DNA of 64,000 nucleotides. Origin: Acidimicrobiaceae bacterium (lineage in GTDB: Bacteria; Actinomycetota; Acidimicrobiia; Acidimicrobiales; RAAP-2). The notes beneath the pieces are model-generated. The model was not told the DNA's origin. It did not search any database and worked only from the letters and a program-made list of their open reading frames with translations. Every line of letters starts with the position of its first letter. Position 1 is the stretch's first letter. Made by a program: the position numbers and the translations under genes. The stretch covers positions 1 to 64,000 of the forward strand of contig JAOBWI010000017.1 in the NCBI GenBank assembly GCA_025463285.1, written 5' to 3'. This document shows positions 1-64,000 of the stretch, piece after piece.

Positions 1-954
1 ACTGGTGTCCGCAATCGCCATGTCGCCGGAGGAGTCGACGGCAATACCCTGAGCGTTACTCAACTGCGCGCTGGTCGCTGAGGATCCGTTGCCGTAGTTG
101 CCTTCGGCGTAGTTACCCGCCACCACCGACTCCGAGTCGGTGGTGGCATTTATGCTGCGCACCACGCTGTTATGAGGGTCGGCGGCGTAGACGTAGTTGG
201 TGCCACCCACGGTGGCGCTCGCTAACTGGACGGCCCCCTGGAACACAGTCGTCGCCGGAAGAGGACCCATCGGCCCACCGACGTAGGTAAACATCGTCCC
301 CGGAACCGAGGCGTTGTTCTCGAACGGTGTGGACTTCGACGTGAGGTCGCCGTAGGCGTCATAACCCCGCTGCGTGACCACACCGTCCGCGTTGATGGTC
401 GCGCACGGCAGTTCGGTCGTGGGTGCGTTCGTCGTGCACGACTCCGTGATGGTGCCGAGCGTGACACTTTCTCCGTTATAGACGTTGTAGGTGGTGCGCG
501 ACTGGGTCGCGCTGCCCCCGCCGGGCCCGTAATCGCCGGTCGTCGTGTAGATGAGATTTCCCTTGGTGTCGTACTCGCTGTACGTGACGTGGTCGGGCGG
601 CCCCGTCGTTGGCGGGGTGATCGTCCCGCCCGGCGTGACGGCCGAGGGTGGCGAGAGCGAGGAGCACGGAGAGGACGCCAGAGCGAGCGCCTCACAGGTC
701 GCCTCGTCAAAACTGTTGTACGAGTATGAGGTCATGTTGCCGAGGGCGTTCGTTGACGTCAACACGTTCCCGTCGCCGTCGTAGGTGTACTCGGTGGTGT
801 TGCCGTTGGCGTCTGTCACGCTGTCGTTCAAGAGGCTTGAGGGATCGACTTGATAGGTCGTCGTGGCGGCTGACGCCGTGCCGTATCCGGTGATCACCTG
901 AGCTAGCGCGCCCTCGTCGAACGTGTACTGCGTCTCATTCGAATCGGGATCGGT
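1..954 (-). pseudogene. Continuation of the RHS gene beyond the amber codon (partial at window edge)
   Basis: Directly after TAG 955-957 the same minus frame is open for 318 codons to base 1. It still reads as RHS: DPDSNETQYTFDEGAL, DANGNTTEYTYDGDGNVLTS, NALGNMTSYSYN, YDTKGNLIYTT. Towards base 1 it changes to NHL/beta-propeller-like sequence (YVYAADPHNSVVRS, then SNAQGIAVDSSGDMAIAD). The stop therefore interrupts one long gene rather than ending it. A one-base change (TAC to TAG) at a position where a Tyr would fit explains it. Either the gene is a pseudogene, or the base is a sequencing or assembly error. The 3' end lies outside the window. Confidence 0.75.
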
Positions 955-2763
955 CTACACGACTGCGCCAGTGAGCGTGGATGCGTTCATGCCCGAGTAA
1001 TCGAATGAGGTCACATTGCCCATGGAATCCGTTTGCGATGTCACTTGGCCCGAGGAGTTATAAACGTTGGCGAGATGGTCTCCCGCGTCGGGACCGCCGG
1101 TCTGCTCGTTCGGGTCCATGACCGTCAAGAGATCGTGGTGCAAATTGACGTTGGCGTTCGAGCCGTCGTAGGTGTACGAGGTGACATTGCCCAATGGATC
1201 CGTGACGGACGTCAGGTTCCCGCCGCTATACGCATAGACGGTCTCTCGACCCAAGGAGTCGGTGACCGAAGTGATGGTCCCGGTGTCGCTGGTACTCGAC
1301 CAACCCAAGGTGATGGTCCGCCCGGACACGGCCGTCACGGTCTCGCACGATCCGGCTCCTCCGGGACAGTTACCCGAGCCCGGCGACGGAGAGTTGTACG
1401 CCACGCTCTCGCTATCCCCGTTGGGATCGGTGATAGATGTGAGCTGCCCCGAGGAGTTGAAAGTGTAGGTCATATCTGGGTGCTCGACCAAGGTATAAGT
1501 CGATGAACCCGAGTTGTACGTGAGCGACCCCAGCACCTGTGGAAGGTTGCAGTACGTATTCGACGTACCCGGACCGAAGTAGGGATAGGCGCAGGCTCCA
1601 CTGACTGGCGGCACGAACAGCGCCTGCGATCCGTTCGATTGATTGAGCGTCACGTCTCCCGTGACTGACGTGTCGTAATCGGTGTTGAGGGCGAGCGATG
1701 TGGCCCAATTGTCCGTCCAGCCATAACCCAGTGGGCCTGGAGTTGCCGACGCGGACTGAGCTTGAGCTAAGACCGCGTCGTAGGTACGGTTGAAGTCCAG
1801 AGCGGGTCCGAATGTGGCCACCGAAGCGTCCGTGTCGGTCTCGAAATAGTCACCCGTCGCCACGTCGACGGGTTCGCCCGCCTTGCAGTCACAGGCTCCG
1901 GGCGATATGCCGCCCCCACCTCCGATTCGCTGACCGCTGCTAATCACACCTCCGACGAGGCTGTCGGTGAAGTCGCTGATGGTGTGGACGTCCGTCGCCG
2001 CCCCGGTGCCGCCGGTGAAGCCCAGGTAAGCACTCGACGGCAAGGACGGCACCATCTGGTTCAGAACCTCACTCCCGTCCATCCAGGCCCGGACCGAGGG
2101 GCTTGTGCCGTTGTCGAAGGTGACGGTGACAAGGTGGGTTTCCCCGTGCAAAGTTGATATGTGGTCGTTCGTACCCAAGTGGTAATCCAGTACGGATCCC
2201 CCGCAGGTGGTTCCGTCGGTAACGCCCACGAAGTTCGCCGAGGGATCGCAACTGTCGTGGTAAGTGTCGAAGGATACGCCGATACCCGATAGGCCCCCGA
2301 AGCCGATGCCGCCGCCGTCGGCACCCACCGAGGTCGGTCCGTCCACCCCGGCGTTCAGAAGGTCAAGCGTAATGCCGTCAGCACCACTGCCCCCTGACAT
2401 GCTCATCTCAAATGAAACGGTGAGTGAAGACGACACCGAGATCGGAGTGGCGTACCAAGCCGAGCCCGCTTGGTACGTCGAGGCCGGAGTCAACTCCACG
2501 CTCCCGCCACCTTGGAGGCTGGCTGAACCATTGAAGTCCCAAGAGGCATTCGGTGCGGGGATTGTTGTGCTGGCAGATGCCACTGATGAAGTAGCGATCG
2601 ACACTCCCACCACTCCCATGAGGCTCAGGGCCACGAGAGAAACCGCCATGACGACGCGGTGGGCAACGTGCCTAGTTCGAGCGAACGTAGAGAAACGATT
2701 TATTCGTCGATACCAAATAGGCGAAGGAACGAAAGCTATTCGACCGTCACATTTACGAACCAC
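955..2763 (-). CDS. Secreted lectin/RHS-repeat protein, N-terminal part (ends at in-frame amber codon)
   Basis: This reads as the front of a large cell-surface RHS (YD-repeat) protein. I chose the GTG at 2763 because a strong AGAGGGAG Shine-Dalgarno lies 7-8 nt upstream; the frame is open to 2787. About 38 mostly basic residues precede a hydrophobic stretch ending in Ala-Ser-Ala-Ser, which is a long signal peptide. Residues of roughly 65-275 resemble the bacterial L-type lectin fold (Gly-rich core, FDTYHDSCDPSANFVGV). A DUF6531-like stretch follows (GEPVDVATGDYFETDTDASV, then FNRTYD), then YD repeats (DPNGDSESVAYN, DSLGRETVYAYSGGNL, DPLGNVTSYTYDG). The frame stops at TAG 955-957, but coding continues in the same frame to the window edge, so 602 aa is a truncated product. 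Surface display is inferred from the signal peptide and the family. Confidence 0.8.
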   Translation of the reverse strand: MVRKCDGRIAFVPSPIWYRRINRFSTFARTRHVAHRVVMAVSLVALSLMGVVGVSIATSSVASASTTIPAPNASWDFNGSASLQGGGSVELTPASTYQAGSAWYATPISVSSSLTVSFEMSMSGGSGADGITLDLLNAGVDGPTSVGADGGGIGFGGLSGIGVSFDTYHDSCDPSANFVGVTDGTTCGGSVLDYHLGTNDHISTLHGETHLVTVTFDNGTSPSVRAWMDGSEVLNQMVPSLPSSAYLGFTGGTGAATDVHTISDFTDSLVGGVISSGQRIGGGGGISPGACDCKAGEPVDVATGDYFETDTDASVATFGPALDFNRTYDAVLAQAQSASATPGPLGYGWTDNWATSLALNTDYDTSVTGDVTLNQSNGSQALFVPPVSGACAYPYFGPGTSNTYCNLPQVLGSLTYNSGSSTYTLVEHPDMTYTFNSSGQLTSITDPNGDSESVAYNSPSPGSGNCPGGAGSCETVTAVSGRTITLGWSSTSDTGTITSVTDSLGRETVYAYSGGNLTSVTDPLGNVTSYTYDGSNANVNLHHDLLTVMDPNEQTGGPDAGDHLANVYNSSGQVTSQTDSMGNVTSFDYSGMNASTLTGAVV

Positions 2764-2911
2764 GAGTTGATCTCCCTCTGCCCTCAACGTCGCAGTACTA
2801 TCAGGAAGAAATCCGTAATGCCAATACGAAAATCAGCCTCGTTCGAAATATGTTTCTTCGTTGCGAGGGGATTGAGTGTGCGTCGTGTCTTACGGAGCCT
2901 CGTAAGTCTGA

Positions 2912-3061
2912 TACAACGACTACAGCGACGATGCGTTCTTCAGAGCCTCGGCGAACGTAACTCTCAACGACGAGCCGCCGTCCATGACGCTGAGCAATGG
3001 CACGACGTTGCAGGAGTTCGCGTACTCTGAAGTGGACCCGTCTCTTGGACAGCCTGACTGA
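2912..3061 (+). pseudogene. RHS-like remnant on the opposite strand
   Basis: A 49-codon open stretch bounded by TGA at 2909-2911 and TGA at 3059-3061 reads NDEPPSMTLSNGTTLQEFAY near its end. That composition and the LSNGTTLQEFAYS phrase look like RHS-core sequence. It has no start codon with a ribosome site, and other frames upstream carry stops, so it is at best a decayed fragment pointing away from the main RHS gene. The rest of 2764-3174 shows no convincing gene. The RHS family match is from memory. Confidence 0.35.
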
Positions 3062-3174
3062 CTTCTTAAGAGGTGAGCGCGTTGTCAGCACGAACTCAGA
3101 CAGCTCGCTCGTAGTTGCGTAACGCATAGTAGACCCCGTCGAGCGTGTGGTTTCTTTACTCATACTTTCGTCGA

Positions 3175-4059
3175 CTAGTTGGACTGCTCTTCTGATGCAA
3201 TGGGCAGAAACGACGGAAGATTGCTTGAAGTTGCGCCTGGAATGTTTGCGATACTCAACGAGTTCGAGTTCTGCAACACATCGGAGAACCAATTTAACAA
3301 CTCAGTGTTTTGCGTTGCACCCGTAGCCGTGGAACCAGTTATTGCCTGCGTCTCGTACTGAAGGTCGAGGTCTGTTTGATATCCAGCAATACACGCTGAG
3401 CAAGTAATAACGCTCTCGAGTGTTTCACCTGGCGACAGCGGCAGGGCATTTGGCGTTCCTTGAAGTGACTCGTAATTCGCGAGTTCCTGCTGCGCGTAAG
3501 ACTTCGCTTGCGCCACGGTTGCCCCGTTGCCTGAGTTGATTGCGGCTCGCACTTCCGCTTTCTTGTACACATCAAGCGCGACCGCTTGATCCAGGCAGAA
3601 TGACGAAGACTCGAGCTCCGAAACAGCCGTCGAGGGATCGAGGTTTTGTTCGTACGCATTGGTGGTGGTGACTTCAATTGCCGCTTGTAGACAACCTGCC
3701 TCCCCCCCAGCAATGTCGGAATTGCTAAAGGTCGCGCCGTCGAAGCTTACATTCACGCCGCTGCTGTCCAGTGACTTCAAAAGCGTGGCATGACTCGGAA
3801 TATTTGCAATCGCATTTGTTGCAATCGAGTGATAACTCGCTGGGACCGATTTAGTAACTGAGTCTGCGAGAAGTTCACTTAAGGGATATGGGGACCCACC
3901 CGAGATCGAGTACTTGGATCCATTTCTCGTTCTTCCAAACAAGAGCAGGCCAGAAAGAATAAGCACTACGACGAGCGCTATCGTGATGAGGCGCCAATGC
4001 ATCGGGTAGATGCGGCCTTCGTCACGCAGAACACGTCCATCTCTTGGTTGCCGATTCAT
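3175..4059 (-). CDS. Membrane-anchored protein of unknown function
   Basis: I do not recognise this 294-aa protein. The ATG at 4059 has AAGGAG 10 nt upstream; a second ATG at 4068 has the same site only 1 nt away, and the frame stays open to 4197. After about 20 polar residues there is one transmembrane segment (LITIALVVVLILSGLLLFG), then a Ser/Thr/Asn/Ala-rich outer domain of about 250 residues. The outer domain has four cysteines (GCLQ, FCLDQ and a TCSAC pair) that could form disulfides outside the cell. A stretch near residue 195 (AQAKSYAQQELANYE) is helical and faintly like the chaperone part of SurA-type proteins, but no PPIase domain is visible. It lies upstream of, and in line with, the RHS gene, so it may be a partner of it; that is inference. 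Confidence 0.6.
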   Translation of the reverse strand: MNRQPRDGRVLRDEGRIYPMHWRLITIALVVVLILSGLLLFGRTRNGSKYSISGGSPYPLSELLADSVTKSVPASYHSIATNAIANIPSHATLLKSLDSSGVNVSFDGATFSNSDIAGGEAGCLQAAIEVTTTNAYEQNLDPSTAVSELESSSFCLDQAVALDVYKKAEVRAAINSGNGATVAQAKSYAQQELANYESLQGTPNALPLSPGETLESVITCSACIAGYQTDLDLQYETQAITGSTATGATQNTELLNWFSDVLQNSNSLSIANIPGATSSNLPSFLPIASEEQSN

Positions 4060-4099
4060 ATCGTTCATGCTCCTTAACTGACGTATCCGTCGAGAACCG

Positions 4100-4349
4100 T
4101 CAATGGCTGGCTCCGCCAGGGCTGACCGGGTTGCCACCGGCGGCGTCCTGGTAGTCAACAAACCCATCATCAATGGGGTCGTGAAACATTGCGCCATTGG
4201 TGTTGCTATTGGATTCGTTTCAGGGTTCCCAGGCCTTTCAGCGCATTCTGAAGAGCCTTCGCGAGGGTACCATCCGCGTCTCGCAATGTTCTAGTAAGTG
4301 CATTACGACTTTTTGAGGCAAGTGAAGTGATGGCACCGGGACTGTGAAT
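4100..4349 (-). pseudogene. Possible frameshifted coding remnant
   Basis: Two overlapping minus frames look coding. The first, from 4349 to TAG 4206-4208, includes GAITSLASKSRNALTRTLRD and LAKALQNALKGLG. The second, from 4219 to TGA 4100-4102, includes DPIDDGFVDYQDAAGGNP and SPGGASH. A one-base shift between about 4206 and 4222 would join them into one C-terminal segment ending just upstream of the membrane protein at 4059. I cannot name a family. The rest of 4350-4711 has only short conflicting frames on both strands, so the region looks like decayed accessory DNA. Confidence 0.25.
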
Positions 4350-4711
4350 TCAATGCCACAGCGACGCAAAAATTGCAAGTAATCGTAATGGAGTAACTAT
4401 CTCAATTTAAAATGGCCTTTCGGCCTGGCCGACCTGGGTCGTGCCATGGTTCTTCGTCGGCAGCGTCTCGTACCCAACGGTCGACGTATCTACTTCCGTA
4501 AGGATCAGAACCGTGATATCGAGCTCGAGCCAAGACACCCACGGCATAATCATCGATGTCTGAGCGTCGGTTGCTTTCCAGCCGATAGCGACTACCCACC
4601 GGTGAATTTCAAAACGGTGGTCGACGACACGTCGGCGCGTGGGCGAAGAGGGGCCGCTGCACCCGACGCGTTGTCCGGATCCTCAACTGGCGTCGATGTC
4701 TGAGAATCATT

Positions 4712-4749
4712 TATATATACTGGTTTAAGCCATTAAACAGTTATATATA
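4712..4749. promoter_or_regulatory. AT-rich inverted repeat upstream of hipBA, likely operator/promoter
   Basis: Two 17-base arms, 4712-4728 and 4733-4749, match as inverted repeats at 14 positions: outer TATATATA and inner TTTAA, separated by GCCA. The repeat ends 10 bases before the hipB start codon. This A+T block stands out in a GC-rich window. HipB-type antitoxins autoregulate by binding palindromes over their own promoter, so this is the natural operator candidate. Confidence 0.6.
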
Positions 4750-4759
4750 GAGGAATATA

Positions 4760-5092
4760 ATGCGCCGAGCACATACTTACACGCCCCAAACCTCCGACGC
4801 TGCAAAGGTCATTGGGCTGGAAATTGCGCGGGAACGTCGCCAGCGCCGATGGACCACAACGGAATTGGCGAGCCGGGCTGGCATCAGCACGACAACGCTA
4901 TTTCGCGTCGAACGTGGCGATCCAACTGTGGCGATCGGAATCGTCTTTGAGGTCGCGACCTTGCTCGGTATTCAATTATTTGGTGCGGACCGGAAGGAGT
5001 TAGCCGCGCTCGTCGGCCGAGGCCAAGAGCGCTTGGCCCTATTGCCAGCTCGAGTTCGCGAGCCAGAAGGGCCCGTGGATGACAATTTCTAG
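4760..5092 (+). CDS. hipB: HipB-type antitoxin, XRE-family DNA-binding protein
   Basis: A 110-aa protein with an XRE helix-turn-helix at about residues 20-75 (IARERRQRRWTTTELASRAG, then ISTTTLFRVERGDPTVAIG). The ATG has AGAGGAA 4-5 nt upstream and sits next to the AT-rich palindrome. It overlaps the following hipA by 14 nt, the usual antitoxin-toxin arrangement. By family knowledge HipB binds DNA as a dimer, represses the operon and neutralises HipA; the C-terminal 35 residues would be the flexible tail. Confidence 0.85.
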   Translation: MRRAHTYTPQTSDAAKVIGLEIARERRQRRWTTTELASRAGISTTTLFRVERGDPTVAIGIVFEVATLLGIQLFGADRKELAALVGRGQERLALLPARVREPEGPVDDNF

Positions 5093-6326
5093 TGGCGCGC
5101 CCAAGAGCGTGTACGTGTGGATCTGGCTCCCCGGATCGACCGAGCCCGTACCTGCGGGCGTCATCGAACAGAGTGGCGAGATCGCCTTTTTCAACTATGG
5201 CCGAAGTTATCTCGAGCGAGAAAACGCGATTGCTATATATCTTCCGGAACTACCTCTCGATCTAGGACGTATTCGGCCTTTTCAAGGCTTAGCCATCGCT
5301 GGATGCATAAGTGACGCGGGACCCGACGCCTGGGGTCGCCGAGTAATCCGATATCGAATGCTTGGCACCGCCGATTTAGATTCGGAAATTGACGACGTCA
5401 CGGAATTGACCTATCTCCTTGAGTCCGCCTCCGATCGAATCGGCGCAATTGATTTTCAGGAAAGCCCGGAGGAGTACGTTCCCAGAACGAGCAAGGCGAC
5501 CCTTGCCGAAATGCAAGAGGCTGCACAACGACTCGAGGAAGGTGTTCCCTTCTCCTCTGAACTCGAGATGGCGCTCCTTCACGGTTCCTCAGTCGGGGGA
5601 GCCCGACCAAAAGCGCTGCTCAATAACGGCGCGCGAATGCTCATCGCAAAATTTTCTTCGAACACGGACAGTTATCCAGTCGTCAAGGCGGAAGGCGTCG
5701 CGATGGAACTCGCCCGCCGAGTTGGCTTGAACGTGGCAAACACCGAAGTCGTTGAAAGCATGGGTAAAGACGTGCTGCTGGTGGAACGATTCGATCGAAC
5801 ATCGATACCCGGACAACGCCTGTCGGTCGTTTCCGCACTCACGCTCCTAGAGCTGGACGAAATGTTTGCGAGGTACGCAACGTATTTCGACTTAGTGCCG
5901 ATAATTCAAGGGCGCTTTATCGACCCGCTCCCTACGCTACGCGAGCTGTTCGCGCGCATTGTCTTCAACATATGTGTTGGTAACACCGACGATCACGCAC
6001 GAAATCATGCAGCATTCTGGGATGGTCATCTGCTCAGTTTGACACCAGCCTTTGACATTTGCCCGCAGCAGCGTTCGGGCGGCGAAGCCGTTCAAGCCAT
6101 GGCAATTGCCCCAGGCTTCAAATTCAGCCAGCTTGCCGGATGCATTGACGCTTCCGAAAGATACTTCCTTACGAAATCCGAAGCACGACAGATTGTTGAC
6201 GCTCAACTGGAGGTCATCCAATCGCAATGGAATGACGCTTGTGATGCGGCCAGACTCACGGAAAACGATCGCATTCAGCTCTGGGGGCGACAGATTCTAA
6301 ATCCTTACGCCACGGAAGGTCTCTGA
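5079..6326 (+). CDS. hipA: HipA-family serine/threonine kinase toxin
   Basis: A 415-aa HipA-fold kinase. HipA of E. coli phosphorylates glutamyl-tRNA synthetase and induces growth arrest; the target here is not known. Visible kinase motifs are the Gly-rich loop GSSVGGARPK (169-178), ATP-contacting Lys in LIAKF (188-192), the catalytic NTDDHARNH (302-310, Asp305 the likely base) and the metal-binding Asp in LTPAFD (321-326). All are intact, so the kinase should be active. The first 100 residues match the N-terminal HipA domain (AGVIEQSGEIAFFNYGRSYL). Translation is probably coupled to hipB through the 14-nt overlap. Its AT content is higher than that of the housekeeping block, in line with horizontal acquisition. 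Confidence 0.9.
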   Translation: MTISSGAPKSVYVWIWLPGSTEPVPAGVIEQSGEIAFFNYGRSYLERENAIAIYLPELPLDLGRIRPFQGLAIAGCISDAGPDAWGRRVIRYRMLGTADLDSEIDDVTELTYLLESASDRIGAIDFQESPEEYVPRTSKATLAEMQEAAQRLEEGVPFSSELEMALLHGSSVGGARPKALLNNGARMLIAKFSSNTDSYPVVKAEGVAMELARRVGLNVANTEVVESMGKDVLLVERFDRTSIPGQRLSVVSALTLLELDEMFARYATYFDLVPIIQGRFIDPLPTLRELFARIVFNICVGNTDDHARNHAAFWDGHLLSLTPAFDICPQQRSGGEAVQAMAIAPGFKFSQLAGCIDASERYFLTKSEARQIVDAQLEVIQSQWNDACDAARLTENDRIQLWGRQILNPYATEGL

Positions 6327-6459
6327 TCTTCTACCTCCCAGACGCCTGGTCGACGCTCCCGAATGGTTGCCAAGTCGCCCAACGGTCGCGAAGTAGGGAC
6401 AAAGCAAGGATGTCGCAGACTAATTCGCCCTAAAGCGAAGAAAATGCTTCCAGGAAGTG

Positions 6460-7602
6460 CTATTTGAGCAGGTGCTTCGCCACGACGATGCGCTGCACTT
6501 GATTCGTTCCTTCGTAAATCTGCGTGATCTTGGCGTCGCGCATGAAACGCTCGACGGGAAACTCCTTGGTGAAGCCATATCCCCCGAGGAGCTGCACCGC
6601 GTCGGTGGCCACGCTCATGGCCGTGTCTGAGGCAAACGATTTAGCGGCGGCGCCCAAGTAGCTGAGAGAGCCATCGGGATCGCCCTCGTCGATGGTCTCG
6701 CAGGCGCGATAGACGAGAGCTCGCGCGGCTTCGGTGCGAATGGCCATATCGGCCAGCATGAAGCGCAGTCCTTGAAACTCACTAATCGGCTCGCCAAAGG
6801 CCTTACGGCCCTTCATGTATGTCGCGGCGTAGTCGATGGCGCCTTGAGCGATGCCCACCGCCTGCGCGCCTATCGTCGGACGAGAGCGATCAAGGGTGTG
6901 CATAGCGATTCTAAATCCCTCGCCCTCTTCGCCGATGCGATGCGTCGCGGGTACGCGAACGTCGTGCAGCACTACTTCACCGGTCGGTGACGCGCGTAGC
7001 CCCATCTTGTCCTCGAACTTTGGAAACTCGAGGCCCCACTCCCTCTCTACTAAGAAGCAGGTGATGCCGTGGCCCCCCGCCTCGGGGTCGGTTTTGGCGA
7101 ACACCGTGTAGGTATCCGAGACGCCCGCGTTGGTAATCCAGTACTTAGAACCGTTCAAGATGTAGTCGTCACCGTCGCGAATCGCCCGGCAACGAAGCGA
7201 GGCTACGTCAGAGCCGGCGTCCGCCTCCGAGAGGCAGTAACTCGCCTGGATCTCTCCGCTGGCGATACGAGGTAGGTACTGGTGCTTTAGGTCCTCCGAG
7301 CCGAAGTTAATCACCGGTAGCACGCCGAGTTTCGAGATAAGCATGGTCACCGACGTCGACGCGCAGCCCCGAGCAATCTCCTCGGCCGCGATGGATTGGG
7401 TCACCATGTCGGCCCCGGCGCCACCGTAGGTCTCCGGTATCCCCAGGGCCGGGATGTCCATTTCGACGCAGGCGTCAAAGCTGTCCCGGGGAAAAACTTG
7501 CTCGCGGTCGTAGTGGGCGGCGTTCGGCGCGATGCGCTGGTCCACAAACTTTCGCATCACGTCGCGGAAACTTCGCTGTTCAGCCGTCAGGTCAAAACTC
7601 AT
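6460..7602 (-). CDS. Acyl-CoA dehydrogenase (short/medium or branched chain type)
   Basis: A 380-aa flavoenzyme that oxidises acyl-CoA to 2-enoyl-CoA and passes electrons to ETF. Family signatures are clear: YGGAGADMV, the FAD/substrate motif CLSEADAGSDVASL, YWITNAG, and the catalytic base in IYEGTNQVQRIVVAKHLL at the C-terminus. Length is standard for the family. A C-terminal Glu in YEGT is the position used by short-chain and many medium-chain enzymes; isobutyryl- or butyryl-CoA substrates fit, but chain length cannot be read from sequence alone. AAGGA lies about 10 nt before the ATG at 7602. Confidence 0.92.
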   Translation of the reverse strand: MSFDLTAEQRSFRDVMRKFVDQRIAPNAAHYDREQVFPRDSFDACVEMDIPALGIPETYGGAGADMVTQSIAAEEIARGCASTSVTMLISKLGVLPVINFGSEDLKHQYLPRIASGEIQASYCLSEADAGSDVASLRCRAIRDGDDYILNGSKYWITNAGVSDTYTVFAKTDPEAGGHGITCFLVEREWGLEFPKFEDKMGLRASPTGEVVLHDVRVPATHRIGEEGEGFRIAMHTLDRSRPTIGAQAVGIAQGAIDYAATYMKGRKAFGEPISEFQGLRFMLADMAIRTEAARALVYRACETIDEGDPDGSLSYLGAAAKSFASDTAMSVATDAVQLLGGYGFTKEFPVERFMRDAKITQIYEGTNQVQRIVVAKHLLK

Positions 7603-7626
7603 GTTTCGGTCCTTTGGTTGGTGAAC

Positions 7627-8103
7627 CTAGTGCGCTGAAGCGGGTCCGTTCTCACCGGTGATCAAGACATCGCCCGGCACAGCGTCACTGAAACGTCGTT
7701 GGGCGGCGTAGCCGTGCGAGAGACCGAGAAACGCTTCGGTCCTCGCCCGCGGCACTGGAGATTCGTTTCGAAGGCCAAAGTAGTCCAACGCCACGCGGAC
7801 GTCGCCGAGGGTGGGACCTCGACCGAGGAGGCTGGCCCGCTTGGCCGCCACGATACCAACACCGACCGTCACGTCGTCACGGTCGTGGGGGTGTTCGAAG
7901 GTGAGTTTTTCGCATTCGCGCTCGGCGATGGTGAGGGCGTACCCCTCGCCCGGCGCGGGTGTGCCGTAGCCGGTACCTTCCGCACGAACGGCCGAACGCC
8001 CCATGCCGGGCTTCTTCGGTCGGCCGATCTCGGGGGTGCCCGTCGTCATGACGGGTCGAACTTCACCGGCTAAGGGAACGGGAGAAAAGGAGGGTTGCGC
8101 CAC
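7627..8103 (-). CDS. Conserved hypothetical protein
   Basis: A 158-aa soluble protein with a GTG start. The N-terminal third is Pro/Gly-rich (SFSPVPLAGEVRPVM, PEIGRPKKPG), followed by a helical middle (GYALTIAERECEKLTFEHPH) and an Ala/Arg-rich helical end. I recall similar unnamed proteins in other actinobacteria with this GEVRP and KKPG pattern, but no function. It lies between the acyl-CoA dehydrogenase and ilvE on the same strand, 26 nt after ilvE, so it is probably co-transcribed. Confidence 0.65.
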   Translation of the reverse strand: MAQPSFSPVPLAGEVRPVMTTGTPEIGRPKKPGMGRSAVRAEGTGYGTPAPGEGYALTIAERECEKLTFEHPHDRDDVTVGVGIVAAKRASLLGRGPTLGDVRVALDYFGLRNESPVPRARTEAFLGLSHGYAAQRRFSDAVPGDVLITGENGPASAH

Positions 8104-8129
8104 GAGTCGAGGTTACTTCTCTTAGGTGT

Positions 8130-9053
8130 TCACACCCGCGCGAGCCACTCTTCGTACTGGGGCCGCTCACCGCGGATCGCTTGGTGGTAGGTGGTCTTCA
8201 CGGCCGTGGTGATCGGGCCCGGGTTACCGTCGCCCACTACTCGGTCGTCGACCGAAGAGATCGGGACAACTTCGGCGGCCGTGCCGGTGAGGAAGGCCTC
8301 GTCAGCTAGGTACAGGTCGTCGCGGCGCAGTGCTTCGAAACTCACCTCGTAGCCCAGGTCGTGCGCGATCTTCACGATGCTGGCTTGGGTAATACCGCGC
8401 AGCGCGCCGGCTTCTGAGGGGGGCGGACTCAGGATCACCCCGTCTTTCACGATGAAGAGGTTCTCACCCGTGCACTCGCTCACGCGACCGTCGGGACCCA
8501 GCATGATCGCTTCGTCGTAGCCAGCCTTGATGGCCTCAACCTTGGCGAGACTGGCGTTCACGTAACCGCCAATGGTCTTAGAGGCCGTGGGCATGGCGTT
8601 GGGATGGTGGCGCGACCACGAGGAGACTTTCATCCGCACGCCCTTCTCGGCGTGTTCGCCCAAATAGGCGGCCCAGGGCCAGGCGGCGATCGCCGACTGC
8701 ACCGGTGCGCCAATGGGGTTCACCCCGATCTCGCCGTATCCCAAATAGACAATCGGTCGCAGATAACACCCGTCGTGCAGTTCGTTCACCCGCACTAGTT
8801 CTTTGGCCGTCTCACAGAGATCGTCCAGGCTGTAGGGCACGTCCATCATCAAGATGCGACAACTGCGCAGCAGTCGCTGCATGTGATCCTTTAAGCGAAA
8901 AATCGCCACGCCGTTGGGCGTCTTGTACGCGCGAATACCCTCGAAGGCGCCCATGCCGTAGTGCAGCGTGTGGCTCAGTACATGCACGGTGGCGTCGTCC
9001 CAGTCGACGAACTGCCCGTCCATCCATATCTTCTTGGTGGGTGTTATCGGCAT
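8130..9053 (-). CDS. ilvE: Branched-chain amino acid aminotransferase
   Basis: A 307-aa fold-type IV PLP enzyme that transfers the amino group from glutamate to the 2-keto acids of Leu, Ile and Val. Signatures are the N-terminal FVDWDDATVHVLSH and GAFEGIRAY, the PLP lysine in TASKTIGGYVNASL, and GRVSECTGENLFIVKDG. The start ATG shares its A with the stop TAA of leuB (TAATG at 9055-9051), so translation is coupled. Last enzyme of BCAA synthesis, next to leuB. Confidence 0.95.
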   Translation of the reverse strand: MPITPTKKIWMDGQFVDWDDATVHVLSHTLHYGMGAFEGIRAYKTPNGVAIFRLKDHMQRLLRSCRILMMDVPYSLDDLCETAKELVRVNELHDGCYLRPIVYLGYGEIGVNPIGAPVQSAIAAWPWAAYLGEHAEKGVRMKVSSWSRHHPNAMPTASKTIGGYVNASLAKVEAIKAGYDEAIMLGPDGRVSECTGENLFIVKDGVILSPPPSEAGALRGITQASIVKIAHDLGYEVSFEALRRDDLYLADEAFLTGTAAEVVPISSVDDRVVGDGNPGPITTAVKTTYHQAIRGERPQYEEWLARV

Positions 9054-10075
9054 TACAACCTTTCTCGAATCTGTTGGGTGACTCCGCTGGTGCCCAGAAG
9101 CGCGGCGTCACCCTCAAAGTCTGCCACCGCGCGAGCTATGCGACGTGCGGCGTCCTCCTCGCCGAGGTGTTCTAGCATCAGTACCGCCGACATAATCGCG
9201 GCGATGGGATTCGCGCGATTAGTACCGACGAGATCGTGGGCGGCGCCGTGCACGGGCTCGAAGAGTGAGGCCCCGCTCTTGGTGGGATTCAAGTTGGCGC
9301 TCGCGGCGTAGCCAATGCCACCGGTGACCGCGCCAGCCAGATCCGACAATATGTCGCCGAAGAGATTGTCGGTCACGATGACGCCGTAGCGCTGGGGATC
9401 GTTGACCAGGTAGATGCACGCCGCGTCTACGTGCTGGTAGTCGACCGCGACACCCGGGAACTCCGTAGCGACCTGGTGGACCACTCGTTGCCACAGGTCA
9501 CCGGCGAAGGTCAGCACGTTGGTCTTATGGACGAGAGTTAACTTTGCCCGATCGAGTTGACTGGCGCGCGCGAAGGCGAAGCGCACGCATCGCTCGACGC
9601 CGAAGCGGGTGTTGACCGATCCTTGCGTGGCCACTTCGTGCGGGGTGCCGCGACGAAGCACGCCCCCCTCGCCGCCGTAGGGACCCTCGGTGTTCTCTCG
9701 CACGATGGCGAAGGAGTGGCCGTCCGCCAAGGAGCCGGCTTGGCCGGCGAAGGGTCGGTAGTTGACGTAGAGGTCGAGTCCGAAACGGATCCTGAGTAGC
9801 AGTCCCCGCTCCAAGACTCCACCGGCAATTCTCGTGTCGCCAATGGCGGGGCCAATGGCCCCGAGCAACAGGGCATCGAAGCCGCGCAGCTCTTCTAACG
9901 TCGCGTCATCGAGGACGAACCCGTCGCGAAGGTAGCGCGCGGCCCCGAGATCAAAGTCCGAGGTGTTTAGCGCCACCCCGGCGGCGGCGACGACCTCGAG
10001 GGCGGCCGCGGTCACTTCGGGTCCGATGCCGTCCCCACCGATGACGGCCACGCGGTGGCTGCGTCGCTCACTCAT
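9053..10075 (-). CDS. leuB: 3-isopropylmalate dehydrogenase
   Basis: A 340-aa NAD-dependent beta-decarboxylating dehydrogenase of leucine synthesis (3-isopropylmalate to 2-ketoisocaproate). I took the ATG at 10075 (MSERRSHRVAVIGGDGIGPE) with GGGAGAA upstream; the frame is open to 10192 but the extra 39 residues do not fit the family. Motifs are GDGIGPEV, ENTEGPYGGEGG, the catalytic Lys in VHKTNVLT, DNLFGDILSDLA and the NAD-binding EPVHGAAHDLVG. It runs into ilvE with a 1-nt overlap and is divergent from greA across about 115 bp holding both promoters. Confidence 0.95.
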   Translation of the reverse strand: MSERRSHRVAVIGGDGIGPEVTAAALEVVAAAGVALNTSDFDLGAARYLRDGFVLDDATLEELRGFDALLLGAIGPAIGDTRIAGGVLERGLLLRIRFGLDLYVNYRPFAGQAGSLADGHSFAIVRENTEGPYGGEGGVLRRGTPHEVATQGSVNTRFGVERCVRFAFARASQLDRAKLTLVHKTNVLTFAGDLWQRVVHQVATEFPGVAVDYQHVDAACIYLVNDPQRYGVIVTDNLFGDILSDLAGAVTGGIGYAASANLNPTKSGASLFEPVHGAAHDLVGTNRANPIAAIMSAVLMLEHLGEEDAARRIARAVADFEGDAALLGTSGVTQQIRERL

Positions 10076-10190
10076 CGTTCGTTCTCCCTTTTCTCTATTT
10101 TGGCCGCTCGTAGAGCTAAGGAGCAAAACGAAGAGCCCAAAATCAGGCCCGATACTAGAATTAGGCATTCCTATTAGTTGAGGTTGCGGC

Positions 10191-10667
10191 ATGGCCGACG
10201 AAATTCACCGGATTACGAAAGAGACGCTGGAGAAACTCGAGGCCGAGTACCAATACCTCACGACCGTCGGACGAACCGAGATCGCGCGCACTATTGAGGC
10301 CGCCCGCCTGCTGGGAGATCTCTCGGAAAATGGCGACTATCACGCGGCCAAAGACGAGCAGGGCAAAATGGAGGCCCGAATTCGCCAAATCGATCAGGTA
10401 CTGCGTAATCACGAAATCGTCGAGCGCGACGGGCACGCCGACAAAGTCCAGTACGCCTCGATCGTCCAAGTCGTCTACGAGGGTGACGAGGATGGCGACT
10501 TTCAGGAGTTCTTCATTGGTTCCATCGAAGAGAAGCCCGAGGGCGTGCTGGTCGCCTCTCCCACTTCGCCGCTCGGCGAAGCGCTGCTCGGGCGTTCGGT
10601 CGGGGACACCGTCGAGTACGAGGCGCCCTCGGGAGTCCTCAAGGTGAACATTGTGGGGCAACGTTAG
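10191..10667 (+). CDS. greA: Transcription elongation factor GreA
   Basis: A 158-aa GreA. An N-terminal antiparallel coiled coil (residues about 8-78) carries the acidic tip LSENGDYHAAKDEQGKMEAR that reaches the RNA polymerase active site and stimulates transcript cleavage. The C-terminal FKBP-like globular domain follows, with SPLGEALLGRSVGDTVEYEA. GAGG sits 8 nt before the ATG. Only 3 nt separate it from leuC, so greA and leuCD look like one transcript, which is an unusual pairing. Confidence 0.95.
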   Translation: MADEIHRITKETLEKLEAEYQYLTTVGRTEIARTIEAARLLGDLSENGDYHAAKDEQGKMEARIRQIDQVLRNHEIVERDGHADKVQYASIVQVVYEGDEDGDFQEFFIGSIEEKPEGVLVASPTSPLGEALLGRSVGDTVEYEAPSGVLKVNIVGQR

Positions 10668-10670
10668 ATC

Positions 10671-12074
10671 GTGAGCAGGAAAACCCTCTACGAAAAGATC
10701 TGGGACGACCACGTCCTGAGCACCCCGGACAGCGACACGACGCTTCTCTACATTGACCTGCACCTGGTACACGAGGTGACCAGTCCCCAGGCGTTCGACG
10801 GCCTACGACTGAACGCTCGCGGCGTACGACGGCCCGATCTCACCTTGGCCACGGCCGACCACAACGTCCCGACCGACCCCCTCTCCACCCCGGTGGCCGA
10901 TCCCATCTCACGGCGCCAGCTCGAAGTGCTGGACGAGAACTGCAAAGAGTTCGGCATCACCGTCTTTCCCCGAGGTCACGAGAATCAGGGCATCGTTCAC
11001 GTCATTGGGCCGGAGCTGGGCGTGACCCAACCGGGCATGACCATTGTCTGTGGCGACTCGCACACTTCTACACACGGCGCTCTCGGGTCGCTGGCTTTTG
11101 GTATCGGCACCAGCGAGGTTGAGCACGTGCTCGCCACCCAGACCTTGCCGCAACAAAAGGCCAAGACCATGTCGGTGAGCGTCAATGGCAGGCTCCCACA
11201 GGGCGTGAGTGCGAAGGACGTCGTGCTCGCCATCGTCGGTCGCCTGGGCACGGGCGGTGGCTCGGGCTACGTCATCGAGTACCGCGGCGAGGCGATCCGC
11301 GCGCTCTCGATGGAAGGCCGCATGACCGTGTGCAACATGAGTATCGAAGCCGGCGCCCGCGCCGGTCTCGTGGCCGTGGACGAGACCACCGTCGAGTACC
11401 TCCGCGGCCGCCCGGGGGTACCGCAGGGCGACGCCTTCGAGGAGACGGCGGAGCGCTGGCGCCATTTCGTCTCCGACGACGACGCCGAGTTTGACGCGGA
11501 ACTCGTCATCGACGCCGCCGACCTCGTGCCCTTCGTCACCTGGGGTACCAACCCCGCTCAGGTGGTCGCCCTCTCGGGCGTCGTCCCCTCACCCACGGAT
11601 GGCGCCGACGCCGACGAGCGCGGCACGATCGAGCGAGCCTTGGAGTACATGGATTTAACACCCGGCACGCCACTTCGCTCCATTCCCGTCGACGTCGTGT
11701 TCATTGGCTCGTGTACGAACTCGCGCATCGAAGACCTCCGCGCGGCGGCGGCGGTCGCTCGAGGTCGCAAGGTTCACGGTGGCGTACGAGCCCTGGTGGT
11801 GCCCGGTTCTCGCAGGGTCAAGGATCAAGCGGAGTTAGAAGGCCTGGACCGAGTGTTCCTCGAGGCTGGCTTCGAGTGGCGCGAGCCGGGGTGTTCCATG
11901 TGCTTAGGCATGAACCCGGACATACTCAGCCCGGGACAGCGCTGCGCTTCGACGTCGAATCGAAACTTCGAAGGTCGACAGGGCCGCGGAGGCCGAACCC
12001 ATCTCGTCTCCCCGGTGGTCGCGGCGGCGACGGCCCTCCTGGGTCGATTCGCCTCACCCGACGAGGTCGCGTGA
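10671..12074 (+). CDS. leuC: 3-isopropylmalate dehydratase large subunit
   Basis: A 467-aa aconitase-family subunit that with LeuD isomerises 2- to 3-isopropylmalate. [4Fe-4S] ligand cysteines are in [14 protein letters not shown] and in [26 protein letters not shown] is the other family hallmark. The start is GTG at 10671, 3 nt after greA. The stop overlaps the leuD GTG start by 4 nt (GTGA), so the two subunits are translationally coupled. Confidence 0.95.
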
Positions 12075-12694
12075 GATCCGTTCGCCTCATCGAGGGCCGG
12101 GCCGTTCCCCTAGATCGCTCCGACGTTGATACCGACCAGATCATCCCGTCCGATTGGCTCAAGCGCGTCGAACGCACGGGATTTGGTCGCGGACTGTTTA
12201 GCGAGTGGCGCGACGACACAACGTTCGTCTTAAACCAGCCCGAGTACTCGAGCGCCACGATTCTGCTCGCCGGTCCGCGCTTCGGTACCGGGTCGTCGAG
12301 AGAGCACGCCGTGTGGGCGCTGATGGACTACGGATTCGAAGCGATCATCGCGCCGTCGTTTGGGGACATCTTTCGCAACAACTCCTCGAAGCAGGGACTC
12401 GTCATTGTTCAGTTAGCGGCGCACGATGTCGAGCAACTCAGCGACATGGTGAAAGAGGACCCGTCGAGACTCATCGTGGTGGACGTCGAACGTCTCGGCG
12501 TCGAGGTCCCCGACGCGGGCTGGCATCGCGACTTCGTGCTCGACCCCATGACCCAAGAACGCCTCCTCGAGGGGTGGGACGATATTGGCCTCACCCTGCG
12601 TCGCGCACCGGAGATTGACGCGTACGAGTCAAGTAGCCGGGCGCCAAAGATGACTGACGTCTTCGACGCCGCGGGCCGCGCTCGTCGCGGCTAG
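12071..12694 (+). CDS. leuD: 3-isopropylmalate dehydratase small subunit
   Basis: A 207-aa swivelling-domain partner of LeuC. The GTG at 12071 overlaps the leuC stop by 4 nt; the frame is open much further upstream but that part lies inside leuC and is not LeuD-like. Signatures are [15 protein letters not shown], the [17 protein letters not shown] substrate loop, and [14 protein letters not shown]. The 207-aa length is typical for the bacterial LeuD. Confidence 0.95.
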
Positions 12695-12724
12695 AGAACA
12701 CCCTTCAGCCCGGCCACGTCGCCC

Positions 12725-12847
12725 TCAGTGGCTCTTGCGTCGACGACCTTCTGACTCACCGAAGGACGCGCGTCGCATCCAAATATAGGCCGCGGTGTAG
12801 AGCACGCTGAAGAACACCATGACGATGATGGGCACCGTGAGGATCAC
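12725..12847 (-). CDS. Small single-pass membrane protein (40 aa)
   Basis: A 40-codon frame starting at GTG 12847 with GAGG about 6 nt upstream. The peptide begins with a hydrophobic helix (ILTVPIIVMVFFSVLYTAAY), continues IWMRRASFGESEGRRRKSH, and ends with a basic tail. That gives one transmembrane span with a positively charged inner end. No family recognised. It sits convergent to leuD, 30 bp away. Coding is supported by the ribosome site, codon use and the clean membrane topology, not by homology. Confidence 0.5.
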   Translation of the reverse strand: MILTVPIIVMVFFSVLYTAAYIWMRRASFGESEGRRRKSH

Positions 12848-12975
12848 CGGACACCTCGTGACTGACCCTTGATGCGGGACGGACACACAGCGACCTCGTT
12901 CATGCCTTCTCTTTCCATCGTGTACTATTAAGTCGTACCCGATCTAAATGCAGACTACCACGAAACGAGCGACTC

Positions 12976-13413
12976 ATGCCGAGTGAGGATCCACTTTTGC
13001 TAGAACGACAGGTCTGTTTCGCCCTCGTCGTGGCGGCCCGAAGCGTTCTGTCGATCTATCGACCGCTGCTCGATCCCATGGGACTCACTCATCCCCAGTA
13101 CCTGGTCATGTTGGCCCTGTGGGAACGCTCACCGCTGTCGGTAAAAGCGATCGGAGAACTCCTCGAACTCGACTCGCCCACGCTGTCGCCCCTGTTGAAG
13201 CGATTGGCGACAGCGGAACTCATCACGCGGGAACGAAGCGACGCAGACGAGCGACGAGTGGACGTCGAACTAACGAAAAAAGGCCGAGACCTTCGACGAC
13301 GGGCCTTGCTCGTTCCACCGGCGGTGGTCGCGAAGCTGGGCATGGACGTCAGTGAACTCGAGGCTCTGCATCACTCACTCTCCAACGTGATTGAAGCGGC
13401 GCGACACTCCTAG
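12976..13413 (+). CDS. ohrR: OhrR-type MarR regulator (organic hydroperoxide sensor)
   Basis: A 145-aa MarR-family winged-helix repressor. The N-terminus LLLERQVCFALVVAARSV carries the reactive Cys14 at the position of the peroxide-sensing Cys of OhrR, and the Tyr of IYRPLLDPMG, near residue 30, matches the conserved hydrogen-bond partner. The winged helix is at about 55-105 (GELLELDSPTLSPLLKRL, RSDADERRVDVELT). There is only one Cys, suggesting the one-Cys (B. subtilis-like) mechanism with a thiol partner. Its expected target, ohr, lies 3.4 kb away at 16851. A small hairpin follows the stop at 13415-13427. Confidence 0.85.
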   Translation: MPSEDPLLLERQVCFALVVAARSVLSIYRPLLDPMGLTHPQYLVMLALWERSPLSVKAIGELLELDSPTLSPLLKRLATAELITRERSDADERRVDVELTKKGRDLRRRALLVPPAVVAKLGMDVSELEALHHSLSNVIEAARHS

Positions 13414-13414
13414 C

Positions 13415-13427
13415 GAGGGTGACCCTC
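13415..13427. terminator. Small bidirectional hairpin between ohrR and leuA
   Basis: GAGGG-TGA-CCCTC lies between the convergent stops of ohrR and leuA. The stem is only 5 bp with a short AT tail (TTAT), so it is a weak terminator candidate. Confidence 0.35.
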
Positions 13428-15260
<1,833 letters not shown>

Positions 15261-15278
15261 CTACTATCCTGAACGGTC

Positions 15279-15431
15279 ATGGGACTACTCAAGACACTGT
15301 TCAAACTGTCGTTTCTCCTCGTGGTGGGTACGGTCGTCGCGGGCGTCGTGTTCTTGGTGAAGCGACCGGCTGACGAATCGTCGATCTCCTTTGACGAATG
15401 GCCGAGCGTTCCACCCAACCCGGTCGAGTAG
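15279..15431 (+). CDS. Small single-pass membrane protein (50 aa)
   Basis: A 50-aa frame from ATG 15279 to TAG 15431. It starts MGLLKTLFKL, has one transmembrane helix (SFLLVVGTVVAGVVFLVK), and ends with an acidic, Trp/Pro-rich tail (ISFDEWPSVPPNPVE). The layout is typical of small inner-membrane proteins, and codon use is like that of its neighbours. It is divergent from the leuA leader and 33 bp upstream of the aldo-keto reductase, probably in one transcript with it. No function known to me. Confidence 0.6.
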   Translation: MGLLKTLFKLSFLLVVGTVVAGVVFLVKRPADESSISFDEWPSVPPNPVE

Positions 15432-15464
15432 TCCTTTCGTTCACCACTAGTTCAAGGAGCACTC

Positions 15465-16457
15465 ATGGCAGACATGGAGTATCGCCGGCTCGGACGGTCG
15501 GGGCTCAAACTGAGTGTGCTCTCCTTTGGCAGTTGGGTCACCTTCGGCAACGCCAATCAGATCGAAACCGCCCACCAGGCGGCCGAGTGCCTGAGCGCCG
15601 CGCACGACGCCGGAGTGAACTTTTACGACAACGCCGAGTCCTACTCGGCGGGTGAGTCAGAGCGAGTCATGGGCGCGGCTTTTAAGGAACTGGGTTGGAA
15701 GCGCTACGAGTACGTCGTCTCCACCAAGCTGTTTTGGGGAATCCACGACGCACCCAACATGCGCAACACCCTCAATCGCAAGTACCTGAGTCAAGCCATC
15801 GAAGGATCGCTGGAGCGTCTCGGCCTCGACTTCGTGGATCTCGTGTTCTGTCACCGCGCCGATCCCGCTACGCCCATCGAAGAGACGGTCTGGGCCATGA
15901 GTGACATGGTCAGTCGCGGACAGGCTCTCTACTGGGGAACCTCTGAGTGGACGGCCGACGAGATTCGTGCGGCCTGGGACATTGCTGAGCGGTACAACCT
16001 GCACAAGCCGGTCATGGAGCAGTCGCAGTACAACATCCTGTGGCGCACTCGCGTCGAGAAGGAGTACTCGCGTCTCTACGACGACATCGGACTCGGCACC
16101 ACCATATGGTCGCCGCTGGCCTCGGGACTGCTGACCGGAAAATACCTAAACGGCGTACCCGAAGGCTCACGTGCCACGTTGCCGGGCTACGAGTGGCTCC
16201 GCAAAATGCTGACGAATGAAGAGAGCAATAAGCAAGTCGCCGAACTGAAGAAGATCGCCGACGAACTCGACGTAGCGCTCTCGCAGTTCTCGCTCGCCTG
16301 GTGCGCCAAGAACCCCCACGTCTCCACCGTGATCACGGGCGCCTCCACGGCCGATCAGGTCCGTGACAACATGAAGGCCCTCGACGTCATTCCCCTGCTC
16401 ACCGATGAGATTATGGAGCGCGTCGATCAGGTGTGGCTCTCGGGAAGCGCTCACTAG
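15465..16457 (+). CDS. Aldo/keto reductase (Kv-beta/YghZ-like, AKR6 group)
   Basis: A 330-aa (alpha/beta)8 NADPH-dependent carbonyl reductase. The N-terminus [19 protein letters not shown] is the group signature. Catalytic residues are visible: Asp and Tyr around [10 protein letters not shown], Lys in STKLFWG, His in FCHRAD. Cofactor-binding motifs are [18 protein letters not shown] and [13 protein letters not shown]. The group reduces aldehydes and ketones such as methylglyoxal or related carbonyls, so detoxification is likely. AAGGAG lies 7 nt before the ATG. Confidence 0.9.
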
Positions 16458-16624
16458 CCACCGGGCGGCCGCGAGGGCGCGGATCGGTTCGCGCGCCCAT
16501 CGTTAACGGATGAGCGGGCTCGTTGCGAATGACGATCAAACTCGTAATCCTTCCCGTACGAACCTCGAAGTAGTCCGACGTGATCAACTCCCCTGGGGCA
16601 ACTGGGACCTGTCGTAATTGCCCC

Positions 16625-16822
16625 CTAGACGCCGCGCACGATGATGTCGCCGTAGTTGTCCACGACCTGTCGCACTTCCATGGTGACTCTGTCAGCGATG
16701 ATCTCTCGGTCGGCCCAGACCCGAATCGCTTCGATGCAGCTGGGGACGCGATGGTCGCGTTGGGGGCGCGTCGCTTTAAGGTCCTTGAAAGGCGCTAGCT
16801 CTTTGGGACTGCGCGCCCGCAA
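16625..16822 (-). CDS. Possible small protein (up to 65 aa)
   Basis: A minus frame with strong C/G at third codon positions. Its conserved-looking end includes CIEAIRVWADREIIADRVT and ends with VRQVVDNYGDIIVRGV. The only upstream start is TTG at 16822, which lacks a clear ribosome site, so the true start is unresolved. The remainder of 16458-16850 (167 bp after the aldo-keto reductase and the short ohr upstream region) shows only a GGGGCAA/TTGCCCC inverted repeat near 16595-16625, which might terminate this gene. Confidence 0.4.
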   Translation of the reverse strand: MRARSPKELAPFKDLKATRPQRDHRVPSCIEAIRVWADREIIADRVTMEVRQVVDNYGDIIVRGV

Positions 16823-16850
16823 GGTTCACTCTCGAAAAGGAGGCCACACC

Positions 16851-17282
16851 ATGGCCAAGGTGCTCTATACAGCGAACGCTCACGTCACGGGGGGCCGCGG
16901 TGGCCACGGCCGTACGGCCGACGGAGAACTGGACGTCAATCTCCGAGTGCCCAAGGAGATGGGCGGGGAGGGCGGAGGGACGAACCCCGAGGAGTTGTTC
17001 GCGGTCGGGTGGGCCGCCTGTTTTGAAAGCGCCATCGCCGGAGTGGGACGACGACAACACGTCGACGTGGGAGAGGTGGTCATTGACTCCGCGATCAGTT
17101 TGCTCCCCGTCGGGGACGGAGGCTTCCGTCTCGAAGCGACCCTGGACGTCTCGATTCCGGCGCTTAGCGACCGGGACGTAGCCGTGGAGCTCATTCGAGG
17201 GGCGCACGAGGTCTGCCCGTACTCCAACGCCACCCGGGGCAACATCGACGTCACCCTTCTGCTGGACGGTGACGCGCTCTAG
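16851..17282 (+). CDS. ohr: Organic hydroperoxide resistance protein (OsmC/Ohr family)
   Basis: A 143-aa thiol peroxidase that reduces organic and lipid hydroperoxides with lipoyl or dihydrolipoamide electron donors. The reactive Cys is in WAACFESAIAGV and the resolving Cys in HEVCPYSNATRGN, both exactly Ohr-like; LRVPKEMGGEGGGTNPEELF is the other hallmark. The ATG at 16851 has AAAAGGAGG 7 nt upstream; the frame is open to 16656 but that extension is not Ohr. Likely target of OhrR (12976-13413). The stop lies 10 bp from the convergent serA stop. Confidence 0.93.
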   Translation: MAKVLYTANAHVTGGRGGHGRTADGELDVNLRVPKEMGGEGGGTNPEELFAVGWAACFESAIAGVGRRQHVDVGEVVIDSAISLLPVGDGGFRLEATLDVSIPALSDRDVAVELIRGAHEVCPYSNATRGNIDVTLLLDGDAL

Positions 17283-17292
17283 CGACTGGGAT

Positions 17293-18867
17293 TTATCGCA
17301 GCGTGATGAGGTGAATGTCCTGAATGCCGTCGGTGGCGCGAAGTTGTTCGATCACCGACGACGGGGTGGGGACTTCGGTGGAGATCACCATGAGCGCCGT
17401 CTTGGTCTCGGGGTCGGGCCCGACCGCCATCGACGAGATAGAGATCTCCGCCTTTCCCAGAGCGACACCGACGAGCCCGATCATTCCGGGGCGGTCGTCG
17501 TTGTGCACTACCAGCATGGAGGCCGCGGGAGCAATCTCGACGGCGTGACCGTCGACACTCACCACACGCGTTTCGACTCGCGTGCCAATGGTCATCAACG
17601 TGCCCGCCACCGTGTGACCGTCCGAACGAACGGTGATGAGACTGACGTACTCGGCCGTGGCGAAGGACGAGGCTTCACTAAAGACCAAGGAGTGTTCCGC
17701 CGCGAGCTGGGGAGCATTCACGAACGACACCCCCTGGTGTCCCGTGGCGCTCAGCAGTCCCTTGAGAACGCAGAGGGTCAGAATCTTGGTGCCGGCGCCG
17801 GCGAGTTCTCCCTGGTAGGTGACTTCGAGGTCAGCCGGTTGGCCGTCCAACAGTCCCCCGATGAAACGGCCGAGCAGCTCGGCCAGGCTCATGAACGGAC
17901 TCACCGAGTTCGAGACTTCTCCGGCGGAGACGTTGACCGCGTAGGGGACAAAATCGCCATCCAGCGCCAGTTCGACCTGCTCGGCAATGGTGACGCCCGC
18001 CTTGTCCTGGGCTTCGGCGGTCGAGGCGCCGAGGTGGGGAACGACGACGACCGAGGGGAGCTCAAACAATGGGGACTCGGTGGTGGGCTCTTTTTCGAAG
18101 ACGTCGAGCGCGGCTCCTTGAACCTCACCCGCGCGAATAGCGTCCGCCAGGTCGGCCTCGTTGACGATGCCACCACGAGCGACGTTGATAATGCGCACAC
18201 CGGGCTTGACCTTCTTGAAGGACGCGGCGTTCAACAGATTGGTGGTCTCTTTGTTCTTGGGCAAGTGAATGGTGATGAAGTCACTTTGTTCCAACAACGT
18301 GTCGAGGTCCACCAGTTCGATGCCCATGTGGCGAGCTCGTTCTTCGGAGATGTAGGGGTCGTACGCGATGAGTCGCATTCCGAAAGCCATGGCGCGCTGG
18401 GCCACCAGGGCACCAATCTTGCCCAGACCAACCACCCCCAGGGTCTTGCCGTGCAGCTCGACACCCTCCCACTTACTGCGCTCCCACTTACCATTCTTGA
18501 GTGCGGAGTGGGCCTGAGGAATGTTGCGAGCCTGGGCGAGCAGCAAGGCCATGGTCTGTTCCGCGGCGGACAAGATATTGGAGACGGGAGCGTTGACCAC
18601 CATGACCCCGAGTTCGGTGGCCTTGACGACGTCGACGTTGTCAAGGCCAATGCCCGCTCGACCAACTACCACCATGTCCTTGGCGGCCTCGAGCGTCGCG
18701 GCGTCGACGTTGGTAGCGGAGCGAATGATGAGGGCGTGAGCCCCGACCACGGCGCTCAGGAGTTCCTCCGGCGAGAGACCGAGGCGTATGTCAACCTCGT
18801 GTCCGGCGTTGCGCAGTTTCTGCAGACCGGAGTCGGCAATCTCTTCAGTCACGAGTACACGGGCCAC
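17293..18867 (-). CDS. serA: D-3-phosphoglycerate dehydrogenase
   Basis: A 524-aa enzyme, the first step of serine synthesis (3-phosphoglycerate to 3-phosphohydroxypyruvate). The NAD-binding domain has [31 protein letters not shown] and the catalytic Arg/Glu/His set ([22 protein letters not shown]). The length matches the long mycobacterial type: catalytic and NAD domains, an intervening ASB domain at about 320-450, and a C-terminal ACT domain ([20 protein letters not shown]) for serine feedback. It follows the aminotransferase by 47 nt on the same strand. Confidence 0.95.
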
Positions 18868-18914
18868 GAAATACCTTTCACTTGTAGGGGCCAGACTAAA
18901 GGTTGGCGCGGAGC

Positions 18915-20114
18915 TCAGCCCGCGGCGACGAAGTTGCCCAGGCGCTCTAAGCCTTCAACCAGGTCGCCGTCGCTCAGCGCGTAGCTGAGTCGGAAAAATC
19001 CTGGCGTGCCAAAGGCTTCGCCCGGCACGACCGCGATCTTGATGGTCTCTAAGAGGACTTCGGCCAGTTCGGCTGAGGTCGTGGCGACTCGCCCCCCGAG
19101 GGGACGACCGAAGAGTCCCGAAACGTTGGGGAAACAGTAGAAGGCCCCGTCGGGCTCGGCGCAGGTGATGCCGTCAATGTTGTTCAGCATGGTGGTCATG
19201 ATCTGTCGGCGGCGATCGAAGACTTCGCGCATTTCACCTACGGCCATGAGGTCGCCCGTTAAGGCCGCAATGGCCGCTCGTTGCGAGACGTTCGAGATGT
19301 TGGACGTCGTCTGACTCTGGTAATTAATGGCCGCCTCCATCACGTCGGGCGCGCTGATCATCCAACCGACGCGCCAGCCGGTCATGGCGTAGGACTTGGC
19401 CACCCCGTTCACCACGATCCAGCGATCCTTCAACTCGGGAGCGACCACCGGCAAGGAGACGAAGCGCGCGTCGCCGTAGACCAGGTGCTCGTAGATCTCG
19501 TCACACATGACCCAGATGTCGTGTTCCGCGGCCCAGCGGCCGATAGCGGCCACCTCGTCGGGTCGAAGAACCGCGCCGGTCGGGTTGGAGGGCGACACGA
19601 ACATGAGGAGCTTCGTCTTCTTGGTGCGAGCCCTCTCGAGCTCGTCCACGGTCACGCGAAAGCCGTTAGCCTCGCTGGTCTGCACCGGCACGGTGGTGGC
19701 TCCAGTCAGATAGACCGCCTCGGGGTAGGTCGTCCAGTACGGCGCCGGAAGCAGAACCTCGTCGCCGGGGTTGAGCACGCTCATGAAAGCGCTGATAACG
19801 GCGTGCTTTCCGCCGTTGGTCACGAGCACCTGACTGGCCGTGATGTCCAGTCCACTGTCGCGCATGGATTTGGCGGCGATCGCCTCGCGCAGCTCGGGCA
19901 GACCGGGCGTCGGGGTGTACTTGTAGTTGACCGGGTCGTAGCAGGCCTTAGCGGCCGCTTCGACGATGTGCACGGGGGTTGGGAAGTCCGGCTCACCCAC
20001 GCCGTAGCCAATCACCGGCTCGCCAGCCAGCTTCAAGGCTCGCGCTTTCGCGTCCACGGCCAACGTCGCGCTGGGGGCTAGCCCCGCGAGAAGGTCACTG
20101 ACTCTGGCGCTCAT
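18915..20114 (-). CDS. Class I aminotransferase (aspartate aminotransferase-like, subgroup Ib)
   Basis: A 399-aa fold-type I PLP enzyme. The N-terminus has [20 protein letters not shown] contacts are [29 protein letters not shown] and the Schiff-base lysine in [16 protein letters not shown]; the substrate Arg is in [10 protein letters not shown]. It best fits subgroup Ib aspartate/prephenate aminotransferases. Adjacent serA/serC suggests amino-acid biosynthesis, though phosphoserine transamination is done by SerC. The start ATG at 20114 lies only 35 bp from the divergent serC start. Confidence 0.9.
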
Positions 20115-20149
20115 GCATGGCTCCGTTCGATTTCCGTAAGAATAAGTCT

Positions 20150-21271
20150 ATGACCTCCCCTGACTCCCTCAAGATTCCCGCCGAACTTTTGCCCCGCGAC
20201 GGGCGATTTGGTTCCGGCCCCTCAAAGATTCGTCCCGAGCAGATCGACGCACTGGTCGGCGACTCCGCGACGTACCTCGGCACGTCGCACCGACAGTCGA
20301 CGGTGCGCTCGAAGGTGGGTGAGGTTCGCGACGGGCTCTCCTCACTCTTCACTCTTCCCGACGGCTACGAAGTGCTGCTCGGCAATGGCGGCACCACCTG
20401 CTTTTGGGACGCGGCCACCTTCCACCTCATCGAAAGTCAGTCCCAGCACTTGAGTTTCGGAGAGTTCTCCTCGAAGTTCGCCAGTGCCGCTAAAGAAGCG
20501 CCCCAAATTAAAGATCCCGTAATTATTAGCAGCGAGGTCGGAACCCACCCCTACGCCGTGGCTGACGACGCCGTTGACCTCTACGCCTTGACGCACAACG
20601 AGACCTCGACCGGCGTCATGATGACCATCGAACGCCCGGTGGGGGCGAAAGGCATCGTCGCTGTCGACGCCACCTCTGGCGCGGGTGGGCTGTTGGTCGA
20701 TCCGAGGCAGTTTGACTGCTACTACTTCGCGCCGCAGAAATCCTTCTCCTCTGACGGGGGACTGTGGTTGGCGCTCTGTTCACCCGCGGCGATTGAAAGG
20801 ATCGAGTCGTTGGCGGCCTCGGATCGCTGGACGCCAGCCTTCTTTGACCTCAAGATCGCCCTCGACAACTCCCGTTTGAATCAGACCTACAACACTCCGG
20901 CGCTCGCCACCATTCACTTATTGGCTTCACAGATCAAGTGGATGAATGACAACGGCGGCCTGGAGTTCTCTTCGGGTCGTTCGCGCACCTCGGCCGAGAT
21001 TCTCTACACCTGGGCCGAGGCCTCCGACTTCGCCACGCCGTTCGTCTCGAACCCGGCCGATCGGAGCAACGTGGTGGGGACCATTGACTTTCACGACGAC
21101 GTGGACGCCAACGTCGTCGCCAAAGTACTGCGCGCCAACGGCGTGGTGGACACCGATCCCTATCGCAAGTTGGGCCGCAACCAACTTCGAGTTGCGATGT
21201 TCCCGAGCATTGACTCAGAGGACGTGGCCTCGCTGTGCGCCAGCATCAATTGGATCGTCGGGAACCTCTAA
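20150..21271 (+). CDS. serC: Phosphoserine aminotransferase (mycobacterial type)
   Basis: A 373-aa PLP enzyme that converts 3-phosphohydroxypyruvate to phosphoserine. The N-terminal LLPRDGRFGSGPSKIRPEQ is typical of the actinobacterial SerC. Other motifs are LGNGGTTCFWDAATF, HNETSTGVMM, VDATSGAGGLLVD and the PLP lysine in YYFAPQKSFSSDGGLW. The ATG at 20150 gives the family's usual N-terminus; an in-frame ATG at 20117 would almost touch the divergent aminotransferase. Together with serA it supplies serine. Confidence 0.93.
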   Translation: MTSPDSLKIPAELLPRDGRFGSGPSKIRPEQIDALVGDSATYLGTSHRQSTVRSKVGEVRDGLSSLFTLPDGYEVLLGNGGTTCFWDAATFHLIESQSQHLSFGEFSSKFASAAKEAPQIKDPVIISSEVGTHPYAVADDAVDLYALTHNETSTGVMMTIERPVGAKGIVAVDATSGAGGLLVDPRQFDCYYFAPQKSFSSDGGLWLALCSPAAIERIESLAASDRWTPAFFDLKIALDNSRLNQTYNTPALATIHLLASQIKWMNDNGGLEFSSGRSRTSAEILYTWAEASDFATPFVSNPADRSNVVGTIDFHDDVDANVVAKVLRANGVVDTDPYRKLGRNQLRVAMFPSIDSEDVASLCASINWIVGNL

Positions 21272-21295
21272 CCACGTCGGGCCGACGTCGAGACA

Positions 21296-22246
21296 CTACG
21301 GCCACACCCGCGGGCGAACGACGAGTTCGCCGACACCAGCACTGATGACGTTATACGTCGAGCCGGCCCGTCCGGCCGCGGCCCCGTGTCGACCGTCCGG
21401 GGTCAGACAGATCGTTCGTAGTTCGGATCGATAGTCATCGGTCAGTTCCAGCGCTTGGCTCAGCATCGACCGACAGGCCTCGTTGGGATCGTCACCTCGG
21501 GCCAAGTTGTCTACGACGACGCGAGCCCCGGTGAGTCGCATGCTCAGCTCGCCGCGTCCCGTGCAGGCGGCACCACCAAATCGTGCGTCCGCGTAGTTAC
21601 CCGCGCCCGGCAGGGCGGAGTCGCCGACCCGGCCGGGGTACTTCCAGGGGTAGCCGCTGGTAGAAACTCCGACCACCAGTTCACCCTGTTCGTCGAGGGC
21701 CAGCACGTTGATGGTGCCCCACGGGCCGTCGTGGGGGCGAAAACGATTGACCAGAGCGAGGGCCGAACGGCGGTAGGCGTCGTCGCCAGGAAGAGCTGGC
21801 GTACCTTCGCCCTCAACGGACTCACTCGAAGAAGCGAGAGCCTCACGAAAGAGGCGCCAGGACTCATCGGTGACGAGGTCGCGGCGTTCGAACCCACCCT
21901 CGTCGGCGAAGAGTTCCGCGCCCTCTCCCACTAAGAGGCAGTGCTGGGTAAGCCGTTCCAGCACCGCTCGAGCGATAGAGATCGGGTGGGCAAAGCCTTT
22001 CACCGCGCCAACGGCGCCAAAGGCCCGCGATGAACCGACCATTATCGAGGCGTCCAACTCCACCTCGCCGCGGGCGTTGAGCAGTCCTCCGGTGCCCACG
22101 TAGTGATCCTTCCGATTGTCCTCACACAGGCGCAAGGCAACTTCGACCGCGTCCAAGGCCGAAGCACCTGTCGCCAAAAGCTTTGCTCCCTCGAACAGTC
22201 CCGCTTCACTTCGTTCGCTGCCAATGATGATGGGCGACGGTTTCAC
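21296..22246 (-). CDS. Isoaspartyl peptidase/L-asparaginase family (Ntn hydrolase)
   Basis: A 316-aa plant-type asparaginase homologue. Such enzymes are made as a precursor that cleaves itself before a Thr which becomes the nucleophile. The cleavage site is visible as GPWGTINVLALD, with Thr as new N-terminus, followed by STSGYPWKYPGRVGDSALPGAG, the substrate-binding loop (RVGDS). The upstream alpha subunit has VGTGGLLNARGEVELDASIM. Probable roles are hydrolysis of isoaspartyl dipeptides, asparagine or glycosylasparagine. It is convergent with serC, 24 bp apart. Confidence 0.85.
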   Translation of the reverse strand: MKPSPIIIGSERSEAGLFEGAKLLATGASALDAVEVALRLCEDNRKDHYVGTGGLLNARGEVELDASIMVGSSRAFGAVGAVKGFAHPISIARAVLERLTQHCLLVGEGAELFADEGGFERRDLVTDESWRLFREALASSSESVEGEGTPALPGDDAYRRSALALVNRFRPHDGPWGTINVLALDEQGELVVGVSTSGYPWKYPGRVGDSALPGAGNYADARFGGAACTGRGELSMRLTGARVVVDNLARGDDPNEACRSMLSQALELTDDYRSELRTICLTPDGRHGAAAGRAGSTYNVISAGVGELVVRPRVWP

Positions 22247-22440
22247 CAGTCTCCTTTGGTCACTTCTCGTTCTTCACGTCGCGCCTACTTCGGGCCAGTT
22301 GAGCGGTCGCAGCGCGCGAAGTGGATCAGAATTAGTGATTCGCGAGCTTTCTCAGCGGCCCGCGAGCGATAGTATCCGAGTCAACAGAGTTTCACCTCCG
22401 GACCTCGTGGGTTTTCTCAAACGACGAATGAGGTACGAAG

Positions 22441-22617
22441 GTGAAAAAAACGGCTGCCGGTGAATCGACTCTCTTCGAGCTTCCCGCCCACAAATTATTT
22501 GGTGCCCGTCGTTGGCGTCGTCCACGCAATGACGTACGGATTGTCCCACGGCGCGTTGCCTGGACCAACGTGAGCGATGACGGCATCGCCGAACGGGGCG
22601 CCGACGTTTACGAGTGA
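22441..22617 (+). CDS. Small basic protein (58 aa), unknown
   Basis: A 58-codon frame from GTG 22441 with GAGG 7 nt upstream. It starts MKKTAAGESTLFELPAHKLF and continues GARRWRRPRNDVRIVPRRVA; the last 17 residues are acidic (SDDGIAERGADVYE). It is soluble with a very basic middle, so nucleic-acid binding is conceivable, but no family is recognised. It converges on ilvC, 39 bp away. Bases 22247-22440 upstream show no other gene and would hold its promoter and that of the asparaginase. Confidence 0.45.
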   Translation: MKKTAAGESTLFELPAHKLFGARRWRRPRNDVRIVPRRVAWTNVSDDGIAERGADVYE

Positions 22618-22656
22618 CGCCTGACCCACCATGGCGGGCCGGACGGCACTCGAGTC

Positions 22657-24252
<1,596 letters not shown>

Positions 24253-24256
<4 letters not shown>

Positions 24257-25968
24257 CGCGACGACCCGCGCAGGGAGGGATGCACCATAATCTCGTCGTT
24301 GCTCGATCCACTGGCCACCATGGGAAAGACCTTCTCGGCGGAGTCGGTGCGAAAGTCGATCACCACCGGCACGTCGTTGATCTCATTGGCCCGAGCGATG
24401 ACCTCGTGCATCTCGTGAAGGTTGCTGGCGCGAAGACCCACGCAACCCATCGCCTCGGCCCACTTCACGTAGTCGGGCAGATCGGCGCTTAGGTAGACCT
24501 CGGAGTAGCGCTCCTCGTAGAACATCTCCTGCCACTGACGCACCATGCCGAGGTAGGCGTTGTTCAAGATGGCCACCTTGATGGGGATTCCCTCGGAGCG
24601 AGCCGTGACGAGTTCCTGAGCGGTCATCTGGAAACAACCGTCACCGTCGATGCACCACACCGTGCGGTCGGGACGACCCGCTTTGGCACCAATTGCCGCC
24701 GGCACGCCAAATCCCATAGTGCCCGCGCCACCCGAGTTCACCCACGTCCCGGCCTCTTCGAACTGCCAGTACTGCGAAGCCCACATCTGGTGCTGCCCGA
24801 CACCCGACGTGACAATCGTGCCGGGAGCGGCCGCGCGCGCGATGGCCTCGATGACGTACTGGGGACGCAGCGGCCCGTCATCACTCGGGGCGTCGTAGGC
24901 CAGCGGATAGCGCTCTTGCCACGTGCGGATCTCTTTCCACCAGACATCGAGGTTGAGTGGCGTGGCGTTGGCCTCGTCAAAGGCGAGCAAGGCCAGTGCC
25001 ACGTTGGTCTGAAGAGTGACGTCGGCCTTTCGAACTTTGTTGAACTCGGCCCTGTCAATGTCGACGTGGATCACTTTCGCGCCGGTCGCGAAGCTGGACA
25101 ACTGCCCGGTGACCCGGTCGTCGAAGCGCGCCCCGAGTGCAATCAACAGGTCGGACTTCTGCAGCGCCGTCACCGCGCTGTAGGTACCGTGCATGCCGGG
25201 CATTCCGAGGTGCTGAGGGCGCGAGTCCGGGAAGGCGCCCCGGGCCATCAACGTGGTGACGACGGGAATATTGGTGCGTTCGGCGAACGCCAAGAGGGCG
25301 TCGTTCGCTCGCGACTTCAGCGCGCCGCCGCCCACGTAGAGCACCGGTCGTTCCGAGAGGCCAATCAACTCCACCGCGTGCGCCACCGCGCGCGGGTCGA
25401 TCTCGACGTCCGGGTGATAGCCGGGAAGGTCCAGCTCCTCGATTGATGAGGGGTACCACCACTCCATCGTGGACTGAGAGACGTCCTTGGGCAAGTCAAT
25501 GAGGACGGGGCCAGGCCGCCCGGTGGTCGCGAGATGAAAGGCCGCCGCGACCACGCGGGGAATCTCGTGAGCGGACTGGATGAGAAAGTTGTGCTTCGTG
25601 ATGCCCATAGTGATGCCCGTAATATCGCACTCTTGAAACGCGTCCGATCCAATGGCGGCCGTGGCGACCTGTCCGGTAATGACCACCAGCGGCGTGGAGT
25701 CCATGTGTGCGTTGCCGATCGGGGTGACGATGTTGGTGGCCCCGGGACCGCTCGTGACCATGGCCACGCCCGCCTTGCCGGTAGCTAGAGCGTAGCCCTC
25801 GGCCATGTGACCGGCGCCCTGTTCGTGGCGAACCAGGATGTGACGAATCGATGAGTCGAGGATGGGGTCGTAGACCGGGAGGATCGCCCCGCCGGGCAGG
25901 CCGAAGATGGTATCGACGCCCTCTCGCTCGAGGCTCTTAATGAGTGCTTGCGCTCCTGTGAGTTGCAC
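24253..25968 (-). CDS. ilvB: Acetolactate synthase large (catalytic) subunit
   Basis: A 571-aa thiamine-diphosphate enzyme, the first common step of Val/Leu and Ile synthesis. The start is GTG 25968 with AAAGGAG 4 nt upstream. Motifs are GLPGGAILPVYDP, the catalytic Glu in LVRHEQGAGHMAEGYA, VTSGPGATNIVTPI, FAD-contacting ALGARFDDRVTGQLSSF and the ThDP signature starting CIDGDGCFQMTAQEL and continuing to NAYLGMVRQWQ. Expression is governed by the attenuator upstream. Confidence 0.96.
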
Positions 25969-25989
25969 AACGCTCCTTTGGTTTTAGAT

Positions 25990-26020
25990 AAAGAAAAAGG
26001 CCTCCCTTTTTGGGAGGCCT
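25990..26020 (-). terminator. ilvB attenuator terminator
   Basis: On the minus strand AGGCCTCCC-AAAAA-GGGAGGCCT (26020-25998) is a perfect 9-bp stem followed by TTTTTCTT (25997-25990). It stands between the leader peptide and ilvB, so it must be conditional. Upstream CGCCGG of the leader end and CCGGAGG next to the terminator can pair and would compete with it. Confidence 0.85.
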
Positions 26021-26041
26021 CCGGTGTACGTATACGCGTGA

Positions 26042-26092
26042 CTACCGGCGCCAGGCGCCTACTTCTACCAGAATCTCGATAACGGTCGTCAC
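26042..26092 (-). CDS. ilvB leader peptide rich in Val/Ile/Leu
   Basis: A 16-codon ORF, GTG 26092 to TAG 26044-26042, encodes MTTVIEILVEVGAWRR. Six of its first eleven residues are Val, Ile or Leu, so supply of all three charged tRNAs can be sensed. A GGGTGG sequence is just upstream of the start. It is followed by GC-rich pairing segments (GGCGCCTGGCGCC overlaps its end) and the terminator, the usual layout of ribosome-mediated attenuation. Confidence 0.8.
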   Translation of the reverse strand: MTTVIEILVEVGAWRR

Positions 26093-26291
26093 CCACCCAG
26101 TCTAAACACAGAAACGCTGGTACACAAGAGTTCTTCGCGTTCGAGCCACTACCGCGCGGTAACTGGACGAAATAAGCCATACGTCTCTCGCTCGGAACCT
26201 CCGTCGACTCACGTTGTCGCTCGACACTCACTCACCTTGATCTCCTTGAGAGTCGCGCCAGGAGACGATCACTCGGAGTGATCGGCGAGCT
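26093..26291 (-). promoter_or_regulatory. ilvB upstream region with promoter and hairpin
   Basis: Between the ilvD stop and the leader peptide there is no gene I can support. A perfect hairpin CGATCACT-CGG-AGTGATCG (26266-26284) lies just past the ilvD stop and may help end that transcript, though it lacks a T run. On the minus strand TTGTGT followed about 17 nt later by TAGACT, just before the leader start, is a plausible promoter. Confidence 0.4.
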
Positions 26292-27971
26292 TCAGCGCGT
26301 CGTGACGGCGCCCATGTCGGCGCCTTGGGCCGTTCGCGCGAACTTCTCGAGAGCACCCGTGGTATAGCGCGGCGTGAAGGGTTTGACTTCCTTAGCGCGC
26401 TCGGCTAACTCGTCGGCGTCCACCAACAGATCAATGGACAGAGCGTCGACGTCGATGACAATCTCGTCGCCGTCGCGCACAAGAGCGATCGGGCCTCCGT
26501 CGAGGGCTTCAGGCGCGACGTGTCCCACGCAGAAGCCGTGCGTGCCACCACTGAATCGTCCATCGGTGACCAGAGCACAGTCGCCACCGCGTCCCACACC
26601 CTTCATGGCACCGGTAATCGCGAGCATCTCGCGCATACCCGGCCCACCTTTCGGGCCTTCGTAACGAATCACCACCACCGTGTTCGGTTCGATTTCGTTG
26701 GCCATGATGGCGATCATTGCTTCCACCTCACCGTCGAACACTCGTGCCGTGCCATGAAACGTGAGCTGATCAATGCCGGCCACCTTCACCACGGCGCCCT
26801 TCGGCGCGAGGGACCCGCGCAAGATGGCGATGCCACCTTGGACGTGAATGGGGTGATCTACGTCGTGCACCACGTCGCCGTCGGGCGACGGAGCATGGTA
26901 CTGGGCAAGATTCTCGGCCATGGACTGACCGCTGACGGTCATCACGTCGCCGTGCAGGAGGTCGCGGTCGAGCAGATGCTGGAGCACGACGGGCACGCCG
27001 CCGATATCGTCGAGGTCGCTCATGTGGTACTTGCCGTGGGGCTTGGTGTCGGCGATGTGGGGCACGCGCTGAGCCACTCGGTTGAAGTCATCGAGCGTGA
27101 GATCAACTCTCGCCTCGTGAGCGATGGCCAACAGGTGCAACACGGCGTTGGTCGATCCACCGAGGGCCATGACCACGGCGATGGCGTTGTCGAAGGCCTC
27201 TTTGGTCATGATCTGTCGCGCGCTAATGCCGTGGTCCAAAAGATTCAGTACCGCGACGCCCGAGTCGTAGGCGTACTGATCGCGGCGCGGATCAATGGAG
27301 GGAACCGACGCGCTGCCGAGCAGCGACATGCCCAGGGCTTCTCCGACGCTGGCCATGGTGTTCGCCGTGAACATGCCGGCGCAGCTGCCTTCCCCGGGGC
27401 AGGCCGCGCACTCGATGGCCTTTAGTTTCTCGTCGCTCATGGCGCCGACGGCGTTCGCGCCCACCGCTTCGAAGACCGACGTGATGTCGAGCGCCTCGCC
27501 ATCGAGGTGCCCGGGAAGGATGGCGCCGCCGTAGAGAAAGACGTTCGGTACGTCGAGGCGAGCCGCGGCCATCAACATGCCGGGCAACGACTTGTCGCAC
27601 CCGGCCAAAGTGACCAGGGCGTCAAATCGTTCGGCGTGCATGACGACCTCGACCGAGTCGGCGATAATCTCTCGCGACACCAACGAGGCGTGCATTCCTT
27701 GATGTCCCATGGAGATGCCGTCGGAGACGGCAATGGTGACGAACTCAAAAGGGATGCCCCCGGCGTCGCGCACCGCGACCTTGGCTTGTTTGGCCAGGCG
27801 GTCGAGAGGCAGGTTGCAGGGCGTGACCTCGTTCCAACTCGAGGCGACGCCGATTTGAGGCTTCGACATGTCGGCGTCGTCCATGCCCATAGCGCGCAAC
27901 ATCGCTCGGGCGGGCGCACGACCCTTGCCGAGGGTAACTTCAGAACTGCGAGGTGTGGGGTGGATCGTCAT
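26292..27971 (-). CDS. ilvD: Dihydroxy-acid dehydratase
   Basis: A 559-aa iron-sulfur dehydratase that makes the 2-keto acids of Val and Ile. Cluster cysteines are in [20 protein letters not shown] and [36 protein letters not shown] is the N-terminal hallmark; [19 protein letters not shown] is near the C-terminus. It starts 19 nt after gatB on the same strand, so it probably rides on the gatCAB transcript and is separate from the attenuated ilvBNC operon. Confidence 0.96.
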
Positions 27972-27990
27972 GGGGAAAGTCTATGAAGCT

Positions 27991-29418
27991 TCAGCGGCGC
28001 GACTGCAACTGCGCGATGACGGCTTTGCCGTTCGCCTGTCCCCGGGTGACCTTCATGACCTGGCCAATGAAGAACTGCGCCAGCTTCTCGTCCCCGCCGC
28101 GGTACCTCGACCACTCATCGGAATACTGCGCGATCAGACCGTCCAGCGTGGCTTCGAGGGAGTCCGAGGAGAGTTGTTCAAAGCCCTTGGCCAGGGCCAC
28201 GGCTCGCGGGTCGCCCCCGTTCGTCAACAGCTCCAAGAGAACCGTCTTCGCTTGCGTGGCCGAGAGTTCGCCATTCTGCTCCATTGTCAAGGTGACCACG
28301 TAAGCCTCGGTCGAGAGATTCTCCACGTGTTCAACGTCCGAGGCCAGTTCATTGGCGGCTCGGGCCAGAGCCAGTCCCCCGTCGACGTCGGCGTCCAGCG
28401 CCGCGACGACAAAGTGGTCAAAGCCGAGATCGATCACAACGCCCAGCGCGTCGCGCTGGGCGGCCGGGAGCTCGCCCAGGCGCGCGAGCAGCGAGGCGCG
28501 CCGTTGCGCCGGCATCGCTCCGAGTGAGAGTGCGACTCTCTCTCGCCAAGCGGCGTCGGGAATGAGATCCACCAGGTCGGGCTCGCGAAAGTAGCGATAG
28601 TCCTCGGCCTCTTCTTTCGTGCGCATGGTCGAGGTCGCTTCGAGGTTCTCGTCCCAGTGACGGGTCTCCTGGCGAATCGTGCCGCCGGCGTCAAGAAGTT
28701 CGCTCTGGCGAAGCGCTTCGTAGTCGATCGCCCGCACCAGACTGCGCAGGGAGTTGAGGTTTTTGATCTCGCAGCGAGTCCCGAAGGGCTCGTCGGGGTG
28801 ACGCACCGACACGTTGGCGTCAATGCGCATGGAGCCCTCTTCCATTCGACCGTCCGAGGCACCGGCGGCGATCAAGATGCCCCGCAGTTCACTGGCGTAC
28901 GCGCGCGCTTGGGCCGAGGAGCGAATATCGGGACCGGAGACGATCTCCACTAAGGGCACGCCCGAGCGGTTGTAGTCAACCAACGAGCGATCGGCCCCGC
29001 GAATGCGACCGCTGGCGCCGAGGTGGGTGGACTTACCGGTGTCTTCTTCTAAGTGCGCTCGCTCGATCGAGACGCGAGAGCCGTCGGGGAGATCTAAGAA
29101 TCCACCTTTGTTGATCGGTAAGTCGTACTGGGAGATTTGATAATCCTTCGGCATGTCGGGGTAGAAGTAGTTTTTTCGATGAAAGGTGGAAAAGCCGATC
29201 GTCGAGTGCAGTGCGAATCCAATCGCCATCGCTAGGTCCACCGCACGAACGTTCAGCACCGGCAACGAGCCCGGCAGACCCAGGCAGACCGGGCAAATAT
29301 GCGTATTCGCTTCGGCCCCGAACTCGTTGGGGCAGCCGCAAAACATCTTGGTCGCCGTCTTCAGTTCGGTGTGGACCTCCAGCCCGACCACCATCTCCCA
29401 ACCCTCGGGCAGCGTCAT
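27991..29418 (-). CDS. gatB: Asp-tRNA(Asn)/Glu-tRNA(Gln) amidotransferase subunit B
   Basis: A 475-aa subunit that activates the misacylated tRNA end and accepts ammonia from GatA. Family motifs are [52 protein letters not shown] and EDTGKSTH. Zn ligands CxC near the N-terminus and Cys in HICPVC are present. The C-terminal YqeY-like tail binds tRNA. It overlaps gatA by 4 nt. Confidence 0.96.
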
Positions 29419-30839
29419 GAGGCACCCCCGGCCACTTCGAGCACGCGGGCGGCGGCGAAGAGTTCCGCTTCGCTGCGACCGGGTCCGAGCAACTGCACCC
29501 CAATGGGCATGTCGCCCTCGCCACGTCCGAAGGGCACCGAGATCGCGGGATCGCCGGCCAGGTTGGTGGGAATCGTGAACACGTCCGAGAGGTACATGGC
29601 CAGCGGATTGTCGGTCTTCGCGCCGAAGCTGAAAGCGACCGACGGCGCGGTAGCGCCGAGTAACACGTCGACGTCCTGGTACACGCGTTTAAAGGCGTCA
29701 ATCATCAACGTTCGAACCTTGAGGGCCTGGCCGTAGTAGGCGTCGTAGTACCCGGCCGACAGCGCGTAGGTGCCCAGCATGATGCGTCGCTTCACTTCGG
29801 CGCCAAATCCGGCCGTGCGGGTCGCTTCGTTCATGGCGGCTACGTCTTCTGCGTCCACGCGCACGCCGTAGCGCACCCCGTCGTATCGCGCGAGGTTGCT
29901 CGAGGCTTCGGCCGGCGCGATGAGGTAGTACGCGCTCAGTCCCAAGCGAAACTCGGGCACCGAGAGCTCCACAATGGTGGCTCCGGCCGCGCGCAGTACC
30001 GCCGCCGCGCGCTCGACGGCGGCGACCACTTCGTCGTCGGCGCCGTCGACGAGCTCGCGAGTCAGTCCGATCCGCTTTCCCGCCACGCCGTCATCGACGT
30101 GAGAGAGCAGGGACGGAGAGTCCTCCGGGAGCGAGGTCGAGTCCCAGGGGTCGTGTCCGGCAATGACCTCGAGCAACAACGCGGCATCGCTCACGTTGTT
30201 CGCGAAAGGACCGATCTGGTCGAGAGAGCTGGCGAAGGCGATCAGGCCGTAGCGAGAGACGAGTCCATAAGTGGGCTTCATCCCCACCACCCCGCAGAGC
30301 GCGGCCGGTTGGCGAATGGAGCCACCGGTGTCGGATCCGAGCGCGATCGGCGTCATGTCGGCCGCGACCGCGGCGGCCGACCCGCCCGACGAGCCACCGG
30401 GCACGCGCGAGGGGTCGTGGGGATTGCGAGTCGGTCCGAAGGCCGAGTTCTCCGTCGATGAGCCCATGGCGAACTCGTCCAGATTCGTCTTTCCCACCGC
30501 AATGGCCCCCGCCGCGAGCACGCGCTCGACGACCGTGGCGCTGTAGGGCGGGCGCCAGCCACTCAGAATTTTTGACGCGGCCGTCGTCGGAACGCCGATC
30601 TGACAGAGATTGTCCTTTAAAGCAATGGGCACGCCGGCCAGAGCGCCGACGTCTTCGCCCTTGGCCAGTCGCTCATCCACCCGGCGCGCCGCCTCGAGCG
30701 CTCCCTGGTGGTCGAGGTGGAGGAACACGTTGAGTTCGTCGTTGCGCGCGGCGATGGCCGCCAGCGAGCGGGCCAACTCGGCCTCGGCGCTGCTCTGACC
30801 ACCGCGCACGTCGCGCGCGATCTCCACCGCGCTTCTCAC
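29415..30839 (-). CDS. gatA: Glu-tRNA(Gln) amidotransferase subunit A
   Basis: A 474-aa amidase-signature subunit that releases ammonia from glutamine. The Ser-cisSer-Lys triad is visible: Lys in [12 protein letters not shown], cis-Ser in [14 protein letters not shown] and nucleophilic Ser in [39 protein letters not shown] is also typical. It overlaps gatC and gatB by 4 nt each, giving a tightly coupled gatC-gatA-gatB order. Confidence 0.96.
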
Positions 30840-31138
30840 CGCGCCTCTCCCATGATGCGCGGTACGGCGAAACGACCGTCTTCGGCGTCGGGAGCCATGG
30901 CCAGCACTTCGTCGCGCGCGAGGCAGGGACGAACGATATCCCCGCGCACCACGTTGACGAGCCCGAAGGGATGAGCGGTGGGAATAACGTCCGCCAAGTC
31001 CAGGGCTTCGATGTCCTCGGCGTGCTCGAGGACGTGGCCGAGCTGTTCGGTGAACATGTCCAGCTCGGCGTCACTCAGAGTCAGACGAGCCAACTTGGCA
31101 ACCTTGGCGACGTCGTCGCGGCGCAGTGGCGAGGACAT
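30836..31138 (-). CDS. gatC: Glu-tRNA(Gln) amidotransferase subunit C
   Basis: A 100-aa small subunit that wraps around and stabilises GatA. Typical motifs are [20 protein letters not shown] and [13 protein letters not shown]; the C-terminus has [17 protein letters not shown]. Its ATG shares one base with the stop of the upstream alpha/beta hydrolase (TAATG), and its end overlaps gatA by 4 nt. Confidence 0.94.
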
Positions 31139-31890
31139 TACGAAAAGACGCGCGAGAGGAAGTCGAGCGTCAGAGACTCGACGAGTTCCTGATCGTTATC
31201 CATCGTCGCGACATGATAGGAATCCTCCAACCACACCCGTTCTACGGGTCCCGACACCAGGTCCACCACGTCGTCGCCGTTGTCCGACGTGACCACGTGG
31301 TCCTCTCGGCTAGAGATCAACAGACTCGGCGCCGTAATGCGCGCTAAGTAGTCATGCACCACCGCGATGCCCTCGAAGAGACTCTTGGCCGGCACGAGGG
31401 GCGTGGCGTTGTAGGACGCTTCGACGGCGCCCTCCTTCTTGATGTCCGAGCCGATCGACTCAAAGGACTCCACTCCCGCGTCGAGTAGCTGATTGAGGCC
31501 GTCCAGTAACTCCGCGGGCGGCGGCTTCACCAGGGGATTAATAAACACGCACCCGGCCACCCCGGGACGATTTTCGGCAACAAAGGCCGCTAGCCCGCCA
31601 CCCATCGACAGTCCGACGACGGCCACCTGATCACAACGCTCGGCGAGCGCGTCGTAGGTCTCTTCGGCGGTCCTACTCCAGTCGGCCCAGGTGGTCGTGG
31701 CCATGTCCTCGACCGAGGTGCCGTGACCGGGCAGCCGAGGGAGTTCCACGCTGTAGCCAGCCTGGGCGCACCGATCCGCGATCGAGCGTAGGGAGGCCGG
31801 GTTGCCGGTAAAGCCGTGCAAGACAAGGACGCCCGACGGGCCCTCTTGGTGTGAAAAAGACTCGCTACCGGCCATCACCTCTGTCGTCAT
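31138..31890 (-). CDS. Alpha/beta hydrolase (carboxylesterase/monoacylglycerol lipase-like)
   Basis: A 250-aa serine hydrolase similar to Est30-type carboxylesterases. The oxyanion strand VLVLHGFTGNPASLR, the nucleophile elbow VVGLSMGGGLA (Ser), an Asp in SREDHVV and the His in DSYHVATMDND make the triad. PGHGTSVEDMATTTWADW is a typical cap-region stretch. The natural substrate is unknown; short acyl esters are likely. It is the first gene of the gatCAB transcript with a 1-nt overlap to gatC. Confidence 0.85.
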   Translation of the reverse strand: MTTEVMAGSESFSHQEGPSGVLVLHGFTGNPASLRSIADRCAQAGYSVELPRLPGHGTSVEDMATTTWADWSRTAEETYDALAERCDQVAVVGLSMGGGLAAFVAENRPGVAGCVFINPLVKPPPAELLDGLNQLLDAGVESFESIGSDIKKEGAVEASYNATPLVPAKSLFEGIAVVHDYLARITAPSLLISSREDHVVTSDNGDDVVDLVSGPVERVWLEDSYHVATMDNDQELVESLTLDFLSRVFS

Positions 31891-31986
31891 AACTTTCCAG
31901 ACTACCGGGAGACCCCCCGACTCTTGGTGGCTCGATCCCGAGCAACGACGCGAGAAACGTTGACGATGCCAGCAGGGTCCTCGCCG

Positions 31987-32862
31987 CTAGAGAACGTTGG
32001 GCAGCCGTTGAGCTAGTTCACTCACCGACCAGCGGTCGTTCTTTTCGAGGGCCTCGGTCATGGTCCAGTTGTGGAACTTGCGCACCGTTCCGCCCTGGAC
32101 GAAGAAGACGTCGCCGGTGGCCGCACAGTTCTCCATGGCCAACGTCGCCACCAGAGGCGAGATATTCGCCGGATCCCACACGTCAAAGACGGCGGGATCC
32201 GGCGGCTTCACCACGTAGTCCTTGAGGCCCGGCGTGGACTCGGTCATGCGGGTGCGCGCGGCCGGCGCAATCGCGTTCACGCGCACGCCGTAGCGTCCGA
32301 GTTCATCGGCGGCGATGAGAGTGAAGGCGGCGATGCCCGCTTTGGCGGCCCCGTAGTTGGACTGACCCGCGTTACCGAGCAGTCCCGAGGTCGAGGACGT
32401 ATTAATGATGGAGGCCTTGACGACTTTGCCGACCTTGGCCTGGTCGCGCCAGTACGCGGCCGCGTGTCGAGTGGGAACAAAGTGGCCCTTCAGATGAACG
32501 GAGATCACGGCGTCCCAATCCTCTTCGGAGAGATTGACGATGGTCCGGTCGCGCACGATGCCCGCGTTGTTGACCAGTACGTGCAGGTCGCCAAAGTGCT
32601 CGACGGCGCTGCGCACCAAGCGTTCGCCGCCCTCCCAGGTGGCCACGTTGTCGTGATTGGCCAGGGCCTCACCGCCAGAGGCCTTGATCTCCGCCACGAC
32701 GTCGTCGGCCGGCGTCGATTGGCCCGGGGAGCCATCGAGTCCTCCGCCCAAGTCATTGACCACCACTTTGGCCCCCTCGGCCGCGAACAGCAGGGCGTGC
32801 TCACGACCAATTCCCCGACCGGCTCCGGTGATAATGGCGACGCGGCCCTCGAGTGCTCCCAT
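31987..32862 (-). CDS. SDR-family dehydrogenase (hydroxyacyl-CoA/MFE-2-like)
   Basis: A 291-aa short-chain dehydrogenase. ATG 32862 has GGAGG 5 nt upstream; the frame is open to a TTG at 32874. Motifs are ITGAGRGIGREHALLFA (NAD(P) binding), VVVNDLGGG, LVNNAGIVRD, and the catalytic Ser and YGAAK of SNYGAAKAGIAAFT. The EHALLFAAEGAKVVVNDLGG stretch resembles the dehydrogenase part of multifunctional beta-oxidation enzymes, so a 3-hydroxyacyl-CoA substrate is likely. It is the last gene of a run starting at 35051. Confidence 0.88.
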   Translation of the reverse strand: MGALEGRVAIITGAGRGIGREHALLFAAEGAKVVVNDLGGGLDGSPGQSTPADDVVAEIKASGGEALANHDNVATWEGGERLVRSAVEHFGDLHVLVNNAGIVRDRTIVNLSEEDWDAVISVHLKGHFVPTRHAAAYWRDQAKVGKVVKASIINTSSTSGLLGNAGQSNYGAAKAGIAAFTLIAADELGRYGVRVNAIAPAARTRMTESTPGLKDYVVKPPDPAVFDVWDPANISPLVATLAMENCAATGDVFFVQGGTVRKFHNWTMTEALEKNDRWSVSELAQRLPNVL

Positions 32863-32916
32863 GGAGGCCTCCAAAATGTTGTGGTCAGTCGATTGTAACG
32901 AGCCGAGGCCTCTCGC

Positions 32917-33213
32917 CTAGGAGCGGTGACGTCGCCAAAAGTACGGGGGACGCGCGTGAGCGTGATAGTGATCGGGGATGTTACGCATGCGCTCGTCAAT
33001 ACTCCACGGCGTCGAGGGAAACTCATCGTTCGCTACGGCGCCGAGGACCTCGTACAGGTGGCGCTTCACCTCGGGCGGTGGCGAGGCGCCGTGCTCTCGC
33101 CACACCACCATTGGCACCAGACAGATCTCGCAGTCCCCCACCCAGCAGAGCTCATCCTCGAAGTAGCGCTTGGTGACTTCGGCCGCTTCACAGAGGTCGC
33201 AGTCCTCACTCAT
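32917..33213 (-). CDS. Cys/His-rich conserved hypothetical protein (HIT-like)
   Basis: A 98-aa protein with two CxxC pairs at the N-terminus (CDLCEAAEVT, WVGDCEICLVPMVVW) and a His cluster near the end (RNIPDHYHAHARP). The pattern suggests a metal site, probably Zn, and the HxHxH stretch recalls the HIT superfamily, but the usual HIT catalytic spacing is not clear. I recall unnamed actinobacterial relatives. It overlaps the end of the kinase-like gene by 4 nt, so the two are co-translated and may act together. Confidence 0.7.
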   Translation of the reverse strand: MSEDCDLCEAAEVTKRYFEDELCWVGDCEICLVPMVVWREHGASPPPEVKRHLYEVLGAVANDEFPSTPWSIDERMRNIPDHYHAHARPPYFWRRHRS

Positions 33214-35051
33214 CGAACCGTCAAGACGACCGTTGATTTATAGGCGACCATGGTGCCCGCGCCGGGGTTCTCCGAGACCACGCTCGTCCACGTCGTAGTT
33301 CCCGCCCCGGGGCCAGTCGTAGAGAAGTACAGCACGGCTTTGTGAAAGGCGGCCACCGTCTCGGCGTAGGTATCGCCCACCACGTTCGGTACCGCGCGCA
33401 GTCCCTGACCCGCCAGAGTCGTGGTGGTGGTGGTGGTCGTCGGGGCCGACGGGTGAGGACCTTTCGAGATGTAGAGGATCACCGACGCGCCCCGTGGAAC
33501 GGCGAGGGGGTTAGCGGTCGTGTGGTAGAGGACACGGGCCACGTCATTGAGCGCCACGGTGGACGAGTAGATCTCGTCGTTAGCGGGACACGTCGCGGTG
33601 ATGCCCAGCGCCTTGAGAGCCGTCGTCGCGCCGGCGCACGTGCTACGCACGAGCGTCGTGGGGAGAGTGACCAGCTTCGGCCCCAATGACACGTCCACCG
33701 TGAGTGACGCGCCGGACGCGGCGCTGGCCCCGGCCGCGGGTGACTGACGGACGATGTCGCCCTGGGCGACGGTGTTCGACTCCACGTCCGCCACGTTCAA
33801 GATGAAGCCATCGGACTTTACCGCCGCCGTCGCCTGCTTCAGGGTGAGACCCGTCAAGTTCGGCACCGTGTGGCTCGTGGAGAACACTCCGGCCTTCCAC
33901 GCGGCACCGACGCCGATCGCCAGAACAACCAGCACCAACGCGGCGATGAGAAAACCGGTGCGGCGGCGCGGTGTACGTGGTAGGTCGTACTGACCACGCT
34001 CGAACCGGGGCGTTCGCCCCAGTGGACTGATCGGGGCTCTCGCCACGGATTCCCCGGAACCGCCGGCGCTCGCGGGGCCGAGTCGCGAGACGCGGGGAAA
34101 GCTTCCCGTCCCAGATCCCGAGGGCGAGTTGACAACCTGGTCGGGCGACGGTGCCTGAAAGCCGATGGAGCTGCGCGGCTCGGGACGCTCGAACTGAGAG
34201 AGCAGAGGCGTTTCGCGGGCCCCGCCGCGAAGGACCAACGGGTCGTTATCGCCGACGAGCCCGCCCAGACGGGCGGAGAACTGTTCTGAGTCGAGGCGTA
34301 GTCGCGGGTCCGGCAGCGCCGCTTGAGCGAGCACCATGTCAAGTGTTCCCAACTCCAGACGCACGGGCAACGGGGCGCCCAGTCGCGCGCGAAGAATCGC
34401 CTCGGGGGTCGCGCCTTCGTAGGCCGCGCTACCGGTCACCGCTTCAAAGAGGATGAGCGCGAGTGCGTACACGTCGCTCTCGGCTCCCGGTGGTTCGCCG
34501 ATGGCTTGTTCCGGCGAGAGGTAGCGCGCGTCGTCGAGGGACATGCGCTCGCGAAACCCCGCGGCCAGACCGGACAGCGCGACGTCACTCACTCGCACCC
34601 GCCCTTCCTCGTCGAAGAGGAGTTTGGACGGCGAGAGTGAGCCCAGGATGAATCCGTGTTGGTGCACGTAAGCCAGCGCGTCGGCGACGTCACGGCCGAG
34701 TCGCGCCCCCTCGTCCACGCTGAGGCGGCGCCCGGTGCGTAAGAGGTCCTCTAGGGATCCACCGGAAAGGTACTCACTGATCATGAAGATCGCCCCGTGT
34801 TCCTGGCCCCCGTCAAAGACGCGGGCCAGGTGCGAGTGACTTAGCTTTGACGCGCGAATGATTCGATCGCGAAAGGCCCGACGGACCTCTTCGTGAGCGG
34901 CCAGATCGGGAAGGAGAACCTTGACCGCGACGCGACGCTGGAGTGACAGGTCGTCGGCGAGATAGACCTCGGCGGTGCGCCCCACCCCCAGAAGTTCAAT
35001 GATTCGGTAGCGGCCGGCGAGCGTGTAGTCGGGTGCAAAAGTAGGCGCCAT
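33210..35051 (-). CDS. PASTA-domain Ser/Thr kinase homologue with degenerate active site (pseudokinase)
   Basis: A 613-aa PknB-like membrane protein: kinase-like domain at 10-270, a Pro/Ser-rich linker to about 365, one transmembrane helix (366-387), then three PASTA-like outer domains (about 394-457, 459-532, 551-613) separated by a Thr-rich strip. Structural kinase features remain: LGVGRTAEVYLA loop, Lys44 in VAVK, YLSPEQ and ESDVYALALILFEAVTG. The catalytic loop does not: where kinases have HRDxKxxN this protein has LGSLSPSK (136-143), and DFG is DVA (156-158). It should bind peptidoglycan or muropeptides outside and lack, or have poor, phosphotransfer inside; a scaffold role is inference. 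Confidence 0.85.
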   Translation of the reverse strand: MAPTFAPDYTLAGRYRIIELLGVGRTAEVYLADDLSLQRRVAVKVLLPDLAAHEEVRRAFRDRIIRASKLSHSHLARVFDGGQEHGAIFMISEYLSGGSLEDLLRTGRRLSVDEGARLGRDVADALAYVHQHGFILGSLSPSKLLFDEEGRVRVSDVALSGLAAGFRERMSLDDARYLSPEQAIGEPPGAESDVYALALILFEAVTGSAAYEGATPEAILRARLGAPLPVRLELGTLDMVLAQAALPDPRLRLDSEQFSARLGGLVGDNDPLVLRGGARETPLLSQFERPEPRSSIGFQAPSPDQVVNSPSGSGTGSFPRVSRLGPASAGGSGESVARAPISPLGRTPRFERGQYDLPRTPRRRTGFLIAALVLVVLAIGVGAAWKAGVFSTSHTVPNLTGLTLKQATAAVKSDGFILNVADVESNTVAQGDIVRQSPAAGASAASGASLTVDVSLGPKLVTLPTTLVRSTCAGATTALKALGITATCPANDEIYSSTVALNDVARVLYHTTANPLAVPRGASVILYISKGPHPSAPTTTTTTTTLAGQGLRAVPNVVGDTYAETVAAFHKAVLYFSTTGPGAGTTTWTSVVSENPGAGTMVAYKSTVVLTVR

Positions 35052-35088
35052 CCGCTAAACCCTAGTAACTGAGGCTCAATGTAGGGTA

Positions 35089-35326
35089 GTGGGTCAGTTT
35101 CGACCCTCTGCGGGCTACGCCCGCTGGGCTAACTACCGGCCCGAAGGATGTTGCGCGCGGCGTTATAGAGCTCTCGTTGGTGGTGGAGCTGTTGGGTGAG
35201 CGCGATGGTCTGTTTGACGGTCGGGTGCAAGCGATAGCGATAGGTGCGACAATGGGTCACTACTCCCAAAGGTCGCTGACTTGCGGGCCATGCGTGAGAC
35301 TTCCGAGTCGAGTCAAACTGACCCAC
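35089..35326. mobile_element. Short TnpB-derived element with 12-bp terminal inverted repeats
   Basis: GTGGGTCAGTTT at 35089-35100 and its exact complement AAACTGACCCAC at 35315-35326 bound 238 bp. AATGTAG occurs on both sides (35078-35084 and 35332-35338), like a target duplication placed 4-5 nt outside the repeats. Inside are a collapsed TnpB reading frame and a perfect GCGGGC-TAC-GCCCGC hairpin (35110-35124). Removing the element and one AATGTAG would leave ligA ending at the same residue with TGA, so the insertion seems to have replaced the ligA stop with TAG. No intact transposase, so any movement would need one elsewhere. Confidence 0.6.
35129..35326 (-). pseudogene. Internally deleted TnpB/OrfB remnant
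   Basis: The 65-codon frame starts inside the right terminal repeat. Its middle, TYRYRLHPTVKQTIALTQQL followed by HHQRELYNAA, matches the N-terminal helix-turn-helix of IS605-family OrfB/TnpB. Its last residues, NAARNILRAGS, match the conserved C-terminal end of TnpB next to the third RuvC motif. The several hundred residues normally between these are missing, with the join at the shared NAA. This is what an internal deletion would leave. It cannot be an active nuclease. Confidence 0.6.
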
Positions 35327-35329
35327 CGC

Positions 35330-38415
<3,086 letters not shown>

Positions 38416-38418
38416 CCT

Positions 38419-39609
38419 TTACCGTGCCCGTTGTTCGGCGGGAGTGGACTCGGCGCGAAGTTGGAAGATGACCGAGGAGAGAATCGCGATCAAGCGATCA
38501 ACCTCTTCCTGCGTGGTTTCGGCTCCCATCGACAAGCGCAGCGACCCGCGCGAGCGTTCGGGCGAGACACCCATGGCGGCGAGCACGTGGCTGGAGGTGG
38601 CTGCGCCGCTGGAACAACTAGCCGCCGCCGAGGCGCACACCCCTCGTTGATCCAGTAGAAAGAGCAACTCGTCACTGGCCAGACCCTCGAACGTGACGTG
38701 TACGGTGCCCGGGACGCGAAGGGCGTTCGGGGCTGTGATCTGACAGCCCGGAAGAAAACTCAGGGCCGAGCTGAGCTTCTCTTGGTAGTCGTAGACCCGC
38801 TCGTTCACCTCCACCAGATCGCGGTCGGTCAGGCGAAGAGCCACCGCCAGCCCGACGGCGGCGGCCACGTCAACGGTCCCGCCCCGGCGTCCTCGCTCTT
38901 GCCCACCGCCCGGAGTCACCGCGTCAAAGGCCACCGCGTTGCGCGCGATCAGGGCGCCCGAGTTAACGGGACCCCCCAACTTGTGCGCGCAGATCGACAC
39001 GAGGTCGCACGACGCGCTAATCACGGGCAAACTCAGCCACGGCGCGGCCGCTACGGCGTCGGTGTGGGTCACCGCGCCCCCGGGGATCGAGCTCTTGGCG
39101 AGCGAGTTCACGCCGTCGAGGGGCTGGCGTACGCCGGTCTCGTTGTTAACCGCCATCACGCTCACGAGCGAGGTGGCCTCGCTCAACGTCTCGTGCAGCG
39201 AGTCGAGGTCGACGACCCCGTCGGCGTCGACGTCGACGTAGCGCACCTCGACATTTTCAAAGTCGCGCGCCATCATTTCGGCGGCGTCGCTCACGGCGTG
39301 GTGTTCGACTTTCGAGATGACGATCTCGCTGCGCTCGTGCGTGCGGCGATGGCGATTCGTCACCCCCACGATGGCGAGCTGGCAGGACTCCGTCCCGCCG
39401 CCGGTGAAGATCACTTCGCCGGGCGCGGCCCCCACGAACGAGGCCACCTCGTCGCGGGCCTCCTCGAGGGCCCGTCGCGCTTCTCGTGCCGCGCGGTGAC
39501 TACCGGAGGGGTTGCCCACGACACCGTGCTGCCAGCGCGACATGGCCTCGGTGACTTCCGCCCGGCGCGGAGCCGAGGCGGCGTGGTCGAAGTAGTACTG
39601 CTCACTCAT
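38419..39609 (-). CDS. Cysteine desulfurase (IscS/NifS family)
   Basis: A 396-aa PLP enzyme that takes sulfur from cysteine as an enzyme-bound persulfide. YFDHAASAPRR, VIFTGGGTESCQLAIVG and VEHHAVSD are typical; the PLP lysine is in SICAHKLGGPVNSGAL and the persulfide Cys in AASCSSGAATSSHVL. Sulfur likely goes to MnmA, encoded next, and possibly to Fe-S assembly for LeuC and IlvD. It overlaps the aldehyde dehydrogenase by 4 nt. Confidence 0.93.
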   Translation of the reverse strand: MSEQYYFDHAASAPRRAEVTEAMSRWQHGVVGNPSGSHRAAREARRALEEARDEVASFVGAAPGEVIFTGGGTESCQLAIVGVTNRHRRTHERSEIVISKVEHHAVSDAAEMMARDFENVEVRYVDVDADGVVDLDSLHETLSEATSLVSVMAVNNETGVRQPLDGVNSLAKSSIPGGAVTHTDAVAAAPWLSLPVISASCDLVSICAHKLGGPVNSGALIARNAVAFDAVTPGGGQERGRRGGTVDVAAAVGLAVALRLTDRDLVEVNERVYDYQEKLSSALSFLPGCQITAPNALRVPGTVHVTFEGLASDELLFLLDQRGVCASAAASCSSGAATSSHVLAAMGVSPERSRGSLRLSMGAETTQEEVDRLIAILSSVIFQLRAESTPAEQRAR

Positions 39610-40970
39610 GCGACGTAGAAGGACTTGGCGTTCGTAAACTCCCGCACGCCGAGGGCCGAGAGTTCGCGACCAAAACCGGAGCTCTTAGTGCCGCCAAAGG
39701 GCAACTCGTTCATCGATGCGACCATGGCGTTGGCGAAGACCGTGCCCACCACGAGACCGGCGAGGCCGCGCTCGACCTCGTCGTCGTCCTGAGCCCAGAT
39801 CGATCCGCCGAGCCCCCAGGGCGTGTCGTTCGCGATGCGCAGAGCGTCGCTTAAGTCGCTCGCTTCGTAGACGACGGCCACGGGCCCAAAGAGTTCCTCG
39901 CATCCCGCGCGCGAGTCGGCCGGCACGTTCACCAACACCGTGGCGGGATAGTAGAAACCGACTCCCTCGGGCACCACCCCTCCGGTTAAGGCCACCGCGC
40001 CCGCCTCTATCGAGGAGGCGACTTGAGCGGCCAGGAGGTCTCGCTGCGTCTTGGAGACCAGGGGACCCAAGGCGGTCGCCGGGTCCATGGGGTCACCCAG
40101 TTGCACCTTTGCCATGGCGTCGACGAACTTGGCCAGAAACTCCTTGTGGCGTTCCTTCACCACAATGAATCGCTTGGCCGCAATGCAGGCTTGGCCGTTG
40201 TTTTGAATCCTCGCGGTCACGGCCATCGACACGGTGTGCTCCATGTCCGCTGACGCGGCGACCACAAAGGGGTCCGATCCCCCCAACTCCAGCACACACT
40301 TCTTAAGGTTCTTGCCCGCGAGTTCGCCGATTGAGCGTCCGGCCCGATCCGAACCGGTGAGGGTGACGCCCACGATTCGTGGATCCGCGATGATGTCGGG
40401 CACCTGGTCGATCTCGACGAAGAGCGTGGTGAGCACCCCCTCGCCAAATCCGGCGCGCACGAAGAGGTGCTCGATGTACTTTGCGCACCCCGGCACGTTC
40501 GGTGCGTGCTTAAAGACCACCACGTTGCCGGCCATAATGGTCGGCACCGCCATGCGCACAACCTGCCACAGCGGGAAGTTCCACGGCATCACGGCGAAGA
40601 TGGGTCCCACCGGCTCAAAACGCACCCCACTGCGTCGACCACTAGTTGGCACGCTCTGCTCGACCAGCAGGGATTCGGTATGTTGCGCGTAGTAGCGCAT
40701 GGTGGCGGCGCACTTCATCGCCTCGCCCTTGGCGGCGGCGAACGTCTTACCCATTTCGCTGGTCATCAACTGCGCCACGACGGGAACTTCGCTTTCGAGT
40801 AGTTCGGCGGCCCGGGTCATGACCTCGGAGCGCTCATCGAAGGACATCGACTTCCAGCTGTGAAACGCGCTCGAGGCGACTTTGAGCGCGTGCTCAACGT
40901 CGCCTGGGGCGTGCGACAGATACTCAGCCACGATCTCTTCGGTCGCCGGGTTGATCGAAGTAAAGGACAC
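39606..40970 (-). CDS. Aldehyde dehydrogenase (succinate-semialdehyde dehydrogenase-like)
   Basis: A 454-aa NAD(P)-dependent aldehyde dehydrogenase. I took the GTG at 40970 (SFTSINPATEEIVAEY), 4 nt after the MFS stop; the frame is open to a TTG at 41003. Catalytic Cys is in NNGQACIAAKRFIV and the general base Glu in CVLELGGSDPFVV; PWNFPLWQVVRMAVPTIMAG is typical. The short form resembles GabD/SSADH-type enzymes, whose substrate would be succinate semialdehyde. It links MFS and desulfurase genes in one transcript. Confidence 0.88.
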   Translation of the reverse strand: MSFTSINPATEEIVAEYLSHAPGDVEHALKVASSAFHSWKSMSFDERSEVMTRAAELLESEVPVVAQLMTSEMGKTFAAAKGEAMKCAATMRYYAQHTESLLVEQSVPTSGRRSGVRFEPVGPIFAVMPWNFPLWQVVRMAVPTIMAGNVVVFKHAPNVPGCAKYIEHLFVRAGFGEGVLTTLFVEIDQVPDIIADPRIVGVTLTGSDRAGRSIGELAGKNLKKCVLELGGSDPFVVAASADMEHTVSMAVTARIQNNGQACIAAKRFIVVKERHKEFLAKFVDAMAKVQLGDPMDPATALGPLVSKTQRDLLAAQVASSIEAGAVALTGGVVPEGVGFYYPATVLVNVPADSRAGCEELFGPVAVVYEASDLSDALRIANDTPWGLGGSIWAQDDDEVERGLAGLVVGTVFANAMVASMNELPFGGTKSSGFGRELSALGVREFTNAKSFYVA

Positions 40971-40974
40971 GCGT

Positions 40975-42216
40975 CTAGTCTGCCAGCAATATCGGCGTTT
41001 CAACCGGGCTCGAATCCATCGCCGACCAGTACGCGGGGACCCTGAGGCGCAGCACTCCCACCACGGCGAGCAGTACGAGGGCCGCCACCAGAGAGACCGC
41101 GCGTACCCCGAAGTGCCGCGCGAAGTCGGCCTGCGCGAAGGCGCCGAGGGGGTAGAAGAGCGACAGAGACAGCGTGTAGAGCGCGAGGATCCTCGAACGC
41201 TCGGCCCGGGGCGCGTGCACCTGCACCGAGGTGTTGAGGCCCGTCAGCGTCCCGACGTAGGCGCCACCCAAGAACACCAGCGCGATCAGCGAGACGACCA
41301 GGTCGGGCGCGAGGGCGTACAGTCCCAGCGCCACACCGAGTGCCACTACCGATCGGTACAGGACGGTGATTCGAGAGGTTCGTGTCGCAACGACGGGCAA
41401 GCTCAAAGCACCGATGACAGCGCCCACTCCTTGGGCCGTCACCAGCCAGGCGGTGTCGGCGTGCAGCACAATGATCGCCATCGCCGGAACCAGCGCGATA
41501 AAGGGACTGGCGATGATGGCGATCACGCCAATACCGAGAATCGGATTGCGACATCCCCTCACCAGCCAGGCTCGCTTCGCTCCTTCGACCATCTCGGCGA
41601 AGAGGCGCACGCGGGTCGTCGGCCTGGGCCGCGACGGCGAACGCACGAAAGAAAAGACCACCAGGACGAAAACGAACGACGCCGCGTTGAGGGCAAAACA
41701 GAGCCCCACCGAACCCAGGGCCAGGGCGATCGCGGCAAAGACCGGTCCGATCACGCGGCCCAGGTTGAACTGCGCCGACGACAACGACACGGCCGCGAGA
41801 ACCTCGTCGTTGTCCACGGGTTCGGGCAAGAGTGACTGCCACGCGGCCCACGAAGCGGAGTTACAGAGTCCCTCCCCCACCGCGAGGTAGCAAGCCAAGC
41901 TGGGCGAGAGATGGTGGGTGAGCGCGGCCACGGCGAGAGCGCTGGCGGTGCAGGCCATGACAAAGTTGTTGAGCTGGATCCACCTCTGGCGACTCCAACG
42001 ATCGGCCACCACGCCGCCCACGGGCGAACCGATGATCGCCGGCGTCCACGCCGACACGGTCAAAAGTCCCAGCCATATCGGATTATGCGTGGTCTCGGTC
42101 AAGTAGATACCGAGCGCCACGCTTTGCATCCAGGTGCCGATGGAAGAGACGAACGACGTCGTCATGGCCAGAGCAAAATTTCGGTGTCGCAAGGGTCTCA
42201 ACGAAGACAGCGCCAT
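40975..42216 (-). CDS. MFS transporter (EntS-like exporter)
   Basis: A 413-aa major facilitator with about 12 predicted helices. The first helices and loop (SLRPLRHRNFALAMTTSFVS, GSPVGGVVADRWSRQR) and helix 5 region (LSSAQFNLGRVIGPVFAAIA) match the EntS/DUF894 drug or siderophore exporter subgroup. The ATG at 42216 (MALSSLRPLRH) is preferred over the upstream start at 42225. Substrate cannot be told. It heads the MFS-ALDH-desulfurase-mnmA-ligA run. Confidence 0.88.
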   Translation of the reverse strand: MALSSLRPLRHRNFALAMTTSFVSSIGTWMQSVALGIYLTETTHNPIWLGLLTVSAWTPAIIGSPVGGVVADRWSRQRWIQLNNFVMACTASALAVAALTHHLSPSLACYLAVGEGLCNSASWAAWQSLLPEPVDNDEVLAAVSLSSAQFNLGRVIGPVFAAIALALGSVGLCFALNAASFVFVLVVFSFVRSPSRPRPTTRVRLFAEMVEGAKRAWLVRGCRNPILGIGVIAIIASPFIALVPAMAIIVLHADTAWLVTAQGVGAVIGALSLPVVATRTSRITVLYRSVVALGVALGLYALAPDLVVSLIALVFLGGAYVGTLTGLNTSVQVHAPRAERSRILALYTLSLSLFYPLGAFAQADFARHFGVRAVSLVAALVLLAVVGVLRLRVPAYWSAMDSSPVETPILLAD

Positions 42217-42258
42217 CACGTCCAACCTATCGGCGACGACTTCGCGACCCGGGGAAAA

Positions 42259-42381
42259 CTAGGACTGGCCCTTTTTTCGACGCGGACGCAGAGCGAACCA
42301 CCATACCGAGATGATGGTGGCCACGGCGCCGAGAACCCCGATGCTCGACTTCACGGCTTTGCCTTTATTCGTGTCCGCCAT
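42259..42381 (-). CDS. Small single-pass membrane protein (40 aa)
   Basis: A 40-aa frame from ATG 42381, with GGAG close upstream. It starts MADTNKGKAVKSS, has one helix (IGVLGAVATIISVWWFALRP), and ends RRKKGQS. The basic tail predicts a cytoplasmic C-terminus. It lies between the yceI terminator and the MFS gene. No family known to me; the membrane topology and codon use support a real gene. Confidence 0.55.
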   Translation of the reverse strand: MADTNKGKAVKSSIGVLGAVATIISVWWFALRPRRKKGQS

Positions 42382-42402
42382 TACTCCATCGTACTGAGCA
42401 AA

Positions 42403-42429
42403 ATGCCGGGGGCACAACGCCCCCGGCAT
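42403..42429 (-). terminator. Intrinsic terminator after yceI
   Basis: ATGCCGGGGGC and GCCCCCGGCAT form a perfect 11-bp stem with loop ACAAC; on the minus strand it is followed by TTTTGC. It sits 22 bp past the yceI stop. Confidence 0.85.
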
Positions 42430-42451
42430 CTCACGCTGAGAACGTCGTCGC

Positions 42452-43012
42452 TTAGGCCGATACGTCCGCGTTCTGCAACGCCGCTTCCACCGTGAGCTGA
42501 ATGACCACCTTGTTACCCACGACCAGGCTGCCGTTTTCGAGGGCGCCGTCGAAGTTGATGTTGAAGTCGCGGCGATCAAACTCGCTCTTGGCTTCGAAAC
42601 CGACGATCGAGACGCCGGGCTGCATGGAGGGGCCAGTGCCCAGGTACTCGAGGGAGAAAGTCAGTGACTTGGTCACGCCCTTCAAGGTGAAGTTGCCGAC
42701 CATCTCGTAATCGTCGCCACCCTTGGAGGTGATCTTGGTGGACTTGAAACTCAGAGTGGGGTACTTCTCTAGCTCCATAAAGTCCGCACTCTTTAAGTGT
42801 CCGTCGCGCATCTCGTTGCCGGTCGTGATGCTGGACGCTTGCACGGTCGCTTCAACCGAGGAGTTCTCAATCGAATCGCCGACGGTAATAACGCCAGCAA
42901 ACTCGGTGAAGTTGCCCCGAACCTTCGAGGCGACAAGGTGGCGAGCGACGAAGTCGACGTTCGAGTGAAGCGCATCAATGTTGTAAACGCCAGGCGTAGG
43001 AAGGTTGCTCAC
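42452..43012 (-). CDS. YceI-family lipid-binding protein
   Basis: A 186-aa YceI/TT1927b-type protein with an extended lipocalin-like barrel that binds polyisoprenoids. Family marks are GVYNIDALHSNVDFVARHLV near the start, GHLKSADFMELEKYPTLSFK in the middle and DRRDFNINFDGAL. There is no signal peptide, so it should be cytoplasmic. GTG 43012 has AAGGAG 7 nt upstream. It is divergent from a MarR-type gene, and the shared 114-bp region holds a strong promoter within an inverted repeat. Confidence 0.92.
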   Translation of the reverse strand: MSNLPTPGVYNIDALHSNVDFVARHLVASKVRGNFTEFAGVITVGDSIENSSVEATVQASSITTGNEMRDGHLKSADFMELEKYPTLSFKSTKITSKGGDDYEMVGNFTLKGVTKSLTFSLEYLGTGPSMQPGVSIVGFEAKSEFDRRDFNINFDGALENGSLVVGNKVVIQLTVEAALQNADVSA

Positions 43013-43056
43013 GGTAGTTCTCCTTATATATATGTGGGACAGTAGTTGTCGTTGTC

Positions 43057-43105
43057 ACTATACTTGCTTATGCAACTACTTGTCAAGAAGTATCTTGATA
43101 AGCAA
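43057..43105. promoter_or_regulatory. yceI promoter overlapping a probable MarR operator
   Basis: On the minus strand TTGACA (43086-43081) and TATAGT (43062-43057) are separated by 18 bp, a near-consensus promoter for yceI. TTGCTTAT (43064-43071) and ATAAGCAA (43098-43105) form an inverted repeat around CTTGTCAAG (43079-43087), itself a palindrome covering the -35. Repressor bound here would block yceI and the divergent marR-type gene. Confidence 0.65.
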
Positions 43106-43126
43106 TTAAGCGATACACTGACGGGC

Positions 43127-43603
43127 ATGGTGAATACTGGTTCGGTGACGGTGTCGACGAGCGCCTGTCCTTCAGGGGACGAGAAAGTGACCTTATTTGG
43201 TCTCCTCATGGAGACTAACGCCCGTCTCTCCAAGGAACTCGGTGCCGTTCTGGAGTCCCGGTGCCAGCTGCCCCTCGCCTGGTTTGAGGTCCTACTCCAA
43301 CTTCGACAAAATGTCGAAGGTCGTCTCAAAATGAGTGAGATGGCCGACGCCATCGTCCACTCCACCGGCGGCACCACGCGGCTCATCGACCGCCTCGAAA
43401 AGTCGAACCTCGTACGTCGAGAGCACTGTCCGAGCGACCGGAGATCGGTGTACGTGGCCATCACCGAGGAGGGCAACGCCAAGATCAACGAAGCCCTGAA
43501 CGTACACCTCGATTTCTTGGACGAACTCCTTGGCGAGCGTCTCAGCGCCGCCGATCGCGAGTCTTTGTCGGGACTGCTCACCAAGCTCAACGCGTCGCAT
43601 TAA
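43127..43603 (+). CDS. MarR-family transcriptional regulator
   Basis: A 158-aa winged-helix regulator. I chose ATG 43127 since the upstream in-frame part (to 43046) is the promoter/operator DNA. The winged helix is at about 55-110 (RLKMSEMADAIVHSTGGTTR, CPSDRRSVYVAITEEG), flanked by dimerisation helices. It carries Cys residues in SACPSG and ESRCQLPL but not the OhrR position. The neighbouring yceI is the obvious target. Its stop overlaps the convergent ileS stop by 4 nt. Confidence 0.85.
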   Translation: MVNTGSVTVSTSACPSGDEKVTLFGLLMETNARLSKELGAVLESRCQLPLAWFEVLLQLRQNVEGRLKMSEMADAIVHSTGGTTRLIDRLEKSNLVRREHCPSDRRSVYVAITEEGNAKINEALNVHLDFLDELLGERLSAADRESLSGLLTKLNASH

Positions 43604-46600
43604 GCCTTGGAGACCCAGGCGACGGCCTCGCGCCCGTCGTCGAGTTCCAGCGCCGTTCCCTCACCCACCCCGGGAGTAGTCGTTATCTCGACCGCCAGCA
43701 CTTCGCTGGCCAACAGTTCGAAGCCACCTTCGAGATCGTCAATTCCAATGACGTGCAGAACCACGCGATCAGAGACATCGAGACCCGAGTTCTTTCGAAG
43801 ATCCTGCACTTGTCGAACCGTGTCGCGCAGGTAGCCGCGACGACGCAGATCGTCGTCGATAGCTAGGTCCAAAGCCACGACTTCCCCTCCTTCGCGCGAG
43901 ACCGCGAAACCGCTCTGTCCTTTGACTCGGAGTTCAACGTCGTCGGGGCCGAGTTCGAACTTCCCCGTAGACAGGGTGACGTTGATGGTACGACCGGCCT
44001 CCAGTTCACTGGCCGCGGCCAATGAGTCCAGGGCACCGAGGGCCGGTTTGATCTCCTTGGCCGCTTCGCCCAGTCGCGGGCCGACCACCCGGAAGTTGGG
44101 CGCTAGCTCGAAGGTCAGCACGTCGGCCAACTCCCGGCCGTACTCCAGGTGATCTACATTGAGCTCGTCTTCCACGACGCCGGCGGGGGGTAGGGGCGAG
44201 CTGGCCGGGAGAAAGACCAGCGCTCGGGCCAGGGGTTGTCGCACCTTGACCCCGGCCTCGGCGCGCGCCGCGCGTCCGAGCGAGGTCAATCGCCGAGCGA
44301 CCGACATCGAGGCCTCGAGGGGCACGTTGCGGTGAGCGAGATTGGCGACGGGCCAGTCGACGAGGTGCACGGAGTCCTGGTCGCTCGTCAGGAAGAGTCC
44401 CTGATAGAGACGCTCACTGAGCAAGGGACAGAACGGCGCCAGGAGCAACGTGATGCGCCGCAGAACATAGAGCAGGGTGGCCTGGGCCGCGAGGGAGTCT
44501 GAGGGCGGGGCGTGGGGGTCGGTGCGCCAAAAACGCCGGCGGCTGCGACGTACGTACCAGTTGGAGAGATCGTCAATCAGTTCGATGAGCCCTTGCGTGC
44601 CACCGAGGGGCTCGTAGCCATCGAGCGCGGCGGTCATGAGATGGGTCACGCTCTCGGTGCGCGAGAGGATCCACTGGTCAATGGCGCTGCGGTGTTCGAC
44701 GCCAGGAATCTCGGGGTCCCGGGGGTCAAACTCATTCAGTGACGCGTACGTCGTAAAGAAACTGAACGTGTTCCACAGCGTGGCCAACGTCTCACGCATC
44801 GACGCGTCGATGGCCCCGAGACCCGCCCGGGTCGACGTCCAGGGCGAACCCTGGGAGAACATCCACCACCGCAGGGCGTCGGCGCCGCGCGTGTTGAGTA
44901 CTTCCCAGGGATCGATCACGTTGCCCAAGGACTTGCTCATTTTCTTTCCGTTTTCGTCCACGATGTGTCCGAGACAGAGCACGTGCTCGTACGGTTTTGC
45001 TCCGAAGACGAGGGTGTTGACGGCGAGCAGGGAGTAGAACCATCCGCGAGTCTGGTCAATAGCTTCGGCGATGAACTGCGCCGGGAACTGCATCGCTTCT
45101 TTACTGCCCGGAACGTGGGGATAGCCCACCTGCGCGGCGGGCATCGATCCGGAGTCGAACCAGGCGTCGATCACCGGCTCCACGCGGCGGGCCTCGTTCG
45201 AGCAGGTGGGGCAGGGAAACACGACCTCGTCGATCTCGGGCCGGTGCGGCTCAACGTCGCTCTGGTCCCGCCCACTCAACAAAGTCAACTCATCGCGCGA
45301 GCCCACGCACGTGAGGTGACCATCTGCGCATCGCCAAATCGGCAGCGGCGTCCCCCAGTAGCGGTCTCGAGAGAGAGCCCAGTCCACGTTGTTGGCCAGC
45401 CACTCCCCCATTCGTCCGTCGCGAATGTGCGCGGGGTGCCAATCGATGGTGGCGTTTTCACGCATCAGTTGATCTTTCAGTTTGCTCGTGGCCACGTACC
45501 AACTGGGCTTGGCCCAATAGATAAGGACCGTCGAGCACCGCCAGCAGTGCGGCAACGAGTGGGTGTAGTTGAAGCGGCGAATCAGCAGGCCTCGTCGATC
45601 GAGTTCGTCGTTGATGGTGTGATTCGTGTCGCGAACGTGCTGGCCCTCTAGCCACGGCACCGAAGCGTTGAAGGTCCCGTCGGGTCCCACGGGATTCAAC
45701 GTGGGTAGAGCGTGTTCTCGCGCGATTACGCGGTCAATCTCTCCGAAGCCCGGCGCTTGGTGCACCAGTCCGGTGCCGTCCTCCGTGGTGACGTACTCCG
45801 CACCGACCACGTAGTTGACGTCAACGCCGTCCGGTAACGCCACGTCGCTGAAGGGTCGCTCGTAGTGCAGGCCCAACAACGCGCTGCCCGGCAGGGTGGT
45901 CGAGACGACGGCGTCCTCGCCGAAAACGGTGGTCGCCAACACTTCGGCCACGATGACCCCGTCCACCACGCCGTAGATCACCTCGGGATTGACCGCCACC
46001 GCCACGTTCGAGAGCAGCGTCCACGGGGTCGTGGTCCACACCGCGAGGTGCGTCGCTCCTCCGAGGTCGCGTCGGTCGTGCGCGTCGAGGAGACGGAGTC
46101 GCACGTAGGCGCTCTCGTCGGTCTCATCCACGTAGACGCCGGGCTGTCCCAGCTCGTGCGACGAGAGGCCGGTTTCGCAGCGCTGACAGTAGGGGATGAC
46201 TTTGTAGTCCTCGTAGAGCAGACCGTTCTCGAAGAGTTGCTTGAGTTCCCACCACACCGACTCGATGTAGGACGGGTGGAACGTGTAGTACGCGTGCTCC
46301 ATATCGGTCCAGTACCCGATGCGCTCGGTGAGTCGCTCAAAGTCCCCGATGTAGGTGAGTACGGACTGACGACACAGCCGGGTGAACTCGGCGATGCCAA
46401 CCTTCTCTTCGATCTCCTTTTTCCCTGAGATGCCGAGCTGTTTTTCGACCTGGACCTCCACGGGGAGGCCGTGGGTGTCCCAGCCCGCGCGACGCGCGAC
46501 GTATCGGCCCCGCATGGTCTGATAGCGACAGAAAAGGTCCTTGTACACGCGGGCCCACACGTGGTGCAGACCGGGCTGGCCGTTGGCGGTCGGAGGACCC

Positions 46601-46734
46601 TCGTAAAAGATCCACGGCTCCGCGCCTTCGCGCAGCGCGAGTGATCGCTCGAAGACGTTGTTGGCCTTCCAGCGTGCGAGTTCGGCCTCCTCGATGGCTA
46701 CAAAATCAAGATCGGCGCTGACCGGGCGAAACAT
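43600..46734 (-). CDS. ileS: Isoleucyl-tRNA synthetase, long (type II, eukaryote-like) form
   Basis: A 1044-aa class I synthetase. The HIGH-type motif is in PTANGQPGLHHVWARVYKD, the signature KKMSKSLGNVIDPW follows at about 595-610, and WDTHGLPVEVQVEKQLG is the usual N-terminal block. The CP1 editing domain is present. The 1040-aa length, the KxLGISGKKEIEEKVGIAEF stretch and the C-terminal domain order are of the long type, which in other bacteria is often less sensitive to mupirocin. GGAG lies 5 nt upstream; I looked for a T-box in the short upstream region and saw none. Confidence 0.94.
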   Translation of the reverse strand: MFRPVSADLDFVAIEEAELARWKANNVFERSLALREGAEPWIFYEGPPTANGQPGLHHVWARVYKDLFCRYQTMRGRYVARRAGWDTHGLPVEVQVEKQLGISGKKEIEEKVGIAEFTRLCRQSVLTYIGDFERLTERIGYWTDMEHAYYTFHPSYIESVWWELKQLFENGLLYEDYKVIPYCQRCETGLSSHELGQPGVYVDETDESAYVRLRLLDAHDRRDLGGATHLAVWTTTPWTLLSNVAVAVNPEVIYGVVDGVIVAEVLATTVFGEDAVVSTTLPGSALLGLHYERPFSDVALPDGVDVNYVVGAEYVTTEDGTGLVHQAPGFGEIDRVIAREHALPTLNPVGPDGTFNASVPWLEGQHVRDTNHTINDELDRRGLLIRRFNYTHSLPHCWRCSTVLIYWAKPSWYVATSKLKDQLMRENATIDWHPAHIRDGRMGEWLANNVDWALSRDRYWGTPLPIWRCADGHLTCVGSRDELTLLSGRDQSDVEPHRPEIDEVVFPCPTCSNEARRVEPVIDAWFDSGSMPAAQVGYPHVPGSKEAMQFPAQFIAEAIDQTRGWFYSLLAVNTLVFGAKPYEHVLCLGHIVDENGKKMSKSLGNVIDPWEVLNTRGADALRWWMFSQGSPWTSTRAGLGAIDASMRETLATLWNTFSFFTTYASLNEFDPRDPEIPGVEHRSAIDQWILSRTESVTHLMTAALDGYEPLGGTQGLIELIDDLSNWYVRRSRRRFWRTDPHAPPSDSLAAQATLLYVLRRITLLLAPFCPLLSERLYQGLFLTSDQDSVHLVDWPVANLAHRNVPLEASMSVARRLTSLGRAARAEAGVKVRQPLARALVFLPASSPLPPAGVVEDELNVDHLEYGRELADVLTFELAPNFRVVGPRLGEAAKEIKPALGALDSLAAASELEAGRTINVTLSTGKFELGPDDVELRVKGQSGFAVSREGGEVVALDLAIDDDLRRRGYLRDTVRQVQDLRKNSGLDVSDRVVLHVIGIDDLEGGFELLASEVLAVEITTTPGVGEGTALELDDGREAVAWVSKA

Positions 46735-46807
46735 TCGACTCCTTGCGTGAATTTCTCCATCGTAGTGAACCTGATAAGCGCACCGATCCTCCCTCTACTG
46801 TGGTTCC

Positions 46808-47281
46808 GTGGCCGACCTCGTCATTGACGCTGAACTCATTACGTCGAACGGCGCGCTGAGCGTGTACTACGCCGCGCTCGATGAACTGAATCGTCGTTAC
46901 GGCACCAGTGATGAAGACAAGCACGTCTCGCTCGACGAACTGTTGCCGCCACGCGGCCTTTTTCTGGTGGCGCGCGTGGACCGTCATCTCGTCGGCGGCG
47001 TCGGGTTGCGACCGATCAGCGATCCCACCCTCGACCTGGCGGAAATCAAGCGCCTGTGGGTGCGGCCGGACTGTCGGCGCTTGGGGTACGGCATCGCGCT
47101 CATGAACGAGATCGAGGCGCGAGCGCGCGAGCTCAAGTACCGACGTCTCTACCTGGAGTCCGGCTACGCCCAGCCCGAAGCGCTCGAGCTCTACCGAGGA
47201 AGTGGCTGGGAGTCGGTCGAGCAGTATCCGTCCGGAGTTTTCTCCTACCCCGTCGCCAATCGATTCACCAAGCCGCTCTAG
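46808..47281 (+). CDS. GNAT-family N-acetyltransferase
   Basis: A 157-aa acetyltransferase. The acetyl-CoA motif is LWVRPDCRRLGYGIALMNEI, followed by RRLYLESGYAQPEALELYRG and a C-terminal strand. The start is GTG 46808 with no clear ribosome site, so the mRNA may be leaderless. Substrate unknown. Its stop overlaps the convergent HAD gene by 4 nt. Confidence 0.85.
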   Translation: MADLVIDAELITSNGALSVYYAALDELNRRYGTSDEDKHVSLDELLPPRGLFLVARVDRHLVGGVGLRPISDPTLDLAEIKRLWVRPDCRRLGYGIALMNEIEARARELKYRRLYLESGYAQPEALELYRGSGWESVEQYPSGVFSYPVANRFTKPL

Positions 47282-47940
47282 GCGAAGCGCTCCTCCAGCC
47301 ACTCTCGCGACAGTTCCTCGAGGGACCAGAGCACCAGGTCGGCCAGGACGAACGCGGCCTGAGCGCGATCTTCGGCGACGGGCACCGCCACTACCGTCAT
47401 GCTGGCGGCCTTGGCGGCAATCACGCCGGCCGCCGAGTCTTCGAGCACGAGGCACTCACCGGCCGCCACCTCCAGCGACATGGCGGCCGAGAGGAAGACC
47501 CCGGGGTGCGGCTTGCCGTAGGGCTCGTGTTCGGCCGAGTGGATCGACACGAAGCGGTCTAGTAGCGAAAAATGTTTCAAGCACCGAATGATGAGTTCCA
47601 TGGGGGTGGAACTGGCCAGAACGAGCGGTCCGCGCTCGCCGGTCAACTCCAGCGCGCGCAGGGCGCCGGGTAACAGTCGACCTTCGGACTCGACCAGATC
47701 ACCCACGCGAGTGAGGAGAAGTTCGACCACCGTGCTGTGGGACGGGCCCTCCCATGGGTAGCGGGCGTACCAGTAGTCCACTACTTCGTTGACGAACATC
47801 CCCTTCGTAGAGCGTCCCATCCCCTCGTCGAGGGGCACGCCCAGCGAGCCGAAGACCTCGATCTCGGCCTTGTGCCAGAGCACTTCAGAGTCGAGGAGCA
47901 GCCCGTCCATATCGAAGAGGGTCGCGCGTAAAGTCACCAC
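47278..47940 (-). CDS. HAD-superfamily phosphatase (beta-phosphoglucomutase-like)
   Basis: A 220-aa HAD hydrolase. Motif I is ATLFDMDGLLLDSEVLWHKA (two Asp), motif II LVLASSTPMELI, and the motif III/IV region includes KPHPGVFLSAA and LVLEDSAAGVIAAKAA. A helical cap lies between. GTG 47940 or 47937 is the likely start; the longer open frame overlaps the divergent acetyltransferase gene. Such enzymes dephosphorylate sugar phosphates or similar metabolites. Confidence 0.85.
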   Translation of the reverse strand: MVTLRATLFDMDGLLLDSEVLWHKAEIEVFGSLGVPLDEGMGRSTKGMFVNEVVDYWYARYPWEGPSHSTVVELLLTRVGDLVESEGRLLPGALRALELTGERGPLVLASSTPMELIIRCLKHFSLLDRFVSIHSAEHEPYGKPHPGVFLSAAMSLEVAAGECLVLEDSAAGVIAAKAASMTVVAVPVAEDRAQAAFVLADLVLWSLEELSREWLEERFA

Positions 47941-47974
47941 GCAACCATTACACACGCCGGAGGATGGTGAGTTC

Positions 47975-48898
47975 ATGACCGTGCGCACGCTCAAGAGCGC
48001 CGACCTGGAGGCCGTGGCCACTCGCGTGGGAAACCGACTCGCCCACGACGCGCGACGCAGCGCCCTCATCAATGCGCACTTCTCCGGTGACCTCTTTACC
48101 TCGGCCCTCGCAAACGCCACCGATCAGACCTGGGTCGAGGTCGATCACGACCACATCGTCGGTCATCTCTACGGAGCCGTCCTCGATAGTTCCGAGCACG
48201 GTCGAGGCGCGTGGATTGGACCGGACGGTGTCTCCTTTGACACCGGTGACGTGCTGAGCTCGATGTACGACGAGGCGAGTAGGGAGTGGTCCCGTCGCGG
48301 CGCCGCGCAACACTTCGCCTGGGTCTTTGACGACGCAGACGATATTCGTCCGTGGCTAGCGCTCGGGTTTGAGCCGGCGCACCGACGTGGCCTCATGAGC
48401 TTGAACCACCTCGACACCAGCGTGATGCCGACCGGCTACCTACTTCGCCGAGGCCACGTGGCGGATCTTGAACTCGCCCTCGAACTCGACCGATTAATCG
48501 ACGAGGAGGCCTCGGCGCGAGCGACTCCCCCACCCGCCCGCTCCGATGACGTCACGAACAGTTGGCGAGAACTTCTCGACGACGACGAGGTGCACTACTA
48601 CGTCGTCGAGTACGACGGCCGCGGGGTGGCCCAGTGTGTGACCTATCCCTTGGAGCCTCGTCGCGGATCGTTCGACCACACCCTTCATCTGAGCGCCGTC
48701 GCCGTGGTCGGTGACCACGAGCACCGCGGGGTGGCCCGCGCCATGATCGCCGCGGCGCTAGAGCACGCGCGACGCGCCGGGTTTCACTACGCCGAGGCGA
48801 ACTGGAGCGTGAGCAATCGACGAGCGGAGCATTTTTGGACCCGGTACGGCTTTCAGCGAACCTACGTGCGACTTCGTCGAACGATGAACTCCGTTTAG
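47975..48898 (+). CDS. Acetyltransferase with C-terminal GNAT domain (tandem GNAT-like)
   Basis: A 307-aa protein. ATG 47975 has GGAGGA 10 nt upstream. The C-terminal half is a clear GNAT domain (HLSAVAVVGDHEHRGVARAM and FHYAEANWSVSNRRAEHFW). The N-terminal half has the size and some features of a second, degenerate GNAT fold (HIVGHLYGAVLD, GAAQHFAWVFDDADD). Tandem GNATs include mycothiol synthase-type enzymes, but nothing here fixes the substrate. Convergent with glutathione peroxidase, overlapping by 4 nt. Confidence 0.8.
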   Translation: MTVRTLKSADLEAVATRVGNRLAHDARRSALINAHFSGDLFTSALANATDQTWVEVDHDHIVGHLYGAVLDSSEHGRGAWIGPDGVSFDTGDVLSSMYDEASREWSRRGAAQHFAWVFDDADDIRPWLALGFEPAHRRGLMSLNHLDTSVMPTGYLLRRGHVADLELALELDRLIDEEASARATPPPARSDDVTNSWRELLDDDEVHYYVVEYDGRGVAQCVTYPLEPRRGSFDHTLHLSAVAVVGDHEHRGVARAMIAAALEHARRAGFHYAEANWSVSNRRAEHFWTRYGFQRTYVRLRRTMNSV

Positions 48899-49377
48899 CT
48901 AAGAGCGGTCTCGATAGCGATCAGCAGCGCGGGATCCTCGGGCGTCACCTGGGGCGCGAAGCGCGAGACGGAGCCGTTCTTGGCCACGAGAAACTTCTCA
49001 AAGTTCCAGCGGACGTCGCCCGAATAGCCCTCGGCGTCGGAGACCTTTTCGAGCTCTTTGTAAATCGGACTCTGGTGCTCGCCGTTGACGTCGATCTTCT
49101 CAAAAAGCGGGAACGTCACTCCGTAGGTTGTCGAGCAAAAGGTCTGAATCTCTTCCGCCGTACCGGGTTCTTGACCCGCAAACTGGTTGCAGGGGAATCC
49201 GACCACGCTGAAGCCCTGAGGGCCGTACTTCTTTTGCAGTTCCTCGAGGCCCTCGTACTGCGGCGTGAGCCCGCACTTTGACGCCACGTTGACGATGAGA
49301 ATCGCCTCGTCCTTAAAGCTCGCGAGGGAACTGTCGTCACCGGTAAGCGTCTTTACTGGAATATCGTAAATAGTCAT
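48895..49377 (-). CDS. Glutathione peroxidase-family thiol peroxidase
   Basis: A 160-aa thioredoxin-fold peroxidase. The peroxidatic Cys is in VNVASKCGLTPQYEGL (Cys, not selenocysteine), with FPCNQFAGQEPGTAEEI and WNFEKFLVAKNG completing the catalytic Gln/Trp/Asn set. In actinobacteria such enzymes normally use thioredoxin rather than glutathione. It is a second peroxide-defence gene in the window besides ohr. Confidence 0.93.
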   Translation of the reverse strand: MTIYDIPVKTLTGDDSSLASFKDEAILIVNVASKCGLTPQYEGLEELQKKYGPQGFSVVGFPCNQFAGQEPGTAEEIQTFCSTTYGVTFPLFEKIDVNGEHQSPIYKELEKVSDAEGYSGDVRWNFEKFLVAKNGSVSRFAPQVTPEDPALLIAIETALS

Positions 49378-49430
49378 GCCTTGAACCTAATGCCAGCGTT
49401 TGGTCGACGACGCCGTCGTAGAGTTTTGGC

Positions 49431-50378
49431 GTGAAGGCGCTGATTATTAGGGAGAAGTCCCTGGAGGTGGTCGAGCGAGAGACACCCGTACCGGGACCCT
49501 ACGACGTGGTGGTTAGCGTTCACTCGGCGGGCATTAACGCCGCCGATTTGATGCAGCGAGCGGGCTTCTATCCGGCCCCACCCGGCTGGCCCGTCGACAT
49601 ACCGGGAATGGAACTGGCCGGCGTCGTCACCGCCGTGGGGGACCGCGTGGTCGAGCCCGTCTTGGGTCGTCGAGTGTGCGCCCTGGTCGGCGGTGGGGCT
49701 CAGGCTTCGCACTGCGTCGTAGCGAGCGAGCAACTTCTCTTCTTGCCCGATCACGTCGACTTCGAGCGAGCGGGTGGTTTTCCTGAAGCCTTCAGCACCG
49801 CCTATGACGCCCTCGTGACGCAGGGTCAACTGGCGAGCGGTCAACGTGTTCTGATTTCGGGCTCCACCGGAGGTGTCGGGGTCGCCGCCGTGCAGATTGC
49901 CCACGCCCTGGGCGCTGAGGTCATCGCCGTCACGAGGACGAACGAACACCGCGATCGGCTCCTGGCGATCGGCGCCACGTCCGTCATCACCCTCGAGGAA
50001 GTAGAGCACTGCCACGATGTCGACGTGGTGCTCGAGCTCGTGGGTGCCGCGCATCTGTCGCGGGCCCAGTACTCGCTCAACCGCTTCGCTCGCGTCGTGG
50101 TGATCGGTGTGAGTGCCGGCAGCCGACTCGAGATCGACCTCTTCAACGTAATGCGACTTCGCGCTACCGTTACCGGCTCGACGTTGCGCTCGCGATCACG
50201 CCAGGAGAAAACCGACGTCACGCGGCTCGTGGGCGACGCTCTTCTTCCCCGCTGGACGAAGGGCGAGATAGACGTGCCCTTGGCCGGGGTCTTTGGTCTC
50301 AACCAGGCCGAAGCGGCCTATGAGTTCTTTGCTCAACCCGGGAAATTCGGAAAGGTCGTCCTGCGCGTCGACGAGTGA
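49431..50378 (+). CDS. Zinc-independent NAD(P)H:quinone oxidoreductase (MDR family)
   Basis: A 315-aa medium-chain reductase without zinc ligands. SAGINAADLMQRAGFYPAPP, IPGMELAGVVTAVG and the nucleotide-binding VLISGSTGGVGVAAVQIAHA identify the quinone reductase (QOR) group. The start is GTG 49431. It would reduce quinones or enones by hydride transfer from NADPH. The stop overlaps the next gene's GTG start by 4 nt. Confidence 0.9.
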   Translation: MKALIIREKSLEVVERETPVPGPYDVVVSVHSAGINAADLMQRAGFYPAPPGWPVDIPGMELAGVVTAVGDRVVEPVLGRRVCALVGGGAQASHCVVASEQLLFLPDHVDFERAGGFPEAFSTAYDALVTQGQLASGQRVLISGSTGGVGVAAVQIAHALGAEVIAVTRTNEHRDRLLAIGATSVITLEEVEHCHDVDVVLELVGAAHLSRAQYSLNRFARVVVIGVSAGSRLEIDLFNVMRLRATVTGSTLRSRSRQEKTDVTRLVGDALLPRWTKGEIDVPLAGVFGLNQAEAAYEFFAQPGKFGKVVLRVDE

Positions 50379-50614
50379 CAGTTAGGTTGAGCTCAATGCC
50401 TCGCGTCCCACCGTTGCCTCACCCTACCCGCTGCGATCCGAAGCGACCTGACTACGCCGCCATCATCCGAGCCCACGAGCAAGCGGTCGCCGCCGGAGAG
50501 CCGACCTACCGAGATCCCTCGAGCGGGCTCAGCGTTCTCACGGTGGCCACCCACCTTGCGCGCGGCACCTGCTGTGAGAGCGGGTGCCGGCACTGCCCCT
50601 ACTTAGAGGACTGA
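50375..50614 (+). CDS. DUF5522 protein
   Basis: A 79-aa protein ending in the Cys-rich signature TCCESGCRHCPYLE after TVATHLARG, which defines DUF5522. The four cysteines suggest a metal centre or redox site; the function is unknown. GTG 50375 overlaps the quinone reductase stop (GTGA); ATG 50396 is an alternative start. Its end overlaps the convergent ald gene by 12 bp. Confidence 0.85.
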   Translation: MTVRLSSMPRVPPLPHPTRCDPKRPDYAAIIRAHEQAVAAGEPTYRDPSSGLSVLTVATHLARGTCCESGCRHCPYLED

Positions 50615-51721
50615 TCGCAGAGGGGTGTACGCCATGCCCAGCGCGTCGGCGACCGCTGCGTAGGTCACTTTCCCGTGGACGACGTTGACACCTTCGGCCA
50701 ACGCGTTGTCGGCGACCACGGCTTCGCGCCAGCCGTGACGAGCCAGTTCGACCACGTACGGCAACGTGGCGTTTGACAGAGCCCGCGTCGAGGTCGCGGG
50801 CACCGCACCAGGCATGTTCGCCACGCAGTAAAAAATCGAACCGGCCACGGTAAAAGTGGGATGGGAGTGCGTCGTCGGTCGAGTGGCCTCAAAGCAACCC
50901 CCCTGATCGACGGAAATGTCCACCAGAACGGATCCTTCGCGCATGCGGGCCACCAGATCGTTGCTCACTAACTTCGGCGCCTTCGCGCCGACGACCAACA
51001 CGGCACCGATCACGATGTCGGCCTGGAGGCAGGCCTCTTCGATCGCCAGGGTCGATGACGCGATCGTCTCCACGCGACCGTCAAAGTAGATGTCGACTTG
51101 ACGAAGTCGCTCGAGGTTGCGGTCCAGCACCTTGACATTGGCGTGCAGACCCGCCGCCATCGTCGCGGCCTCCAGGCCCGAAACGCCCGCGCCGATCACC
51201 ACCACAGTGGCCGGCGCCACGCCGGGCACGCCCGAGATTAAGGTTCCGTGTCCCCCGCCGGGTCGCATCAGGTGGTGAGCGCCCATCAAGGTGGCCATGC
51301 GACCGGCCACTTCGCTCATGGGTGTGAGGAGGGGAAGGGAGTTGTCCTGAAGGCGAACCGTCTCGTAGGCGACGGCCACGTTGTTGGCGGCCACTAAGGC
51401 CTCGGTGCACTCTCGGGACGCCGCGAGGTGCAGATAGGTAAAGAGCACCTGGTTTTTGTGCGCCCCCAGTCGGTGATACTCGGCCCCAACCGGCTCTTTT
51501 ACCTTTAAGAGCAGGTCGCTGTCGGCCCAGACGTCATCGGCGCTCTCGATGATGGTCGCGCCGTTGGCGACGTAGTCCGCGTCGGGGATCAACGATCCGA
51601 CGCCCGCCCCTTTCTCCACTAATACCCGGTGGCCGGCGTCGGTGAGCTCTCTCGCGCCGTGCGGCGTCAGGGCCACTCGGTACTCGTCAGTCTTAATCTC
51701 TTTCGCTACGCCGATGATCAT
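50603..51721 (-). CDS. ald: Alanine dehydrogenase
   Basis: A 372-aa NAD-dependent enzyme that interconverts alanine with pyruvate and ammonia. MIIGVAKEIKTDEYRVALTP at the N-terminus, Lys and His of LLLKVKEPVGAEY and YLHLAASRE, RPGGGHGTLISGVPGVAP and the Rossmann VVVIGAGVSGLEAATMA are typical. Two TGATCA sequences (51715-51720, 51725-51730) flank or overlap the start codon and could bind a regulator. Its presence near an Lrp-type gene fits amino-acid catabolism. Confidence 0.95.
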   Translation of the reverse strand: MIIGVAKEIKTDEYRVALTPHGARELTDAGHRVLVEKGAGVGSLIPDADYVANGATIIESADDVWADSDLLLKVKEPVGAEYHRLGAHKNQVLFTYLHLAASRECTEALVAANNVAVAYETVRLQDNSLPLLTPMSEVAGRMATLMGAHHLMRPGGGHGTLISGVPGVAPATVVVIGAGVSGLEAATMAAGLHANVKVLDRNLERLRQVDIYFDGRVETIASSTLAIEEACLQADIVIGAVLVVGAKAPKLVSNDLVARMREGSVLVDISVDQGGCFEATRPTTHSHPTFTVAGSIFYCVANMPGAVPATSTRALSNATLPYVVELARHGWREAVVADNALAEGVNVVHGKVTYAAVADALGMAYTPLRSVL

Positions 51722-51778
51722 TATTGATCACACCTTCACTCGACCACGCCTCTGTCACGCTACAGCGAAGGGACCGAA

Positions 51779-53206
51779 CTAGAAGCCGATGTTGTGCATC
51801 ACGTGCTTGATGCGCGTGTAGTCCTCGAAGCCGTACACCGAGAGGTCCTTACCGTACCCGGACTTTTTGAAACCCCCGTGGGGCATCTCGGCCACCAGAG
51901 GAATGTGGGTGTTGATCCACACACATCCGAAGTCGAGGTCGCGGGACATTCGCATCGCTCGTCCGTGATCGCGAGTCCACACCGATGAGGCCAGTCCGTA
52001 CTCCACGCCGTTGCCCCACGCCAGAGCCTCTGCCTCGTCGGAGAACTTCTGCACGGTGATGACCGGCCCGAAGATTTCGCTCTGGATCATCTCATCGTTT
52101 TGCCACAACCCGGCGACGACGGTCGGTTCGATGAAGAAGCCGTCGCTTCCTATCTGCGATCCCCCCGCCACGAGCGAGGCGTGCTTCGGAGTGCGACTGA
52201 GAAATCCGCTCACCCGGTCAAACTGGTGGTGGTTGTTGAGGGGACCAAAGAGCGCGTCGTCGTTATCGGGAGTGCCCACCACGGTGTTCTTGGCCTGCTC
52301 GGCCAGGGCGTCGACGAAGTCGCCATAGACGTCCGATCCGACCAAGACGCGCGTGGCGGCCGTGCAGTCTTGACCGGCGTTGAAGTACCCGGCGATGGCG
52401 ATGTTCTCCGCGGCGCTCGCGAGGTCCACGTCGTCAAAGACAATGACTGGCGCCTTCCCACCCAGTTCCAGGTGGACGCGCTTGAGATCCTTCGCGGCCG
52501 ACCCGGCGACGTCCATACCCGCTCGCACCGATCCCGTGATGGAGACCATGGCGGGCACCGGATGCTCGGCCAGTGCCCGGCCCGTGTCCCGGTCACCGCA
52601 GACGACGCCAAAGACCCCCTCGGGCAACACGTCGCTCATCAGCGTGGCCATGAAGAGCGTCGACGCGGGAGTGGTGTCGCTCGGCTTGAGGACCATAGTG
52701 TTGCCGGCGGCGATAGCGGGCGCCCACTTCCACACCGCCATCATCATGGGGTAGTTCCAGGGAGTGACCGCCGCGCACACGCCCACGGGTTCGCGGCGTA
52801 CGTAGCTGGTCATACCCTCCATGTACTCAAAGGCCCCGCGGCCCTCTAAGAGTCGCGCGGCACCGGCGAAGAATCGAATCTGATCGATCATCGGTGGAAT
52901 CTCTTCACTCATGGTGAGAGAGATGATCTTGCCGGTGTTCTCCGCCTCAATCCCGACCAGCTCTTCGGCGTTCGCTTCAAGAAGATCAGCGATTTTCAGT
53001 AGCGCCAGCGAGCGTTGCGACGGGGTGGTGCGTTTCCAGGAGGCGAAGGCCTTGGCCGCGACTTGGACGGCGTGATCGACGTCGGACGCGTCCGACACGG
53101 GCGACTCGGCGAAGGGCTGTCCGGTGACCGGGCTGATGAGTTCGACGTACTTTCCGCTCTTCGGCGGTAGCGACTCGCCCCCAATAAAGTTGGCCAAACG
53201 ACGCAT
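51779..53206 (-). CDS. Aldehyde dehydrogenase (aminobutyraldehyde dehydrogenase-like)
   Basis: A 475-aa NAD-dependent dehydrogenase. ATG 53206 has AGGAGG 5 nt upstream. [40 protein letters not shown], the base Glu in [15 protein letters not shown] and catalytic Cys in [14 protein letters not shown] are visible. It best resembles gamma-aminobutyraldehyde/PatD or PuuC-type enzymes. It is divergent from the Lrp-aminotransferase-FAD oxidase genes, which would produce its aldehyde substrate. Confidence 0.88.
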
Positions 53207-53316
53207 AGACCCTCCTAGAGTTGGGCTGGTTTTCACAGCACCTCACGCCACTTTGCCAGAAATAGCTCGTGGTTGGCAACCGACATACTAAGGAATGAGT
53301 CACCCCAGGGACTAAA

Positions 53317-53335
53317 CACGACGCATTCCGTCGTG
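53317..53335. promoter_or_regulatory. Inverted repeat, candidate Lrp-family operator
   Basis: CACGACG-CATTC-CGTCGTG is a perfect 7-bp inverted repeat lying 9 bp upstream of a TATACT (-10-like, 53345-53350). It sits in the 194-bp region between the divergent aldehyde dehydrogenase and the Lrp-type gene, the expected place for autoregulation and shared control. Confidence 0.5.
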
Positions 53336-53400
53336 AAATGCTCCTATACTGTCTTTATCCGCAGTCCCGAAAGCCATTCTGTTCGGGCCAGGAGCAACCA

Positions 53401-53925
53401 ATGCCAGGGAACAAACCTCAACGAGAGAGCGAAACGAACGAGAACGCTTCGACCTTCGAACTCATCAACACCGCCCCGGGGGTTCTTGACTCGCCCGATC
53501 GAAAGATCATCAGTCTGCTCCAACAAGACGGTCGACGAGCCTACGGCGCTATAGCTGAAGAGGTCGGACTGTCCGAAGCGGCCGTTCGACGCCGCGTCCA
53601 ACGCCTGAAGGACTCCGGCGTAATGCAGATCGTCGCCATCACCGATCCCCTGCAACTGGGGTACGGCCGCGAAGCATTGATCGGCATTCGCGTGCACGGT
53701 GACGTGCGCTTAGTGGCCGACAAGATCGCCGCCATCGACGAAGCGAACTACGTCGTGATGACCGCGGGAAGCTTCGACATCATCGCCGAAGTCATCGCCG
53801 AAGACGACAACGACTTGGTGCACCTTCTCAATGACTCGATCCGCTCGATTCCCGGGGTGACCGAAGTCGAGACGTTCTTGTATTTGAAACTAGCGAAGCA
53901 GACCTATACATGGGGGACCAAGTGA
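53401..53925 (+). CDS. Lrp/AsnC-family transcriptional regulator
   Basis: A 174-aa regulator. ATG 53401 has GGAG 8 nt upstream. After a polar N-terminal tail, the helix-turn-helix is at about 25-75 (LDSPDRKIISLLQQDGRRAY, VGLSEAAVRRRVQRLKDSGV) and the RAM effector domain at about 85-165 (EALIGIRVHGDVRLVADKIA, YVVMTAGSFDIIAEV). It probably responds to an amino acid or amine handled by its neighbours. Confidence 0.9.
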   Translation: MPGNKPQRESETNENASTFELINTAPGVLDSPDRKIISLLQQDGRRAYGAIAEEVGLSEAAVRRRVQRLKDSGVMQIVAITDPLQLGYGREALIGIRVHGDVRLVADKIAAIDEANYVVMTAGSFDIIAEVIAEDDNDLVHLLNDSIRSIPGVTEVETFLYLKLAKQTYTWGTK

Positions 53926-55343
53926 CACTTCACGAAACGATTTCGGACGGCGTATCGGTCAGCGACGAACGACAACCGAGTCATCAGTACTCCGAGCGCG
54001 CGCGACGCAATCTCTGGTTGCCAATGTCGCGCATGGGGGCCTACAGCGACCACAACGAAGTGCCCATCATGGTGCGCGGTGAGGGCACGCGGGTCTACGA
54101 CGCGAACGGCAAGGAGTACTTCGACGGACTGTCGGGCCTCTTCACCAACTCGCTGGGCCACGGTCGACGCGACATCGCTGAAGCGGCCGCGGCGCAGATC
54201 GGCGAGATGGCCTTCTTTCCTCTGTGGACCTACGCCCACCCCAAAGCCATTGAGTTGGCCGAGCGTCTGGCGAGCCTGACTCCGGGCGATCTCAATCGCG
54301 TCTTCTTCACCTCCGGCGGCGCCGAGGCGAATGAGAGCGCGTGGAAGCTTGCTCGCCAGTACCACAAGATGCGCGGTGACCGCGACCGCTACAAAGTCAT
54401 CAGTCGCGACATCGCCTATCACGGCACCACGCTCGGTGCCTTGACCATCACCTCTCTCGACGCGTACCGCACTCCGTTTGAGCCCCTGGTGCCCGGCGCG
54501 GTCAAGGTCCCGGCCGTGAACTTCTACCGCGCCGAGAAGCACGCCGACGACTTTGAGGCCTACGGACTATGGTCGGCCCAACAGATCGAAGAGGCCATCT
54601 TGCGCGAAGGCCCCGAAACGATAGCGGCCGTCTTCTTAGAGCCGGTGCAGAACGCCGGCGGCTGTTTCGTTCCACCTCGGAGCTATTGGAAAGAGGTTCG
54701 CGAGATCTGCTCTCGCTACGGCGTCCTACTGGTGTCGGACGAAGTGATCTGCGCCTTTGGGCGCATCGGTTCCTGGTTCGGTGGCCAGAAGTACGACTAC
54801 CTGCCCGACATCATCACCTGCGCCAAGGGCATCACCGCCGGGTACGCGCCGCTCGGGGCGATGATCGTCTCGGACCGCGTGGCCGAGCCGTTCCAGCACG
54901 ACGACGTCGCGTTCCTCCACGGCTTCACCTGGTCGGGCCACCCGGTCTCCTGCGCGATCGCGCTAAAGGCGATTGAGATTCTCGAGAACGAACGAGTCAT
55001 CGAGAACGTACAGAAGAACCAGGACTACTTCCAGAGCGGATTGGAGTCCCTGAAGGACATCCCCATCGTGGGCGACGTGCGCGGCACGGGCTACTTCTGG
55101 GGAATCGAACTGGTGAAAGACCAGGGGACCAAAGAGACCTGGGCTGGCGATGACGCCGAGCAGTTGCTGCGAGGCTACGTCTCGCCCGAGATGTACCGCC
55201 GTGGCCTCATCTGTCGCTCGGACGACCGTGGAGACCCGGTGGTGCAGTTGGCGCCACCGCTGATCTCGACGCGCGACGATATTGACCTCATGGTCAGCGT
55301 CTTGCGCGACGTCTTTATCGGAGCATCCCAGCTCCACATCTAG
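53922..55343 (+). CDS. Class III aminotransferase (omega-amino acid/amine:pyruvate type)
   Basis: A 473-aa PLP enzyme. GTG 53922 overlaps the regulator's stop by 4 nt (GTGA); ATG 53910 is an in-frame alternative. Motifs are FDGLSGLFTNSLGHGRRDI, FFTSGGAEANESAWKLARQY, AYHGTTLGALTIT, VSDEVICAFGRIGSWFG and the Schiff-base lysine in TCAKGITAGYAPLGAM. The group moves amino groups from omega-amines such as putrescine, GABA or beta-alanine to pyruvate. Its aldehyde product fits the divergent dehydrogenase. Confidence 0.9.
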   Translation: MTLHETISDGVSVSDERQPSHQYSERARRNLWLPMSRMGAYSDHNEVPIMVRGEGTRVYDANGKEYFDGLSGLFTNSLGHGRRDIAEAAAAQIGEMAFFPLWTYAHPKAIELAERLASLTPGDLNRVFFTSGGAEANESAWKLARQYHKMRGDRDRYKVISRDIAYHGTTLGALTITSLDAYRTPFEPLVPGAVKVPAVNFYRAEKHADDFEAYGLWSAQQIEEAILREGPETIAAVFLEPVQNAGGCFVPPRSYWKEVREICSRYGVLLVSDEVICAFGRIGSWFGGQKYDYLPDIITCAKGITAGYAPLGAMIVSDRVAEPFQHDDVAFLHGFTWSGHPVSCAIALKAIEILENERVIENVQKNQDYFQSGLESLKDIPIVGDVRGTGYFWGIELVKDQGTKETWAGDDAEQLLRGYVSPEMYRRGLICRSDDRGDPVVQLAPPLISTRDDIDLMVSVLRDVFIGASQLHI

Positions 55344-56731
55344 TGCAACCCCCACGCTCTCTGTGGTGGTCAACACTCGACGACATCGTCGCCCCGAGGC
55401 CAGCGCTGAGTGAACACCTCGACGTCGACGTGGCCATTGTCGGTGGGGGCTTCACCGGACTGTGGACCGCTCGAGAGTTGAAGCGACGCGATCCCACGCT
55501 GCGCGTAGTGGTTCTCGAGCAGTCCGTGTGTGGTTTTGGCGCGTCGGGACGCAACGGCGGGTGGGCCTCGGCCCTCTATCCCGTGAGCGACGGGGCCCTG
55601 GTGGCCACGCGCGGCCTCGACGCCTTCAGCCACTTGCGGCGTCATCTGCAGGGGGCCGTTCGCACCCTGGGTGAGTCGCTTCGATCCGACGCCATTGACG
55701 CCCACTTCGTACAAGGCGGCACGTTGACGTTCGCTCGAAGCGAGCTTCAGTCGACACGCCTTCAACAGCGCGTGGAGAGTTCGCGCGAACTCGGCTACAC
55801 CGAAAACGACTACCGCTGGCTCAGCCCCAGCGAGGCGCGCGAACGAGCCGACGTCCACGACTCTCTCGGTGCCACCTTTTCTCCCCACTGCGCGCGAATT
55901 CACCCGGCGCGCCTGGTGCGCGGACTCGCCGACGTCAACGAGCGGCTCGGGGTGCGAATCTTTGAAGACACTCGGGTTACGCGTATCCGGCCCGCGCTAA
56001 GAACCCGCGCCCCCGAAGTCATCACCGCGGGAGCTACCGTACACGCCCGCTTCGTCGTTCGCGCCACTGAAGGCTTTACTTCGACGTTGCCTGGGCAGCG
56101 CCGCAGCGTGGCACCCCTCTACTCATTGATGATTGGCACCGAGCCCCAGTCGGCGTCCTTTTGGGACGAGGTCGGACTGCGCGAGTTCGAGACCTTCGCC
56201 GACGATCGACACCTCATCATCTACGGCCAACGAACCGCGGACGGACGCTTGGCCTTTGGTGGTCGCGGTGCGCCCTATCACTTCGCTTCGACCGTCGAGG
56301 AGCGCTTTGATGAGAATCCCAAAGTCTTCTCTCTCTTGGAGTCAACATTGCGCGAACTCTTTCCCGCTCTCTCGGGCGAGGTTACCCATCGCTGGGGTGG
56401 CCCCCTCGCTCTACCGCGCGACCACTCACCCTCCGTGGTGGTCGACTACGCGACGGGCTTGGCCAGCGCCGGCGGGTACACCGGTGACGGGGTCGTGCTG
56501 AGCTACGTCGCGGGCAACACGCTGGCGGATCTCATCGCTACGCCGGGCCCTGACACGGAGCGCACGTCACTCCCTTTCGTGCACCATGAAGCGAAGCGCT
56601 GGGAAGTAGAGCCCTTCCGCTGGGCCGGTATCAACGCGGGCCTGGGCCTCGCGGCGTGGTCCGATCGTGTCGAACGACGCACCGGTCGACCCAGTCGAGC
56701 TACGCACGTTCTAGAACGACTGCTCAACTAG
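55343..56731 (+). CDS. FAD-dependent amine/amino-acid oxidoreductase (DAO family, PuuB/OrdL-like)
   Basis: A 462-aa flavoprotein. The dinucleotide fold is VDVAIVGGGFTGLWTARELK, followed by FGASGRNGGWASALYPV, the OrdL/PuuB-type flavin motif. Near the end RWGGPLALPRDHSPS and GLASAGGYTGDGVVLSYVAG bind FAD again. Start GTG 55343 shares a base with the aminotransferase stop (TAGTG). It likely oxidises an amine or N-acylated amine to an aldehyde. Its stop overlaps the convergent gene by 4 nt. Confidence 0.88.
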   Translation: MQPPRSLWWSTLDDIVAPRPALSEHLDVDVAIVGGGFTGLWTARELKRRDPTLRVVVLEQSVCGFGASGRNGGWASALYPVSDGALVATRGLDAFSHLRRHLQGAVRTLGESLRSDAIDAHFVQGGTLTFARSELQSTRLQQRVESSRELGYTENDYRWLSPSEARERADVHDSLGATFSPHCARIHPARLVRGLADVNERLGVRIFEDTRVTRIRPALRTRAPEVITAGATVHARFVVRATEGFTSTLPGQRRSVAPLYSLMIGTEPQSASFWDEVGLREFETFADDRHLIIYGQRTADGRLAFGGRGAPYHFASTVEERFDENPKVFSLLESTLRELFPALSGEVTHRWGGPLALPRDHSPSVVVDYATGLASAGGYTGDGVVLSYVAGNTLADLIATPGPDTERTSLPFVHHEAKRWEVEPFRWAGINAGLGLAAWSDRVERRTGRPSRATHVLERLLN

Positions 56732-57372
56732 CGAATGATGTTGACCGCTTCGCCGGCCACGACGGCGATGGTGACAAAGGAGATCAACGCCTCCATGGCG
56801 AAGAGGGCCTTGGCCTGAAAGGTGAGCGGCATGGCGTCCGCGGGCGCAAAGCTCGTGCCGTTGGCAAACGACGTGTAGAGATAGTCGACGAAGCGGGGTC
56901 GCCAATCGCTCGGCGCCACGGAGGGCTGAGTCATCTGAGGAAACTGAAAGTCCGGAAGTCGCGCCCTGGTTCCGGCCCGCACGTGCGGTCCGCCGCGATC
57001 AACTTCCCAGTACCACAGGCCAAAAACGATGACGTTGGTCACCCAGATCAGCGCCGCGGCGTAGAGGAGGTGGCGGCCACTGATATGGGCCGCGTGAAAG
57101 ACGTGGTGGATGAGCAAGACACCCGACACGACGTTGGCCACCGTAATGATCACGACCAGCGAGAGCGCGAGAGCGTGCACCCAGGGTCCGTCATCGGGGC
57201 GACGGTGCCGGCGCGCCGACAGTGGAATCAGGGGGAGAACCACGAGGAGCGGGAGTAACCACTTCGGCCCAATAACCAAGCGACTAGGAAGAAGAACGTA
57301 CAGCCCCGCGCAGACGAGAAGAGATAATGAAGCGGGCCACCGTGGTTCGGCGAGGCCGTTGTTTCTCGCCAT
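56728..57372 (-). CDS. Integral membrane protein, DUF1345-like
   Basis: A 214-aa protein with about five hydrophobic segments. Its C-terminal half (WEVDRGG, LPDFQFPQM, WRPRFVDYLYTSFANGTSFA, then MPLTFQAKALFAMEALIS) resembles DUF1345-type proteins, in which the DYLY-xxF region forms a pore-like loop between the last two helices. A channel role is a guess. It begins immediately after the stop of the secreted protein gene at 57373, so the two are co-transcribed. Confidence 0.7.
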   Translation of the reverse strand: MARNNGLAEPRWPASLSLLVCAGLYVLLPSRLVIGPKWLLPLLVVLPLIPLSARRHRRPDDGPWVHALALSLVVIITVANVVSGVLLIHHVFHAAHISGRHLLYAAALIWVTNVIVFGLWYWEVDRGGPHVRAGTRARLPDFQFPQMTQPSVAPSDWRPRFVDYLYTSFANGTSFAPADAMPLTFQAKALFAMEALISFVTIAVVAGEAVNIIR

Positions 57373-58167
57373 CTAGGTCAGCGAGCTCTGCGAGAACGAC
57401 GCAAGACCGCTCGGAATCAGTAGCGAAGAGAAGTTCACGCTGCTCAGTAGCTTCGCGAATCCGCTTCCCGAGAGCGGCTCACGATTTCGCGCGGATGGGA
57501 TGGCTACCCGGACCGGTTGGTTGTAGGACAGCACACTCACGCTGACTTTCACGGTCGACTTTTTCGTCTGTTCCACCACCGTGCTCTGAGTGAGTTCGCC
57601 TTGACTTCCCACGGTGATGGACCACTGAATCGTGCCCAACGTTGATCTCGCGTTCGCCCCAGCGAAGAGGTGCGAGAAGGCGACGTCGTCACGTGAGAGA
57701 TGGTAGGTGGTTGAGTATCCGCTTTTCGACACCGTCTCGTGGAACCCGGTAATCAGTTCGACGTCGGGTTTGGTCAACTCCAGCGATACGCCGTAAAGAT
57801 TAGGTAGCGATAGGTGCGTCGAGAGCCACGGGCCATTCGAGACGTCCGCCGAGCGCACGTACATGTGGCCCTTGGCGGCCACGACGTCAACCGACGCCGT
57901 GGTGATCACTAGGGGAAAGTGCACGACCGCACTGGCGCCGCCGGTCGCAAAGTTGAGGCCGACGTTGGCGTTCAGCTGGACGTTCGAACCGGTGGACACG
58001 GTGACTACGAGATCGGCCGTCTTGGGCGGGTACCCGTTGAGCGCCAGGGGGTCTTTGCCGACGCTCGGAGAGTTCGAGTCCGTAGCCGCCGCCACCACGC
58101 CGACCACGGTGAGAAGCAAGGCGACGACCCCGATAGTGATGGCCATCACGCGCTTCTTTACGGCCAT
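57373..58167 (-). CDS. Exported/membrane-anchored protein, LppX/LprG-like fold possible
   Basis: A 264-aa protein with an N-terminal hydrophobic signal or anchor (MAITIGVVALLLTVVGVVAA) but no lipobox Cys. The rest is a beta-rich domain with repeated Val/Ser strands (GPWLSTHLSLPNLYGVSLEL, SYNQPVRVAIP). The overall plan recalls actinobacterial LppX/LprAFG lipid carriers, which have this size and strand pattern; that is a guess without a search. It lies between threonine dehydratase and the DUF1345-like gene. Confidence 0.6.
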   Translation of the reverse strand: MAVKKRVMAITIGVVALLLTVVGVVAAATDSNSPSVGKDPLALNGYPPKTADLVVTVSTGSNVQLNANVGLNFATGGASAVVHFPLVITTASVDVVAAKGHMYVRSADVSNGPWLSTHLSLPNLYGVSLELTKPDVELITGFHETVSKSGYSTTYHLSRDDVAFSHLFAGANARSTLGTIQWSITVGSQGELTQSTVVEQTKKSTVKVSVSVLSYNQPVRVAIPSARNREPLSGSGFAKLLSSVNFSSLLIPSGLASFSQSSLT

Positions 58168-58207
58168 CGTGTCACCCGGGGCATCACGCCGCGACCACTT
58201 CGCGACA

Positions 58208-59215
58208 CTAGTTGAGGGGTTCTTCCAGGAGCTCTACAAATAGTTCGTGCGAGATGTTACGCCCGCTCGCGATGAAGCCGATTCGCGAACTGGGGTCGTC
58301 AACTCGGTTCGCCGTGATAGCGGCGTACGACGCGGCGGCCGAACCCTCCATCACCAGGCCATTGTTCTCGGCGATCTCTCGAACGGCGTGACGAATCTCT
58401 TTCTCGGGTACCAGTACCAAGTCGACGCCACTCTTCGCGATGATCTCGTTGGTTATGGCGCCTTCGTCGCCCCCGCCCGCGAGCCCGTCCGCGATGGTCG
58501 CTCGATGAACGACGTCACTCATAGCAACGCCCCGCAAGACGTGATACAGAGCGGAACTCTCTTCGGGTTGCACGCCGGTCACGCGGATGTCCGAACGTCC
58601 TTGACGGTCGCGCGACAGCAGGGTCCCTGATATCAGCCCTCCACCACCCACCGACACCACGAGGTGTTCCAGTTCCGGGGCCTGTTGCAGCATCTCTTGA
58701 AATACCGTCGACTGTCCGGCGATCACGTCGCTGTCGTTAAAGGGCGAGATAAATCGGATCGCTCGCTCCTCGGCCAGCGTCAGGGCGTGGGCCTGGGCGT
58801 CGTCGTAGGACGTGCCGAACTGGATCAGCTCAATATCGAACGTAGAGAGCTTCTTGACTTTGGCCACCGAGGCGTTGGCCGGAACCACGACCGTGGCTCG
58901 CACGCCCAAGAGATTGGAGGCGTACGCCACGCCCAGTCCGTGATTTCCCGCCGAGGCCGTAATGACGGCGCCGCCGGGGTCGCTCTCGTGCGCCGCGTGC
59001 ACGGCGGCTAAGGCGCCTCGTACCTTGAACGAACCGGTGACTTGGAGGTTCTCCAACTTCACGAAAACTCTGCGGCCACGAGCCAAAATCGTCACCGTCG
59101 GAGTGGGTGTCAACGTTCGCGCAATGATCTCTCGAGCGTGCTCGAGCTGGGCATTCGTGGGGGCCGACACCTGGCGAATCATCATGTTGAGCCTATAGCC
59201 CGACTTTTTAGCCAT
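58208..59215 (-). CDS. Threonine/serine dehydratase (PLP fold-type II)
   Basis: A 335-aa PLP enzyme. The Schiff-base Lys is in VTGSFKVRGALAAV, with ITASAGNHGLGVAYASNLLG and the phosphate-binding VVSVGGGGLISG. There is no C-terminal ACT-like regulatory domain, so it resembles catabolic threonine dehydratase or serine racemase-like enzymes rather than feedback-controlled IlvA. It could still supply 2-ketobutyrate for isoleucine. Start at 59215, or at ATG 59185 or 59182, which fit the family better. Confidence 0.88.
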   Translation of the reverse strand: MAKKSGYRLNMMIRQVSAPTNAQLEHAREIIARTLTPTPTVTILARGRRVFVKLENLQVTGSFKVRGALAAVHAAHESDPGGAVITASAGNHGLGVAYASNLLGVRATVVVPANASVAKVKKLSTFDIELIQFGTSYDDAQAHALTLAEERAIRFISPFNDSDVIAGQSTVFQEMLQQAPELEHLVVSVGGGGLISGTLLSRDRQGRSDIRVTGVQPEESSALYHVLRGVAMSDVVHRATIADGLAGGGDEGAITNEIIAKSGVDLVLVPEKEIRHAVREIAENNGLVMEGSAAASYAAITANRVDDPSSRIGFIASGRNISHELFVELLEEPLN

Positions 59216-59241
59216 TTCGTACTCTCAAGTAAGGTCAGCGA

Positions 59242-59805
59242 GTGCGCACGATCGTTGGCGTGGTTCTCGTTGCGTCACTCGCCTTTCTGGGCACGATGGT
59301 CGACAACTTTTTTGCTTTTTCGGCGCAACTCGTCTTGACCGAGCCCACCCGGTACCGACGAGTGAGTTGGGCGCAAGCCGGGGCGTTGTCGGTACTGGTG
59401 GTTATCGCGGGCAGCGTGGGCACTTTGTTGGACGTCATCCCGGTGCGCTGGATCGGCCTGCTCTGCGTCGCGCCGTTCGGTTTCGCCCTGCACGCGTGGC
59501 GTCATCGTGAGTCACCCCACGAGCAGTTTCGACGTGGTGCGATCACCACGTTCTTGATCACCCTGGCCCTCGGCGGGGACAACGTGGCCGTCTGGATTCC
59601 CCTCTTTCGCGCGGCCGGAGTGCGACACGGCCTGGTGGCTCTCGGTACCTTCGTGATCGGGGACATCCTTTTTCTCCTCGCCGCGCGAAAGCTAGCGACC
59701 CATCCCAAAGTCGTCGAGTGGGGACGCGCGCGCATGCCCTCACTCATGCCGTACGTATACGCTCTCCTCGGCGTGCTCATCTTGATCGAGTGTCACACGA
59801 TCTAA
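59242..59805 (+). CDS. CadD-like cadmium resistance/LysE-superfamily transporter
   Basis: A 187-aa membrane protein with about five or six helices. FLGTMVDNFFAFSAQLVL and LALGGDNVAVWIPLFRAAGV are the paired Asp-Asn motifs of the CadD family, on helices 1 and 4. The family exports Cd or, in some members, other cations or small amines. The start is GTG 59242, divergent from the threonine dehydratase. Confidence 0.85.
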   Translation: MRTIVGVVLVASLAFLGTMVDNFFAFSAQLVLTEPTRYRRVSWAQAGALSVLVVIAGSVGTLLDVIPVRWIGLLCVAPFGFALHAWRHRESPHEQFRRGAITTFLITLALGGDNVAVWIPLFRAAGVRHGLVALGTFVIGDILFLLAARKLATHPKVVEWGRARMPSLMPYVYALLGVLILIECHTI

Positions 59806-59840
59806 ATCGTGAGGCCGTGGGCGTCACCTAGCGTGGACCT

Positions 59841-61001
59841 ATGGCACAACGAAGTGCAAATCAAACTTTGCGCCGACTCACGATCATCGTGGCGATTCAG
59901 TGGATGGGCGCCACCCTGGGCCTCCCCCTTCTCCCTCTCTTCCTCGAACGCCGCGGTGGTACGCCGTCCCTAGTGGGGCTCGTCATGGCCGCGTTCTTCG
60001 TGGCGGGCGTGTTGACGCAGTTTGTCTTTGGCCATCTGGCTGACAAGTTCGGACGACGCAAGCTTCTCATTCTCGGCCTCGTCACCTACGGCCTGGCCTC
60101 CATGACGTACCTCCTTCCGGTGGCCGCTCCCTGGCTAGGCCTGACTCGGGCCCTGCAGGGGGCGTCCGCCGGCGCTATCGAAGTCACGTCCCTGTCGGCC
60201 GTGGCGTCACTGTTTCCCGAAGCCGAGCGCGGACGCGCGGTGTCGAGGATCTTCGCCGCCCAACTCTTCGGCATCGCCGTGGGTCCCGTAGTCGGCGTCA
60301 TAGCGTCCGTGCACGACCTGGGTTGGGCCTTCTTCGTTACCGGCGTCGTGAGTCTGATCGCGGCGCTCGTGGCGACGCGCACCAACCTCGGTGACCGCGA
60401 GTACGACCCGTCACCGTTGCCGCGACTGCAGTGGAGCAGCCAGCTGGTAGGCGCGCTCGTCGCGGCGTGCGCGTCCGGTCTCGCCATTGGCGTGTACGAA
60501 GCCTGCTGGAGTCTGTTGATGCACGCCCACCACGCCAGCACCCTGCAGATCCGACTGAGCTGGACTTTCTTCAGTGTGCCCTGGGTCGTCCTCTCGCGCT
60601 GGGGAGGGTGGCTGGCCGACCACGCCAATCGGCGGTTCATTGCACTGGCCGGTCTCTTGAACGGGGCGTTCTTCTTGTCGCTTTACCCTCACATCCACAA
60701 CAACAATCTGATGCTGGTGCTCGGATCGTGTGAGTCAGTCGGCGCCTCACTCTCGGTGCCCTCGATCTCCTCTCTCATGAGTCAAGGCTCGGCTCATCGA
60801 GAGCTGAGTCGTCGCCAGGGCCTCTATACGACGTCCAACACCGCGGCTCTCGCGCTCGCGGCTGGCGTGTCGGGCTTTCTTTTTACGATCAACTCAACCC
60901 TACCTTTCACCCTGATTGCTGTTATTTCGGCGACCCTCGCGCTGTCCACGCTCTTTTGGTGGCGACACGTGACGGGGCGCATTTTCCCCACCGTGGCCTA
61001 A
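59841..61001 (+). CDS. MFS transporter
   Basis: A 386-aa major facilitator with about 12 helices. The loop 2-3 motif is FGHLADKFGRRKLLILGLVT and the helix 5 motif FAAQLFGIAVGPVVGVIAS. The overall plan resembles drug/multidrug efflux (DHA1) members. It follows cadD by 35 bp and is likely in one transcript with it. A hairpin that could end this transcript follows directly. Confidence 0.87.
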   Translation: MAQRSANQTLRRLTIIVAIQWMGATLGLPLLPLFLERRGGTPSLVGLVMAAFFVAGVLTQFVFGHLADKFGRRKLLILGLVTYGLASMTYLLPVAAPWLGLTRALQGASAGAIEVTSLSAVASLFPEAERGRAVSRIFAAQLFGIAVGPVVGVIASVHDLGWAFFVTGVVSLIAALVATRTNLGDREYDPSPLPRLQWSSQLVGALVAACASGLAIGVYEACWSLLMHAHHASTLQIRLSWTFFSVPWVVLSRWGGWLADHANRRFIALAGLLNGAFFLSLYPHIHNNNLMLVLGSCESVGASLSVPSISSLMSQGSAHRELSRRQGLYTTSNTAALALAAGVSGFLFTINSTLPFTLIAVISATLALSTLFWWRHVTGRIFPTVA

Positions 61002-61004
61002 TGC

Positions 61005-61036
61005 AACCAGCGGGCGGCCACGGCCGCTCGCTAGTT
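61005..61036 (+). terminator. Terminator-like hairpin after the MFS gene
   Basis: AACCAGCGGGCGGCC (61005-61019) and GGCCGCTCGCTAGTT (61022-61036) pair over 15 positions with two that are wobble pairs or mismatches, and are followed by GTTTG. The hairpin lies between the convergent MFS and substrate-binding protein genes. Confidence 0.55.
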
Positions 61037-61052
61037 GTTTGCCTCTAATAAC

Positions 61053-62951
61053 TTACGACTTCCAGATTTGATCCCAGCGGGCGGAGCCCCCGTCGGGGCT
61101 GAGACACTGAGTCGTACCGTCCGCCGCCGTGCCGTAGGCCCAGTTCTGGACGTTGTCTCGAGCGGCCCAGGCATTGACCGTAATGTCCAGCCACAGATAC
61201 GGAATGTCCTTTGCGAACTGCGAATTAACCGTGCGCCAGGAACGGACCTCGACTGGCGAGCGGGGCGTGGCGGCGAGGGCCGCCAGCATGGCGTCCTCGA
61301 CCACGGGATCGCCCTGGTGCGCAAAGTTGACCGCACCGGCGATGTTCGTGCCCGCCGGAAGAGAAGTGAGGCCGAGTCCTCCCTGTTGAGGTGAAGCGGT
61401 TGCGCTCTGCGACAGGAACCACACGTAGTTCAGCGACGGGTCCACGCCGCCGAACTGAGTCAAGGTCGCGCAGTCGTACTGGCCGAAGATTAAATTCTCA
61501 ATGAGAGCGCTCTGGACCACCGGACGCGGCGTGACGGTGATGCCGACCGCGCCCAGTTGTTGTTTGAACAACGAGAAGGCCTGCGTGGCCGACTGGTCGC
61601 CCGCGAGAATGTCAATGACGAATCCGACGCTCGCCACCTTGTTTGCCGTCTTATACGCCTGGACCAGGGCCCTGGCCTTTGTCGGGTTGTAGCTCGGGTA
61701 GTTCGGGTTGCGGTAAAAGGGCGAGGTCTTGCGGTATAAACCGTCGGAGACCGCGCCCACACTCCCATCGACGATCTTAAAGTAGGCGCTGCGGTTGATT
61801 GCCATGGCGCAAGCCTGACGGATCGACACATTGTTCAACACCGGCTTCAAACTGGTGTCCCACGCCAGCGTCGAGGGATTGACAGCACCCAGCGTTCCGA
61901 GCCAGTCGGCTTGCTGCACCGCCGTGGGGACGGGCATGCCCTTTTCGATATATGTCGGCAAGGCACCCGGCACGCCGATGGCAGCAAAGTCGCCAGCCCA
62001 GCACAAATACTGGTTCAAGGTGCCCGTGGTATTGAGAATCAGACAGTTAACCGAAGGGTCGCGCGGCTGAGTCTGATCGGTGACCATCGAGATCCCCGAC
62101 ATTTTCTTCAGTTCATTGATCTGGTTTCCCCTCTCCTGAAGAATCATGTCGACGGCACCCGTCTGAAGAGCCTCGTTTCGCGACTGCGAGTCAGGAATGG
62201 TCTTGAAATTGATGCCATCGAGGTACGGCAGGCGCCGTCCGGCGCCATCCTTTCGCCAGTACTTATGATTCTTCACAAACTGTGACTCGACGTTGACTTG
62301 CCAACTCTTCACTTTGAAGGGGCCAGTTCCGATCGGATCACCGGTGTATGTCGGCGCAAACGACACCGGGTGAGCCATGTAGGCGATCTGCTGTTCCGCT
62401 AAGAAGATGGGCAGGGAGGCGTAGGGAATCGCCAGGTTGTACTCGACGGTGAAGTCGTTGACCTTGGTGACCGAGAGGATAATCGGCGCGATAGCGGGAC
62501 CGACAATCTGATTGTTCTTCGCGGCGTTGTAGTTGGCGACGCAGATTTCGGCGTCAAAGGTCGCGCCGTTCGTAAAGGCCACGCCCCGACGAAGGGCGAT
62601 GGTCCAGACGGTGTAACTGGCGTTCGGGGTCGCGGAGAGGGCCAGCATCGGTAGGGCGGTTTTACCATTTGCCGACATCACGAATAGGGGGTCGTAGAGG
62701 GCGTTGGCCACGCAAAAGCCCGAGTCATCCATTCTTCCCTGTGCGCCATTAAAGATGTGGTAGTTGGGTACGTCGGAGAGGGTCCCCACGGTGAGCGTTC
62801 CGCCCAACTTGGGCTTTGCCTTAGTGACGCCTACCGCGCCACCAGCCACGTTGGCCAGCATTCCGTCCACCACGGTGCCCGCCAGGGCCAGCCCGCCCAC
62901 AGTGGTCGCTGAGTGAGTAAGAAACGTACGACGATCGAGCGTTGACGACAT
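61053..62951 (-). CDS. ABC transporter substrate-binding protein, family 5 (peptide/nickel type), Tat-exported
   Basis: A 632-aa extracytoplasmic binding protein. The N-terminus has a twin-arginine signal (LDRRTFLTHSATTVGGLALA). The SBP_bac_5 plan is clear: KLGGTLTVG, AIALRRGVAFTNGATFDAEIC-like block, GTGPFKVKSWQ, DGINFKTIPDSQSRNEALQT and NVSIRQACAMAINRSAYFKI. Such proteins deliver oligopeptides or related solutes to an ABC importer. No permease or ATPase gene is in the window. There is no lipobox Cys after the signal, so it may be soluble or anchored by the signal. Confidence 0.88.
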   Translation of the reverse strand: MSSTLDRRTFLTHSATTVGGLALAGTVVDGMLANVAGGAVGVTKAKPKLGGTLTVGTLSDVPNYHIFNGAQGRMDDSGFCVANALYDPLFVMSANGKTALPMLALSATPNASYTVWTIALRRGVAFTNGATFDAEICVANYNAAKNNQIVGPAIAPIILSVTKVNDFTVEYNLAIPYASLPIFLAEQQIAYMAHPVSFAPTYTGDPIGTGPFKVKSWQVNVESQFVKNHKYWRKDGAGRRLPYLDGINFKTIPDSQSRNEALQTGAVDMILQERGNQINELKKMSGISMVTDQTQPRDPSVNCLILNTTGTLNQYLCWAGDFAAIGVPGALPTYIEKGMPVPTAVQQADWLGTLGAVNPSTLAWDTSLKPVLNNVSIRQACAMAINRSAYFKIVDGSVGAVSDGLYRKTSPFYRNPNYPSYNPTKARALVQAYKTANKVASVGFVIDILAGDQSATQAFSLFKQQLGAVGITVTPRPVVQSALIENLIFGQYDCATLTQFGGVDPSLNYVWFLSQSATASPQQGGLGLTSLPAGTNIAGAVNFAHQGDPVVEDAMLAALAATPRSPVEVRSWRTVNSQFAKDIPYLWLDITVNAWAARDNVQNWAYGTAADGTTQCLSPDGGSARWDQIWKS

Positions 62952-63061
62952 CTTCCCTGCTTTCCCCCCGAGGAGCCCGCCATAGGTTTCCCCGCTGGGC
63001 GAAACTTAGCAAGAACCAGCCCGCTTACCAGGACACAAAAGAAGTTGTCACCAAGTGAAAC

Positions 63062-63102
63062 TTCAGCGTCCAGGCGGAGGGAGGGGCCGCCTGGACGCTG
63101 AA
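63062..63102. repeat. Long perfect hairpin of unknown role
   Basis: TTCAGCGTCCAGGCGG (63062-63077) and CCGCCTGGACGCTGAA (63087-63102) are exact 16-base inverted repeats around a 9-base purine-rich loop. Neither side has a T run, so it is not a standard terminator. It lies 111 bp upstream of the binding-protein start and 350 bp upstream of the NCS1 gene. The rest of 62952-63455 shows no gene I can support; it must hold the two divergent promoters. Confidence 0.6.
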
Positions 63103-63455
63103 AGAGTTGGGTACCTACACGCCGTTGGGTGGGGAGACGTGCCGTACCCGGGCGCCCGTTAGGGAGTGACGCCGAGAAGATGCGGGCCCGGTCGGTGTGC
63201 TTTGATCGGTGAAAGAAACCATCGGACCTTTCTCCTCTCATCGCCACGTCGCGGACTTAGAGCAGTTTGGCCCGCGAGTCTGTGCTGGCCATTGGATGAG
63301 CATAAGAAGGACCTAAATCCACCCTTTGTAAACGGTGTGAGAAATCCTCAGTAATTCCCGTCGCTTCGATTTTGTATCGGCCATACTGGGCGCGGACGAT
63401 TAGCTCCTCACGGAATCGTCACATTGGGGCGTCTAATTTAGGGAGGACCACGACA

Positions 63456-64000
63456 GTGGCAATTACCATCAACTCACACGACGGATCGCCGGGCGACTCG
63501 GCATTTCACATCGAACGGCGCGGCATTGACTTCGTACCGGAGTCAGAGCGCTGGGCGACGCCGCGCAACATCGGCGCCCTATGGGCCGGGTCAGCCCTCA
63601 ACGTTGAGTACTTCATCTACGGCGCACTACTCATGGGTTTCGGATTCAGCTTCTACACGGCCCTCAGCATCATCCTGATTGGCAACGTCTCGTTCTTCTT
63701 GCTGGGCCTGGCCTCACTCCAAGGTCCCGAGACCGGCACCACCGCGTTCATCATCTCGCGGGCGCCCTTTGGCACTCAGGGATCGCGCCTCCTGAGCTTC
63801 TTTAACTGGATCACCCAGTTGGGCTTTGAGACGGAAGGTTTAATCCTCATCGTCGGCGCCGCCATTGTGCTGTTCCAAATGGCCGGCGTGCACGTCTCAA
63901 GTCCGCTGAAGGTGATCTTCATCATCTTGGCGGCGGCCATCCAGGCCGTCATGCCCTACTTCGGTCACGCCACCATGGTGAAGGTGCTGCGCGCGCTCAT
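63456..64000 (+). CDS. NCS1-family nucleobase/related cation symporter (partial)
   Basis: The first 181 residues of a membrane permease, cut by the window edge. GTG 63456 has GGGAGGA 8 nt upstream. The N-terminus RRGIDFVPESERWATPRN and first helix block (ALWAGSALNVEYFIYGALLM) follow the NCS1 pattern (RGI, PxxxR, then a discontinuous helix). Further hydrophobic segments follow (YTALSIILIGNVSFFLLGLA, VIFIILAAAIQAVMPYF). Substrates of the family are purines, pyrimidines, hydantoins, allantoin or thiamine. Confidence 0.82.
   Translation, partial: MAITINSHDGSPGDSAFHIERRGIDFVPESERWATPRNIGALWAGSALNVEYFIYGALLMGFGFSFYTALSIILIGNVSFFLLGLASLQGPETGTTAFIISRAPFGTQGSRLLSFFNWITQLGFETEGLILIVGAAIVLFQMAGVHVSSPLKVIFIILAAAIQAVMPYFGHATMVKVLRAL

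Follow-up and report, generated by a model that had tools for sequence, protein, structure and literature searches.

As read from its motifs, the protein described here is a sensor-bearing receptor that lacks a normal phosphotransfer site and is kept so throughout its genus. Its gene lies in a 64,000-nucleotide stretch of contig, referred to as the window. We infer from the motifs that kinase activity is absent, and the protein is probably a non-enzymatic partner in the cell-wall signalling of soil and peat actinobacteria. The gene, its parts and its neighbours were placed as follows.

33210..35051, minus strand: putative PASTA-receptor pseudokinase of 613 aa, running from its ATG at 35051 to the TGA at 33210-33212
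34266..35015, minus strand: predicted pseudokinase domain, residues 13-262 (Pfam, alignments, N-lobe fold match)
33957..34265, minus strand: juxtamembrane linker (residues 263-365), in which residues 296-302 form a short IGFxxPS motif
33888..33956, minus strand: hydrophobic helix, probably membrane-spanning, residues ~366-388 (sequence and an AlphaFold helix at 363-389)
33687..33869, minus strand: PASTA unit 1, residues 395-455 (Pfam, fold match)
33456..33680, minus strand: middle PASTA-like unit, residues ~458-532, recognised by its fold (PknB PASTA 1-2); its Cys472 and Cys488 are conserved
33216..33392, minus strand: C-terminal PASTA unit, residues ~554-612 (Pfam)
32917..33213, minus strand: 98-aa conserved Cys/His protein, its start overlapping the pseudokinase stop (ATGA)
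31987..32874, minus strand: short-chain dehydrogenase/reductase (SDR), a syntenic neighbour that has a ribosome-binding site to itself
35330..37357, minus strand: ligA (named from sequence by eye), which lies upstream of the kinase gene and marks the synteny

Pfam placed the Pkinase family at residues 15-217 of the 613-aa protein (E 1.6e-24) and two PASTA stretches above its cut-off, at 395-455 and ~554-612. Kinase domain and PASTA repeats are joined in one protein, the membrane helix between them being read from sequence and model only. The middle unit (~458-532) had no Pfam match. Model residues 393-531 matched PASTA 1-2 of mycobacterial PknB (5e10; Z 12.2, rmsd 4.5, 132 aligned), and because the middle unit superposes on the PknB PASTA fold, the original prediction of an open reading frame with a kinase fold, an ATP-anchoring Lys and three PASTA-like units was a fair description: two units by Pfam and the middle one by fold. 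AlphaFold modelled the full protein from a 10-row alignment at a mean pLDDT of 55 with the C-lobe unresolved; the kinase domain alone (pLDDT 38) was unusable. Structure matches came from two parts of the full-length model, its N-lobe and its ectodomain, and no active-site claim rests on the models. The modelled N-lobe matched PknB with Z 15.8 and rmsd 1.4 over 91 residues.

The catalytic loop HRDxKxxN reads LGSLSPSK and DFG reads DVA, just as had been reported for this gene. The VAVK Lys (K44) and the DFG Asp (D156) are the only catalytic residues left: the HRD Arg and Asp (Asp to Ser), the HRDxK Lys, the Asn, and the DFG Phe and Gly have all changed. Further changes went unmentioned in the original prediction: the alpha-C Glu is an Arg (R63), and the activation segment has lost its GT motif (D173-D174) and is 4 residues shorter. 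The full set of an active PASTA kinase (HRD Asp, HRDxK Lys, Asn, DFG and alpha-C Glu) is therefore not present, and the protein scored 245.1 bits against the NF033483 equivalog (PknB/StkP/PrkC), below the cut-off of 450. In the available part of PMC12599244, a pseudokinase is a kinase fold without at least one of the beta3 Lys, HRD Asp and DFG Asp. This general definition fits: the HRD Asp is Ser here and is missing in 63 of 70 rows of the genus.

Conservation was counted in 72 distinct orthologue rows of the genus (g1), with gapped positions set aside, so that denominators run from 68 to 70. Neither the HRD Arg (R137) nor the Asn (N143) was kept in any of 70 rows; the catalytic Asp (D138) was kept in 7/70, the HRDxK Lys (K140) in 1/70 and the alpha-C Glu (E63) in 8/69. 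K44 was retained in 56/68 rows and D156 in 67/70. The activation segment had 26 aa in 61/72 genus rows vs 30 aa in 41/42 intact rows. Every motif was intact in all 23 orthologues from 17 other genera of the family and in 19/19 orthologues that represent 19 further families of the order; all 42 orthologues outside g1 and the genera g29 and g30 hold the Lys, Glu, HRD, HRDxK Lys, Asn and DFG. Six loci with no ligA in the retrieved stretch (L057, L070, L076-L079), all with motifs intact, were excluded from the orthologue counts, and 14 duplicate loci were removed. Synteny and the kinase tree group the protein with ligA-linked PASTA kinases. Together with the intact motifs in the other genera and families, this shows, as far as sequences can, that the putative pseudokinase descended from a ligA-linked PASTA receptor kinase with intact motifs.

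Selection was assessed by Nei-Gojobori dN/dS, a rough measure on GC-rich genes. Of the 14 genus pairs listed with the lowest dS, nine were used; the five left out all contain one contig-edge fragment (L073) and gave 0.86-1.25. Kinase-domain dN/dS was 0.07-0.22 in these nine close pairs, six of which come from one species quartet, leaving four independent groups. Among intact kinases, 14 pairs listed gave 0.05-0.52 at dS 0.49-0.62. These values indicate that the predicted dead kinase domain is under purifying selection. It had been proposed that the altered loop be checked in related genomes, with intact HRD and DFG in relatives pointing to a local defect. The loop change is shared through the genus, and intact HRD and DFG do occur, in other genera and families. 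Since the loss is common to the genus and the domain appears to be under purifying selection, the motif loss is best read as a trait of the lineage rather than a local defect. Catalytic residues were not lost preferentially to a significant degree: 4/12 were retained vs 43/69 other conserved sites (Fisher p 0.11).

Partial motif loss was seen in two further genera. In g29 the HRD Arg is lost and the Asp, Lys and Asn are still present; in its sister g30 the catalytic Asp is lost. In the best neighbour-gene tree, intact genera fall between g1 and g29/g30. Seven genes were offered to this tree under a 60% filling rule, and it effectively rests on ligA, mnmA, the SDR and the 98-aa protein, as gatA, gatC and nifS (each in less than half of the rows) hardly contribute; the outgroup row L053 sits inside the family. 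Constraining g1, g29 and g30 to one clade was not rejected (p-AU 0.095), and the LigA tree by itself left g1, g29/g30 and the intact clades unresolved. Parsimony favours independent loss of the Asp (2 changes), because g29, the sister of g30, retains the Asp, Lys and Asn.

The pseudokinase and Cys/His protein genes overlap by ATGA at 33210-33213. The SDR gene begins 42 nt past the Cys/His protein stop if TTG is its start codon, or 54 nt if ATG is, and GGAGG precedes the ATG. Translational coupling to both genes had been predicted: the overlap fits it for the Cys/His gene, but the gap and separate GGAGG lend it no support for the SDR. The 98-aa protein had no Pfam family even at E 10. An HxHxHxR stretch, which we took to be reminiscent of HIT hydrolases, prompted that assignment; it was dropped, as no HIT match appeared in Pfam at E 10 and the best PDB match (E 0.15) was unconvincing. 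By eye, no kinase was seen among the reading frames listed for five loci of the 98-aa protein outside the family (L154, L157-L160; 2.4-3.3 kb each).

One question raised earlier was whether the genome encodes an active PASTA kinase at another locus. PknB with intact motifs is present, its activity being predicted from those motifs. A PknB match was found in 97/99 genus genomes, with motifs intact in 30/30 best matches checked, and in the window's own genome FhaA-like, FHA, PP2C (phosphatase) and PknB genes stand in one row. Residues R14, L37 and D80 of the window protein correspond to R10, L33 and D76 of PknB, a mapping made by eye on the alignment and covering residues only. They are present in 68/68, 65/68 and 69/69 genus rows, and the own-genome PknB carries all three. 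R10 has a role at the dimer interface; PknB mutants L33D and D76A are named in PDB titles. The available part of PMC3601408 describes allosteric activation of PknB by N-lobe dimerisation. By these residues, the interface of a PknB-type N-lobe dimer is predicted to be retained in the pseudokinase.

We tentatively favour a dead PASTA co-receptor that docks to a partner, most likely to PknB through N-lobe pairing. Its ancestor, a ligA-linked PASTA receptor Ser/Thr kinase, would have lost phosphotransfer on the branch to this Acidimicrobiales genus, the gene being retained afterwards as a receptor pseudokinase. The PASTA ectodomain most likely still binds a peptidoglycan-derived ligand, and the dead kinase domain would form a back-to-back pair with the cell's own PknB through the N-lobe. 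Such pairing may switch PknB on allosterically or keep it at sites of growth, and signalling through PknB, FHA proteins and phosphatase would be tuned to the cell wall as a result.

A homodimeric scaffold resembling MviN ranks close behind, as a possible but rather doubtful reading: the protein would pair with itself, its linker would be phosphorylated by PknB, and FHA proteins would be recruited to PASTA-marked sites. The precedent is the MviN pseudokinase domain, which dimerises back to back via N-lobe L750 and D793, has its tail phosphorylated by PknB and recruits FhaA (PMC12599244 and PMC3601408, available parts). The matching N-lobe Leu and Asp are present here, and an FhaA-like protein and a second FHA protein are encoded alongside PknB. 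R14, L37 and D80 are also fixed in intact kinases, and MviN uses equivalent residues in a homodimer, so their retention does not identify PknB in particular as the partner. Against the scaffold, [ILVMF]GFx(1-2)P[ST], the one motif seen to be conserved in the linker, appears hydrophobic; it occurs in 56/72 genus rows and all three g29/g30 rows, vs 3/23 intact family rows and 0/18 rows of other families. It is unlikely that the ectodomain alone matters, as a PASTA anchor, decoy or wall-sensing tether with the kinase fold as a structural remnant. The Cys472/Cys488 pair is present in 72/72 genus rows, as such a role would have it, and the catalytic stretch is less conserved than among intact relatives: mean identity at residues 130-183 is 0.57 in the genus vs 0.81 among intact family relatives, and 0.59-0.62 vs 0.68-0.73 over the whole kinase region, which fits some relaxation. 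Within the genus, however, the kinase region is better conserved than the ectodomain (0.59-0.62 vs 0.45-0.53), with lower dN/dS in 9/9 close pairs.

K44 and D156 occur together in 56/68 rows and two loop glycines are kept in about 90%; with D138 in 7/70, this means that ATP binding or weak activity may persist. Weak phosphotransfer, or other ATP-dependent chemistry in a rearranged site, has precedents in SelO and SidJ, which work without canonical chemistry (PMC12599244, available part). We consider it improbable here, given the loss of Asn143, the HRDxK Lys, the GT motif and mostly the alpha-C Glu; the ATP Lys is also missing in 12/68 rows. Slow decay of a gene without a function of its own, under relaxed selection, is disfavoured as very unlikely. 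Ten different residues occupy position 138, and the gene, present in 92/99 genus genomes, has no copy in seven, two of them at least 90% complete. Yet no internal stop was found among the listed genus matches, synteny is conserved, dN/dS is well below 1, and the main clade carries near-fixed new residues (e.g. R57, I64, G81, G161).

PASTA kinases are among the major switches by which Gram-positive bacteria sense their wall. Animals have receptor-kinase pairs of one dead and one active partner. Somewhat speculatively, the present genus may have a system of two receptors, one a dead PASTA receptor that senses peptidoglycan, the other an active PASTA kinase with which it pairs and which it activates allosterically. 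The dead receptor would have arisen when catalysis was lost in an orthologue that keeps its motifs in sister genera; a partial parallel loss in a second lineage (g29/g30) would form part of this doubtful reading. If true, it would be a prokaryotic counterpart of the animal pairs. How ectodomain binding activates a PASTA kinase is debated, according to the available part of PMC3601408. The pseudokinase appears to be a natural separation-of-function variant, with sensor, membrane helix and dimer face kept and catalytic residues dropped, and its retained parts would point to the non-catalytic essentials of the receptor. The lineage also forms a graded series at one fixed genomic place: the motifs are intact in g44 and g31/32, the HRD Arg is lost in g29, the catalytic Asp in g30, and nearly all of them in g1. 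The emergence of a pseudokinase can be followed there beside active relatives.

The best solved relatives by sequence were StkP and PknB. Like PknB, StkP and PrkC, the protein has a cytosolic Hanks-type fold, a linker, one predicted membrane helix and a PASTA ectodomain. It differs from PknB in lacking the HRD Arg and Asp, the Asn, the alpha-C Glu and the GT motif, and its gene adjoins ligA, whereas pknB lies in an fha-phosphatase-pknB cluster. A literature search, mostly outside subscription journals, listed no paper on a PASTA-bearing pseudokinase; in the available part of PMC12599244, PASTA is named once, in a reference title. CD2148 of Clostridioides difficile is a second Hanks-type membrane protein that modulates the phosphorylation carried out by the PASTA kinase PrkC and whose authors left pseudokinase status possible; unlike the window protein, it has no PASTA repeats, and Hanks signature motifs are reported in its kinase domain (PMC9674922, available part).

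The families ActPs1, ActPs2, GLW, CP1, DYD and DLHK resemble the window protein in having degraded motifs in bacterial Ser/Thr kinase folds; their definitions follow the available part of PMC12599244. ActPs1 has all three catalytic residues substituted, and retention of two of the three sets our protein apart by description. ActPs2 has beta3 Lys to Arg, HRD Asp to Asn and DFG mostly deleted, against VAVK, LGS and DVA here. CP1 has no membrane regions and a fused COG3899 domain; the window protein has a PASTA ectodomain and a hydrophobic helix, and kinase and PASTA families only in Pfam. GLW proteins have HRD replaced by GLW, and DLHK proteins have no membrane regions. ActPs3, to which MviN belongs, is defined by completely degraded catalytic motifs and a hallmark activation-loop deletion. 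Here the beta3 Lys and DFG Asp are kept; the activation segment is 4 residues shorter.

MviN is likewise a membrane-bound actinobacterial pseudokinase of cell-wall biology and shares the dimer Leu and Asp. Its motifs are given as VALT, Lsidhpsr and Y--, and its domain binds neither ATP nor Mg (PMC12599244, available part); the window protein instead retains the Lys and DFG Asp. The original prediction likened the two. As a matter of kinship this is not supported: synteny and the kinase tree point to ligA-linked PASTA kinases, with MviN compared by its printed motifs only. MviN is a plausible analogue in function, from which the window pseudokinase differs in its descent and in being joined to PASTA units.

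The original prediction, an altered catalytic loop and DFG with a kept ATP-anchoring Lys, was borne out. Compared with intact relatives (those keeping the Lys, alpha-C Glu, HRDxKxxN and DFG by sequence), the protein retains VAVK, with K44 as its Lys, and also the APE Glu (E181) and the F-helix Asp (D193). The alpha-C Glu is replaced by R63, HRDxKxxN reads LGSLSPSK, DFG reads DVA, and the activation-segment GT is DD. The closest solved structures by sequence were StkP (E 2.4e-30) and PknB (E 7.5e-30), and the PASTA-kinase equivalog model gave 245 bits against a cut-off of 450. As judged from its sequence, the protein descends from PASTA kinases and is now a bacterial receptor pseudokinase.

Parts of the pseudokinase product (613 residues, encoded at 33210-35051, minus strand)
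Residues 13-262: kinase domain (Pfam Pkinase, E 1.6e-24)
Between the kinase domain and the hydrophobic helix: variable linker
Near residues 366-388: hydrophobic helix
Residues 395-455: first PASTA unit (Pfam)
Middle: PASTA-like unit without a Pfam match, whose predicted model aligns with PASTA 1-2 of mycobacterial PknB
About residues 554-612: C-terminal PASTA unit (Pfam)

The middle unit carries Cys472 and Cys488 (window 33588-33638), present in 72/72 rows of the window's genus (g1), 3/3 rows of the related genera g29 and g30 and 22/23 of the family's intact relatives. At these positions Cys was not the commonest residue in the order's other families. The pair perhaps forms a family-specific disulphide.

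At E 1e-45 or better, matches to the pseudokinase occurred in 161 of the 172 genomes of the family, including 92/99 of g1. We aligned 117 orthologues: 72 distinct g1 sequences, 23 from 17 other genera of the family, one from g29, two from g30 and 19 from 19 other families of the order. All family genera except g41 were sampled. Twenty-four other families were sampled; for five of them the stretch fetched around the best hit lacked ligA, and these were set aside, although their motifs were intact. Nine of the relatives carry names, all as metagenome-assembled Acidimicrobiaceae or Acidimicrobiales; for eight the label is fen, palsa or bog. Outside g1, g29 and g30, all 42 rows retained the Lys, Glu, HRD, HRDxK Lys, Asn and DFG. 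Among g1 rows without a gap at the position, retention was 56/68 for K44, 8/69 for E63, 50/70 for H136, 1/70 for K140, 67/70 for D156, 3/70 for the DFG Phe and 10/70 for the DFG Gly. Examining the altered loop in related genomes had been proposed as a check, and loss of its catalytic residues was genus-wide: R137 and N143 were each retained in 0/70 rows and D138 in 7/70. The activation segment (D156 to E181) spanned 30 residues in 41/42 intact rows and 29 in the other; in g1 it spanned 26 in 61/72, 25 in seven and 27 in two, with two gapped fragments. As the alignment reads, motif loss in the window protein is not a local defect.

The window order nifS-mnmA-ligA-kinase-98-aa protein-SDR-hydrolase-gatC-gatA (names assigned by eye; SDR, short-chain dehydrogenase/reductase) recurs in g1, with some genes absent or moved. 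Within the fetched stretch, ligA accompanied 19/19 rows of other families and 19/23 of other family genera, not always as the immediate neighbour. In the kinase-domain tree, orthologues stood apart from seven other kinases, two from the window's own genome (support 94, not starred); g1 formed one group (96, starred), as did g29 and g30 (99, starred). Synteny and tree together show that the pseudokinase descends from a PASTA kinase that was linked to ligA and had its motifs intact. Genome G065 (genus g26) has two intact-motif copies of this type, one with ligA (L113) and one with the 98-aa protein and without ligA in the fetched stretch (L112).

A tree of neighbouring genes, kinase excluded, made g44 (L110, with an intact kinase) the sister of g1 (100/100), followed by g31/32 (intact; 97/92) and then g29 with g30 (100/100). 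Of the motif residues tabulated, only the HRD Arg is missing in g29 (HGDLKPSN, DFG), although the g29 activation segment also lacks GT. The g30 motifs are HGA[VI]KP[GA]N, VAVR and DFS. The early g1 branches L071, L072 and L049 retain DFG or DLG and have lost other residues; most remaining g1 rows read SD[VI]ALxG. On this tree, parsimony requires two changes to account for the missing catalytic Asp, but a constraint uniting g1, g29 and g30 as a single clade was not rejected (p-AU 0.095).

Nine close pairs, with dS of 0.18-0.37 in the kinase region and six of them from one quartet, gave dN/dS of 0.07-0.22 for the kinase domain and 0.08-0.44 for the ectodomain, with the kinase domain lower in 9/9. 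Within g1, mean identity was highest in the N-lobe (0.62) and C-lobe (0.59), lower across the ectodomain units (0.45-0.53) and lowest in the linker (0.32); in intact family relatives the N-lobe reached 0.73 and the C-lobe 0.68. At residues 130-183 identity was 0.57 in g1 versus 0.81 in intact family relatives, so the catalytic stretch itself is less constrained in g1. Sites retained in g1 at 80% or more made up 43/69 of the non-catalytic conserved versus 4/12 of the catalytic sites (p 0.11). The main g1 clade (59 rows) has near-fixed new residues R57, I64, G81, F89, G137, G161 and L162, in place of the L, A, W, Y, R, R and A of intact rows.

The window's own genome has three kinase-family genes, the pseudokinase among them, and the other two have intact motifs. 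An active PASTA kinase elsewhere in the genome had been raised as a question, and a candidate was found: PknB, of 636 aa, whose gene lines up with FhaA-like, FHA and PP2C phosphatase genes. The third kinase (roughly 500 aa) gave no match in the PASTA search. PknB matched at E 1e-60 or better in 97/99 g1 genomes, and the best 30 matches of these 97 genomes (one per genome) all kept VAxK, the alpha-C Glu, HRDxKPxN and DFG. By manual count 81/99 g1 genomes had two or three kinase matches, which makes the pseudokinase a large share of a small kinome. On contig C78 (L150:3900-4808) the same genome also encodes, between tatD-like and ksgA-like genes, a protein of 302 aa that combines two PASTA units with a double-psi beta-barrel end (DPBB_1); by eye, its PASTA units resemble the pseudokinase C-terminal unit. 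Many actinobacteria carry a resuscitation-promoting factor gene at this place.

The PknB with intact motifs alongside, together with the allosteric activation of PknB by N-lobe pairing described in PMC3601408, led us to prefer, tentatively, a dead co-receptor whose kinase domain would pair with PknB. A homodimeric scaffold is somewhat doubtful and comes close behind; the original prediction had named an MviN-like scaffold. According to PMC12599244, the MviN pseudokinase domain forms a back-to-back homodimer through residues equivalent to those kept here and recruits FhaA once phosphorylated by PknB, and these parallels give the scaffold its place. The PknB N-lobe dimer residues R10, L33 and D76 correspond, by eye on the alignment, to R14 (68/68 in g1), L37 (65/68) and D80 (69/69); since they are equally fixed in intact kinases, they demonstrate retention, not a new role.

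Coupling to both downstream genes had been proposed. It is plausible for the 98-aa Cys/His-rich protein (window 32917-33213, minus strand), whose start overlaps the pseudokinase stop in ATGA, and is not supported for the SDR gene, which has its own ribosome-binding site. The Cys/His pattern was invariant in nine aligned sequences (window and eight named relatives), with conserved stretches CxLCEAA, CExC, PMVVW and HAHAR. The protein has no Pfam family, and by motif alone it may be HIT-like. It adjoins 20/23 intact kinases of the family, so the pairing is older than the motif loss. Of 246 genomes sampled from the whole phylum, 31 matched its profile, and 26 of the 31 lie outside the family; in five loci outside the family no adjoining kinase was seen.

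An IS605-type element has left a remnant of roughly 240 bases between ligA and the pseudokinase gene (window 35089-35326, minus strand). Its inverted ends of 12 bases are exact (GTGGGTCAGTTT), and it includes the beginning of a TnpB-like frame (Pfam HTH_OrfB_IS605, E 1.5e-5). Parts of it have eight further matches in the own genome, two adjoining. The gap is far smaller in genus loci, about 30-70 bases in named relatives; in the window's strain the insert may therefore uncouple the pseudokinase gene from ligA.

The literature searched, with most subscription papers outside its coverage, yielded no description of a PASTA pseudokinase. PMC12599244 treats seven bacterial pseudokinase families and, in the text available, mentions PASTA repeats in no family description; going by those descriptions, the features of ActPs1, ActPs2, ActPs3, GLW, CP1 and DLHK do not fit the present protein.
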